The notes under the pieces were generated by a model. The model was not told where the DNA came from. It did not search any database and was given only the letters and a program-made list of their open reading frames with translations. DNA of 42,641 nt from Desulfobacterales bacterium (GTDB lineage: Bacteria; Desulfobacterota; Desulfobacteria; Desulfobacterales; UBA5852). The stretch's first letter is position 1. The number at the start of each line of letters is the position of its first letter. The DNA is taken from the NCBI GenBank assembly GCA_030065275.1, contig JASJCV010000005.1, positions 1 to 42,641 on the forward strand. The letters run 5' to 3'. This document shows positions 1 to 42,641 of the stretch, piece by piece. Made by a program: the position numbers and the translations under genes.

Positions 1-1172
1 GTGGCGCACCACAGGTTGGCCTGGCCGCAGGTCATGTCGAGGAAATCTTCCCAAGCTTCGGATTCGAGGTGCTTGAGCTCTTTCTTGTCCATGGTCTTGC
101 CAAGCTCGGCCAGCGCGGTCACGGTGTCCATGATGATGGGACCGCGGCCTTCCTTCATCTCGACCAGCATCAGGTGGTTACGCAGACAGGTCGGGGTGAT
201 GGCGGCCGTGCCGTAAGGTGCATATTTCTCGAGCTCGGCCTTGGCGGCATCGCTGCCGGCATAGGGTTCGCCCAGACCGTTGAGGGTTTTGGCCTTGAAC
301 AGCAGGAACCAGGCACCGACCGGGCCGTAACCGTCTTTGAAACGGGCCGGGGTGAAACGGTTTTCCATCATGGTCAGCTCGGCGCCGACCTTCATGCACA
401 TGGTGTAGGTGGAACCGGCGTTCCATACCGGATACCAGGCACGACCCTTGCCTTCACCCACCGAACGCGGCTGGTAGATATTGACCGCGCCGCCGCAGGC
501 GACCATCATGGTCTTGCACTTGATGATGAAAACCTTGTTTTCGCGGACCGAGAAACCAACGGCGCCGGCGATCTGATTTTCCTCGTTGGCGTCCAGGAGC
601 AGCTCGACGATGAAGCAGCGTTCCAGAATGTTGTCTTCACCGATGGCCAGCTTGCCGGCCTCGGCCACAATGCGCTTGTAGGATTCGCCGTTGATCATGA
701 TCTGCCATTTACCGGTGCGGACCGGCTGGGCGCCGGATTTCAGGGTGCCCATCTTCTGGCCTTTTTTACCGTCGAGGTTTTTGCCGTCGTCGGTCTTCTT
801 CCAGATCGGCAGACCCCATTCTTCGAACAGATGGACGGAGTCGTCCACGTGGCAACCCAGGTCGAAGATCAGGTCTTCGCGCACCAGGCCCATCAGGTCG
901 TTGCGAACCATGCGCACGTAGTCTTCGGGCGCGTTTTCGCCGACGTAAGTGTTGATGGCGGACAGGCCCTGGGCCACGGCGCCGGAGCGCTCCATGGCGG
1001 CTTTGTCGACCAGCAGGACGCTCTGATCGTCGCCCAACCATTTATGGACCTCAAAGGCCGTTCCGCAGGCCGCCATACCACCGCCCACGATCAGAATGTC
1101 AACTTCACGCTCCTCGACTTCCGGGTCCCGTACGGCTTTGAGTTCGCCAGTGGGTACATTCGGTAATGCCAT
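1..1172 (-). CDS. aprA: Adenylylsulfate (APS) reductase alpha subunit, partial (C-terminus cut by window edge)
   Basis: FAD-containing catalytic subunit of dissimilatory APS reductase, which reduces adenosine 5'-phosphosulfate to sulfite and AMP in the cytoplasm. The 390 visible codons start at an ATG (1172-1170) behind a strong AGGAGG. Near residue 30 is the FAD-binding stretch ILIVGGGMAACG, and later the highly conserved RFTPARFKDGYGPVGAWF region of the active site. About 270 C-terminal residues of the usual ~660 lie outside the window. It sits 61 bp downstream of aprB in the normal aprB-aprA order. In related sulfate reducers qmoABC often follows aprA; that would be beyond the edge here. 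The identification is very secure. Confidence 0.97.
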   Translation of the reverse strand, partial: MALPNVPTGELKAVRDPEVEEREVDILIVGGGMAACGTAFEVHKWLGDDQSVLLVDKAAMERSGAVAQGLSAINTYVGENAPEDYVRMVRNDLMGLVREDLIFDLGCHVDDSVHLFEEWGLPIWKKTDDGKNLDGKKGQKMGTLKSGAQPVRTGKWQIMINGESYKRIVAEAGKLAIGEDNILERCFIVELLLDANEENQIAGAVGFSVRENKVFIIKCKTMMVACGGAVNIYQPRSVGEGKGRAWYPVWNAGSTYTMCMKVGAELTMMENRFTPARFKDGYGPVGAWFLLFKAKTLNGLGEPYAGSDAAKAELEKYAPYGTAAITPTCLRNHLMLVEMKEGRGPIIMDTVTALAELGKTMDKKELKHLESEAWEDFLDMTCGQANLWCA

Positions 1173-1233
1173 ATTGCTACCTCCTTAAAGTATAGATTCA
1201 GATTTTTTTGACAGGGGATACCAATCTCAATGA

Positions 1234-1665
1234 CTAAACTTTCGGCGTCGGGATAACGTAGCCGTCGGCTTCTTGGGTGCTCAGCAGACCGCTTTCGAGG
1301 TCTTTACCCTTGAGATCGGTATAGGCATTGGCACCACCTTCAGGGGTGGTCCGGATGGGGAACTTGAAGCGTTTCACAACGCCGTTGCGGAACTTGCAGG
1401 TCCACATGACGTCTTCGGTACCCATCATGGGCATGATGCTGCTTCCCAGCGGCACGAAGTCGGCATAGCCGCGCACTTCAATGGCCTGGGTCGGGCAGAT
1501 TTTTACGCAGGAAAAGCATTCCCAGCACTGATCCGGTTCCTGGTTGTACGCTTTCATGGCGTTTGGATCCAGAACCATCAAATCGTTGGGGCAAATGTAC
1601 ATGCAGGCCGTCTTGTCGCCACCCTTGCAGCCGTCACATTTCTCGTTGATCACATAACTTGGCAT
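1234..1665 (-). CDS. aprB: Adenylylsulfate reductase beta subunit (two [4Fe-4S] ferredoxin)
   Basis: Electron-transfer subunit of APS reductase, 143 residues. It passes electrons, probably from the Qmo membrane complex, to the FAD of AprA. Eight cluster cysteines are visible. One set is C10, C13, C21 and C25, with the long CxxC-x7-CxxxC spacing typical of AprB. The second is C47, C50, C53 and C57 (CxxCxxCxxxCP). The C-terminal tail (about residues 75-143) matches the AprB extension that wraps around AprA. The start has an AGGAGGA ribosome-binding site. It is the first gene of the aprBA operon, read from the promoter at 1957-1929. Confidence 0.97.
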   Translation of the reverse strand: MPSYVINEKCDGCKGGDKTACMYICPNDLMVLDPNAMKAYNQEPDQCWECFSCVKICPTQAIEVRGYADFVPLGSSIMPMMGTEDVMWTCKFRNGVVKRFKFPIRTTPEGGANAYTDLKGKDLESGLLSTQEADGYVIPTPKV

Positions 1666-1928
1666 GTAAAAATCCTCCTAAAGTTGAGTCGTGTGGTTAA
1701 ACCAGCGGGTTCGCCGCCGGTCGTCGGGGTACAACCGTTGTCTATTACACCTCCCTTCCTCTTCATAATGTGGAAAGCGATCCTCTCCGGTGGTTCTATA
1801 GTTTCATAACAAACGGGGTAAGCCCCCGATGTGGTTTGGTTAAGCGCTGGTTGTGGCGGATTGAGATTGGCCGCATTGTTTCAAAATCTTCAAACATTTC
1901 AGGAGGATATAGTCTGAACGAGTTAGAT

Positions 1929-1957
1929 TTAATACCATTCGCCACTGGGGTTGTCAA
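1929..1957 (-). promoter_or_regulatory. Candidate sigma-70 promoter of aprBA
   Basis: On the minus strand a perfect -35 box TTGACA lies at 1957-1952. After a 17-base spacer comes TATTAA at 1934-1929 (4 of 6 matches to TATAAT). Transcription would start near 1922, giving a leader of about 255 nt before aprB. The -35 and the spacing are strong; the -10 is imperfect. No second good candidate was seen nearer to aprB. Confidence 0.55.
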
Positions 1958-2049
1958 GAATTTTCGATCAGGGAAATCCTTAGACATTGGCGGGTTCGCG
2001 GCCGTTCAGGTCGATAAAACAAGATCTTGAAATGGCGTATCAATTTAAC

Positions 2050-2061
2050 ACCACATGTGGT
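2050..2061. promoter_or_regulatory. Perfect 12-bp palindrome ACCACATGTGGT, possible operator
   Basis: ACCACATGTGGT is perfectly self-complementary and lies between the aprBA promoter (its -35 is about 95 bp away) and the divergent YkgJ-type gene. It does not match the HcpR or Rex consensus known to me. An operator role is inference only. Confidence 0.3.
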
Positions 2062-2164
2062 ATGAAGGCCCAGTTTTTTTAGCGTTCGCCCCTGCATGCG
2101 GACCCGTGCGGTGCGAACGGACCCAAACCGTGAAAAGGCCCCCAATTCGGATCGAGGAAACAAC

Positions 2165-2902
2165 ATGGAAACCGATTTTATCCCCCTCGAGCTGGATGAC
2201 GAATTCCAGTTCGCCTGCTCTCCGGAGGTCCCCTGCTTCAACCAGTGCTGCCGGGACATCAACCAGTATCTCACACCCTACGATATCTACCGGCTCAAAA
2301 ACCGACTGAAAATGACCTCGGGTGATTTTCTCAATAAACACACGGTTGAGCATATCGGCCCCCAGACCGGCCTGCCCATCGTCAGCCTCAAGGCGCTGCC
2401 CCAGGAGGACCTGCGCTGCCCCTTCGTGTCGGAGGAAGGCTGCCGGGTATACGAGGACCGGCCCGCCTCCTGCCGTACCTATCCGCTGGCCCGCGCGGTG
2501 AGCCAGTCGCGCGAAACCGGACAGCTGGTGGAAAACTACGCCCTCATGCAGGAGCCACACTGCGAGGGGTTCGGCCAGAAAAGGACGCAGACCGTGCGCG
2601 AATGGATCCAAGACCAGGAGATTGCGGAATACAACCGCTTCAACGACATGCTGATGACGATCATCAGCCTCAAGAACCAGCACAAACGCAGCCCGCTCGA
2701 CCTGCGCGAGCAGCACCTCTTTCGACTCGCGCTCTACGATCTGGACGCCTTCAGGGACCATCTCGCCCAAAATGGGTTTCCGGAAGGACTCGACTTGGAC
2801 GATAGCGGGCGGGAAGCCTTGCTAAAGGACGAACGCAAGCTGCTGGCCTTTGGCCATCGATGGCTGCAACTGATGCTTTTTGGGCCGGGCGTGACGCCCT
2901 GA
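2165..2902 (+). CDS. YkgJ-type zinc/iron-chelating cysteine-cluster protein (first of three)
   Basis: A 245-residue cytoplasmic protein with the YkgJ/CxxCC-type cysteine pattern. Near the N-terminus is a C-x5-C-x3-CC block (CSPEVPCFNQCC, about residues 18-29), followed by PYDIYRLK. Further on are CPF, GC-x-VY-x-DRP-x-SCR and a late PHCEGF. The family is thought to bind Zn or an Fe-S cluster; no enzymatic role is firmly known. The ATG at 2165 has GAGGAAA upstream. An in-frame upstream extension exists, but conserved sequence begins only after this ATG. It reads divergently from aprBA. A second member with similar architecture lies at 3794-4576. Function unknown. Confidence 0.85.
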   Translation: METDFIPLELDDEFQFACSPEVPCFNQCCRDINQYLTPYDIYRLKNRLKMTSGDFLNKHTVEHIGPQTGLPIVSLKALPQEDLRCPFVSEEGCRVYEDRPASCRTYPLARAVSQSRETGQLVENYALMQEPHCEGFGQKRTQTVREWIQDQEIAEYNRFNDMLMTIISLKNQHKRSPLDLREQHLFRLALYDLDAFRDHLAQNGFPEGLDLDDSGREALLKDERKLLAFGHRWLQLMLFGPGVTP

Positions 2903-2931
2903 AAAGGCGGCGACCCGGCGGGGTATGATCA

Positions 2932-3747
2932 ATGGCGCAAGAAGAACGGGTGGCGCTGGTTCTGGGGGCCATTAAGGGCATCGGCAAGGCCATCGGCCTC
3001 GACCTGGCCCGACGCGGCATCCGGACCGCGCTCAACTATTTCGACTGGGAGGAATCCCTCCCCGCGATGCGGGCCGACTTCGAGGCCGTCGGCACACCGC
3101 ATGCCGTCTTTCGCAATGATCTGACCGATTGCGCCGCCGCGGGCAGGCTGGTTCGCGACACCGTCCGGCACTTCGGGCGCCTCGACATCCTGATCAACAA
3201 TATCGAACGCGGCGGCTGGCCCGTCGTCCATGGCCCCTACCGGCCAGCGCAGTGGGATCTCGAATTCAACACCACGCTGCGCGCCAAACAATGGGTTTTC
3301 GCGTCCGCCCTGCCATACCTCAAGACCGGCGGCCGCGGTTGCGCCATCAACATCTCTTCTGTCGCTGGACTGGTGGGCCGCAGCGGACCGGCCAGCCTGG
3401 TTTTTAACGACGGCTACGCCGCGGCCCAGCGGGGCATTCGTGCCCTGACCGAAACCTGGGCGCGTACGGCCGCCCCCGAGGTACGGGTCAACGAAATCAT
3501 GTTGGGTCTGATGGCCACCCGCCACGGTCCGGAGACGCGCGGCTGGGGGCTGCTCACCCCCGAGCAGCGCCAGGCCCTGATCGACCACACCCTGGTGGGG
3601 CGCGTCGGTCGGCTGGATGACGTGACCCGAGCGGTCTGGTTCATCCTGAGCGAAGCGCCCTACATGACGGGAAGCGTTTTGCGCCTGGACGGCGGCTACG
3701 TGCTGGGGGGCGAATCGGTGGCCCCCATGCCGCCGGGGGTGGTCTGA
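2932..3747 (+). CDS. SDR-family oxidoreductase with altered catalytic motif
   Basis: A 271-residue Rossmann-fold short-chain dehydrogenase/reductase. The nucleotide-binding glycine motif is G12-A-x-x-G16-I-G18, and the N-N pair is at residues 89-90, but as NNIE rather than NNAG. Ser142/143 sits in ISSVAG. The active-site YxxxK is here Y162-AAAQ166: the lysine is replaced by glutamine. The C-terminal VGRVGRLDDVTRAVWFILS and LRLDGGY segments are typical of the classical FabG-like family. It lies 29 bp after the YkgJ-type gene on the same strand, so the two may be co-transcribed. Substrate unknown; it may be catalytically impaired or have another function. Confidence 0.85.
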   Translation: MAQEERVALVLGAIKGIGKAIGLDLARRGIRTALNYFDWEESLPAMRADFEAVGTPHAVFRNDLTDCAAAGRLVRDTVRHFGRLDILINNIERGGWPVVHGPYRPAQWDLEFNTTLRAKQWVFASALPYLKTGGRGCAINISSVAGLVGRSGPASLVFNDGYAAAQRGIRALTETWARTAAPEVRVNEIMLGLMATRHGPETRGWGLLTPEQRQALIDHTLVGRVGRLDDVTRAVWFILSEAPYMTGSVLRLDGGYVLGGESVAPMPPGVV

Positions 3748-3793
3748 CGGGACGGTCCAAGCGGTTGCCCCCCAAGGCGGCCACCGGCGCCGG

Positions 3794-4576
3794 TCAGCGG
3801 GGCCGAATCCATTTCGACGGCAGATCCCATACCGATAGCTTGACCCACTCGAAGCCCAACCCCAATAGCGCCGCGTCGTCCCTCCTGATCTTGCGGATGC
3901 GTTCTTTTTTCACACGATAGCGCTTGAGGAACGAACTCTCAAACACGAAGCGGCGAAAGGCGTCCATATTATAGGTGGCCATGAAAGCCATCTTGGCCTT
4001 GGGGCCGTATGGGCCCTGCCCCCGCCAGGGGTCCTGGTGGAAAAGGGCCTTGATGGCCGCCCATCGGCGGGTCATGCGGTTGTAGACTTGGGCTTCCTGG
4101 TCATCGGCCCAGCTTTCGAGGGTCCAGTTTTCGTCCTCCTGCGACCCCAGGCAGAAATCCGGCGGCCGGAAGAAGCTGACGGTTTGGGGCTCGCCACCAT
4201 CCGGCCCGAACATGAGGCCGTGTTCGACCGGAAACGTGCGGCAGGTGTCGGGGCGGTCCGCGTAGACGGCACAGCCGCTGTCATCCAGGAAGGGGCAGGT
4301 TTGCTCCGCGTCAGCGGCCATGCGCAGGAGGACTTCCGGGAAGTGGCTCCCCTCGCGCAGCACGATGTCGGTGTAACGGTCGAGAAAAACGTCGGCCGTC
4401 ACCTGAAGCGCCTGCTTGAGACGAACAATGTCGTAGGGATAGAGAAAAAGGTTGAGGTTGCGGCAGCAGCGGTTGAAACAGCCGATGTCCGGATGGCAGC
4501 GGAACGCGAACGTCTCCCCCTTTTCCAGACGCCGGCCCTTGAGCGCGGCAATATCGTCGTTTTTGACCGTTTTCAT
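3794..4576 (-). CDS. YkgJ-type cysteine-cluster protein (second of three)
   Basis: A 260-residue relative of the protein at 2165-2902. It has the same architecture: a C-x5-C-x3-CC block (CHPDIGCFNRCC, about residues 27-38), PYDIVRLK, then CPF and GCAVYADRPDTCRTFP. A YNMDAFRRF segment near the C-terminus parallels YDLDAFRDH of the first copy, so the two are likely paralogs over their full length. Its ATG overlaps the TGA of the third YkgJ-type gene (ATGA, 4573-4576), implying translational coupling in a dgt-ykgJ-ykgJ operon. Metal binding follows from the family; the biochemical role is unknown. Confidence 0.85.
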   Translation of the reverse strand: MKTVKNDDIAALKGRRLEKGETFAFRCHPDIGCFNRCCRNLNLFLYPYDIVRLKQALQVTADVFLDRYTDIVLREGSHFPEVLLRMAADAEQTCPFLDDSGCAVYADRPDTCRTFPVEHGLMFGPDGGEPQTVSFFRPPDFCLGSQEDENWTLESWADDQEAQVYNRMTRRWAAIKALFHQDPWRGQGPYGPKAKMAFMATYNMDAFRRFVFESSFLKRYRVKKERIRKIRRDDAALLGLGFEWVKLSVWDLPSKWIRPR

Positions 4577-5250
4577 CCCGTCGGCCCGCGCCTCCGCCCG
4601 CCCAAGGTGCCGCCGCGGCCGGCGGCCACCTCCCGCACGCCGGCAATGCCGCCCTCCATGGCCAGAATCATTTCGGCGACGGTCATGCCCAACGGGGCGC
4701 TGAAACCGGTCGCCTGCCGGACGGCCCGCTCCAGGCCGGCCAGCCGTTGATAAATGCCGGAGCGATCGAGCAGCCGGGGGGCGATCCGCCGGTACGCCTG
4801 CTCAAAAACATGGCATCCCGTTCCCTGAATCATGCCCCGGACCGGGTGATGCAGGATGTGCGGCAGCCCGTGCAAGCGGCAGATCATGGGGCGATAAGGG
4901 TACAGAATGCAGCGCCCGTCATGGTTGAGCGGGCACCAGTGACGGAAAGGATTGCCCTGGGATTCAGCCTCCTGCAGTGCCTTCAGGTAGCGGCGCGCGT
5001 CGGCGCCGACCCGGCGGCGATGGCCAGCCCCCAGGCCTTCGAACCCCTGGCGCAGGTAGGCGTATTCGATGAGGGTATGGTGCCGGAAGCGGGTCCGGCA
5101 GCAGTTGTCCTCGCAACCGCTGCACGTGAACCCGACATGGGCGGCCGCAGCGTCATACGCCGCGTCCATGCGCGCATAATCGGCGGCGATGCGATCGAAC
5201 CAATCCGGCAGATGAAGCGGGAGGGTTCGGCAGGCGTCATTGAAGTCCAT
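4573..5250 (-). CDS. YkgJ-type cysteine-cluster protein (third of three, more divergent)
   Basis: A 225-residue protein carrying CSGCEDNCC near residue 37, then CPLNHDGRCILYPYRPMICRLHGLPH, which is the classic YkgJ/UPF0153 arrangement. It is less like the other two copies than they are like each other. The start chosen is the ATG at 5250, 26 bp beyond the dGTPase-like stop; a longer reading would run into that gene. Its stop overlaps the start of the next copy by four bases. Likely Zn or Fe-S binding by family. Molecular function unknown. Confidence 0.82.
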   Translation of the reverse strand: MDFNDACRTLPLHLPDWFDRIAADYARMDAAYDAAAAHVGFTCSGCEDNCCRTRFRHHTLIEYAYLRQGFEGLGAGHRRRVGADARRYLKALQEAESQGNPFRHWCPLNHDGRCILYPYRPMICRLHGLPHILHHPVRGMIQGTGCHVFEQAYRRIAPRLLDRSGIYQRLAGLERAVRQATGFSAPLGMTVAEMILAMEGGIAGVREVAAGRGGTLGGRRRGPTG

Positions 5251-5276
5251 GGTCGTATCCGAACGGGGCTGCCGGT

Positions 5277-6389
5277 TCAGACCACCGGCGCCGGGAAAAA
5301 AATACGCCGGTAAACGGCCATGGCGTAGCGGTCGGTCATGCTGGCCAGCAGGTCGCAAACCAGGCGCTCCCGGGGCTGGTGGTGAAAACGGCAGCCATCC
5401 ATGTCCATGGCCGCCAGTTCCACCTGCAAGGCCTGTTCGTCTTCGAAAAAGTGGCTGTAGAGATCCGAGAGGATCTTCTTGGCCTTGACGAATTCGTTGT
5501 GCACCCGTTGAGAGCGATAGACATTTTCATACAGGAACTGACGCAGCACCAGCATGGCGTCGTAGACCCCCTCACTCATTCGGATCACGGGTTCGCCCGT
5601 CATGGCCTGGCTGTTGGCGATCAAATCCCTGATCATCGTCGTGGCCCGGTCGGAATGGGTGCGCCCCAAAATGGCCAGGCAGGCCGAGGGCAGCTGATCC
5701 TCGTGCACGACGCCGCTGCGCACCGCATCGTCGAGGTCGTGATTAAGATAGGCCATGATGTCGGCAAACCGGACGATGCAGCCCTCCAACGTTACCGGCA
5801 GCTCCGCCGGGTCTTCGGGCAACACTTTCCCGAAGCCTTTTGAATGTTTGAGAATGCCGTCCCGAACCTCGAAAGTCAGATTGAGGCCGCGCCCGTTGTC
5901 CTCCAGAAAATCGACCACGCGCAGACTCTGCTCGTTATGGCGAAAATCCGGCGAATGAATCTCCTTGAGGGCGGTTTCACCGCCATGCCCGAACGGGGTA
6001 TGGCCCAGGTCGTGCCCCAGCGCGATGGCCTCGGCCAAGTCTTCGTTCAGGAACATGGCCCGTGCGATATTGCGCGCAATCTGGGCCACTTCCAGGGTAT
6101 GGGTCAGACGCGTGCGGTAGACGTCGCCCAGGGGATTGAGAAAAACCTGGGTTTTGTATTTCAGACGGCGGAAGGCATTCGAATAGACGATGCGGTCACG
6201 GTCGCGCTGAAAGGCGGTGCGGACCGGGCAGGCCGCTTCGACTTGCTCGCGCCCGCGACTGGCGGAGCTCAGACAGCCAAAGGGAGACATGAAGCGCTTC
6301 TCCCGCATTTCAAACTGCTCACGGATGGTTTCCGGAGCCGGCTTGCGGTCATCCCATTTCGTTCGCTTGGGTACCAATCTCAGGTTCAT
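5277..6389 (-). CDS. dgt: Deoxyguanosinetriphosphate triphosphohydrolase-like protein (HD domain)
   Basis: A 370-residue HD-superfamily dNTP triphosphohydrolase. The metal ligands are visible: H97 in RLTHTLEV, H126-D127 in GHDLGHTPFGHGGE, and D210 in VRFADIMAYLNHD. Enzymes of this class cleave dNTPs to deoxynucleoside plus triphosphate and help set dNTP pools. The length and the preceding DRDRIVYSNAFRRLKYKTQVF block match the dGTPase-like type 2 group rather than E. coli Dgt, so exact substrate specificity is uncertain. It leads a minus-strand unit with two YkgJ-type genes. TAAAAT at 6422-6417 could be its -10 box, but no good -35 is present. Confidence 0.92.
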   Translation of the reverse strand: MNLRLVPKRTKWDDRKPAPETIREQFEMREKRFMSPFGCLSSASRGREQVEAACPVRTAFQRDRDRIVYSNAFRRLKYKTQVFLNPLGDVYRTRLTHTLEVAQIARNIARAMFLNEDLAEAIALGHDLGHTPFGHGGETALKEIHSPDFRHNEQSLRVVDFLEDNGRGLNLTFEVRDGILKHSKGFGKVLPEDPAELPVTLEGCIVRFADIMAYLNHDLDDAVRSGVVHEDQLPSACLAILGRTHSDRATTMIRDLIANSQAMTGEPVIRMSEGVYDAMLVLRQFLYENVYRSQRVHNEFVKAKKILSDLYSHFFEDEQALQVELAAMDMDGCRFHHQPRERLVCDLLASMTDRYAMAVYRRIFFPAPVV

Positions 6390-6557
6390 GGTTTACACCA
6401 ATGGCAGCAGACGCTAATTTTATCCCATGCAGTCTTGCGCTGGGCACCTTGTCATCAAACGGCGCAGGCAGTCCCCCGCACCAACGTGGGATCATATCTG
6501 GCCCGGACAGCGCTTGTAAAGCACTAAAGCGGGTTGCAACAATATGGAGGGGCCGAC

Positions 6558-7115
6558 ATGGGGGGACATCACCTCATAATGGGGCAGCTGACGGATTGCG
6601 TCACCGGAAAGACGCTTGCGGATACCCATGATGAGCGCTATCGGCAGCGTATCGCCAACCTGCTCATGGAAGGCAGGGGCTATCCGCCGTCGGCGATCCA
6701 TCCGCGCGTGCCGATCGATCTTCACGTCGATGCCCGCTCAGCACGCATACGGCTGGACTTCATCATCAGGCACGAAGGGCACGTGTTGCTGCTCGTCAAA
6801 TACGGCCCGGGTTCGCTGGTCACACGGCACCAGATTGCCTACGCCGCGGCACGGACCCTGGCCTCATCCGTGGTGCCGTTCAGCATCGTCACCAACGGCG
6901 AAGACGCCCATTGGCTGGACAACGTACAACGCAAGCTGTTAGGCCAGGGCCTGGATGCCATCTGGGATTTCGGGACCCTGATCGAACGGGCGCGGACGCG
7001 CGCTTCGGTCGGCGTGACCTCGTGGCAGGCCGAGATGGCCGCCCGCATCTTATGGGCCTATGAAGTCGACGGACGCTGCCCATGCGACGACACGGTATGC
7101 GAACTTGAATCCTGA
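6558..7115 (+). CDS. HsdR N-terminal-like (PD-(D/E)XK fold) protein, degenerate
   Basis: A 185-residue stand-alone protein resembling the N-terminal nuclease-fold domain of type I restriction subunit HsdR. Visible features are the N-terminal YRQRIANLLMEGRGYPPSAI segment, the core strand RIRLDFIIRHEGHVLLLVKYGPG, and VVPFSIVTNGEDAHWLD. The core keeps the Asp and the Lys, but the (D/E)xK acidic residue is missing (LVK). The ATG at 6558 has GGAGGGG seven bases upstream. There is no hsdM or hsdS nearby, so a classical restriction system is not supported. It is probably a non-catalytic or nucleic-acid-binding relative. Confidence 0.72.
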   Translation: MGGHHLIMGQLTDCVTGKTLADTHDERYRQRIANLLMEGRGYPPSAIHPRVPIDLHVDARSARIRLDFIIRHEGHVLLLVKYGPGSLVTRHQIAYAAARTLASSVVPFSIVTNGEDAHWLDNVQRKLLGQGLDAIWDFGTLIERARTRASVGVTSWQAEMAARILWAYEVDGRCPCDDTVCELES

Positions 7116-7148
7116 AAACCGAACATCTCCCCCGACAGAAAGCGCCCC

Positions 7149-7664
7149 ATGAACCACGAAGACTACATGCGCATGGCGTTGAAGGAGGCCGAAAAGGCGA
7201 TGGCGGCCGGCGAGTTCCCGGTTGGCTGCGTTCTCGTTCATGACGGCCGGATTGTGGCCCGCGGCGCCCGCCAGGCCAGCCAAATGGATCGCTGCAACGA
7301 ACTGGATCATGCCGAGATGGTCGCCCTGCGACAGTTGGCCGACCAGGCCTGCACGGCGGCCCCGCGCGATATCAGCCTGTATTGCACCATGGAACCCTGT
7401 CTGATGTGTTTGGCGGCGCTCATCCTGGCCGGGATCGGTACGATCGTCTACGCCTATGAGGATGTCATGGGCGGCGGCACCGGCCTCGATTTCGAAGGAC
7501 TGCCGCCACTCTACGCCCAGCGAAAGCCGCAGATCATCGGGGGGGTATTGCGCCGGGCCAGTCTCCGGCTGTTCCGGGAATTTTTCGCCAACGGTCGGAA
7601 TGACTACTGGCGGGGCAGCCCACTGGCCGATTACACCCTGGCCCAGGAGGCGATCGCCCCATAA
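7149..7664 (+). CDS. Cytidine/adenosine deaminase-fold nucleoside deaminase (TadA-like)
   Basis: A 171-residue zinc deaminase. HAE (residues 54-56) provides the Zn histidine and the proton-shuttle glutamate. PCLMC (about residues 85-89) provides the two Zn cysteines. FPVGCVLVHDGRIVARG is the family N-terminal strand region. TadA (A34 to I34 in tRNA-Arg) is one possible role. However, the segment after the cysteines (YAYEDVMGGGTGLDF) and the C-terminus differ from textbook TadA, so a guanine- or other nucleoside deaminase is also possible. It lies 33 bp after the HsdR-N-like gene and before the infC leader. Confidence 0.85.
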   Translation: MNHEDYMRMALKEAEKAMAAGEFPVGCVLVHDGRIVARGARQASQMDRCNELDHAEMVALRQLADQACTAAPRDISLYCTMEPCLMCLAALILAGIGTIVYAYEDVMGGGTGLDFEGLPPLYAQRKPQIIGGVLRRASLRLFREFFANGRNDYWRGSPLADYTLAQEAIAP

Positions 7665-7706
7665 ACGCCAAGGGGCGGCCGGCTATTTTTTCCTTGCATT
7701 TTTGGG

Positions 7707-7735
7707 TTGCATTTCTTAAGTTCGTGCTATATATG
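7707..7735 (+). promoter_or_regulatory. Candidate promoter of the infC-rpmI-rplT cluster
   Basis: TTGCAT at 7707-7712 and TATATG at 7730-7735 are separated by 17 bases (four of six matches each). This would give a leader of about 145 nt ahead of the infC start at 7887. It is moderate by sequence and supported by position, immediately after the deaminase gene. Confidence 0.4.
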
Positions 7736-7740
7736 CCTTT

Positions 7741-7840
7741 CTCCGATCTCTGCGATTGGAGAGAGCGCTTCGTTGGACCCTTCGGAGATTTCCCCGAGGC
7801 AATCAAGGGGAACGGGCGGCCACAAGCCCCCCCGGTTCCC
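7741..7840 (+). promoter_or_regulatory. Structured 5' leader of infC with two hairpins
   Basis: The first hairpin pairs CTCCGAT (7741-7747) with ATTGGAG (7755-7761), 7 bp including one G-T pair, with a 7-nt loop. The second pairs GGGAAC (7808-7813) with GTTCCC (7835-7840), with further interrupted G-C pairs inside. IF3/L35/L20 operons in several phyla are controlled through their leaders, often by L20. Whether this leader does so cannot be decided by eye. Confidence 0.4.
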
Positions 7841-7886
7841 GGCAATCGGTTTAATTGAAACCCCTATTTCGTTGGGAGGTGAAAGA

Positions 7887-8426
7887 ATAGCTCATCCAAG
7901 AAGACCATTTCGGCCGAACCGATCGGACATGACCAATATCAACCGCAAGATTCGGGCCCGTGAAGTCAGGGTAATTGATCCGAACGGAGAGCAGATTGGT
8001 GTCATTTCGATCGAAGCGGCTTTGGCAGCGGCTGCCGATCTGGGCCTTGATCTGGTGGAGGTTTCGCCCAACGCAAACCCACCGGTTTGCAAGATCATGG
8101 ACTACGGGCGTTTCAAGTACGAACAAACCAAGAAAAAGCAGGAAGCCAAGAAAAAGCAGACCACCTTCCAGGTTAAAGAAATCAAAGTGCGTCCCAAAAC
8201 CGGCGATCACGATCTGCAGGTCAAAATGGGCCACATCCGCAAGTTTCTTGGCAAAAAGGACAAAGTTAAGGTCACCGTCCTGTTCCGCGGGCGTGAGATC
8301 ACGCTGTCCGACCGTGGAAGAGAACTTCTCCAGCGCATAGCCGCTGAATTTGAGGATATTGCCGTGGTCGAGCAATACCCCAAATTTGAAGGCCGGACCA
8401 TGATGATGGTGCTTTCACCCAAATAA
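7887..8426 (+). CDS. infC: Translation initiation factor IF-3, probable AUA start
   Basis: IF3 binds the 30S subunit, prevents premature 50S joining and proofreads the start codon. Reading from 7887 gives 179 residues, the normal IF3 length. The N-domain has INRKIRAREVRVID, LDLVEVSPNANPPVCKIMDYG and a basic KKKQEAKKKQ linker. The C-domain ends with FEGRTMMMVLSP. The first in-frame ATG (7929) has no ribosome-binding site. The ATA at 7887 is preceded by GGGAGGTG with ideal spacing, and what follows (AHPRRPFRPNR) looks like a genuine basic IF3 N-terminus. A rare start codon is the known basis of IF3 autoregulation (AUU in enterics). Confidence 0.9.
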   Translation: MAHPRRPFRPNRSDMTNINRKIRAREVRVIDPNGEQIGVISIEAALAAAADLGLDLVEVSPNANPPVCKIMDYGRFKYEQTKKKQEAKKKQTTFQVKEIKVRPKTGDHDLQVKMGHIRKFLGKKDKVKVTVLFRGREITLSDRGRELLQRIAAEFEDIAVVEQYPKFEGRTMMMVLSPK

Positions 8427-8515
8427 CCGCCAATGCGTGAGGCGAGCCGAACCGGTTGAACGCTGAGCCCGGAAACGGACGAGCCGCTACCGGGTATAAT
8501 GATTTCCACTACGCT

Positions 8516-8553
8516 GGCGTGGGCCATGTTAGACGGCCACGCCACTGCTTTTT
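8516..8553 (+). terminator. Terminator-like hairpin between infC and rpmI
   Basis: GGCGTGGGCC (8516-8525) pairs with GGCCACGCC (8535-8543) around a 9-nt loop with one bulged base, followed closely by TTTTT at 8549-8553. It lies in the unusually long 211-nt spacer before rpmI. It could be a partial terminator or an attenuator for L35/L20 expression. Confidence 0.55.
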
Positions 8554-8637
8554 GGATGGCCACTTCGCATAACCGGGCCGTCAATCGGCGAAAACGCATG
8601 CGCTGCAGGCGCCACGAAGATATGAGGAGAAATGAAA

Positions 8638-8835
8638 ATGCCTAAAATCAAAACCAATCGGGCCGCCGCCAAACGGTTCAAGAAGACGGGCTCGGGGAAA
8701 TATGTGTTTTCCAAGTCACATGCCAGCCATATCCTGACCAAGAAATCACGCAAACGCAAACGCGCATTGCGGCAGGCCCAGATTATCGACAAATCCAACA
8801 CCAAGGAAATCAAGCTGCTCCTGCCTAACGGGTAA
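8638..8835 (+). CDS. rpmI: 50S ribosomal protein L35
   Basis: A 65-residue L35 with the diagnostic start [20 protein letters not shown] and the central [15 protein letters not shown] block. The second of two in-frame ATGs (8638) is chosen because AGGAG at 8625-8629 is then eight bases away, against two for the ATG at 8632; it also restores the exact family length. It stands between infC and rplT as in nearly all bacteria. Confidence 0.97.
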
Positions 8836-8924
8836 CCGCAGCCGCGTGGATGGCCGCCGCCGACCACCCCGGCCGGGATGCATAAGGCTCAGGGGCGCGC
8901 GCCGTCCGTCGAAGGAGAACAAGC

Positions 8925-9275
8925 ATGCGAGTAAAAAGAGGGTTCAAGGCCCGTAAACGACGCAAAAAAATCTTGAAACTGGCCAAGGGATTTCGCGGGG
9001 GGCGCAGCAAGCTGATCCGCACGGCATCGGATGCCGTCGACAAGGCCCTGATGTATTCCTATCGCGACCGGCGCGCCCGCAAGCGTGATTTTCGGCGCCT
9101 GTGGATTACCCGCATCAATGCGGCGGCCCGGATGAACGACCTGTCTTACAGCCGTCTGATGAACGGCCTCAAGAAGGCGGGTATCGAACTGGATCGCAAG
9201 GTGCTGGCCGATCTGGCGGTTTCCGATCCGTCCGGCTTTACCCGGATCGCCTCACTGGCCTCGCAGCAGCTCTAG
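8925..9275 (+). CDS. rplT: 50S ribosomal protein L20
   Basis: A 116-residue L20 with a long basic N-terminal helix ([20 protein letters not shown], then [10 protein letters not shown]) and the globular C-domain ([20 protein letters not shown]). It binds 23S rRNA early in 50S assembly. In other bacteria it also represses its own operon through mRNA mimics of its rRNA site. An AAGGAG lies upstream of the ATG. A strong terminator follows 16 bases after its stop. Confidence 0.97.
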
Positions 9276-9291
9276 CCTCGCCTTTTCCGAC

Positions 9292-9336
9292 AAGGGGACC
9301 TGCGGCTGGATCGGTGGCCGCCTGTCCCCTTTTTTT
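9292..9336 (+). terminator. Strong Rho-independent terminator after rplT
   Basis: GGGGAC (9294-9299) pairs with GTCCCC (9324-9329), and inside GCGGC (9302-9306) pairs with GCCGC (9317-9321), separated by a symmetric internal loop and a 10-nt apical loop. A run of seven T (9330-9336) follows directly. It separates the ribosomal protein part from pheST, either as a full stop or as an attenuator of pheST. Confidence 0.88.
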
Positions 9337-9377
9337 AGAGACCGCCAACGCGATTCGAACCCAACCGGGGCGCCAAA

Positions 9378-10385
9378 GTGAAACAAGAGATTCAGCAGAT
9401 TCAAGCCGAAGCCCAAGCGGACCTGGCGACCGCCCAGAATGAAAAGGACATCGAAGCCGTAGCCGTCCGGTATCTGGGGCGTAAGGGCGCTCTGACCGGC
9501 TTCTTGCGCAATATCGCCAAACTGCCTCCCGAGGAGCGCGCGGCCGCCGGCAAACAGGCCAACGCCGCTAAACAATCGCTCGAGACGGCCGTACGGAAAG
9601 CCCGTGAGGAACTCGAACGGAGGGCCCCGGAAAAGACCGCCGCTATCGATATAAGCCTTCCCGGGCGGCCGGCCATCCCGGGCCACACCCATCCGATCAG
9701 TCAAATCATGCAGGAAATCTGCAGCATCCTCGAACGCATGGGATTCAGCGTGGCCGAAGGGCCGGAGGTGGAAACCGACTATTACAATTTCGAGGCCCTC
9801 AATGTCCCCAAATACCACCCGGCGCGGGATATGCAGGACACCTTCTACATCTCGGAGAACATCGTTCTGCGCACCCAGACATCTCCCATGCAGATCAGGG
9901 CCATGGAAAACCAGACCCCGCCCGTGGCCGTCATTGCCCCGGGCAAGGTCTTCCGCTGCGATTCCGACCTGACCCATACACCGATGTTTCACCAGGTCGA
10001 GGGTCTGCTGGTGGACGAAAACATTTCTTTCGCCGATCTCAAGGGAACCCTGACCGCTTTCGTGCATGCCATGTTCGACCGCGAGACGGCGCTGCGGTTT
10101 CGCCCCAGCTTCTTCCCGTTTACCGAGCCCAGCGCGGAAGTCGACATCCTGTGCGTCATGTGCCGCGGCAAAGGCTGCCGCGTCTGCGGGCAATCCGGCT
10201 GGCTCGAAATCCTGGGATCCGGTATGGTCCACCCCAACGTCTTCCGCAGCGTGGGGTATGACACGCAGCGCTTCACCGGCTTCGCTTTCGGTATGGGGGT
10301 CGAACGAATCGCCATGCTCAAATACGGCATCGACGACATCCGTAAATTCTTCAATAACGATATGCGCTTTTTAGGGCAATTTTAG
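9378..10385 (+). CDS. pheS: Phenylalanyl-tRNA synthetase alpha subunit
   Basis: The catalytic subunit of the (alpha-beta)2 synthetase that charges tRNA-Phe, 335 residues. It has an N-terminal coiled coil (about 1-90) and then the class II core. Motif 1 is around GFSVAEGPEVETDYYNF. Motif 2 is around VFRCDSDLTHTPMFHQVEG. Motif 3 is GFAFGMGVERIAMLKYG near the end. The start is a GTG at 9378. It lies one base before pheT, so the two are coupled. A terminator-like hairpin at 9292-9336 precedes it. No clear leader peptide rich in phenylalanine was seen. Confidence 0.97.
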   Translation: MKQEIQQIQAEAQADLATAQNEKDIEAVAVRYLGRKGALTGFLRNIAKLPPEERAAAGKQANAAKQSLETAVRKAREELERRAPEKTAAIDISLPGRPAIPGHTHPISQIMQEICSILERMGFSVAEGPEVETDYYNFEALNVPKYHPARDMQDTFYISENIVLRTQTSPMQIRAMENQTPPVAVIAPGKVFRCDSDLTHTPMFHQVEGLLVDENISFADLKGTLTAFVHAMFDRETALRFRPSFFPFTEPSAEVDILCVMCRGKGCRVCGQSGWLEILGSGMVHPNVFRSVGYDTQRFTGFAFGMGVERIAMLKYGIDDIRKFFNNDMRFLGQF

Positions 10386-10386
10386 C

Positions 10387-12810
10387 ATGAAAGTCAGTCT
10401 GAGTTGGTTGCAGGAATACGTCCCGTTGCCCGACGGTGTGGCGCCGCTGGCCGAGAAGCTGACCATGGTCGGTCTGGAAGTCGATACGATCGAGGACCGC
10501 TTCGGCTATCTGGACACGGTCAAGGTGGCCCGGGTGGAAGCCGTCAGCCCCCACCCGAATGCCGACAAACTGAAATGCTGCACCGTTTCGACCGGCGAAC
10601 ACCGCGCGGAGGTCGTCTGTGGCGCCCCGAACGTGGCCGCCGGTCAGCTGGTCCCTCTCGCGCTCCCCGGAACGGTGTTGCCGGATGGGCGCGAAATCCG
10701 TTCCGCCACGATTCGCGGCGTGGCCTCCTACGGCATGATCTGCAGTCGGGCGGAACTCGAATTGAGCGGCGACCACAGCGGCATCTGGGTCCTGCCCGAC
10801 GCGCTGCCGTTAGGCGTCTCCGTGGCCCAGGCGCTGGATCTCAGCGACCATGTGCTGGACATCGACCTGACCCCCAACCGCCCCGACTGCCTGAGCATCA
10901 TCGGCGTCGCCCGGGAAATTGCCGCCTTCTCCGATCAAGCGCTGACGATGCCGGACACCGGCATCGAAGAGAAAGGCGAGGCGATTCAGGAACGGACCTC
11001 CGTGACGATCGAGGACCCGGACCTCTGTCCGCGCTACGCCGCGCGCCTGATCGAAGATGTCACCGTCGGTTCTTCGCCGGACTGGCTACAGGAGCGCCTG
11101 CGTTCGGTGGGGCAGCGACCCATCAACAACATCGTCGACATCACCAACTTCGTCATGCTCGAGATGGGGCAGCCCCTGCACGCTTTCGATTTTGACCGCC
11201 TGGCCGGACAGCGCATTGTGGTGCGCCGGGCCCGTCCGGGGGAAGCGTTTGTCTCCCTGGACCAGAAGGAACGCCGCCTCGATGCGGACATGCTCATGAT
11301 CTGCGACGGTGAAAAGCCGGTGGCCATCGGCGGCGTCATGGGCGGGCTCAATTCGGAAGTCGAACCCGCCACGCGGAACATCCTCCTCGAAAGCGCCTGC
11401 TTCAATCCCGTGAGCATACGCAAAACCGCCAAGAAGCTCGGCCTGCATACGGAAGCCTCCCATCGGTTCGAGCGCGGGGTCGATCCGGACGGAACCCTTG
11501 CCGCCCTCGACCGGGCCGCCCGGCTGATTGCGGAACTCGGCCAGGGCCGACTGGTGACCGGGGCGATCGACGCCCACCCCGGGAAGACGCCGATGCGTTC
11601 CATTTCCCTGGATATCGCCGCCACCAATCGGCTGCTCGGCACGAACCTGGACGGCTCCGAAATCAGCCGGCTGCTCGCCGCCATCGGAATCGAAACCGAG
11701 GCGGTAGCGGGCGACCCTGACCGGATCAGCGTCACCCCACCCTCGTTTCGCGTCGATTTGACCCAGCCGGAAGACATCATGGAAGAGGTGGCCCGCACAT
11801 GGGGCTATGATCGGATCCCCACACGCCTGCCGCGCATCGCCGCCGACCGCGCCGGACTGACCCCCCTGCGGCGGACGAAACTCAGGCTGGGCCAGTTGAT
11901 GAACGGCCAGGGTTTCACCGAGACGGTCAATTACAGCTTCATCCGCGCCGACGCCGCCGATGTCCTGCTACTGGCCGAAGACGATCCGCGTCGCCGCAGC
12001 GTCAAGATTCTCAACCCGATCAGTGAAGATCAGGCGGTCATGCGGACCACCCTCATTCCGGGTCTTCTGGAAACCCTGGGGCGCAATCTGGCCCACCAGG
12101 TCAAAAATCTCAGGTATTTTGAACTGGGCAAGGTCTTCACCGACCGCGGGGCGGACGAGCAGCCGCATGAAGAGGAAATGCTGGCGGGTCTCTGGTCCGG
12201 CGACCGCGCGGCGGCTGCCTGGCACGCCAAACCGGTGCCCTGCGACTTCTACGACATCAAGGGTGCGGTCGAAAGCCTCTTAAAAGCCCTGCGCATCGAG
12301 GGGGTTGCCTACCAAACCCCGGCCGCCGGAACCGCCCCTTATCTGCGCGCCGGCGCCGCCGCCGCCGTCGTCGCCGCCGACGGAACGCCCTTGGGGGTTT
12401 TGGGGGCGCTCGCACCGGAGGTGGCCGCCGGATTCGATCTCAAACAAAGCGTGTTCATCTTCGAACTCGCCGTGTCCCGGCTGCACGCGATCATTCCCGA
12501 TACGATCACCGCCCGGCCGATCCCGGTATATCCATCGATCGCCAGGGACATCACCCTCATCGTCCCGCGCGCCCTGGCCGCCGAGGCCGTCTGCCGGCAT
12601 ATCCGCAACAGCGGCGAAGCCCTGGTGGAGGACGTGCGTATCTTCGATGTTTTCGAAGGCGTGCCGATTCCAGACGCCAAAAAGAGCCTATCGGTGCGGG
12701 TAACCTATCGCTCGCCCGAAGCCACCCTGGAAGACGATGCGGTCAACACGATTCACCAGCGCCTGAGCGCACAGCTTTTGGAGGCATTCCAGGCTCAACT
12801 GCCGACCTGA
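10387..12810 (+). CDS. pheT: Phenylalanyl-tRNA synthetase beta subunit
   Basis: An 807-residue beta subunit. It opens with the usual MKVSLSWLQEYVPLP. The EMAP/tRNA-binding domain is around residues 40-150 (PHPNADKLKCCTVSTG). B3/B4 is the editing domain, and the B5 and core region carry TPNRPDCLSIIGVAREIA. A C-terminal FDX-ACB anticodon-binding domain contains YPSIARDITLIVP. Length and domain order are standard. It completes the synthetase with pheS one base upstream. Confidence 0.97.
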   Translation: MKVSLSWLQEYVPLPDGVAPLAEKLTMVGLEVDTIEDRFGYLDTVKVARVEAVSPHPNADKLKCCTVSTGEHRAEVVCGAPNVAAGQLVPLALPGTVLPDGREIRSATIRGVASYGMICSRAELELSGDHSGIWVLPDALPLGVSVAQALDLSDHVLDIDLTPNRPDCLSIIGVAREIAAFSDQALTMPDTGIEEKGEAIQERTSVTIEDPDLCPRYAARLIEDVTVGSSPDWLQERLRSVGQRPINNIVDITNFVMLEMGQPLHAFDFDRLAGQRIVVRRARPGEAFVSLDQKERRLDADMLMICDGEKPVAIGGVMGGLNSEVEPATRNILLESACFNPVSIRKTAKKLGLHTEASHRFERGVDPDGTLAALDRAARLIAELGQGRLVTGAIDAHPGKTPMRSISLDIAATNRLLGTNLDGSEISRLLAAIGIETEAVAGDPDRISVTPPSFRVDLTQPEDIMEEVARTWGYDRIPTRLPRIAADRAGLTPLRRTKLRLGQLMNGQGFTETVNYSFIRADAADVLLLAEDDPRRRSVKILNPISEDQAVMRTTLIPGLLETLGRNLAHQVKNLRYFELGKVFTDRGADEQPHEEEMLAGLWSGDRAAAAWHAKPVPCDFYDIKGAVESLLKALRIEGVAYQTPAAGTAPYLRAGAAAAVVAADGTPLGVLGALAPEVAAGFDLKQSVFIFELAVSRLHAIIPDTITARPIPVYPSIARDITLIVPRALAAEAVCRHIRNSGEALVEDVRIFDVFEGVPIPDAKKSLSVRVTYRSPEATLEDDAVNTIHQRLSAQLLEAFQAQLPT

Positions 12811-12874
12811 ATTCGTACTTGACGGTTGCGTACAAGGTCCGATAGCGGCATTACGCTTCAGCCCTTGCCATTGC

Positions 12875-12893
12875 GGCGTAAATCAGTTACGCC
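12875..12893 (+). repeat. Perfect 7-bp inverted repeat after pheT
   Basis: GGCGTAA (12875-12881) and TTACGCC (12887-12893) pair perfectly around a five-base loop, 64 bases after the pheT stop. No T-run follows, so it is not a standard terminator. It could stabilise the pheT transcript end or be an operator for the MerR gene downstream. The remainder of 12811-13010 shows nothing else definite. Confidence 0.35.
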
Positions 12894-13010
12894 TTGCGCA
12901 TTCCTCAGCGTTCGCACGTTTTGCTTGCGCACCTTGTGAGCACCTGTCACATCAATGCGATAAGCGGATGCATCATCCTTAGCATTCAACACTTTCCGGA
13001 TCGGGGTCCC

Positions 13011-13346
13011 ATGCCGCCCGAAACCGACATACCGGAAAAATTGTACTTCCGTATCGGTGAAGTCAGCGCCATCGCCGGTGTACCCTCCTATGTCCTGCGC
13101 TTTTGGGAAACAGAATTTCCATCCATCAAGCCGCGCCGTACCGATTCCGGCCAGCGCCTCTACCGCCGGGCCGATGTCGATCGGATTCTTCTCATCAAGC
13201 GCCTCCTGCACGACAAGCGCTTCACCATTCAGGGCGCGCGCCAGTATCTGCGGCGGGCCGATCGCGGCTTCAGTCGCGAGGACCTGATGGCGGAAATGGA
13301 GGCTGTCCACCAGGAGTTGCAGGCCATTCGTCGGCTGCTTAAGTGA
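13011..13346 (+). CDS. Small MerR-family transcriptional regulator
   Basis: A 111-residue protein that is almost entirely a MerR winged helix: YFRIGEVSAIAGVPSYVLRF, then WETEFPSIKPRRTDSGQRLY, then a dimer helix ending in EMEAVHQELQAIRRLLK. There is no effector or metal-binding domain; only the short C-terminal helix follows. In deltaproteobacteria such proteins commonly follow the pheST/ihfA block; no ihfA is present here. The ATG at 13011 is preferred because the conserved domain begins 12 residues later; upstream in-frame sequence is not protein-like. Target unknown. Confidence 0.88.
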   Translation: MPPETDIPEKLYFRIGEVSAIAGVPSYVLRFWETEFPSIKPRRTDSGQRLYRRADVDRILLIKRLLHDKRFTIQGARQYLRRADRGFSREDLMAEMEAVHQELQAIRRLLK

Positions 13347-13360
13347 AGCCCCAAAACATA

Positions 13361-13389
13361 TTGACAAAGGTCGTTTTTTGTCCTAACTA
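13361..13389 (+). promoter_or_regulatory. Candidate promoter of the tRNA-Gly gene
   Basis: A perfect TTGACA (13361-13366) is followed 17 bases later by TAACTA (13384-13389), a poor -10. The predicted start lies a few bases before the tRNA at 13403, where it is expected. Confidence 0.45.
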
Positions 13390-13402
13390 ACGTTGTTCGG
13401 AA

Positions 13403-13478
13403 GCGGGCATAGCTCAGCTGGTAGAGTACAAGCTTCCCAAGCTTGGTGTCGCGAGTTCGAATCTCGTTGCCCGCTCCA
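13403..13478 (+). tRNA. tRNA-Gly (anticodon CCC)
   Basis: A 76-nt cloverleaf. The acceptor stem GCGGGCA pairs with TGCCCGC, followed by discriminator T and an encoded CCA. The D arm is GCTCAGCTGGTAGAGT. The anticodon arm CAAGC-TTCCCAA-GCTTG carries CCC at 13436-13438. The T arm GCGAG-TTCGAAT-CTCGT has the usual TTCGAAT. It reads GGG codons, and its overall layout resembles E. coli glyU tRNA. Confidence 0.96.
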
Positions 13479-13610
13479 ATTTCCGCCTTTTGCAAAAAAG
13501 GTCGTAATGGGGACGCCTTATGTATCGACGCGATTCTGCTAACCCTAGGATTTTGGTAACTGGCATGAATACATAACGTCTCACTTCGGTTACGCGTTTT
13601 AGTGATTTTG

Positions 13611-13634
13611 AAACGGGCGGATGCCCGTTTTTTT
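13611..13634 (+). terminator. Rho-independent terminator after tRNA-Gly
   Basis: AAACGGGC (13611-13618) pairs with GCCCGTTT (13623-13630) around a GGAT loop, and the T-run continues to 13634. It ends the tRNA transcript before the rimP operon. The 130 bases between the tRNA and this hairpin hold nothing recognisable. Confidence 0.85.
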
Positions 13635-13669
13635 ATTGTGTTAAGCGGCAAGGAATACGGAGTCGGCCG

Positions 13670-14197
13670 TTGATCGACGATAGGGAAGACATACCAGATG
13701 AAAAGAGGGACGGCTTGCGGCACGACCGGCTGGTGGCCGATAGGGCGGGTCGCTTGGCGGAGCCGGTCTGTTACGATGAAGGCCTTGAACTGGTTTACGT
13801 GCAGTACCGGCGTGAATCCAACGGCCGCGTGCTGCGATTTTTCATCGATAAGACCGGCGGCGTGTCCCTGGACGACTGCACCCGGGTCAGCCGTCAGTTG
13901 AGCGATATTCTGGACGTCAACCTCGAAGACATCGGACCCTACCACTTGGAAGTCTCCTCGCCGGGTACGGACCGCCCCCTCGGCAAACCGGAGGATTTCG
14001 CGCGTTTTGAGGGACACCGTGCGCTTATCCGTACGCTGCAGCCGATCGACGGTCGAAAGAATTTCAAAGGCATTTTGAAGGGCATCTCTGCTGACGGTGT
14101 CTGTCTGGCATGCGACAATGAGGAAACGGTGATTCCGCTAGATAAGATATCCATCGCCAGGCTGGTCAATTTTAATGGAGAAATCAAATGTTCGTAG
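13670..14197 (+). CDS. rimP: Ribosome maturation factor RimP
   Basis: A 175-residue protein needed for 30S subunit maturation. The N-domain contains LELVYVQYRRESNGRVLRFF followed by DKTGGVSLDDCTRVSRQLSD. The middle has YHLEVSSPGTDRPL, and the SH3-like C-domain follows (FKGILKGISADGVCL). The start is most likely the TTG at 13670, with GGAG just upstream. No in-frame ATG exists before the conserved domain. It overlaps nusA by 10 bases, as the first gene of the nusA-infB operon. Confidence 0.92.
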   Translation: MIDDREDIPDEKRDGLRHDRLVADRAGRLAEPVCYDEGLELVYVQYRRESNGRVLRFFIDKTGGVSLDDCTRVSRQLSDILDVNLEDIGPYHLEVSSPGTDRPLGKPEDFARFEGHRALIRTLQPIDGRKNFKGILKGISADGVCLACDNEETVIPLDKISIARLVNFNGEIKCS

Positions 14198-15810
14198 CAG
14201 ACATCAAACGCGTCGTCGAACAAGTGAGCCGGGATAAAGGAATCGATCGCGAAGTCCTGATCAGTGCGCTTGAAGAAGCGCTCAAGTCAGCTGCTCGGAA
14301 GAAATTCGGAAGCCGGATCGACATTGAAGTTCAGTACAGCGACGAAACCGGTGAAATTGAAGTCTTCCAATTCAAGGACGTCGTCGAGGAGGTCGAGGAT
14401 CCAACCCTGGAAGTCAGCCTGGAAGAAGGGCGCAAACTTGATGCCGAATGTGAGATCGGCGACAGTCTGGGCACCAAGATGGACACCTCCACTTTCGGGC
14501 GCATCGCCGCGCAATCGGCCAAGCAGGTCATCATCCAGAAAATGAAGGATGCCGAAAAGGACGCCGTCTATGCCAATTTTATCGACCGCAAAGGTGAAAT
14601 TATCAACGGGATCGTTCAGCGCATGGATCGGGGCGATATCATCGTCAATCTCGGACACACCGAAGGCGCTCTGCCGGTGCGCGAACAGGTGCCCCGCGAG
14701 GGCTACCGGCGCGGCGACCGTATTCGGGCCTATATCATGGATGTTCTGCACGAATCACGGGGCCCCCAGATCATACTCTCGCGTGCGCATCCGGAGTTTC
14801 TGGTTCTGCTATTCAAAACGGAAGTCCCCGAAATCAGCGAAGGCATCGTCAGCATCATGGGCGCGGCCCGCGAACCCGGGGTCCGGGCCAAAATCGCCGT
14901 ATCCTCCAATAACTCGGACATCGATCCGGTCGGTGCCTGCGTCGGCATGAAGGGCAGCCGGGTGCAAAACGTGGTGCAGGAATTGCGAGGGGAGAAAATC
15001 GACATCATTCCCTGGCACGTGGACGCGGCCAAATACGTCTGCAATGCCCTGGCTCCGGCAGAGATTTCGCGCGTCATCATCGATGAAACCAACCGGGCCA
15101 TGGAGGTGATCGTGCCGGACGATTTTCTTTCCATTGCCATCGGCAAGCGCGGCCAGAATGTGCGCTTGGCCTCCCGCCTGACCGGATGGCACCTCGATGT
15201 CCAGAGCGAAACCAAATACAACGAAACCATGCGCAGCGGCTATGAATCCATCGTGGCGCTGCCAGATGTCGGCGTCAGCCTGGCGGATGCCCTCTATGAA
15301 AAAGGGTTCTTCTCCACGGAAGAAATCAGCATCGCCTCTGTTGAAGATTTGATGCAGGTGCGCGACATGACCGAAGAGGGCGCCGAAGAATTGATTGCCC
15401 TTGCGCGTCAGGCCATTCTGGAAGCCGAAGCGCAAGCGGAAGCCGAGGCCGAGGCGGAAGCAAAAGCGGAAACGGAAGCCGAGGCGGATGGCGAACCGGA
15501 AGAAAGCACCCCGGACATCGCCGCGGCACCCGACGACGAAGCGGGCGCCACGGAGGCCGAAGATGAGGCCTCCGTCGAAGCCGCGGCTGCAGTCGTGGAG
15601 GCTGACCTCGCTGACGATAGCGCCGCCGGCGAAGCGCCGCCCGCAAACGAGGATACAAATGGCGCCGAAGAACCCGGCGACGAAGCGGAGGCCGAAGATG
15701 AGGCCCCCATCGAAGCCGCGGAAGCTGATGCCGCCGACGATAGCCTCGCCAGCGAAGCGCCGCCAGCAAACGAGGACCAAGCAAAAGGCGCCGATGATGC
15801 GCAACGCTAA
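14188..15810 (+). CDS. nusA: Transcription termination/antitermination factor NusA with long acidic tail
   Basis: A 540-residue RNA polymerase-binding factor. Domains are: N-terminal polymerase-binding domain (1-130), S1 (about 137-200), KH1 (about 230-285, VGACVGMKGSRVQNV), KH2 (about 300-345, IAIGKRGQNVRLASR), and a helix-hairpin-helix-like segment (about 355-405). Residues 411-540 form an extra, almost purely Ala/Glu/Asp tail with an imperfect internal duplication. It overlaps rimP by 10 bases. Such tails vary between species; here it is long. Confidence 0.97.
   Translation: MFVADIKRVVEQVSRDKGIDREVLISALEEALKSAARKKFGSRIDIEVQYSDETGEIEVFQFKDVVEEVEDPTLEVSLEEGRKLDAECEIGDSLGTKMDTSTFGRIAAQSAKQVIIQKMKDAEKDAVYANFIDRKGEIINGIVQRMDRGDIIVNLGHTEGALPVREQVPREGYRRGDRIRAYIMDVLHESRGPQIILSRAHPEFLVLLFKTEVPEISEGIVSIMGAAREPGVRAKIAVSSNNSDIDPVGACVGMKGSRVQNVVQELRGEKIDIIPWHVDAAKYVCNALAPAEISRVIIDETNRAMEVIVPDDFLSIAIGKRGQNVRLASRLTGWHLDVQSETKYNETMRSGYESIVALPDVGVSLADALYEKGFFSTEEISIASVEDLMQVRDMTEEGAEELIALARQAILEAEAQAEAEAEAEAKAETEAEADGEPEESTPDIAAAPDDEAGATEAEDEASVEAAAAVVEADLADDSAAGEAPPANEDTNGAEEPGDEAEAEDEAPIEAAEADAADDSLASEAPPANEDQAKGADDAQR
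15553..15776 (+). repeat. Imperfect tandem duplication within the nusA 3' end
   Basis: A unit beginning GAGGCCGAAGATGAGGCC at 15553 recurs at 15688. Its end GCAAACGAGGA at 15643-15653 recurs at 15766-15776. The two copies (about 100 and 90 bp) differ by a 12-base in-frame indel and point changes, and encode the acidic tail. Confidence 0.75.
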
Positions 15811-15895
15811 AACGGGCCGGCCGTCCCGTCTACGTTCCACGCGTCCGATGCGAGTCCGCGTGATTGAATCGGGTCGTTTAAATTAGGGGGAAAGA

Positions 15896-18601
15896 ATGGC
15901 GAAGATCAGGGTGTATGAGCTTGCCAGAGATCTGAACATGACCAACAAGGTCCTGATCGACAAGATGAGCCAGGCGGGCATTGCCGTAAAGAGCCATATG
16001 AGCTCGTTGGACGACGATGCCGTTGCGCAGGTCAAGGAAGCGCTGCTCGGCAAAAAGGCCGAGCAAGTTGAAGAGACGCGGATCAAACCGACTGTCATTC
16101 GACGACGCCGCAAGGTGGTCAAGCAGGCGGTGGAAGAAGTCGACACCGCAACGATCGAAGCCCAAGACGCCGAAGCTCAGCCGGCCACCGAGGACGCTGC
16201 CGGCGAAGAAACAGTTGCTGAGACCCCCCCTGTCGAAGCACGCGACGCCACGTCGGCCGAAGCGGATACGGACGTCATGGCCCCCAAAGCGCCGGCCAAA
16301 GAAGAGATTTCCGCCCGGATTATCTCCCCGCCGCCGGCCGACGACGTGGTGGAACCCGTGGCCGATGCCCCCGCGACCGGTACGGCCGAAGCGCCCGCCC
16401 CACCGGAGGTCACCGATCAACCGACGGAGGATATCCCGGCCGTCGATTCCGACAAGGCGGCTGCCGAAGCGCCACCGGAACCCAAACCCGCGGATACGCC
16501 CGCGGCCAAAATCGTCAAGACCGAACCGGCGGCCAAAATCATCAAGCTGCCTTCCAAACCGGTGGAAAAACCGGCCACGCCCTACCGCACGACCGGTCCC
16601 GGACCGGCGGGCCGGGCAGCGGAAACGCCCCCGGCGGCGGCCGATCTGCGGAAGAAAAAGCGCAAGAAAAAGGCCGAAGAAGACCTGGATCGCAAATTTT
16701 TCAAAAAGAAGATCTCTTTTCGCAAAAAAGCCGTGGTCGAAGGCGCCGATCTCTACGACGGCAAGTCCCGGGGACGCAAGCATCGCAAGGACGCCAAGGT
16801 CAAGTCCGCCACCGCCCAAAAGACCCAGATCACAACGGCCAAGGCCATCAAGCGGCGTGTCAAGGTGGATGAGGCCATTGTCCTGTCCGAACTGGCCAAG
16901 CGCATGGGCATCAAGGCCAGCGAAATCATCAAACAGCTGATGGGCATGGGGGTCATGGCCACCGTCAACCAGAGCCTTGATTTTGAGACCGCGACCCTGG
17001 TGGCGGGGGAATTCGGCTATGAAATCGAAAAAGCGGCCTTTGAGGAGGAATCTTTCTTGAAAGTGGAGCAGGACGATCCCGCTAAAATGGCGGAGCGCCC
17101 GCCGGTCGTCACCATCATGGGGCATGTCGACCACGGCAAGACGTCGCTGCTGGACGTCATCCGCCAGAGCCATGTGACCGACACCGAGGCCGGCGGCATC
17201 ACCCAGCACATCGGCGCCTACAGCGTTTCGACCTCCAAGGGCCCCATCACCTTTCTCGACACCCCCGGGCACGAGGCTTTTACGGCCATGCGATCGCGCG
17301 GCGCCCAGGTGACCGATCTCGTGGTTCTGGTGGTGGCCGCCGATGACGGCGTGATGCCCCAGACGCTTGAGGCCATCAATCACTCCCGGGCTTCGGAAGT
17401 CCCGATCATCGTGGCCGTCAACAAAATCGACAAGGCCGGCGCCGAACCCGACCGCGTCATGCGCGAACTGGCGGAAAACGGCCTGTCCCCCGAGGACTGG
17501 GGCGGCGACACGATCTTCGTACAGGTTTCGGCCAAGGAGAAAACCGGCATCGACGATCTACTGGAGATGATCCTACTGCAGGCCGAAATGCTCGAAATCA
17601 AAGCCAACGCCGACAAACTGGCCTATGGGCACGTCGTCGAGGCCAAACTCGATTCGGGGCGCGGGCCTGTGGCCACCGTCCTGGTCAAGGAGGGCACGCT
17701 CAAAAACGGCGATCCCGTGGTCTGCGGGATCCACCACGGCAAGGTGCGTGCCATGCTGAGCGATCTGGGGCAGACGGTTTCCGAGGCCGGCCCCTCGGTG
17801 CCGGTCGAGGTCCTGGGATTGTCCGGGGTGCCCGTGGCCGGCGACGAGCTTCTGGCACTCAAGGATGAAAAGGATGCCAAACAGGTCAGCATCCACCGCG
17901 GTCAGAAACAGCGGGTCAAGGAGCTGGCCCGATCCAACCGGATGAGCCTGGAAAATCTGTTCGAGCAGATGAAGGAGGGCGAGGTCAAGGACCTCAACCT
18001 GATTATCAAGGCCGACGTCGACGGCTCCATGGAAGCGCTGCGCGACTCGCTGACGAAACTCTCCAACGAGGAGGTCAAGATCAGTATTGTCCATTCGGCC
18101 ACCGGCACCATCACGGAATCGGATGTATCCCTGGCGGCCGTCTCCGATGCGATCATCATCGGATTCAACGTTCGCCCCACACCCAAGGTACAGGCCATGG
18201 CCACCGACGAAAATGTGGACATGCGCTACTATAACGTCATCTATGACGTCATCAAAGAGATCAAGAACGCCATCGCCGGCATGATGGAATCGACCTTTGA
18301 GGAACGTGTCCTGGGGCGCGCCGATGTGCGCCAGGTCTTTCAGATCCCCAAGGTCGGAGCGATCGCCGGCTGCTATGTCACCGACGGCAAAATCGAGCGT
18401 GGCCAGCGCGTGCGGCTGCTCCGCGAGGGTGTGGTGCACTATGAGGGCCGCAATTCCTCCTTGCGCCGGTACAAGGACGATGCCAAGGAGGTCCAGGCGG
18501 GATACGAGTGCGGCATCGGCATCGAAAATTTTAACGACATCAAAGTCGGCGATGTCATCGAGTGCTATTACCTCGAAGAAATTCGCCCGGAAATCGAATA
18601 A
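15896..18601 (+). CDS. infB: Translation initiation factor IF-2
   Basis: A 901-residue GTPase that brings fMet-tRNA to the 30S subunit. The first IF2-N module is at 1-55 ([13 protein letters not shown]). A long Ala/Pro/Glu/Lys-rich linker covers about 60-310. A second IF2-N module (about 325-380) contains [20 protein letters not shown]. In the G domain, G1 is GHVDHGKT (about residue 410), G3 is DTPGHE, and G4 is NKID. Domains II-IV follow, ending with a standard C2 domain. GGGGGAAAG precedes the ATG. No ylxR lies between nusA and infB. Confidence 0.97.
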
Positions 18602-18615
18602 TCGGAGGCCATACG

Positions 18616-18903
18616 ATGGTGGTCGGCATGGGGCGTATCGTCTATCGGATTCATGACTGCCGTTCACTGAAAGGCAAGCGCAAGGTGGTCAAAGCCATTG
18701 TCGCCCGGCTGCGCAACAAATTCAACGCGAGCGTGGCCGAGGTCGGCGCCAATGACATCTATCAAAAAGCGGAGATCGGGTTCACCATGGTGGGCAACGA
18801 CCGCACCGTGATCAATTCCAAAGTGGACAAATTTTTCAACATGGCGGAGGATCTGGGGCTGGCCGAAGTCATCGACTCGGAAATGGAAATCTTCAACGCA
18901 TGA
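18616..18903 (+). CDS. DUF503 / YlxP-like protein
   Basis: A 95-residue member of the DUF503 (YlxP) family, normally found between infB and rbfA. Typical features are the CRSLKGKRKVVKAIVARLRN N-terminal block, FNASVAEV, and the EIGFTMVGNDRTVINSKVDK segment. The ATG at 18616 follows GGAGG; an upstream in-frame reading into infB is rejected. Its stop overlaps rbfA (ATGA). A role in ribosome or RNA metabolism is suggested only by position. Confidence 0.9.
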   Translation: MVVGMGRIVYRIHDCRSLKGKRKVVKAIVARLRNKFNASVAEVGANDIYQKAEIGFTMVGNDRTVINSKVDKFFNMAEDLGLAEVIDSEMEIFNA

Positions 18904-19277
18904 AGACATATGCACGCTCGGCGCGGGTCAGTCGCCATATCCGCAACCATCTGGCCGAGCTTCTGCGCAAAAAGATACGCGACCCGCGGCTGCGGGCGGT
19001 ATCCATCACCGAGGTCGATCTGTCGCCGGATCTGCGGCTGGCCAGGATCTATTTCAGCACGGCCGGCGACAAGCAGGCGGTGACAAATGCCGAAGCCGGC
19101 TTTGTCCAGGCGCGCGCCTTCATCAAACGCCACCTGGCCGCCAATCTCGGGTTGCGCTACATGCCGGAGTTGCGCTTTTTCCATGACACCTCGCTTGAAT
19201 ACGGCGCGCGCATCGAGAACCTTTTAAAGAAACTCGGCGGGGAGAATGAAGAGCCTCATATCCCATCTGATGAATAG
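18900..19277 (+). CDS. rbfA: 30S ribosome-binding factor A
   Basis: A 125-residue KH-type protein that binds the 30S subunit during late 16S rRNA maturation. Seen are RVSRHIRNHLAELLRKKIRD, VSITEVDLSPDLRLARIYFS and the terminal LRYMPELRFFHDTSLEYGAR with IENLL. It overlaps YlxP by four bases (ATGA) and nrnA by 32 bases, showing tight coupling. Confidence 0.95.
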   Translation: MKTYARSARVSRHIRNHLAELLRKKIRDPRLRAVSITEVDLSPDLRLARIYFSTAGDKQAVTNAEAGFVQARAFIKRHLAANLGLRYMPELRFFHDTSLEYGARIENLLKKLGGENEEPHIPSDE

Positions 19278-20220
19278 CCGGACGGTCTTCCTGGCCACGC
19301 ACGTCAATCCCGACGGCGACGCCCTGGGGGCGGTTCTGGCCATGGGATTGGCCCTGCAATCGTCCGGCCGGAAGATCGATATGTACAACGAGAGCCCGAT
19401 TCCGGCGGTGTACCGATTTCTGCCGGGGATTGAACAGATCAAACGCCAGGCGCCGTCGCCGTTTGAGTACGAAACGGTGGTCGTCCTGGACTGTGGCGAC
19501 CTGGACCGCGTGGGTGCTGTCGCCGCCCGAATCCAGGATAGCCCGCGGGTGATCAACATCGATCACCATGTCACCAATACCGGATTCGGTCATTATCAAC
19601 TGGTCGACCCCGAGGCCAGCTCGTCGACCGAAATCGTCTACCGGATTTTAAAACAAATGCGCATCGCCATTGACACGGCGATGGCGACTTCGATCTACAC
19701 CGGCATACTGACGGATACGGGCTCGTTTCGTTTCGCGAACACCAATAGCCGCGCATTCGACATCTGTGCGGAAATGGTCGGCTGCGGCGTGGATCCCTAT
19801 GTGGTGGCACAGCATGTTTATGGCACCTATTCGCTCGGACGCATCAAGCTGCTCAACATGGCGCTGGACTCGATTGAAATATCGCCCAACGGCAAACTTT
19901 CGCTCATGACCCTGACCCGGGCCATGTTTGCGGAAACCGACACCCAGCCCGAAGATGTCGACGGCATGATCAATTACGCCAAGCGCATCGAGGATGTCCG
20001 TGTGGCGGCCCTGATCATGGAAAATGCCAACGGTCGTGATACGGGGACCAATGGCCACAAGCGCTATCATGTCAGCCTGCGTTCGGACGGCTCCGTCGAC
20101 GTGGCCCGTATCGCCGCGTCATTCGGCGGCGGCGGGCACTTCACTGCCGCCGGCTTCGGTGCGGATGGCGCACTGAACGAACTGAAGGGGTTGATCTACG
20201 CGATTGCCAGCAAGCTTTGA
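19246..20220 (+). CDS. nrnA: DHH-family bifunctional oligoribonuclease / PAP phosphatase
   Basis: A 324-residue DHH/DHHA1 phosphoesterase. Motif I is HVNPDGDALG, motif II includes VVLDCGD, motif III is NIDHHVTN, and the DHHA1 domain ends with FGGGGHFTAAGF. NrnA degrades very short RNAs and can convert pAp to AMP. The latter is plausible here because sulfur-activation pathways make related nucleotides, though APS reduction itself releases AMP. The start lies inside the rbfA end, with GGGGAG upstream. It fits the usual rbfA-nrnA-truB order. Confidence 0.92.
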   Translation: MKSLISHLMNSRTVFLATHVNPDGDALGAVLAMGLALQSSGRKIDMYNESPIPAVYRFLPGIEQIKRQAPSPFEYETVVVLDCGDLDRVGAVAARIQDSPRVINIDHHVTNTGFGHYQLVDPEASSSTEIVYRILKQMRIAIDTAMATSIYTGILTDTGSFRFANTNSRAFDICAEMVGCGVDPYVVAQHVYGTYSLGRIKLLNMALDSIEISPNGKLSLMTLTRAMFAETDTQPEDVDGMINYAKRIEDVRVAALIMENANGRDTGTNGHKRYHVSLRSDGSVDVARIAASFGGGGHFTAAGFGADGALNELKGLIYAIASKL

Positions 20221-21175
20221 TACGGCGAAGGAAAACCTGGGGACGGGCGGCATTGTTATTTTGGATAAACCCGAGGGGCTATCGTCCGCCCAAGCCGTCG
20301 GTCGGGTCAAAAGACTCCTCGGTGCCCGCAAGGCCGGCCACGCCGGTACCTTGGACCCATTTGCCACCGGAGTTCTGGTGTGCATGCTGAACCAGGCCAC
20401 GCGTCTCGGCCGCTTTTTGTTGGCGGGCGAAAAAACCTACGAGGCCGTTCTGCATCTAGGTATTGCCACCGATACCCAGGACGGCACCGGACAGGTTGTC
20501 GAACGTCGGCCGATCGCAGCGGATATCGAAGAACGGCTCGCGGAGGCTTTCCATTGCTTCGAAGGGGACATCGAACAGGCGCCGCCGGCGTACTCGGCCC
20601 TCAAGCACAAAGGTGTGCCCCTTTACAAGCTGGCGCGCCGGGGGCGGCCGGTTTACAAGCCGGCCCGACAGGTGCGCATCAGCGCTTTAACGATCAAAGC
20701 GGTGAATTTGCCGGAAATTCACTTTCGGGTGACCTGTTCGGCCGGTACGTACATCCGCAGTCTGTGTGCCGACATCGGCCAAGCGTTGGGGTGCGGAGGT
20801 CATTTGAGCCAACTGCGGCGAACGGGCAGCAGCGGTTTTGGCATTGAAGCCGCCGTTGATCTGACCGAACTGGAAAGGCGGGTGCGCGACCCCCGAGCGG
20901 ACGTGCCGCTAATTTCCCCGGCCGCGGCCCTGCCGGGTATGGAAGCGCTGGTCGCCGACGAGGGCACGATCCGGAAAATCAGCAACGGCGTCCGCCTGAC
21001 ACCGATCGATTTGCCGCTGCCCGCGCCCCGGAGGCCGGACATCCGAGAGGACCGCGGGACGCGGTTCTACAAGATTATCGATGGCCGGAAACGACTATGG
21101 GCGATTGTTACATTTCGGCCCGGGGAGCAAACATACGATTATTGCTGCGTTTTTCCCAAGACAACCGCTGGCTGA
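20204..21175 (+). CDS. truB: tRNA pseudouridine(55) synthase
   Basis: A 323-residue enzyme that makes pseudouridine 55 in the T loop of tRNAs. The catalytic aspartate is D51 in GHAGTLDPFATGVL. Further family blocks are LDKPEGLSSAQAVGRVKRLL, QAPPAYSALKHKGVPLYKLA and TCSAGTYIRSLCADIG. The C-terminal part has the PUA-like region. The start is probably the TTG at 20204, inside the end of nrnA (17-base overlap). Confidence 0.95.
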   Translation: MPASFDTAKENLGTGGIVILDKPEGLSSAQAVGRVKRLLGARKAGHAGTLDPFATGVLVCMLNQATRLGRFLLAGEKTYEAVLHLGIATDTQDGTGQVVERRPIAADIEERLAEAFHCFEGDIEQAPPAYSALKHKGVPLYKLARRGRPVYKPARQVRISALTIKAVNLPEIHFRVTCSAGTYIRSLCADIGQALGCGGHLSQLRRTGSSGFGIEAAVDLTELERRVRDPRADVPLISPAAALPGMEALVADEGTIRKISNGVRLTPIDLPLPAPRRPDIREDRGTRFYKIIDGRKRLWAIVTFRPGEQTYDYCCVFPKTTAG

Positions 21176-21183
21176 CCTGGCGG

Positions 21184-21243
21184 GCCGCCCTCGGCGGCAT
21201 CGGGAAAAGTCCGCACGGGTAGAAAATCCCCCAGGGAGGGGAT
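21184..21243 (+). promoter_or_regulatory. Two hairpins in the truB-rpsO spacer (possible S15 leader)
   Basis: GCCGCC (21184-21189) pairs with GGCGGC (21193-21198) around a 3-nt loop. ATCCCC (21226-21231) pairs with GGGGAT (21238-21243) around a 6-nt loop. No T-run follows either one. S15 autoregulates through leader structures in several phyla, so this is a reasonable candidate. It is unproven. Confidence 0.35.
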
Positions 21244-21301
21244 CCCAACGATTCGAAACCAACGTCATTAGAGACACTTTCCAAGAGGAGGACTAGAGAC
21301 C

Positions 21302-21571
21302 GTGGTATTTTCAACCGAGGATAAAAAAAGGCTTATCGATCAGCACAAGCTGCACGATGCGGACACCGGCTCCCCTGAAGTCCAGGCGGCGCTGCTGACC
21401 CATCGGATTTCCTACCTGACCGAGCATCTGAAGATCCACAAAAAGGATCATCACTCCCGTCGCGGCTTGCTGATGCTGGTCGGACGCCGGCGGCGCCTGC
21501 TGAATTATGTCAAAAACAAGGATGTCAATCGCTACCGCACGATTATCGAAACGCTTGGCCTGCGCCGCTGA
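21302..21571 (+). CDS. rpsO: 30S ribosomal protein S15
   Basis: An 89-residue S15. Landmarks are [20 protein letters not shown], the [20 protein letters not shown] core that binds 16S rRNA, and [14 protein letters not shown] at the end. The start is a GTG at 21302; a GAGGAGG lies about 11 bases upstream, slightly far. It is followed by pnp, as in E. coli and most bacteria. Confidence 0.96.
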
Positions 21572-21666
21572 TCAGCCGGCCCACGCCGACGGCGGCCTCC
21601 GCACACGGCGCGGCCGACCGCAACCGCCACGCGGTGGCACCCAAACATAACGGTCGCATCCACTCA

Positions 21667-21685
21667 TTTCGGAAACGTTCCGAAA
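21667..21685 (+). repeat. Perfect 8-bp inverted repeat in the rpsO-pnp spacer
   Basis: TTTCGGAA (21667-21674) and TTCCGAAA (21678-21685) pair perfectly around a three-base ACG loop. In E. coli the rpsO-pnp spacer holds RNase III processing and PNPase autoregulation structures. This hairpin occupies the same place, but equivalence is inference. It lacks a T-run. Confidence 0.5.
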
Positions 21686-21750
21686 AGAATACGACCATCA
21701 CGATTGAAGCCTCGAGCCAAAGGGCTTAGCTTTAATCGGAAGGAAAGACT

Positions 21751-23862
21751 ATGGAAAAACTATTCAAAGCAGAAATCGGGGGAAAAACCCTGAGTATTCA
21801 GAGCGGGAAAATGGCCAAGCAGGCCTCCGGTTCGGCTCTGGTTCAATACGGCGAGACCATCGTGCTCGTTTCAGCGGTTTCCGCCCGTGAAGAACGGCCG
21901 GTGGATTTTCTTCCGCTGACCGTCGAATATCAGGAAAAAATCTATGCTGCCGGGCGCATTCCCGGAAACTATTTTCGTCGCGAAATCGGACGGCCCAGCG
22001 AAAAGGAAACCCTTACGGCCCGTTTGATCGACCGTCCCATACGGCCGCTGTTCCCCAAGGGCTATCGATATGAAACGCAGGTCATCGCCACCGTCCTGTC
22101 GATGGACCAGGAGAATGACCCGGATGTCCTGGCCATGATCGGAGCCTCGGCGGCCCTGGGCAATTCGGATATCCCCTTTGCCGGCCCGATTGCATCGGTT
22201 CGCGTGGGCCGTGTCGACGGCAAGCTGCAAGTCAATCCACCGCTGTGCGATTGCGACAACTGCGACCTTAACATAATCGTGGCCGGCTCGCGCACCGGCA
22301 TCGTTATGGTCGAGGGCGGCGGTAACATCGTGAGCGAAGCCGACATGCTCGAAGCCATCTTTTTCGGGCATCAGGCCATGCAGCCGATCATCGACATGCA
22401 GGAATCCATGCAGGCCGAATGCGGACAGCCCAAACGCGAATTCGTACCACCCGAAAAGGATGAAGCCCTGGCCGAACAGATTGCGGCCCAAGCCAGCGAA
22501 CGCCTGCGCGAAGCCGCCCTGGTGCCCACCAAAGTCGAGCGCAGCAAGGCCCTGCGGGCCGTCAAGGAAGCGATTCTTGAAGCGCTGGGCGATGATCTGG
22601 CCGAGCGTAAGAGCGAAGTTTTCGGCATTCTGGGCGATCTTCAGAAAAAAATCTGCCGCAAGATCATTCTGGAAGAAGGCCGTCGATTGGACGGGCGCCG
22701 TTTCGACGAAGTCCGCCCGATCAACTGCGAGGTCGGCCTCCTGCCCCGTCCCCACGGCAGCGCCCTGTTCACCCGCGGCGAAACCCAGGTCCTGGGCGTA
22801 CTGACCCTGGGCTCCGGCCAGGACGAGCAACGGGTCGAAACCCTCAGTGGGGAAGAATTCCGCCCGTTCATGCTGCACTACAATTTCCCGCCCTATTCGG
22901 TGGGTGAGGTGCGGCGCATCGGTGGTCCCAGCCGGCGGGATATCGGCCACGGCGGCCTCTCCACCCGGGCCCTGGAGAGAATCCTGCCCGACAAGGAAGA
23001 CTTTGACTACACCATCCGCCTGGTTTCGGAGGTTCTTGAGTCCAACGGCTCATCCTCGATGGGCACGGTCTGCTCGGGCACCATGGCCCTGATGGACGGC
23101 GGCGTGCCGATCAAGGCCCCGGTGGCCGGCATCGCCATGGGTCTGGTCAAGGAGGGCGATAATGTCGTCATTCTTTCCGACATCCTGGGCGATGAAGACC
23201 ACACGGGCGATATGGATTTTAAAGTGGCCGGCACGGCCGAAGGTGTGACCGCGCTGCAGATGGACATCAAGATTCTCGAACTCTCGCGCGACATTATGGA
23301 AAATGCGCTGGAGCAGGCCCGTCGCGGGCGGCTGCACATTCTCGGGAAAATGCACGAGGCCATTGCGGCGCCGCGCGAGAAAATCTCACCCTACGCCCCG
23401 GCGATCCTGACGATGGAAGTGCATCCCGACAAGATACGCGAAATCATCGGCCCCGGCGGGAAGACCATCCGGGCCATCCAGACCGAAACCAATACCCGGG
23501 TTGAAATCGACGATGCGGGCATCGTGAAAATCGCCGCCGTATCCAAGGAAGACGGCGATGCCGCCATCAAGATGGTCGAGGAAATCACCCAGGAACCCGA
23601 AATCGGTAAAATCTACGAAGGTACCGTGGTCAAAGTGATGGATTTCGGCGCTTTCGTTCAAATCCTGCCCGGCACGGACGGTCTCTGCCACATTTCCCAG
23701 CTGGCCACCCACCGGGTCAACAATGTTTCCGACATCGTCAAGGAAGGCGACAAGCTGCGGGTCAAGGTGCTTGAAATCAACCGGGACGGCAAGATCCGGC
23801 TAAGCCATAAGGCGATTCTCGAAGAGGAAGGCAAACGCTCCCATGGCCACCGCCGTAAATAA
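21751..23862 (+). CDS. pnp: Polyribonucleotide nucleotidyltransferase (PNPase)
   Basis: A 703-residue phosphorolytic 3'-5' exoribonuclease that works as a trimeric ring. It has two RNase PH domains. The first starts at the N-terminus (with [15 protein letters not shown] and RDIGRPS-like blocks). The second is around residues 310-545 ([31 protein letters not shown]). A KH domain (about 553-615) contains [16 protein letters not shown], and an S1 domain (about 620-690) contains [18 protein letters not shown]. The ATG follows GGAAGGAAA. Its last 20 bases overlap the M16 peptidase gene. Confidence 0.97.
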
Positions 23863-25105
23863 AACGGTATTGTCCAACGGGATCAAAATCCTGACCAAAC
23901 GGATGCCGCAGGTGCATTCCGTTTCCATGGGGGTGTGGGTCAACGTCGGTGCGCGCGACGAAGCGCTGCGCGAAAACGGCCTTTCCCACCTGATCGAGCA
24001 CATGATCTTCAAGGGCACCCGTCGGCGCAGTGCCTACCAGATCGCCAAAGAATTCGATGCCATCGGCGGGCAGACCAATGCCTTCACCGCCATGGAAAAC
24101 ACCTGCTACCATGCCCGTGTCCTGGAGGCCCACCTGGAGACCATGGTCGATATCCTGACGGACATCTTCCTGAATTCGGTCTTCGACGCCCAGGAGGTGG
24201 AGCGCGAACGCCCGGTGATTCTCCAGGAAATCGGAATGGTCGAGGACAGCCCCGAAGAGTACGTTCACATTCTGAGCGGCCGCAACTTTTGGGGCGACAA
24301 CCCTCTGGGCCGCTCCATTCTGGGTTCGCCCGAAAATATCGTACGCTTCGACGACGAGGCCGTGCGCGGATTCTTCCAACGCTGCTACCAACCCGAGCGC
24401 ATCGTGGTGGCCGCGGCCGGAAACGTTGAACACCAGGTGCTGGTCGACCTGATCAGCCCGGCGTTTGAAGGCATTGCACCAGGCTGCGATTTTCCGGAAC
24501 GAACCACCCCCGAAACACGCGCGCTGGTGGATATCTGCCACCGCCAACTCGAACAGGCCCACATCTGTCTGTCCACACCCGGCATCGCCACCACCGACCC
24601 GCGCCGCTACGCCTTCTCGTTGATGAACACGATTTGCGGCGGGAACATGAGCTCCCGGCTTTTTCAGGAAATTCGCGAAAAACGCGGGCTGGCCTATTCG
24701 GTCTACTCCTACATCAGTTCCTTCGAGGACACCGGCATGTTCGGCGCCTATGCCGGCGTCGAACCGGCCAAGGCCGTGGAGGTCACCGCCCTGATTATTG
24801 AAGCGCTGCGCCGGCTTGAAAATGAGCCGGTCGGGCCATCGGAGTTGCGGGACGCACAGGAATACACCAAGGGCAGCATGCTGCTGGCGGCCGAAAACAC
24901 TGACAATCAAATGGTGCGCCTGGCGCAGGGCGAAATCAACTTCGGCCGCCACATCCCGCTGTCCGACGTGGTTACACGGGTCGAAGCCGTAGGGGCGGAT
25001 GACATTCAGAGCCTGGCGGCCACCCTTTTCCACGAAGATCCGTTTGTACTCACGGTGCTGGGCCCATTGACCGACAAGGAAACCTTCTCGACGCTCGTTC
25101 GCTAA
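23843..25105 (+). CDS. M16-family zinc peptidase (processing-peptidase-like)
   Basis: A 420-residue pitrilysin-family protein. The inverted zinc motif HxxEH is present as H49-LIE-H53 in [14 protein letters not shown]. The distal glutamate region is near [15 protein letters not shown]. The second, non-catalytic half contains [20 protein letters not shown]. It resembles mitochondrial processing peptidase and YmxG of Bacillus, which also sits near pnp and dut. No signal peptide is seen, so a cytoplasmic location is likely. It overlaps pnp by 20 bases. Physiological substrate unknown. Confidence 0.93.
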
Positions 25106-25129
25106 CCGCGCTGCCGGGGGTACGATCCG

Positions 25130-25600
25130 ATGCCGACCTCGACCCGTTTACCGACGCTCTCCTTTCAGCGCCTGCGCGCCGAAGAAGACGGCGACATCCC
25201 GCTGCCCCGCTACATGACCCCCCAGGCCGCCGGCATGGACCTGCATGCCGCCGTCGGCAGCCCGACGACCATCGCCCCCGGGGGCATTGCCTTGATTCCG
25301 ACCGGTTTCGCCATGGCCCTGCCACCGGGATTCGAAGGCCAGATCCGGCCCCGCAGCGGGCTGGCCGTAAAACACGGCATCGGCCTGATCAATTCGCCCG
25401 GCACGATCGACAGCGACTACCGCGGAGAAGTCAAAATTCCGCTGATCAACCTGGGTGATGCGCCCTACACGGTGCAGCGCGGCGACCGCATCGCCCAGAT
25501 GGTGATCCAGAAAGTCTACCGCGTCCAACTGCAGGTCGTGGAATCCCTCGATTCGACGTCGCGCGACACCGGAGGTTTCGGCCATACGGGCGTGCGTTAA
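25130..25600 (+). CDS. dut: Deoxyuridine 5'-triphosphate nucleotidohydrolase (dUTPase)
   Basis: A 156-residue trimeric dUTPase hydrolysing dUTP to dUMP and PPi. All five motifs are visible: [48 protein letters not shown], and the C-terminal [10 protein letters not shown] (usual GGFGSTG; Ser replaced by His). GGGGGT lies before the ATG. It follows the M16 peptidase by 24 bases and probably belongs to the same transcript. Confidence 0.96.
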
Positions 25601-25656
25601 TTTCAATGGGTGCCGGGCAAGACCGCCCGGGCAGCCCACAGCCCGGCGGCCCCGAC

Positions 25657-26457
25657 ATGACAGACCAAGAACACGATATCTGCTTCTGTGCGTTGGCCAG
25701 CGGCAGCCGCGGCAACGCCATCTACCTGGCTGCCGGTGCGCATGCCCTCCTGATCGATGCCGGCCTTTCAGGCCGCGAAATCGAAAAACGGCTCGGCCAG
25801 CAAGGCCTTGACCCACGGCGTCTGGCGGCCATCCTCGTCACGCATGAGCATACGGATCACATTCGTGGCGTCGGTGTCCTCGCCCGGCGCTATAAGCTTC
25901 CGGTTTACATGAGTGCCGACACCCATCGGGTCATCGGGGACAGCCTCGGCCGCCTGCCCGCCTGCCACCATTTTCAAGCCGGCAAGGCCTTTCGCCTCGC
26001 GGACTTCCACATCCACCCGTTTGCGCTCTCCCACGACGCCGCCGACCCGGTCGGTTTCACGATCGCCTACAACGGGCGGCGCATCGGGCTGGCCACCGAT
26101 TTGGGCCTGGCCACCGGGCTGGTGGAAGAACACCTCAAGGGCTGTGATCTTCTATTGATCGAAGCCAACCATGACCGGGAAATGCTGATCGAAGGCCCCT
26201 ACCCCTGGCATTTGAAACAACGCATCCGAAGCCGCAACGGCCATTTGTCGAATACGGCCGCAGGCGAGCTGCTGGCCCGCATCGCCCATCCAAAATTGCG
26301 CCAAATCGTTCTGGGACATCTGAGCGAAACCAACAACTCGCCCCGTATCGCCCATCAAACCGTTCGGCAGGCCCTGAATCCATATGCGATCCCCGTCCAT
26401 ATCGCCTGCCAGGACCGCAGCAGCCCCGTTTTCCACCTCCAATCCCGACAAAATTGA
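25657..26457 (+). CDS. Metallo-beta-lactamase-fold hydrolase (YycJ/WalJ-like)
   Basis: A 266-residue MBL-fold protein. The metal motif is THEHTDHIRGV, preceded by LLIDAGLSGREIEKRLG. Later ligands are in FALSHDAADPVGFTI, TDLG and EANHD, with GHLS near the end. This set matches YycJ/WalJ-type hydrolases, reported as nucleases or DNA-repair related. The ATG at 25657 puts the conserved CALASGSRGN at residues 11-20, as in the family. An earlier in-frame ATG at 25606 would add 17 residues but has no ribosome-binding site; neither start has a strong one. It is the last gene of the long operon. Confidence 0.88.
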   Translation: MTDQEHDICFCALASGSRGNAIYLAAGAHALLIDAGLSGREIEKRLGQQGLDPRRLAAILVTHEHTDHIRGVGVLARRYKLPVYMSADTHRVIGDSLGRLPACHHFQAGKAFRLADFHIHPFALSHDAADPVGFTIAYNGRRIGLATDLGLATGLVEEHLKGCDLLLIEANHDREMLIEGPYPWHLKQRIRSRNGHLSNTAAGELLARIAHPKLRQIVLGHLSETNNSPRIAHQTVRQALNPYAIPVHIACQDRSSPVFHLQSRQN

Positions 26458-26738
26458 AATTTGCATATCTATATTTTGGCGTTCACTCCGCGCCATTTCA
26501 CCACATATAGTGCCAGCAAACCCGCCGGGCCACAACAGAGGGGATTCCTATGGCCGCGCTCAAACAATTTTCAAACAAATTCAATATGTCACAGGGTGTA
26601 TTTGGTTGAACTGCCGGTGTTTCTATGCTACTTTTTCGAATTACGACCGCTATGTTACATTCGTCGTTCGATCGTTACAGGGCCGCCCAATATTGAACTC
26701 GACATCGCACTGATCCACCGGCGGAAGGAAAGGCTTGG
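26458..26738 (+). other. Intergenic region before the PilZ/HD-GYP pair
   Basis: A 281-bp stretch, AT-rich compared with its flanks and with no gene seen. The previous operon ends without an obvious hairpin terminator. The best promoter guess is TTGGTT (26602-26607), 16 bases, TATGCT (26624-26629), which is weak. No sigma-54 -24/-12 pattern was found. Confidence 0.4.
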
Positions 26739-28847
26739 ATGATGGAGCGGGCTTATCGCGACACTCACGAAATGCTGCCCCCTGCGGAAACGAAGAATGA
26801 AAACAACCAAGCCACGGAAGGCGCCCCGGACCCGACGACGGCACAACCCCGGCCCAAACAACCGCGCTACGGCCGTTCGTACCTGATCAACAAGCTCAAT
26901 TATATCAATTTTCAGAACGGCACCATCCAGTTGGTGCTCACGCACCGCCGCTTCGACCAGACCACCATCTGCATTGCCCGTCCCCTGCCCTGCGAGGGCC
27001 GCCGCCTGGTTTGCCGCTGGTCGGACCCCCACCCCTCGGCCGCGCTGCTTGAAAACTATCGTTTCAGTGCGTTGTTCGTCAACGACGGGCGCCACGCGCT
27101 GGAAGTCGTGCCCCGGGTCGTGCGCATGGACGAGAAGGAGATTGAGCTTGAACTGCCCGACGAATGCCGCGAGGTGGCCAACCGCCGCGATACACGCTAT
27201 GCCTGCGATCGGATTCCGGTCCAGGTCATACAGAACAGCATGCTGTTCCGCGGGGTGCTGCTCGAGTTCAGTACCCGCGCGTTTCGAATCGCCCTGACCG
27301 TCGCACCGCCGCAGACCTTCCAATGCTTGGATCACGCCAAGCCACTGAACCTAATCGTTTTTGACGGCGACGAGCTCGTTTTCACGGGCGACTTCACCAT
27401 CCTTAAAAGCGGCGACGGGCGCCATGAGCGGGAATTTGTCCTCAAGCCCGAAATCAAGGCCATTCAGCGCTACAACGCCAAAGTTTATCGCAGTAAGCGG
27501 ATCGAACTGAAACCGGCCCCCAACATCGTCTTCCGGCACCCCCTCACCAGCCAGACGGTCAACCTGAAAGTGCTGGACCTGTCCGGCTCCGGGCTTTCGG
27601 TATCCGAGGGCGCCGGGCACTCGCTGCTGCTTCCCGGCATGATGTTGAACGAGGTCGAACTCCTATTTGCCGACAGCCTCACGCTTAACTTCAAAGCCCA
27701 GGTGCTTTACCGCAACCCCAAGCACAGCGAAGACAGGACCGGCGATATCGTCAACGGCCTGGCCATCATCGACATGGCCAGCGGCGACCACCTCAAACTG
27801 CTCAGTTTGCTGCAGCAGGCTGAAAATCAGAATGCCTACATCAATACGCGCATCGAGCTGGATGCCCTGTGGGACTTCTTTTTCGAAACCGGTTTCATCT
27901 ACCCGAAGAAATACGCTTTCATCCAGGCCAACAAGGAGACCATCAAAGAGACTTATTGGAGGCTGTATACGCAGAATCCGACCGTTGCGCGCCACTTCAT
28001 CTACCAGACCGAGGGGCGCATCATGGCCCACATGGGCATGGTGCGCCTTTACGAGAACGCCTGGCTGATCCACCACCATGCCGCCCGCAAGCGCTCCCTG
28101 GTGCACGCCGGCCTCACGGTTCTCAACCAGATCGGCCATTTCATCTACGATTCCCATCGGCTCTATTCGATGCACATGAAATACCTGATGTGCTATTTTC
28201 AGCCTGAAAATAATTTTCCCAACAGCGTCTTCGGCGGCTTCGCCCGCTACATCAACGACCGCGCCTGCTGCTCGCTGGACAATTTCGCCTATTTTCACTT
28301 GCCGGCACTCGAGGAGGCCGACAGCAGCAGCCTGCCCGACGAATGGACCCTCGATCACTGCACCGCAGCGGATATGGAGGAAATCGGGAACTGGTACCGG
28401 CACCAGATCGGCGGACCGATGTTGGACTGCCTCGATCTGGACACCCAGATGTTCGCCTCGACGGACCTGGCCGAAGAATACCGGCGCCACGGGTTTGCCA
28501 AAGATCGGCTGCTCTTGAGCCTGCGCCGCAACAACCGTATTCAGGCCTGCATCATCATTCATCGCACCGACATCGGGCTGAATTTGTCGGACCTCACCAA
28601 TTGTGTGAAGATCCTGCTGATCGACAGGCGCTCCATGAGCCGCAAGATTCTTCTCAAAAGTCTTCGGCTCCTGTACCAAAGACACGCCCTCAACCCGGAT
28701 ATGCCGGTTCTGCTAAATCCCAGCGATTTCGCCGAGCAGACCGCCATTCCTGTGGAAAAAAACTACAGTCTCTGGATTTTGAATACGCGCCACTCCGATA
28801 AATATTTCGGCTTTCTGAGCAAAATGTTCAAACTGGCACGCGAATGA
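26739..28847 (+). CDS. PilZ-domain protein with acetyltransferase-like C-terminal half
   Basis: A 702-residue soluble protein. After a disordered N-terminus come two PilZ-like stretches. The first has the RxxxR c-di-GMP signature at R149-R153 (NRRDTRY). The second (about 240-350) has RSKR at 251-254 and the D-x-S-x-x-G partner motif at D280-S282-G285 (VLDLSGSGLSV). The remainder (about 375-702) looks like two GNAT-type modules. The first holds GFIYPKKYA and the unusual WLIHHHAARKRS and CYFQPENNFPNSVFGGFA blocks. The second begins near LPDEWTLDHCTAADMEEIG. No membrane segment. Its stop overlaps the HD-GYP gene (ATGA), so the product likely reads c-di-GMP. The GNAT call is inference. Confidence 0.75.
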   Translation: MMERAYRDTHEMLPPAETKNENNQATEGAPDPTTAQPRPKQPRYGRSYLINKLNYINFQNGTIQLVLTHRRFDQTTICIARPLPCEGRRLVCRWSDPHPSAALLENYRFSALFVNDGRHALEVVPRVVRMDEKEIELELPDECREVANRRDTRYACDRIPVQVIQNSMLFRGVLLEFSTRAFRIALTVAPPQTFQCLDHAKPLNLIVFDGDELVFTGDFTILKSGDGRHEREFVLKPEIKAIQRYNAKVYRSKRIELKPAPNIVFRHPLTSQTVNLKVLDLSGSGLSVSEGAGHSLLLPGMMLNEVELLFADSLTLNFKAQVLYRNPKHSEDRTGDIVNGLAIIDMASGDHLKLLSLLQQAENQNAYINTRIELDALWDFFFETGFIYPKKYAFIQANKETIKETYWRLYTQNPTVARHFIYQTEGRIMAHMGMVRLYENAWLIHHHAARKRSLVHAGLTVLNQIGHFIYDSHRLYSMHMKYLMCYFQPENNFPNSVFGGFARYINDRACCSLDNFAYFHLPALEEADSSSLPDEWTLDHCTAADMEEIGNWYRHQIGGPMLDCLDLDTQMFASTDLAEEYRRHGFAKDRLLLSLRRNNRIQACIIIHRTDIGLNLSDLTNCVKILLIDRRSMSRKILLKSLRLLYQRHALNPDMPVLLNPSDFAEQTAIPVEKNYSLWILNTRHSDKYFGFLSKMFKLARE

Positions 28848-30910
28848 TGTTGAACCCGTTCCCCCAGCGCATCGATATGCCATCTTCCGACGAGACACCG
28901 ACGGGTGCGGACGACCATGCCCGTCTGAAGGCCGTTGCCCAACCGCATGACGAGGAGGAATCGCCCCCCCAATCGATGAACGATGTCCCGCTGTACAACA
29001 GCCGGATCATCGACAATTACATCAAGCTGATCAAATTCAAATACCCCTGGATCAATGCCACCGGGATTTTAAATTATGCCGGTATGACCAGCTACGAGGT
29101 GGCCGATCAGGGGCACTGGTTCACCCAGCGCCAAATCAACCGCTTCCACGAAAAACTTGCCGCATGCACCCAGAATGTGAACATTTCCCGTGAGGCCGGC
29201 CGCTATTCGGCCTCGCCCGACGCCATCGGCGTGATGCGGCAATACGGCCTGGGCATGATCGGCCCGGACAAATGCTTTGAGCACATGGGCACCTTCGCTT
29301 CGAAATTCACCAAGTCATCGGCGTTTCATTCGAAGCGGCTCAGTCCCAACAAGTATGAAATCGCCGTCCACCCGCGGCCGGGTGTGCGCGAAAAACAGTT
29401 TCAGTGCGAAAACCGCATCGGTTTTTTGGAATCCGTCACGCTGGCCTTTTCGAATAAACTTCCTCATATCGAGCACCCCGAATGTATCTTCCGGGGCGAT
29501 GCGGCCTGCCGTTACCTCATCAGTTGGGAATCGTCTTTTTCACTCGTCTGGAAGCGAATTCGCGCCTACATGCCGGTGTTATTCGTTTTAAGCTGTATTC
29601 TTCTGCACATGGGCGCCCCGCAGATTCGGCTGACCACCCTACTGTTGTCGAGCGCCGTTCTGTTTTTGCTGCTGACGCTGATCGGGGAATCGATGGAGAA
29701 GAACGAGCTGCGCAAGAGCGTCGATAACCTGAAGGATTCCACCGACAAGCTCGTCGACCAGATCGCGCTCAACTACAACAACTCGTTAATGATCAACGAA
29801 GTCGGCCAGCTGATTGCCGGCAAGACCAAAGTGGATGACGTCCTCGACAAGGTGGTCAAGATCTCCCAGCGACGGTTGAATTTCGACCGGGGCATCATTC
29901 TGCTGGCCAACAAGGCGAAAACCCGGCTGGAATACCGGGCCGCCTACGGGTACAGCCAGGAGATGCGGAATATGGTGCGCACGGCTTCCTTTCATTTGGA
30001 CAAGCCGGGTTCCAGGGGATTTTTTGTCGTTTCCTTCCGTGAGCAAAAGCCCTACCTCATCAACGATTTCAACGAAATCGAAAGGGAGTTATCTCCGCGC
30101 AGCTTGGATTTCGCGCGCAAGATGGGCGCCAAGGCTTTTATCTGCAGCCCGATCGTGTGCGAGGGGGAGGCGCTGGGCGTCTTTGCCGTCGATAACATCC
30201 ACTCCCGGCGACCGCTGGTTCAGAGCGATCTCAGCCTTCTCATCGGCGTGGCCTCGATCATCGGGATCGCCATCCGCAATACCAAACTGATCGAGTCCAA
30301 AGAGCGCCAGTTCAGCTCCATTCTCGAAGTCCTGGCCGCCAGCATCGACGCGCGAGACCCTCTGACATCCGGCCATTCGGCCAAAGTCACGGAATACGCG
30401 GTGGGCATCTGCAAGGAATTGAAAATGGACAGCCAGTACTGCGAGATGATCCGCGTTGCCGCGTTGCTCCACGATTACGGCAAAATCGGCGTTCCGGATT
30501 CGATTCTGAACAAGGCCGGCCGCTTAACCGGCAAGGAATACGAGACCGTCAAGACCCATGCGGCCAGCACCCGGGCCATTCTCGAACGCGTCAATTTCGA
30601 AGGTGTCTATAAGGAGGTCCCGATCATCGCCGGGGCCCACCACGAGCGTTACGACGGCAGAGGATACCCGGAAGGACTGGCGGGCGAGGAAATCCCTATG
30701 GGCGCCCGGATCATTGCGGTGGCCGATTTTTTTGAAGCCGTGACGGCCAAGCGGCACTACCACCAGCCCATGGCGCCGGAGCAGGCCTTCGCGCTAATGC
30801 AGGCCAAAATCAATACCCACTTTGATCCGCGCGTGGTGGAGGCCTTCATGCGCTACCACAAGGTCAACCCCGACCTGGTCCTGATGAAGACGCCCGCAGC
30901 GCTTGCATAG
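28844..30910 (+). CDS. Membrane sensor with GAF and HD-GYP domains (c-di-GMP phosphodiesterase)
   Basis: A 688-residue protein. Residues 50-230 form an N-terminal sensory region ending with HPECIFRGDAACRYLISWE, reminiscent of V4R/heme-NO-associated domains. Two membrane helices lie at about 242-257 and 264-281. A GAF domain spans about 310-485. The HD-GYP domain spans about 490-680, with H543-D544 in LLHDYGKIGVPD, HH at 599-600 and G607-Y608-P609 in YDGRGYPEG. HD-GYP enzymes hydrolyse c-di-GMP to pGpG or GMP, and all key residues seem intact. It overlaps the PilZ gene by four bases, so both are made together. Confidence 0.9.
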   Translation: MMLNPFPQRIDMPSSDETPTGADDHARLKAVAQPHDEEESPPQSMNDVPLYNSRIIDNYIKLIKFKYPWINATGILNYAGMTSYEVADQGHWFTQRQINRFHEKLAACTQNVNISREAGRYSASPDAIGVMRQYGLGMIGPDKCFEHMGTFASKFTKSSAFHSKRLSPNKYEIAVHPRPGVREKQFQCENRIGFLESVTLAFSNKLPHIEHPECIFRGDAACRYLISWESSFSLVWKRIRAYMPVLFVLSCILLHMGAPQIRLTTLLLSSAVLFLLLTLIGESMEKNELRKSVDNLKDSTDKLVDQIALNYNNSLMINEVGQLIAGKTKVDDVLDKVVKISQRRLNFDRGIILLANKAKTRLEYRAAYGYSQEMRNMVRTASFHLDKPGSRGFFVVSFREQKPYLINDFNEIERELSPRSLDFARKMGAKAFICSPIVCEGEALGVFAVDNIHSRRPLVQSDLSLLIGVASIIGIAIRNTKLIESKERQFSSILEVLAASIDARDPLTSGHSAKVTEYAVGICKELKMDSQYCEMIRVAALLHDYGKIGVPDSILNKAGRLTGKEYETVKTHAASTRAILERVNFEGVYKEVPIIAGAHHERYDGRGYPEGLAGEEIPMGARIIAVADFFEAVTAKRHYHQPMAPEQAFALMQAKINTHFDPRVVEAFMRYHKVNPDLVLMKTPAALA

Positions 30911-31036
30911 CATCATGAGGGCGAGCGCTTGAGCGGCTCGTTTGTTTCCCCCTTTGAAACATTTATGCCAGGTTGAACCCGAAATCAGTGGCCGCGTGTT
31001 GTTGTGCACGCTTTGCCACTACCGGTCGAGCGTTGT

Positions 31037-32197
31037 TCAACACGGTGATTTCAAATCCAGGCAGGCAGAAGCGTGCCTGATAAAGGCGGGTTGCGGCGTC
31101 GTGGTATGCCGATCGTCCAGGGGGGCACAGGCGGCTTCCAAAGAGGCCGTCGCCGCCGCACCGTTCGGTGCTTCCAGGATCCTGGAGAACAGGAACTGCG
31201 ATCCGCCACCGTAGCAGTCGAAGTTGGGGATGCCCCGCGCCAAGAACCTACCGGCCGCGCCGAGCAATTCGGACTCGCCCACATGGGTGCCCACGTGGCA
31301 TAAGACGCCAGCCTGCGCGGCCATCTGCGCGATGGCCCGTGAGCGCAGCAGTCCGCCGCATTTGGAAATCTTGATATTGAAGATATCACAAGCCTCCTGC
31401 GCCAGGAATACTTCGGCATCCGCCAGGCTGACCAGGGATTCGTCCACGATTACGGCCAACCCGCTATCCCGTCGGAACTGACGGAGGCCCTCGATATCAC
31501 CGGCCGGTAGGGGCTGTTCGATGGCGGCCGGCCGAAACGGCCGCACCCGATCGACTTCTTTCAGAACCTGCGTCCGCGTCAGCTTGCCGTTGACCTCCAG
31601 CCGAATCTCGCCCGCCTCCCCTGCCAGACGACGCACTTGCTCCATGCGCCCGTAATTGGCCTCCGAATCGGTTCCCAAGAGCACTTTGAAAACCGGCTTG
31701 TCGAAACGCGCCTGCAGGATCGGTAAGTACTTTTCGACAATCGCGCGGTCGACAAGGGGCACGGATATCGAAAAGCGAAGTGCCTGGCGATATTTCTCGG
31801 GAAATAGTTGCCGGGCCTCCGAATGACCGCCACGCCCGAGCACATCGATGAGGGCCAGATCGGCCGCCCCCAGGGCAGAATGATAGGCTCGCGGCTCGTT
31901 CTGCCGGCAGGCGGTTTCAAGTTGCGCTAGCAGTGTTTCGACATCTTCCAGGGTGTCAAAGGGGTTGGCAAACAAAATCGGGGCGAAGGCATGCTGCCAC
32001 AATGCAAGCACCGATGCGACGCTCTCCCCGGTGACATAGGCCCGCGGCGCACTTTCCCCCCACCCCCAGCCGTTCGGACCGCAGTCGAGACGCACGATCA
32101 CGGAATCCGCCCGAAGCCGGTTGGCCTGGGGAGAATGAAAAGGGATTTTGAAGGCTTCGTTGTAGTGGTAGCACTGGATTCGCTGGACGATCATCAT
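31037..32197 (-). CDS. Enolase-superfamily protein (muconate-cycloisomerase/dipeptide-epimerase subgroup), altered active site
   Basis: A 386-residue capping domain plus barrel. The N-terminus resembles the subgroup (FKIPFHSPQANRLRADSVIV, then GWGWGESAPRAYVTGES). The second-strand KxK is K171-V-L173: the second, usually catalytic, lysine is missing. Metal-ligand positions read E201 (usually Asp, in EVNG), E227 (AIEQPLP) and D252 (IVDESL). K276 and K279 lie in NIKISKCGG on the sixth strand. The gene ends convergently with the HD-GYP gene. It may still be an epimerase or o-succinylbenzoate-synthase relative. Substrate unknown. Confidence 0.8.
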   Translation of the reverse strand: MMIVQRIQCYHYNEAFKIPFHSPQANRLRADSVIVRLDCGPNGWGWGESAPRAYVTGESVASVLALWQHAFAPILFANPFDTLEDVETLLAQLETACRQNEPRAYHSALGAADLALIDVLGRGGHSEARQLFPEKYRQALRFSISVPLVDRAIVEKYLPILQARFDKPVFKVLLGTDSEANYGRMEQVRRLAGEAGEIRLEVNGKLTRTQVLKEVDRVRPFRPAAIEQPLPAGDIEGLRQFRRDSGLAVIVDESLVSLADAEVFLAQEACDIFNIKISKCGGLLRSRAIAQMAAQAGVLCHVGTHVGESELLGAAGRFLARGIPNFDCYGGGSQFLFSRILEAPNGAAATASLEAACAPLDDRHTTTPQPAFIRHASACLDLKSPC

Positions 32198-32243
32198 CAG
32201 ACCTGTAGCAAACGCCGCCGGCTTGGCCGTTAGCGGCTGTCGG

Positions 32244-32684
32244 TTAATCTCCCCCTGGGCTGGATTTGGCCGCCAGGGCGGCCCGCTCAGCAGCCAGTTC
32301 CTTCAACAGGGCCCTCAAGGTCCAGGTCTCCGACGTCGGCGTCAGCGTTGCCCACAACGGCCAAGGCAATCCCGCGGACCGGTAGCGTTCCATGAGCGTG
32401 TGGAGTTCGGCCTCGGAAATGCCCGCCATAATGATGGCGGCCGGCATGCGGCTGGGTTGGTCGCACCCGGTGCCGCTCTCACGCGCGAAAAGCTCGCGCA
32501 GCTCGGTTTCGAGGTCTTCCGTGGTCGCGAATACCACGGACAGCGGCGTGATTTCGGCCGCTTCGATCCGCTCGAGGATGGCGGTCTGGCCTTCCGGGGT
32601 GAAACCGCAAACGAGCAGGGCCCGCGGACCGTAAAGACGATTGGCGCTGCGCGCCACGCGGCTGAATGTATCGGTATCGTTCAT
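32244..32684 (-). CDS. DUF3783-type protein
   Basis: A 146-residue soluble protein. Its C-terminal half (about 78-135) resembles DUF3783: PAAIIMAGISEAELHTLMER, GLPWPLWATLTPTSETW, then LLKELAAER. The N-terminal half has a VCGFTPEGQTAILERIEAAE segment with no family I can name. AGGAG precedes the ATG. It lies 46 bp upstream of the enolase-superfamily gene on the same strand. Function unknown. Confidence 0.7.
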   Translation of the reverse strand: MNDTDTFSRVARSANRLYGPRALLVCGFTPEGQTAILERIEAAEITPLSVVFATTEDLETELRELFARESGTGCDQPSRMPAAIIMAGISEAELHTLMERYRSAGLPWPLWATLTPTSETWTLRALLKELAAERAALAAKSSPGGD

Positions 32685-32854
32685 CGTGCTCCTAACATCG
32701 AAAATGGAGGGCCGTTGCCCGGGGCGTTGACCGCCGAAGATTTTTTATGCCACAAAGGGGTGGTTTTCACAACGATCGTCTGCCCCGGTCCGGGACCGCT
32801 GCCGGCAGGACGCGCGGACCCCGCCAGCACCGGGCGTTGAAGGGATGGGTGAAC

Positions 32855-33130
32855 ATGGAAGAGAAGGTCATTCGGCTTGAGAAAGAGGTCGTCGTCGACC
32901 AGGAGGCGCTGGGCCGACTGCTGATGCTGGTGCCGGCCCGACACCGGAAGGACGCGCGGCTGATCCGGTTCCTGGCTTTCCGGCTTAAAATCGACGGGTT
33001 TGAAAAGTCCAGCGCCTTTGTCTCGCGCAAACTCATGGAAGCCGAACGCTGCACGTTTCGCGGCCTGCTGTACGACTTTTTGAAAGATAACGAGGAGAGC
33101 AACGCCTGCAAGGATCAGCCGCCGTCGTAA
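32855..33130 (+). CDS. Uncharacterised small protein
   Basis: A 91-residue, charged, soluble protein. I do not recognise it. Seen are MEEKVIRLEKEVVVDQEALG, a basic segment around PARHRKDARLIRFLAFRLK and the C-terminal half KLMEAERCTFRGLLYDFLKD. The ATG at 32855 has GAAGGGATGGG upstream and is preferred to an earlier in-frame ATG (32747). It reads divergently from DUF3783. No membrane segment or signal peptide. Codon use looks like a real gene of this genome. Confidence 0.55.
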   Translation: MEEKVIRLEKEVVVDQEALGRLLMLVPARHRKDARLIRFLAFRLKIDGFEKSSAFVSRKLMEAERCTFRGLLYDFLKDNEESNACKDQPPS

Positions 33131-33193
33131 GAATTGTCGCGGGGTTCCGCCGCCAGGGTTGTTTGCCGTTGCGCTTGGGGGGGCGATGGCAGT

Positions 33194-33775
33194 TCAGGTG
33201 AAAACGGTATCGGGGGGCAGCACCATGGGTGCCGCCACCTCCCGGGCCTTGTCTTCGCCGCAAAGCAACGCCACCAGCCGAAGGGCAAATTCCAGGGCCG
33301 TTCCCGGACCGCGACTGGTCACGCAACGCCCATCCACCACTACGCGCTCATCAATGCGGGTTTGGTCTCCGAGCCGATCGACGAAGGCGGGATGCGCGGT
33401 GGCCCGGCACCCCTCAAGGAGCGTATGCGCGGCAAGCACCACGGCCGGCGCCGCACAAATCGCACCCAACCAGCCGCCGGCCTCCCGCTGCTCCTTGAGG
33501 ATTTCCACCAGCACGTCGGAGTCCCGCAGGCGCTCCGCTCCCGGAATGCCGCCGGGCAGTACCACCATATCGAAAGCCTCACCCCGGCATTGATCGATCA
33601 GGCAGTCGGCCACGAGCTTCACCCCACGCGAGGCCGTGACCTGCAGCGCCCCGACCGAAGCCACCGTCACCGTCACGCCCGCGCGGCGCAAAACATCGAT
33701 GATGCACACGGCTTCGATCTCCTCCGTGCCGTCGGCGATAGGGACGAGCACGCGAGGTGGGGTGGCGTTGGGCAT
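33194..33775 (-). CDS. DJ-1/PfpI-family protein
   Basis: A 193-residue member of the DJ-1/ThiJ/YajL group. Family features: RVLVPIADGTEEIEAVCIID with the conserved glutamate, VVLPGGIPGAERLRDS, and the nucleophile elbow AICAAPAVVLA with a cysteine at about 108. YajL/DJ-1 proteins are linked to oxidative stress and protein or glyoxal repair. Activity cannot be predicted. The ATG at 33775 has a perfect CGGAGGTG upstream and is preferred to an in-frame TTG further out. It follows the CBS-ACT gene by 20 bases, in the same operon. Confidence 0.9.
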   Translation of the reverse strand: MPNATPPRVLVPIADGTEEIEAVCIIDVLRRAGVTVTVASVGALQVTASRGVKLVADCLIDQCRGEAFDMVVLPGGIPGAERLRDSDVLVEILKEQREAGGWLGAICAAPAVVLAAHTLLEGCRATAHPAFVDRLGDQTRIDERVVVDGRCVTSRGPGTALEFALRLVALLCGEDKAREVAAPMVLPPDTVFT

Positions 33776-33795
33776 GGTTGGCACCTCCGTGTAAG

Positions 33796-34470
33796 TCAAC
33801 TTGCCGGCTGATATGGATCCAGATCCTGGGTGTAGGCCGTGAGCACCTTGAAGCCCTGCTTTTCAAGGCAGACGGCCGCCTTGTCGCCGTCGACCGCCGG
33901 CACCCGAACCACCAGATAGTACACGCCGGGGTGTGTCTTTTCAGGCCAGGTGAAAAGGCTGCGGATGTTGATGCCCTCGGCCCGCAGGCTCTGGGAAATA
34001 TCCGAAATCACCCCGATGCGGTCCTTGACCAGGATGGTCAGGCGCGAACTGTCGGTCTCGAGACCCACGGCTTCGAGTAGCACCCGCATGACGTCCCGCG
34101 AGGTGATGATCCCCACCAGTTCATCGCCCTCGAGCACCGGCAAGGCGTTGATCCGGTGCTGATTCATTAGCAGCGCTGCCCGCTCGATGGTGGTGGCCGG
34201 GGTGATCGTCAGGGTCTTCTTGGTCATAATGTCCGCCACCGTCACCTGATCCAGCAGGTAATTCAGCTCGTTTTTGCTAAGCGTTGTGGCCGAGGACGCC
34301 CAGCTTTTTTTCAAATCGCGGTCCGAAACGATACCCAGAAGTTCGTTATCGCGGTCCACGATCAAAAGATGGTTGATCTTTTGTTGCTCCAGGGTTTCCT
34401 GGGCGGCGACGAGACTCGTCTCCGGTGCAACCGTGGTCAGATCCGTCCGCATCACAGTCCCGACATACAT
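33796..34470 (-). CDS. Tandem CBS-domain protein with C-terminal ACT-like domain (AcuB-like)
   Basis: A 224-residue soluble regulator. CBS1 is about 1-60 (VGTVMRTDLTTVAPETSL, then INHLLIVDRDNELLGIVSDRDLK). CBS2 is about 75-135 (VADIMTKKTLTITPATTI, then INALPVLEGDELVGIITSRD). An ACT-like domain is about 142-210 (RLTILVKDRIGVISDIS). CBS pairs bind adenosine nucleotides. The AcuB-like layout suggests control by energy charge or amino acids. GGAGG precedes the ATG. It lies between the MFS transporter and the DJ-1 gene. Confidence 0.88.
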   Translation of the reverse strand: MYVGTVMRTDLTTVAPETSLVAAQETLEQQKINHLLIVDRDNELLGIVSDRDLKKSWASSATTLSKNELNYLLDQVTVADIMTKKTLTITPATTIERAALLMNQHRINALPVLEGDELVGIITSRDVMRVLLEAVGLETDSSRLTILVKDRIGVISDISQSLRAEGINIRSLFTWPEKTHPGVYYLVVRVPAVDGDKAAVCLEKQGFKVLTAYTQDLDPYQPAS

Positions 34471-34549
34471 TGCGCCTCCTTCGGATATAAGATGACCGGG
34501 GAAAGATGAGGGTGCTGCGCGCTGCCGACCGGGCGACGCCTGAACGAAC

Positions 34550-35779
34550 TTAGGCTATCCCCTCGGGGGTGTCAACTTCGGGGCCGGGGAGCCAGAACGT
34601 CGCGGTCGATGCCAGCGTGGTGGTCAGCCCGATCAACACAAAAGCCCTTCCGAACAGACCGGCGTCGCCCATCCATCCGAGAAATAAAGGGATGATGCCG
34701 CCGCCGATCAGAAAAGCCATCGGAATTGTAACGGCGATCGTGATATTCTGACGGCGGCGGGTGCTGATTCGCGAAAGCAAACTGAACCCCGCGGGGAAAA
34801 AACAAACAGCCAGGACGGGCTGGCAGAAGACGGCCGCCACTAGGCTGGGGCCGCGCAAAACCCCGAGAGCCATGATCAGCACGCCGGACAGCAGAAACAC
34901 CACCCGGATCGTGCTGCGGGGACCGAATCGGTCGGCCGCCCAACCCCCGAACCCGGCCGCCGCCAGAGACCCCACACGCGAAAAGGCCAACAGACCGTTG
35001 GCCCATTGACGTTCCATCCCGTGATCGCCCACCAGAAAAAGGGGCAGCATCGAGTAAAGGCCCAGGGTGCCCGAAATGCCGATGCCAAACGAGAGCATCA
35101 TCAGCCAAGCAGCCGGTTTGGCGGCAATTTCCGCCATCACGCGGCGGTCCGGGATCTCACCGCAGTAGTCGGCACCCCGTCCGCGCCACTGGAAAAATCC
35201 GGCCAAAGCGAGCGCAGCGCCGCCCAATACCATCAGGCCCATTCGCCAGTCCACAACACCCAGAGCGGCTTCCACCATCAGGGGCGCCAGCAAAAAAGCC
35301 GCGTTGGGGGCCAGTTCGTGGATGGCCAGGGCCTTACCCCAATGGCGGGCGGCGACACGGTCGGTGATCGAGGCGATACCCGAGGGCAGATAGATGCCGG
35401 CCGCAAACCCCAAAGCCAGAAGACCGCCATAAATCCCGATCAGATTCGACGCCCGGGCGATGACCGTCAGGGCCAGTCCCACGCCGGCACACGAGAGGAC
35501 AATCACCCGGCGGTGGGGCATGCGTCCGGCCAGGTGCCCCGAACCCAGCAGGGCCAGAAAATAGCCGCAGGACAGAACCAGAAAAAAACGTCCGGCCCCG
35601 CTGAGGTCCAGCTTAAGGTCCCCGCGAATAACCGGCAGAAGGGGGGCCATGATGATCCGCGCGACGAAGTTCACGAAAAATATGGCGGTCAGCAGGAGGA
35701 TGGGCGCCAGCGCCGACCGAAAGTCACCGGGCTTTTCGTGTTCCTGCAGCCCATGACAGGGCTTGGCTTGCTTTGGCAT
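34550..35779 (-). CDS. Major facilitator superfamily transporter
   Basis: A 409-residue integral inner-membrane protein with about 12 hydrophobic segments. The first is around residues 25-45 (LAPILLLTAIFFVNFVARII). The loop 2-3 signature is weak (GSGHLAGRMPHRRVIVLS), and the loop 8-9 region is FGGWAADRFGPRSTIRVV. N-terminal charges and DUF-like features give no clue to substrate. It lies 42 bp after the ParM-like gene and 79 bp before the CBS-ACT gene on the same strand, suggesting an operon. Confidence 0.88.
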   Translation of the reverse strand: MPKQAKPCHGLQEHEKPGDFRSALAPILLLTAIFFVNFVARIIMAPLLPVIRGDLKLDLSGAGRFFLVLSCGYFLALLGSGHLAGRMPHRRVIVLSCAGVGLALTVIARASNLIGIYGGLLALGFAAGIYLPSGIASITDRVAARHWGKALAIHELAPNAAFLLAPLMVEAALGVVDWRMGLMVLGGAALALAGFFQWRGRGADYCGEIPDRRVMAEIAAKPAAWLMMLSFGIGISGTLGLYSMLPLFLVGDHGMERQWANGLLAFSRVGSLAAAGFGGWAADRFGPRSTIRVVFLLSGVLIMALGVLRGPSLVAAVFCQPVLAVCFFPAGFSLLSRISTRRRQNITIAVTIPMAFLIGGGIIPLFLGWMGDAGLFGRAFVLIGLTTTLASTATFWLPGPEVDTPEGIA

Positions 35780-35821
35780 GCCTGTTTATCGCTTTCTGGC
35801 GACGTTGGTGGCCGGATCGGT

Positions 35822-36868
35822 TCACCCCCCCCGCTCACAGAATCCGGACGCCCCCCAGATGGACCGGGCCAGACGCAGCTGACCCTGGACGTTGTTCAAC
35901 CGCACGTCCTGCGCGTTTTCGATCTGGGACACCTCGCCCGGCAGCAGCGGACCGATATAATCGGCCAAATCCCGTGAGCCGCCGCCGGTAAGCAGCAGGC
36001 TGTCGGTGTCCCAGGCGGTGGTTAGCCGGTATCCGATATTGTCGGCCAGCTGTTCCGCCAGTCGGCTGAAGGCTTCCCGGCGCACCCGTTCGATCGTGTA
36101 GCGTTGCCTATCGATGTGGACCGTACCCAGGCGCACCGCCTGATAGAGTTGATCGAGATCGAGCCTTCGGCCGGTTTCCGCCTCCAGCTTGCGGGCAATT
36201 TGACCAAACCCGCGGCTGATGCCCAGATCGATGGTGCCGCTGTCGCGGTTGCTGAAGCGCATGCGGTCCATGGTGATCACGTTGGTCGTTCGAAAGCCGA
36301 TATCGACCACGACTGTTTTCTGATCCTTGAATCTATCCGCGCGCATCCGACCGTCCGCATTCATGATCAGTCCGCTGAAGGTGCCCATGGGATGGGGAAC
36401 CGTATGGATTTTGCGGATATGAACGTTTTTGGGGGTCCGGCTGCCGTCCGGACGCACCCAGGCCATTTTATGGTAGCCGATCAGGCGCGCCTCGAAGGCG
36501 TCCCTCAAGCGCTGGTAATGGCTGACAGGGAGCCCGATCACCACGTGCAGCGGCTCTTCCATCTCGATGTAGGCGGCCAGGACCGCCAGCACCAGTCGCC
36601 GGCCATAATCACCGAAGAGCCGCTCGGGCTGCCGGGGCACCTGCGGTGAAAACCAGTCGCACGCGGCGCGATGGCCCAGAAAGTAGGCCGCATCTTCGAA
36701 TGCCAGGTGCAGCCCGTCTTCGGGTAGGGTATACGCCTCTTGGTAGGCCTCTTGCGGACGGTCGTTCTCCGCCAGGAGGGAGGGAATGATGACCGCCCGC
36801 TGACCGTCGAATCCTTTGGTGAACCCGAAACCAAGATCCACGCCGACAAGTTTGATGCGGCTTTTCAC
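35822..36868 (-). CDS. ParM/StbA-type actin-like ATPase (chromosomal)
   Basis: A 348-residue actin-fold protein. Phosphate-1 is at about 8-18 (GVDLGFGFTKG). Phosphate-2 is at about 187-200 (VVDIGFRTTNVITM). The adenosine motif LLLTGGGSRDLADYIGP is around residue 310. This is the pattern of plasmid-segregation ParM and archaeal/bacterial ParM-like proteins, not MreB or FtsA. No ParR-like small DNA-binding gene and no parC-type repeats are seen beside it, so a plasmid partition function is not supported. It precedes an MFS gene and follows a LUD gene. Confidence 0.8.
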   Translation of the reverse strand: MKSRIKLVGVDLGFGFTKGFDGQRAVIIPSLLAENDRPQEAYQEAYTLPEDGLHLAFEDAAYFLGHRAACDWFSPQVPRQPERLFGDYGRRLVLAVLAAYIEMEEPLHVVIGLPVSHYQRLRDAFEARLIGYHKMAWVRPDGSRTPKNVHIRKIHTVPHPMGTFSGLIMNADGRMRADRFKDQKTVVVDIGFRTTNVITMDRMRFSNRDSGTIDLGISRGFGQIARKLEAETGRRLDLDQLYQAVRLGTVHIDRQRYTIERVRREAFSRLAEQLADNIGYRLTTAWDTDSLLLTGGGSRDLADYIGPLLPGEVSQIENAQDVRLNNVQGQLRLARSIWGASGFCERGG

Positions 36869-36975
36869 GCGCGATCATCCTTAATCCCAGGCAAGGCGGA
36901 GCCGTTGGGAGGCCGCTGGCCGCGCCGGCCTGGGGAAATGCGCTGTCGCCGGGATTCAGGTGCATGGACGCTTCG

Positions 36976-36988
36976 CCGCCAATGGCGG
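36976..36988. repeat. Short inverted repeat CCGCCAATGGCGG
   Basis: A near-perfect 13-base inverted repeat in the 161-bp spacer between the LUD-domain gene and the ParM-like gene. It could be an operator or a random GC palindrome. The rest of the spacer shows no promoter or hairpin of note. Confidence 0.2.
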
Positions 36989-37029
36989 TTAACCCCGGCG
37001 GCACGTGGTGCAAGCGAGGCCAACGGCAA

Positions 37030-37683
37030 TCAGAATCCCAGGTCTTCGTTGATCAAAACGACCCGTACCCGCCCTTTGGGAAAACTTTTCTCGGTGATCG
37101 TCCATGTATTGCAGATGCGCTGGGGACTCGTGCAGTCATGACAAACGCCGGTCGCGGCACAGGGGGTTTTCATGCCCAGACGCATGCTGTTGACCGGGGC
37201 GGCATAAGCCTTGATGCGCTCCCAGGCGGCTTCCAGATCCGCCACCACCTTGTTGCGTCCGGCCAGCACCACGACATTGCGGGGACCAAAGGTCAGCGCG
37301 GCGATCCGGTTGCCGATCATGTCCAGGTTGATCAGGTGGCCGCTGGTGGTGATGGCGTTGGTGCCGGTGATGAACAGGTCCGTCAAAAGCGCTTGCCGGC
37401 GCCGTTCCAGCTTCTCGTCGTTGGTCAGCGTCGGATCCAAGGTATCCAGCACCGTGATGCCCGCCTGGTTTTTGAGCCGGTCGTAAAGGCCGGTTTGCAC
37501 GAAGGTTTTGGACCCGCCCCAGGAAAGGGTTTGGGGGGCAATCTGGAGCAGCAGGGCATCCGACACCAGGGCCGCGGCCGCTTGCCGGTCGGCCGTAATG
37601 TGGACCTCGAAATGATTCCTTTCGAGGGTTTCCTTGACGGCTTCCAGACGAAGATTCCAAAACGGCGTGATCGAATCCGGCAT
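37030..37683 (-). CDS. LUD-domain protein (LutC/DUF162-like)
   Basis: A 217-residue LUD-fold protein. Diagnostic pieces are LSWGGSKTFVQTGLYDRLK, the TGTNAITTSGHLINLDMIGN segment, and the cysteine-containing end TPCAATGVCHDCTSPQRICN with VVLINEDLGF. Such proteins resemble lactate-utilisation proteins, but stand-alone copies are of unknown role. There is no lutA or lutB neighbour. The start at 37683 has GGGAGC upstream; a longer reading from 37722 lacks a signal. Confidence 0.87.
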   Translation of the reverse strand: MPDSITPFWNLRLEAVKETLERNHFEVHITADRQAAAALVSDALLLQIAPQTLSWGGSKTFVQTGLYDRLKNQAGITVLDTLDPTLTNDEKLERRRQALLTDLFITGTNAITTSGHLINLDMIGNRIAALTFGPRNVVVLAGRNKVVADLEAAWERIKAYAAPVNSMRLGMKTPCAATGVCHDCTSPQRICNTWTITEKSFPKGRVRVVLINEDLGF

Positions 37684-37779
37684 GGCCTGCTCCCGTGTGT
37701 GGTTGTCGACACCGACTTGCACCCCCGCGTTCTATGAAGTATCTAACCGGTGCGGTCAACCGCAAAATAGGAGGACGAT

Positions 37780-38739
37780 ATGCAGCAGCGCCGATTGGGG
37801 AACAGCACGCTGTCGGTTTCAGCGCTCATCATGGGCACCTGGCAGGCCGGCCGGCAAATGTGGACGGACATCGACGATGCCGACTCCGTTCGCGCCATCC
37901 GCAGCGCCATCGACCACGGCGTTACCACGATCGACACCGCCTCGGTCTACGGCAACGGCCATTCCGAACGCATCGTGGCCCGGGCGGTGGGAGGCGATCG
38001 CAGCCGGGTGGTGCTCGCCACCAAGGTGTTCGCCAACGCAATGAAGTACGACCAGGTCCTGACCGCCTGCGAGCGTTCCCTGACCCATCTGGCCACGGAT
38101 TACATCGATCTCTATCAGATCCACTGGCCCTCCGGGGCGTTCGGCAGCGATCGTGTGCCCATCGGGGAAACCATGCGGGCGATGGTGCGGCTCAAAGAGC
38201 AGGGCAAGATCAGGGCGATCGGCGTGTCCAATTTTTCGGCCGGCCAGCTGGCCGAGGCCATGGCATATGGAGAAATCGTCAGCCTGCAGCCGCCCTACTC
38301 GCTTTTCTGGCGCCAGGTGGAAACGGATGCGCGCCCCCTGTGCCTGGAGCGGGGCCTGGCGATTCTGGCCTATTCTCCCATGGCCCAGGGGTTGCTGACC
38401 GGTAAATTCGGGCCGGACCACCGCTTTAAACGCGGCGACCACCGCGCCAAGAATCGCCTGTTCCAGCCGGACAACCTCAGACGCGCCCATGCGGCCCTGG
38501 CCGAACTGGCGCCCATCGCCCACCGCCACGACGCCACCCTGGGACAACTGGCCCTGGCCTGGGTCATGGCCCAGCCCAACACTTGTGCCATCGCCGGGGC
38601 CCGCAATGCCGAGCAGGCGGAGCAAAACGCCGCCGCCGCCCATATCAACCTCGCGCCCGAAGACCTGGCCGCCATGGACCGCATCGGCCGTCAGGTCACC
38701 GACCACCTGGATGACAACCCCGTCATGTGGAACTGGTAG
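37780..38739 (+). CDS. Aldo/keto reductase
   Basis: A 319-residue NADPH-type aldo/keto reductase. The catalytic tetrad is visible: Asp and Tyr in IDTASVYGNG, Lys in VLATKVF, His in YQIHWPS. The cofactor site contains YSPMAQGLLTGKF, and AIAGARNAEQAEQN lies near the C-terminus. The sequence MQQRRLGNSTLSVSALIMGT is typical of the family N-terminus. A GGAGGA lies upstream of the ATG. It reads divergently from the LUD gene. Substrate unknown. Confidence 0.93.
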   Translation: MQQRRLGNSTLSVSALIMGTWQAGRQMWTDIDDADSVRAIRSAIDHGVTTIDTASVYGNGHSERIVARAVGGDRSRVVLATKVFANAMKYDQVLTACERSLTHLATDYIDLYQIHWPSGAFGSDRVPIGETMRAMVRLKEQGKIRAIGVSNFSAGQLAEAMAYGEIVSLQPPYSLFWRQVETDARPLCLERGLAILAYSPMAQGLLTGKFGPDHRFKRGDHRAKNRLFQPDNLRRAHAALAELAPIAHRHDATLGQLALAWVMAQPNTCAIAGARNAEQAEQNAAAAHINLAPEDLAAMDRIGRQVTDHLDDNPVMWNW

Positions 38740-38770
38740 CGAACGCGGCGCGCCCCGCCGCCGTGGCGCC

Positions 38771-39592
38771 TTACTTCCCCGTGAAGCGGGGTGGCCGCTT
38801 TTCGATGAAGGCCGAAAAGGCCTCGAAAAGATCTTCGGAAGGGATGATGTTGGCGCTCAGCGAGGCATTGTAGGCCAAGCCCTCTTCAACGGTTCGGCCG
38901 ATCCCGTGATTGAGCACGGCCTTGCTGGCCTGCACCGCCAAAGGCGCGTTGGCGGCGATCGCCCGGGCCAGTTCTTCGGCGCGTGTCAGCAGCGCCTCGC
39001 GATCCTCCAGCACCTCGCTGACCAGCCCCATGTCACGGGCGCGGGGCGCGTCGACGTTGCCGGCCGTATAGGCCATCTCGCGCGCGAAACCCTGGCCGAC
39101 GATCAGCGGCAGACGCTGCAGCACCCCCACGTCGGCCACAAATCCCACGGCGGCCTCCTTAAGTGCGAAAACGGCGTCCCGGCTGCAGAGGCGGATGTCG
39201 CAGGCCGTCACCATATCAAGCCCCGCCCCCAGGCAGTGGCCATGAACGGCGGCGATCACCGGCTTGCGGCAGCGCTCGATACAGGTCATGGCCTGCTGCA
39301 GACCCGCGATTTTTTCGAGCAGGCGCCACTTTACGCCGCCCGTCTGGTTCCTTTCGGTGATTTCGGCGATGGCGCCGGACATCTCCACGAGATCGATGCC
39401 CACGGAAAAGCAATCCCCATCGCCCGCCAGAATGACGACCCGGATGTCGGGATCCTGATCGAGCCCGCGGAAGATCGGCAGCGTCTCCTCCCAGGCCGGC
39501 GGGTTCATGGCATTTTTCTTGGCCGGCCGGCTGAGGACCACCCGCGCCAGGGGCGGGTCCTTTTCGACCCGGTAGAATTGAAATACGCTCAC
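38771..39592 (-). CDS. Crotonase-superfamily protein, dienoyl-CoA isomerase type
   Basis: A 273-residue enoyl-CoA hydratase/isomerase-fold protein. Oxyanion-hole segments are CFSVGIDLVEM and HGHCLGAGLDM. Residues E146 and D154 (in LKEAAVGFVADVGVLQRLP) have the spacing of eight known for the catalytic pair Glu196/Asp204 of rat delta(3,5)-delta(2,4)-dienoyl-CoA isomerase (ECH1), not the hydratase pair. It probably isomerises unsaturated acyl-CoA intermediates in fatty-acid oxidation. The GTG at 39592 with AAGGAG seven bases upstream is chosen; an ATG at 39628 is possible. Confidence 0.85.
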   Translation of the reverse strand: MSVFQFYRVEKDPPLARVVLSRPAKKNAMNPPAWEETLPIFRGLDQDPDIRVVILAGDGDCFSVGIDLVEMSGAIAEITERNQTGGVKWRLLEKIAGLQQAMTCIERCRKPVIAAVHGHCLGAGLDMVTACDIRLCSRDAVFALKEAAVGFVADVGVLQRLPLIVGQGFAREMAYTAGNVDAPRARDMGLVSEVLEDREALLTRAEELARAIAANAPLAVQASKAVLNHGIGRTVEEGLAYNASLSANIIPSEDLFEAFSAFIEKRPPRFTGK

Positions 39593-39743
39593 GATAATAC
39601 TCCTTGATGTTGGGTGGCCATCGGACATCCGCTTCCTATCCCAGATCGACCGGCGCTGTCCAACCCTAAAGCGCTGGCCGCACGGTTCCGTCCGCGGGGC
39701 GGCGGTGAGAGGCCGAGATTCTGCGGTGCTGTCGATGGATCGA

Positions 39744-39772
39744 TTGCAAACTTACGATCATCCTGATATGGG
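39744..39772 (+). promoter_or_regulatory. Weak candidate promoter of the class IV aminotransferase
   Basis: TTGCAA (39744-39749, 4 of 6) and TATGGG (39767-39772, 3 of 6) are separated by 17 bases. It is plausible by position but weak. Confidence 0.25.
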
Positions 39773-39849
39773 AGAGCCGAAATGTGCGGCGGTCACACCC
39801 ATCGGCGGCCGGCCGCCGCCGCCAAGCAAGGGCCTGGTTCTGCAACTTT

Positions 39850-40704
39850 ATGGATATCTATTACGTCGACGGCGACTTTGTCCCGGCCGATCGGGCCGTC
39901 ATTCCGGTGAACGATCTGGCCGTCCTGCGGGGACTGGGGGCGTTCGAACTGCTGCGAACCTACGGCGGCCGCCCCTTCGCACTGGAAGAACACCTCCAGC
40001 GATTGGCCCAATCGGTCGGGAAGATCGGCCTGCCGCTACCCGGCGACCTTGACCACATCCGTCAGGTGGTGCTCGAGACACTGGCGCGCAATCAGCGGCC
40101 GGAGGAAGTCAATATCCGCATCATCGTGACGGGCGGCTCCAGCCCCGACTTCATGACCCACCAGGGACAGCCCCGGCTGCTCGTGCTGGTTTCGGAGATG
40201 CCCCGGCAACCGGGTGAATGGTATGTCGACGGGGTCAAGATCACCACCATGCAAAGCCGGCGGATTCTGCCCGGGGCCAAGAGCATCAATTATCTTTCGG
40301 CCACCATCGCACTGCAAAAGGCGCGCGCCAAAGACGCCGTCGAGTCGGCCTACGTGGATCGCGACGGCCTGGTTTACGAATGCACCACCAGCAATATCTT
40401 CGCCTTCTTCGGCGATCGGCTGGTAACGCCGGGGCGGCGCATCCTGGCCGGCATCACCCGCGGCGCGGTCCTTAACATGGCGGAAGCGCTGTTCACCGTG
40501 GAGGTGCGGGACCTGCCCTTCAAGGAATTCGTCGCGGCGGACGAAATTTTTATCACCGGCACCAACAAAGGAATCGTTCCGGTGGTCCGGGTCGATGACA
40601 CGGTCGTTGCCGACGGGCGGCCAGGACCGCGCACCCGTCGGCTCATGGCCGCGCTGGAAGCCCACACCCAGGATCACGGCCAACCCCAAGGGGCTGGCTC
40701 ATAA
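39850..40704 (+). CDS. Class IV aminotransferase (branched-chain / D-amino-acid type)
   Basis: A 284-residue fold-type IV PLP enzyme. The PLP lysine is K144 in LPGAKSINYLSATIALQ. E177 is in VYECTTSNIFAF, and the C-terminal motif includes GITRGAVLNMA and EIFITGTNKGIVPV. These features do not separate branched-chain aminotransferase from D-amino-acid transaminase or aminodeoxychorismate lyase. The ATG at 39850 lacks an obvious ribosome-binding site; an upstream reading from a GTG at 39784 gives low-complexity sequence. It lies 44 bases before trxB. Confidence 0.85.
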   Translation: MDIYYVDGDFVPADRAVIPVNDLAVLRGLGAFELLRTYGGRPFALEEHLQRLAQSVGKIGLPLPGDLDHIRQVVLETLARNQRPEEVNIRIIVTGGSSPDFMTHQGQPRLLVLVSEMPRQPGEWYVDGVKITTMQSRRILPGAKSINYLSATIALQKARAKDAVESAYVDRDGLVYECTTSNIFAFFGDRLVTPGRRILAGITRGAVLNMAEALFTVEVRDLPFKEFVAADEIFITGTNKGIVPVVRVDDTVVADGRPGPRTRRLMAALEAHTQDHGQPQGAGS

Positions 40705-40748
40705 AAAAATCAAATGCGCATTTCTGCGCACCAATCAGGAGGGATGCC

Positions 40749-41738
40749 ATGACGACCGGTCAGGCATACGATTTGGTAATTATCGGCGGCGGCCCGGGAG
40801 GCCTTTCGGCCGGCATCTATGCCAAGCGGGCCGCCATGAATACGGTATTGGTGGAAAAAGGGGTTACCGGCGGCCAGGTCGTCATGTCGGACGAGGTCGA
40901 AAACTATCCGGGCTTCGAACACACCAGCGGCGCCGAGCTGGCCATGAAATTTCTCGAGCACGCCCAGGCCTACGGTCTGGAAATCCTCTCCCAGGAAGTC
41001 AGCGAGGTCGAACCGGGGCTGAACCACCACCACGTCCACCTGGCCGACGGCACCACCCTGGATACCCACGCCGTTATCCTGGCTACCGGCGGCAGCCCGC
41101 GCAAGCTGGCCATCCCGGGCGAGGACGAGTACTACGGCCGGGGGGTTTCCTACTGTGCGGTGTGCGACGGTTTTTTCTTTCGCAACAAGACCGTGGTCGT
41201 GGTGGGCGGCGGCGACACCGCCACGGAAGAAGCGCTCTACCTGGCCAAACTGGCCGCAAAGGTCTACCTGGTCCACCGCCGCGATGAACTGCGCGCCAGT
41301 AAAATCCTGCAGAAGCGCGTCATGGACGACTGCAATATCGAAATTCTCTGGAACACGGTCGCCACGGCCATAAAAGCGGGCAGCGACGGTGTCGAGGCCA
41401 TCAGCCTCGAGGATACCCTTTCGGGGGAAGCGCGCGAGTTGCCCACCGACGGGGTTTTCATCTTTATCGGATTCGATCCCAACAATGAGGTCGTCCCGGC
41501 CGGGGTCCGCATGAATGCTGACGGTTATGTGATGACCGACGAAAAATGCGAAACCGCCATCAAGGGCCTTTTTGCGATCGGCGACCTGCGTGAGAAATAT
41601 GCCCGTCAGATCGTGATCTCGGCCGCCGACGGCAGTACGGCCGCGTTGGCCGCGGCCCACTATGTCGAGACCCAGAAAAGTTCTTCAGCGGACTCCTGCG
41701 CGATCCCCGCCGACCTCGTGGAAGAATCCGCGAACTAG
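40749..41738 (+). CDS. trxB: Thioredoxin reductase
   Basis: A 329-residue low-molecular-weight thioredoxin reductase. FAD binding is by IIGGGPGGLSAGIYAKRA at the N-terminus. The redox-active C136-A-V-C139 is in YCAVCDG. NADPH motifs are VVGGGDTATEEALYL and VHRRDELRAS. The terminal FAD motif is LFAIGDLREKYARQIVISAADG. It recycles thioredoxin in the cytoplasm. AGGAGGG precedes the ATG. Confidence 0.95.
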   Translation: MTTGQAYDLVIIGGGPGGLSAGIYAKRAAMNTVLVEKGVTGGQVVMSDEVENYPGFEHTSGAELAMKFLEHAQAYGLEILSQEVSEVEPGLNHHHVHLADGTTLDTHAVILATGGSPRKLAIPGEDEYYGRGVSYCAVCDGFFFRNKTVVVVGGGDTATEEALYLAKLAAKVYLVHRRDELRASKILQKRVMDDCNIEILWNTVATAIKAGSDGVEAISLEDTLSGEARELPTDGVFIFIGFDPNNEVVPAGVRMNADGYVMTDEKCETAIKGLFAIGDLREKYARQIVISAADGSTAALAAAHYVETQKSSSADSCAIPADLVEESAN

Positions 41739-41829
41739 CGGAATCGTTTTTGAAGGCGCCTTTCACAAGCGTCCTGCGATTTCGCATTCGCGGTTTCCGG
41801 CGCGGGCAGCCAACCTATCGCCCGTGGTC

Positions 41830-42641
41830 ATGACACCAGCCGTACATACCTCGATGCGGGCCGGATTGGCGGCCCTTCTTTTGGTCGGCGCCCCCCTTGC
41901 GGGCCTGGTTGCGGCCGGCCGGCCCGTTCGACCGTATCTGGAATTTCCGCCCCAAACCCGCTTCGTCACCCACGCGCCATTTTCATGGACGGCGTTTGCC
42001 GCCATTGGTCTCCTTGTAATCGTTTGCGCCTGGCCACTGGTCCGGTTGGCTACCGGCACGTCGCCCCCCCAAACACCCGGCCAGCGCCGGCATGCCTTTC
42101 CCTGGTGGGGGTGGGCCGCTCTGGCCGGTGGCGCGGCCAGCTGGCTGTTGGCCTGGAACCGCTGGCCATGGTTCGCACCCTTGCAGCCCCACACGTTCCC
42201 GATGCTCTGGGGCAGCTTCATCCTGGTGGTCAACGCCCTGTGCCACCGACGCCGTGGCAACTGCCCGATGCTGGCCCAACCCGTGCGCTTTATCCTGTTG
42301 TTTCCGGCCAGCGCCGCTTTCTGGTGGCTCTTCGAATACCTGAACCGCTTCGTACAGAACTGGTATTACACCGGCGCCGACTACCCCCCGCTGACCTACT
42401 TCACGCTGGCCTCGTTATCATTTGCCACCGTCCTGCCCGCCGTTGTGTCCGTCCGGGAATGGCTGCTATCGTTTGCACCCTTCCAGCGCCGATACCATCG
42501 CCGGGGCCTTCCTTCCGGTCCGCCCCGCCGCATCGTTGCCCTGGCGCTCTTGGGCGTTTCCACGGGTGGACTGGCCGGCGTGGGCCTTTGGCCTGACTAT
42601 CTGTTTCCTCTATTATGGACGGCCCCCCTGGCCATCCTTCT
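41830..42641 (+). CDS. Multi-pass membrane protein of unknown function, partial (C-terminus beyond window)
   Basis: Open from an ATG at 41830 to the window edge, 270 codons without a stop. The product is strongly hydrophobic, with about six predicted membrane helices in the visible part, including AAIGLLVIVCAWPLV, WAALAGGAASWLLAW and ALALLGVSTGGLAGVGL. Conserved-looking aromatic blocks are WPWFAPLQPHTFPMLWGSF and AFWWLFEYLNRFVQNWYY. I do not recognise the family. The Tyr/Trp-rich WWLFEYLNR block may help a search. The ribosome-binding site is weak. Confidence 0.65.
   Translation, partial: MTPAVHTSMRAGLAALLLVGAPLAGLVAAGRPVRPYLEFPPQTRFVTHAPFSWTAFAAIGLLVIVCAWPLVRLATGTSPPQTPGQRRHAFPWWGWAALAGGAASWLLAWNRWPWFAPLQPHTFPMLWGSFILVVNALCHRRRGNCPMLAQPVRFILLFPASAAFWWLFEYLNRFVQNWYYTGADYPPLTYFTLASLSFATVLPAVVSVREWLLSFAPFQRRYHRRGLPSGPPRRIVALALLGVSTGGLAGVGLWPDYLFPLLWTAPLAIL

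Follow-up and report, generated by a model that had tools for sequence, protein, structure and literature searches.

Two overlapping plus-strand genes, denoted here A and B, are found in an uncultured relative of sulfate-reducing bacteria. Their motifs, the predicted folds of their products, their conserved linkage and their co-occurrence favor, with moderate confidence, the reading in which they encode a sensor-messenger-enzyme module, that is, a c-di-GMP-controlled acyltransferase pathway equipped with its own sensor.

The locus

Both open reading frames, including their 4-base overlap, were confirmed where the original prediction had placed them. In coordinates of the window (the whole 42,641-nucleotide stretch analyzed), the features are:

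26739..28847, plus strand: gene A, PilZN-like/PilZ/PilZ/GNAT/GNAT protein, 702 aa, stop codon TGA at 28845-28847
26865..27152, plus strand: A, N-terminal beta domain, putatively PilZN/YcgR-N-like (aa 43-138; AlphaFold secondary structure, Foldseek)
27162..27449, plus strand: A, PilZ domain 1 (aa 142-237; motif conservation, AlphaFold model)
27468..27809, plus strand: A, PilZ domain 2 (aa 244-357; Pfam PilZ in orthologs, motif conservation)
27858..28295, plus strand: A, predicted GNAT half 1 with HHHAA and YFxPENxFP (aa 374-519; AlphaFold, Foldseek, conservation)
28344..28841, plus strand: A, predicted GNAT half 2 (aa 536-701; AlphaFold, Foldseek, conservation)
28844..30910, plus strand: gene B, membrane sensor/predicted HD-GYP phosphodiesterase, 688 aa, ATG at 28844
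28976..29554, plus strand: B, N-terminal sensor of predicted H-NOX/V4R fold (aa 45-237; AlphaFold, Foldseek, weak Pfam matches, conservation)
29561..29695, plus strand: B, two-helix membrane hairpin (aa about 240-284; hydropathy, helices in the model)
29834..30274, plus strand: B, GAF domain (aa 331-477; Pfam GAF, 9.7e-14)
30329..30835, plus strand: B, HD-GYP domain (aa 496-664; Pfam HD_5, 9.6e-46)

The stop codon of A and the start codon of B share the four bases ATGA, and no Shine-Dalgarno-like run is evident upstream of B within the 3' end of A. Given that the two genes also overlap in the congener G003, where B could be aligned from residue 1, the overlap is not a mere choice of the ORF caller. 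Most of the distant orthologs have small gaps between A and B instead, so overlap does not couple the two genes throughout the family.

Protein A

A Foldseek search started with the AlphaFold model of A (pLDDT 82) identifies, for the N-terminal half, a predicted c-di-GMP receptor fold of the YcgR/MrkH type with two PilZ barrels. The matches include MrkH-c-di-GMP (2.5e-8), YcgR-c-di-GMP, PlzA, MotI and VCA0042; these receptors have a two-domain PilZN-PilZ architecture, on which the putative PilZN-like assignment of the N-terminal beta domain is based. At the profile level, Pfam PilZ is matched in 19 of 22 A orthologs (best 3.7e-8) and weakly in the window protein (E=0.044), and a PDB profile search with A returned nothing useful (best E=0.56). 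The assignment of A as a PilZ reader is thus upheld by the orthologs and the model. In an alignment of 81 A sequences, PilZ domain 1 contains the RxxxR motif (R149 in 80/81 and R153 in 81/81, so that the two arginines singled out originally are real and nearly invariant), followed by D/E176-F-S/N-xx-S181 (D/E at 176 in 80/81), where the final Gly of DxSxxG is absent. PilZ domain 2, which the first reading had missed, contains R251xxR254, that is, RxxR and not RxxxR, and D280xS282xxG285; R251, R254, S282 and G285 are present in all 81 sequences and D280 in 77. The halves of the canonical PilZ motif are therefore split, RxxxR being located in domain 1 and DxSxxG in domain 2, and both are strongly conserved. 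The modeled fold suggests that A probably reads c-di-GMP, with binding predicted for the PilZ domains.

The C-terminal region of the same model adopts a tandem GNAT fold, with Foldseek matches to GlmA (5kgh, 5.6e-8), VipF, 2wpw and NMT; in a viral structure library, A matches GNAT-like and myristoyltransferase-like folds, and no closer relative was found there. A profile search with 22 orthologs gave no Pfam GNAT match for A or for any of them. A is therefore filed as a fold-level GNAT relative only, and the assignment of the pair, which had been proposed from the sequence, rests on the predicted structure and finds no counterpart at the profile level. Reading by eye, no clear R/QxxGxG/A acyl-CoA motif is discernible in either half; half 1 contains a conserved AGLxxL (457-462) downstream of the HHHAA strand. 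The two unusual blocks pointed out previously do exist and are conserved family motifs among the 81 sequences, namely HHHAA (445-449; H446 in 80/81, A448 in 81/81) and YFQPENNFPN (486-495; N491 and F493 each in 81/81), and in half 2, G559, N615 and Y676 are invariant or nearly so. To judge from the model, A is probably an acyltransferase.

The HD-GYP domain and genomic context

The description of B as a membrane GAF/HD-GYP protein is borne out by the Pfam matches listed above and by the membrane hairpin. Its HD-GYP domain is intact, with the motifs HDYGK, HHE and DGxGYP, and H499, D500, H528, H555, H556, D560, G563, Y564, P565 and D584 (numbered after the first sequence of the B alignment) are invariant among 21 orthologs, which is consistent with a phosphodiesterase that probably destroys c-di-GMP.

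Pairing of A with an HD-GYP protein, as originally expected, is found at 46 of the 69 informative A loci (immediately downstream in 39) but not at eight, where the same sensor is joined to another output, or at 15, where neither sensor nor HD-GYP partner is nearby. In the relative L139, the HD-GYP partner has a PilZ domain of its own. Across a wider sample of the phylum, the sensor genes adjoining A are, by length, about half HD-GYP-like and half kinase-like. Among 395 phylum genomes, 37 encode both A and the sensor, five A alone and nine the sensor alone, a co-occurrence statistic inflated by the relatedness of the genomes; in 33 of these 37, the two genes are at most 6 kb apart. The 15 loci with no sensor gene nearby, and the five sampled A carriers in which no sensor was found, indicate that A can act without B, and B-type sensors with other outputs occur elsewhere in the genomes. 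Adjacency by chance is excluded given that the sensor domain is present in a single copy in the 3.8-Mb assembly, next to A, and that the pairing recurs in two bacterial classes.

In most relatives, a SAM methyltransferase, a recurrent neighbor that the first reading had not noted, is encoded near A; it accompanies A or A relatives in 34 of the 36 genomes that have it. No member of this A-linked methyltransferase family was detected in the genome of the window (81% complete). Because the HD-GYP partner is not constant, it is the sensor domain and the methyltransferase, rather than HD-GYP itself, that accompany A most closely. B12 radical SAM, enolase-type and FadL neighbors were dropped as core parts, each being found in a minority of loci; a FadL/Toluene_X porin adjoins the module at 16 loci, mostly of the Geobacter type. 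The A family is widespread, being encoded in 142 of 389 genomes sampled from the class to which the window belongs, and extends to Geobacter-type bacteria. The A/B pair, usually with the methyltransferase, is an old module of Desulfobacterota and Geobacter-type bacteria.

The sensor of B and alternative interpretations

The N-terminus of B, also overlooked originally, is most similar in its AlphaFold model to H-NOX (Foldseek, 1.6e-6, TM 0.75), and PoxR and palmitoylated TRAPP-Bet3 are also among the structural matches. A PDB profile search yields weak H-NOX matches only (0.068), and Pfam V4R and Arabinose_bd are weakly matched in orthologs. A KilA-N match (Pfam E 0.045-0.15), limited to 5 of 30 members and set against the H-NOX-type model, and a match to the telomere protein Pot1 (0.06) in a single-sequence PDB search were both judged to be due to chance. 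The candidate zinc site consists of C188, H211, C214 and C222 (Cys-His-Cys-Cys), is kept in the majority of 76 B sequences and has the spacing 23-3-8, compared with 22-3-8 in the H-NOX proteins of S. oneidensis and C. crescentus.

Given this fold and the known partnership of H-NOX proteins with c-di-GMP enzymes, B could hold heme and sense NO or O2 like canonical H-NOX, but the proximal histidine is not conserved (sensor column 103 is L, M or I, with His in 3 of 76 sequences) and no YxSxR motif was found in the sensor, which is therefore not filed as a heme H-NOX; this highly improbable reading was set aside. A V4R-type domain that binds a hydrophobic compound, aromatic or otherwise, like those of DmpR, MopR and PoxR, with a structural zinc and no redox switch, is a real possibility, if short of a probable one. 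It is compatible with the weak Pfam matches, with the similarity to PoxR and TRAPP-Bet3, with the structural zinc held by three Cys and a Glu in DmpR-type sensors and with the porin next to the module, but the H-NOX match is clearly better than that to PoxR (1.1e-3), and the non-Cys ligand of the candidate zinc site is a histidine, which matches zinc H-NOX, rather than Glu.

On the side of A, the GNAT pair might be a degenerate binding platform and A a non-catalytic c-di-GMP adaptor. The lack of a Pfam match and of the canonical acyl-CoA loop agrees with this, but both halves hold many invariant residues, and in the relative L171 a PilZ-free GNAT pair lies beside a methyltransferase; both points argue for an enzyme, and an adaptor is unlikely. 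Somewhat less likely still is 3',3'-cGAMP as the messenger, in place of or in addition to c-di-GMP: hybrid GGDEF enzymes of Geobacter-type bacteria, which the A family reaches, make cGAMP, and the PilZ motifs of A are not fully canonical, but c-di-GMP receptors are its best structural neighbors and the HD-GYP partner in L139 carries PilZ. Much the same low probability is assigned to co-location for expression only, with A and B in separate pathways, for which the A genes without B and the B-type sensors with other outputs could be invoked; linkage preserved across two classes despite differing flanking genes points the other way.

Proposed function

Under the favored scheme of a sensor, a messenger and an enzyme, B would be anchored by its membrane hairpin, and its H-NOX/V4R-type Cys3His zinc domain together with the GAF domain would sense a signal, most likely a redox or oxidant signal, otherwise a small hydrophobic ligand. 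In the presumed direction of control, this signal would act on the phosphodiesterase activity of HD-GYP, lowering c-di-GMP near A. A would be a cytoplasmic tandem-GNAT acyltransferase whose activity is controlled by the binding of a cyclic dinucleotide (c-di-GMP being the likeliest) to one or both PilZ domains, and in relatives A and the methyltransferase would probably share a small-molecule, lipid or envelope-precursor substrate. A bolder and rather doubtful version is a redox-gated circuit of anaerobes, in which a heme-less H-NOX-type zinc-thiol sensor/HD-GYP protein would act through tandem PilZ domains on a new acyltransferase family with a dedicated methyltransferase. If so, the two enzymes would make or modify a lipid, an envelope component or a metabolite. 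Group-transfer chemistry is thought to be rare among c-di-GMP outputs, and the sensor and methyltransferase often adjoining A offer a route to the substrate through mutants of cultivable Geobacter, Geomonas and Desulfosarcina. B further suggests that an H-NOX-type domain has been fused directly to a c-di-GMP enzyme; a 2022 census lists H-NOX as separate partner proteins of such enzymes (PMC8846402).

Comparison with known systems

The idea that an acyltransferase output of c-di-GMP is undescribed does not stand because PixB and HfsK precede A. PixB (MXAN_2604) of Myxococcus xanthus, in the portions of the report considered here, combines a pair of PilZ domains with a GNAT acetyltransferase domain at the C-terminus; in vitro it binds c-di-GMP, and an acetyltransferase activity stimulated by this messenger is proposed for it (PMC8316039). 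Compared by this partial description, A shares the two PilZ domains and the C-terminal acetyltransferase domain, but the RXXXR arginines are 210 residues apart in PixB (R121/R331) and 102 in A (R149/R251). Both PilZ domains of PixB have RXXXR and are without the second-motif Ser (PMC8316039); in A, PilZ domain 2 combines DxSxxG with RxxR. Unlike PixB, A has a tandem GNAT that is invisible to Pfam, and these portions describe no HD-GYP or methyltransferase partner of PixB (PMC8316039). HfsK (CC3689) of Caulobacter crescentus, according to the sections of its report considered, is a tandem-GNAT (FemX-like) c-di-GMP effector that is inactivated by its ligand, with R112 and arginines of the C-terminus as the assigned binding residues (PMC5362036). 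A resembles it as a tandem-GNAT effector type but has two PilZ domains, and none is described there for HfsK (PMC5362036); the same parts of the two reports describe no substrate for either protein (PMC8316039, PMC5362036).

With the YcgR/MrkH/PlzA/MotI-type receptors, A shares the predicted fold of its N-terminal half and differs in the extra PilZ domain and the enzyme-like C-terminus. The sensor of B is related in fold to DmpR, MopR and PoxR and similarly has a candidate zinc site in which three Cys are joined by a fourth ligand (in DmpR, Cys151, Glu172, Cys177 and Cys185; PMC7264223, PMC10715001), but the output of these proteins, unlike that of B, is a sigma-54 activator. In the H-NOX-HnoK-HnoB systems of S. 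oneidensis and V. cholerae, a zinc site of Cys3 plus His or Gln is combined with a link to a c-di-GMP phosphodiesterase, and the heme-free V. cholerae H-NOX can act as a redox sensor (PMC7108781, PMC12329717). B resembles these systems in the predicted H-NOX fold, the candidate Cys3 plus His zinc site and the phosphodiesterase link, but lacks the heme ligands, and its sensor is fused, by way of the hairpin and the GAF domain, to HD-GYP or, in relatives, to a kinase.

An overlapping gene pair and the wide distribution of A

The two genes, A and B, are both intact and, as originally predicted, overlap by four bases:

26739-28847, + strand: ORF A, 702 aa
28844-30910, + strand: ORF B, 688 aa, sharing the bases ATGA with A

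A belongs to an ancient, widely distributed family, so the pair is not a chance reading. A whole-genome search of 58 near relatives detects A in 24 of them, and samples of the class and the phylum contain it in 142 of 389 and 46 of 395 genomes, respectively (a few of the matches are weak or partial). The carriers include Desulfobacterales (Desulfosarcina, Desulfatitalea) as well as Geobacter, Geomonas and Pelotalea.

Domain architecture of A and B

An AlphaFold model of A, built on 22 aligned sequences (mean pLDDT 82, pTM 0.70), has a beta domain at its N-terminus, followed by two barrels resembling PilZ and a pair of GNAT-like domains; the individual domains are named here from our reading of the model secondary structure and motifs. 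A Foldseek search against PDB returns two groups of matches with E near 1e-8 to 1e-6. The first comprises PilZN-PilZ c-di-GMP receptors (MrkH and YcgR with c-di-GMP, PlzA, MotI, VCA0042), in support of the predicted PilZ reader; 19 of 22 orthologs match PilZ in Pfam (best 3.7e-8), but the match of the window protein itself is weak (E=0.044). PilZ1 pairs RxxxR with D/E-F-S/N-xx-S and PilZ2 pairs RxxR with DxSxxG; R149, R153, R251, R254, S282 and G285 are kept in 80-81 of 81 sequences and D280 in 77. The second group consists of tandem GNAT proteins, namely glucosamine N-acetyltransferase of C. acetobutylicum, VipF and 2wpw from the clavulanate pathway; N-myristoyltransferase also matches (about 4e-5). 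The two originally predicted GNAT halves are supported by the modelled structure but not by profile search, Pfam matching GNAT neither in A nor in its 22 orthologs. HHHAA and YFxPENxFP, both in GNAT half 1, are hallmarks of the family (81 sequences). We infer that A is catalytic, although no canonical acyl-CoA loop is visible in the A sequences.

In B, the GAF and HD-GYP domains are clear in Pfam, and the HD-GYP catalytic residues are invariant in 21 orthologs. Overlooked in the original prediction is an N-terminal sensor of about 190 residues behind an unconserved leader. Its model (AlphaFold, pLDDT 82) best matches H-NOX structures (Foldseek, 1.6e-6, TM 0.75 by target length), followed by TRAPP-Bet3 and the phenol sensor PoxR; V4R and Arabinose_bd matches of the orthologs are weak in Pfam. 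This domain lacks the heme-ligand histidine and YxSxR of H-NOX. The conserved C188, H211, C214 and C222 (P0002 numbering of B) are spaced 23-3-8, and the H-NOX zinc ligands are spaced 22-3-8 in S. oneidensis (Cys139, His161, Cys164, Cys172) and C. crescentus (Cys138, His160, Cys163, Cys171); a Gly five residues past the first Cys is also kept, the equivalent of which in V. cholerae H-NOX is described as a hinge (PMC7108781, PMC12329717). Given that zinc-thiol oxidation switches signalling of these H-NOX proteins, in V. cholerae in the absence of heme (PMC7108781, PMC12329717), it is a reasoned guess that B is a redox sensor. The main rival reading is that the zinc site is structural, as in DmpR-type phenol sensors, where a site of similar make-up has that role.

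Genomic context

The predicted HD-GYP partner of A holds for most loci but not for all. Among 80 loci surveyed, 11 were set aside for short flanks. A sensor-GAF-HD-GYP gene directly follows A in the same orientation in 39 of the 69 judged and lies nearby in 7 more (46 in total); in 8, the sensor by A lacks HD-GYP, and in 15 no sensor was found in the examined flank. The only one of these 8 that was domain-scanned (L148) is of the kinase type (GAF and HATPase), and three further A-adjacent sensor proteins (loci L039, L041, L045) contain GAF, PAS, HisKA, HATPase and receiver domains. In loci with a kinase instead of HD-GYP, the same sensor must signal through phosphorelay, and coupling to the breakdown of c-di-GMP is therefore not a universal feature. 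Copies of the sensor are few: 0-4 per genome in 11 genomes checked and one in the window genome. In the phylum sample, 37 genomes have A and the sensor, 5 A alone, 9 the sensor alone and 344 neither (Fisher p about 5e-38, inflated by kinship of the genomes), and the two are at most 6 kb apart in 33 of the 37. Judged by ORF length as a proxy for a domain scan, 16 of the 33 linked sensors are HD-GYP-like (600-800 aa), 14 kinase-like (at least 950 aa) and 3 truncated. One HD-GYP partner (L139:10047-12290) bears its own C-terminal PilZ domain (Pfam 5.1e-8), and in two Geomonas loci (L122, L125) this H-NOX/V4R-like sensor domain is also encoded by a second gene, about 5.5 kb upstream of where A ends.

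In 57 of 80 loci, the examined neighborhood of A encodes a class I SAM methyltransferase (about 270 aa); 34 of the 36 phylum-sample genomes with this family also possess A or a diverged A. It was not found in the window genome, which is 81% complete. At L171:1704-3509, a relative of the GNAT pair (331 aa) stands alone, with no PilZ, and a methyltransferase gene of the above family begins 3 bases after it, suggesting that the enzymatic core is GNAT plus methyltransferase, with PilZ and sensor as its control. Two diverged A relatives of 966 and 785 aa (L169:2216-5116 and L170:955-3312) appear from sequence to carry extra PilZ-like segments before the GNAT pair.

Other neighbors recur. An enolase-superfamily (MR_MLE) gene lies beside A both within the genus of the window and further afield; it is present in the window (31037-32197, - strand) and in L032, L039 (fused to an alpha/beta hydrolase) and L046. 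A B12-binding radical SAM protein, BchE/HpnR-like with a match below family cut-offs, is encoded near A in L026, L028, L031, L039, L160 and L165, and a FadL/Toluene_X outer-membrane porin adjoins the cluster in L125 (13120-14382) and 15 more loci, mostly Geobacter-type.

Comparison with known systems

Under the proposed mechanism, a signal change at the sensor and GAF domains of B would set its HD-GYP activity, local c-di-GMP would fall or rise, and PilZ occupancy in A would determine the level of acyl transfer. Such an output was originally called atypical, in a candidate for an undescribed system, but has precedents: PixB, which like A joins two PilZ domains to GNAT, binds c-di-GMP, the proposed activator (PMC8316039), and HfsK, an effector with tandem GNAT like A, is inhibited by it (PMC5362036). 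For A, c-di-GMP may be either an activator, as proposed for PixB, or an inhibitor, as for HfsK. New in the module are a tandem GNAT family that Pfam does not cover, the dedicated H-NOX/V4R-fold sensor fused to HD-GYP, and the methyltransferase. A review of c-di-GMP sensory domains from 2022 omits V4R and counts H-NOX as a separate partner (PMC8846402), whereas in B the sensor and HD-GYP are parts of one protein.
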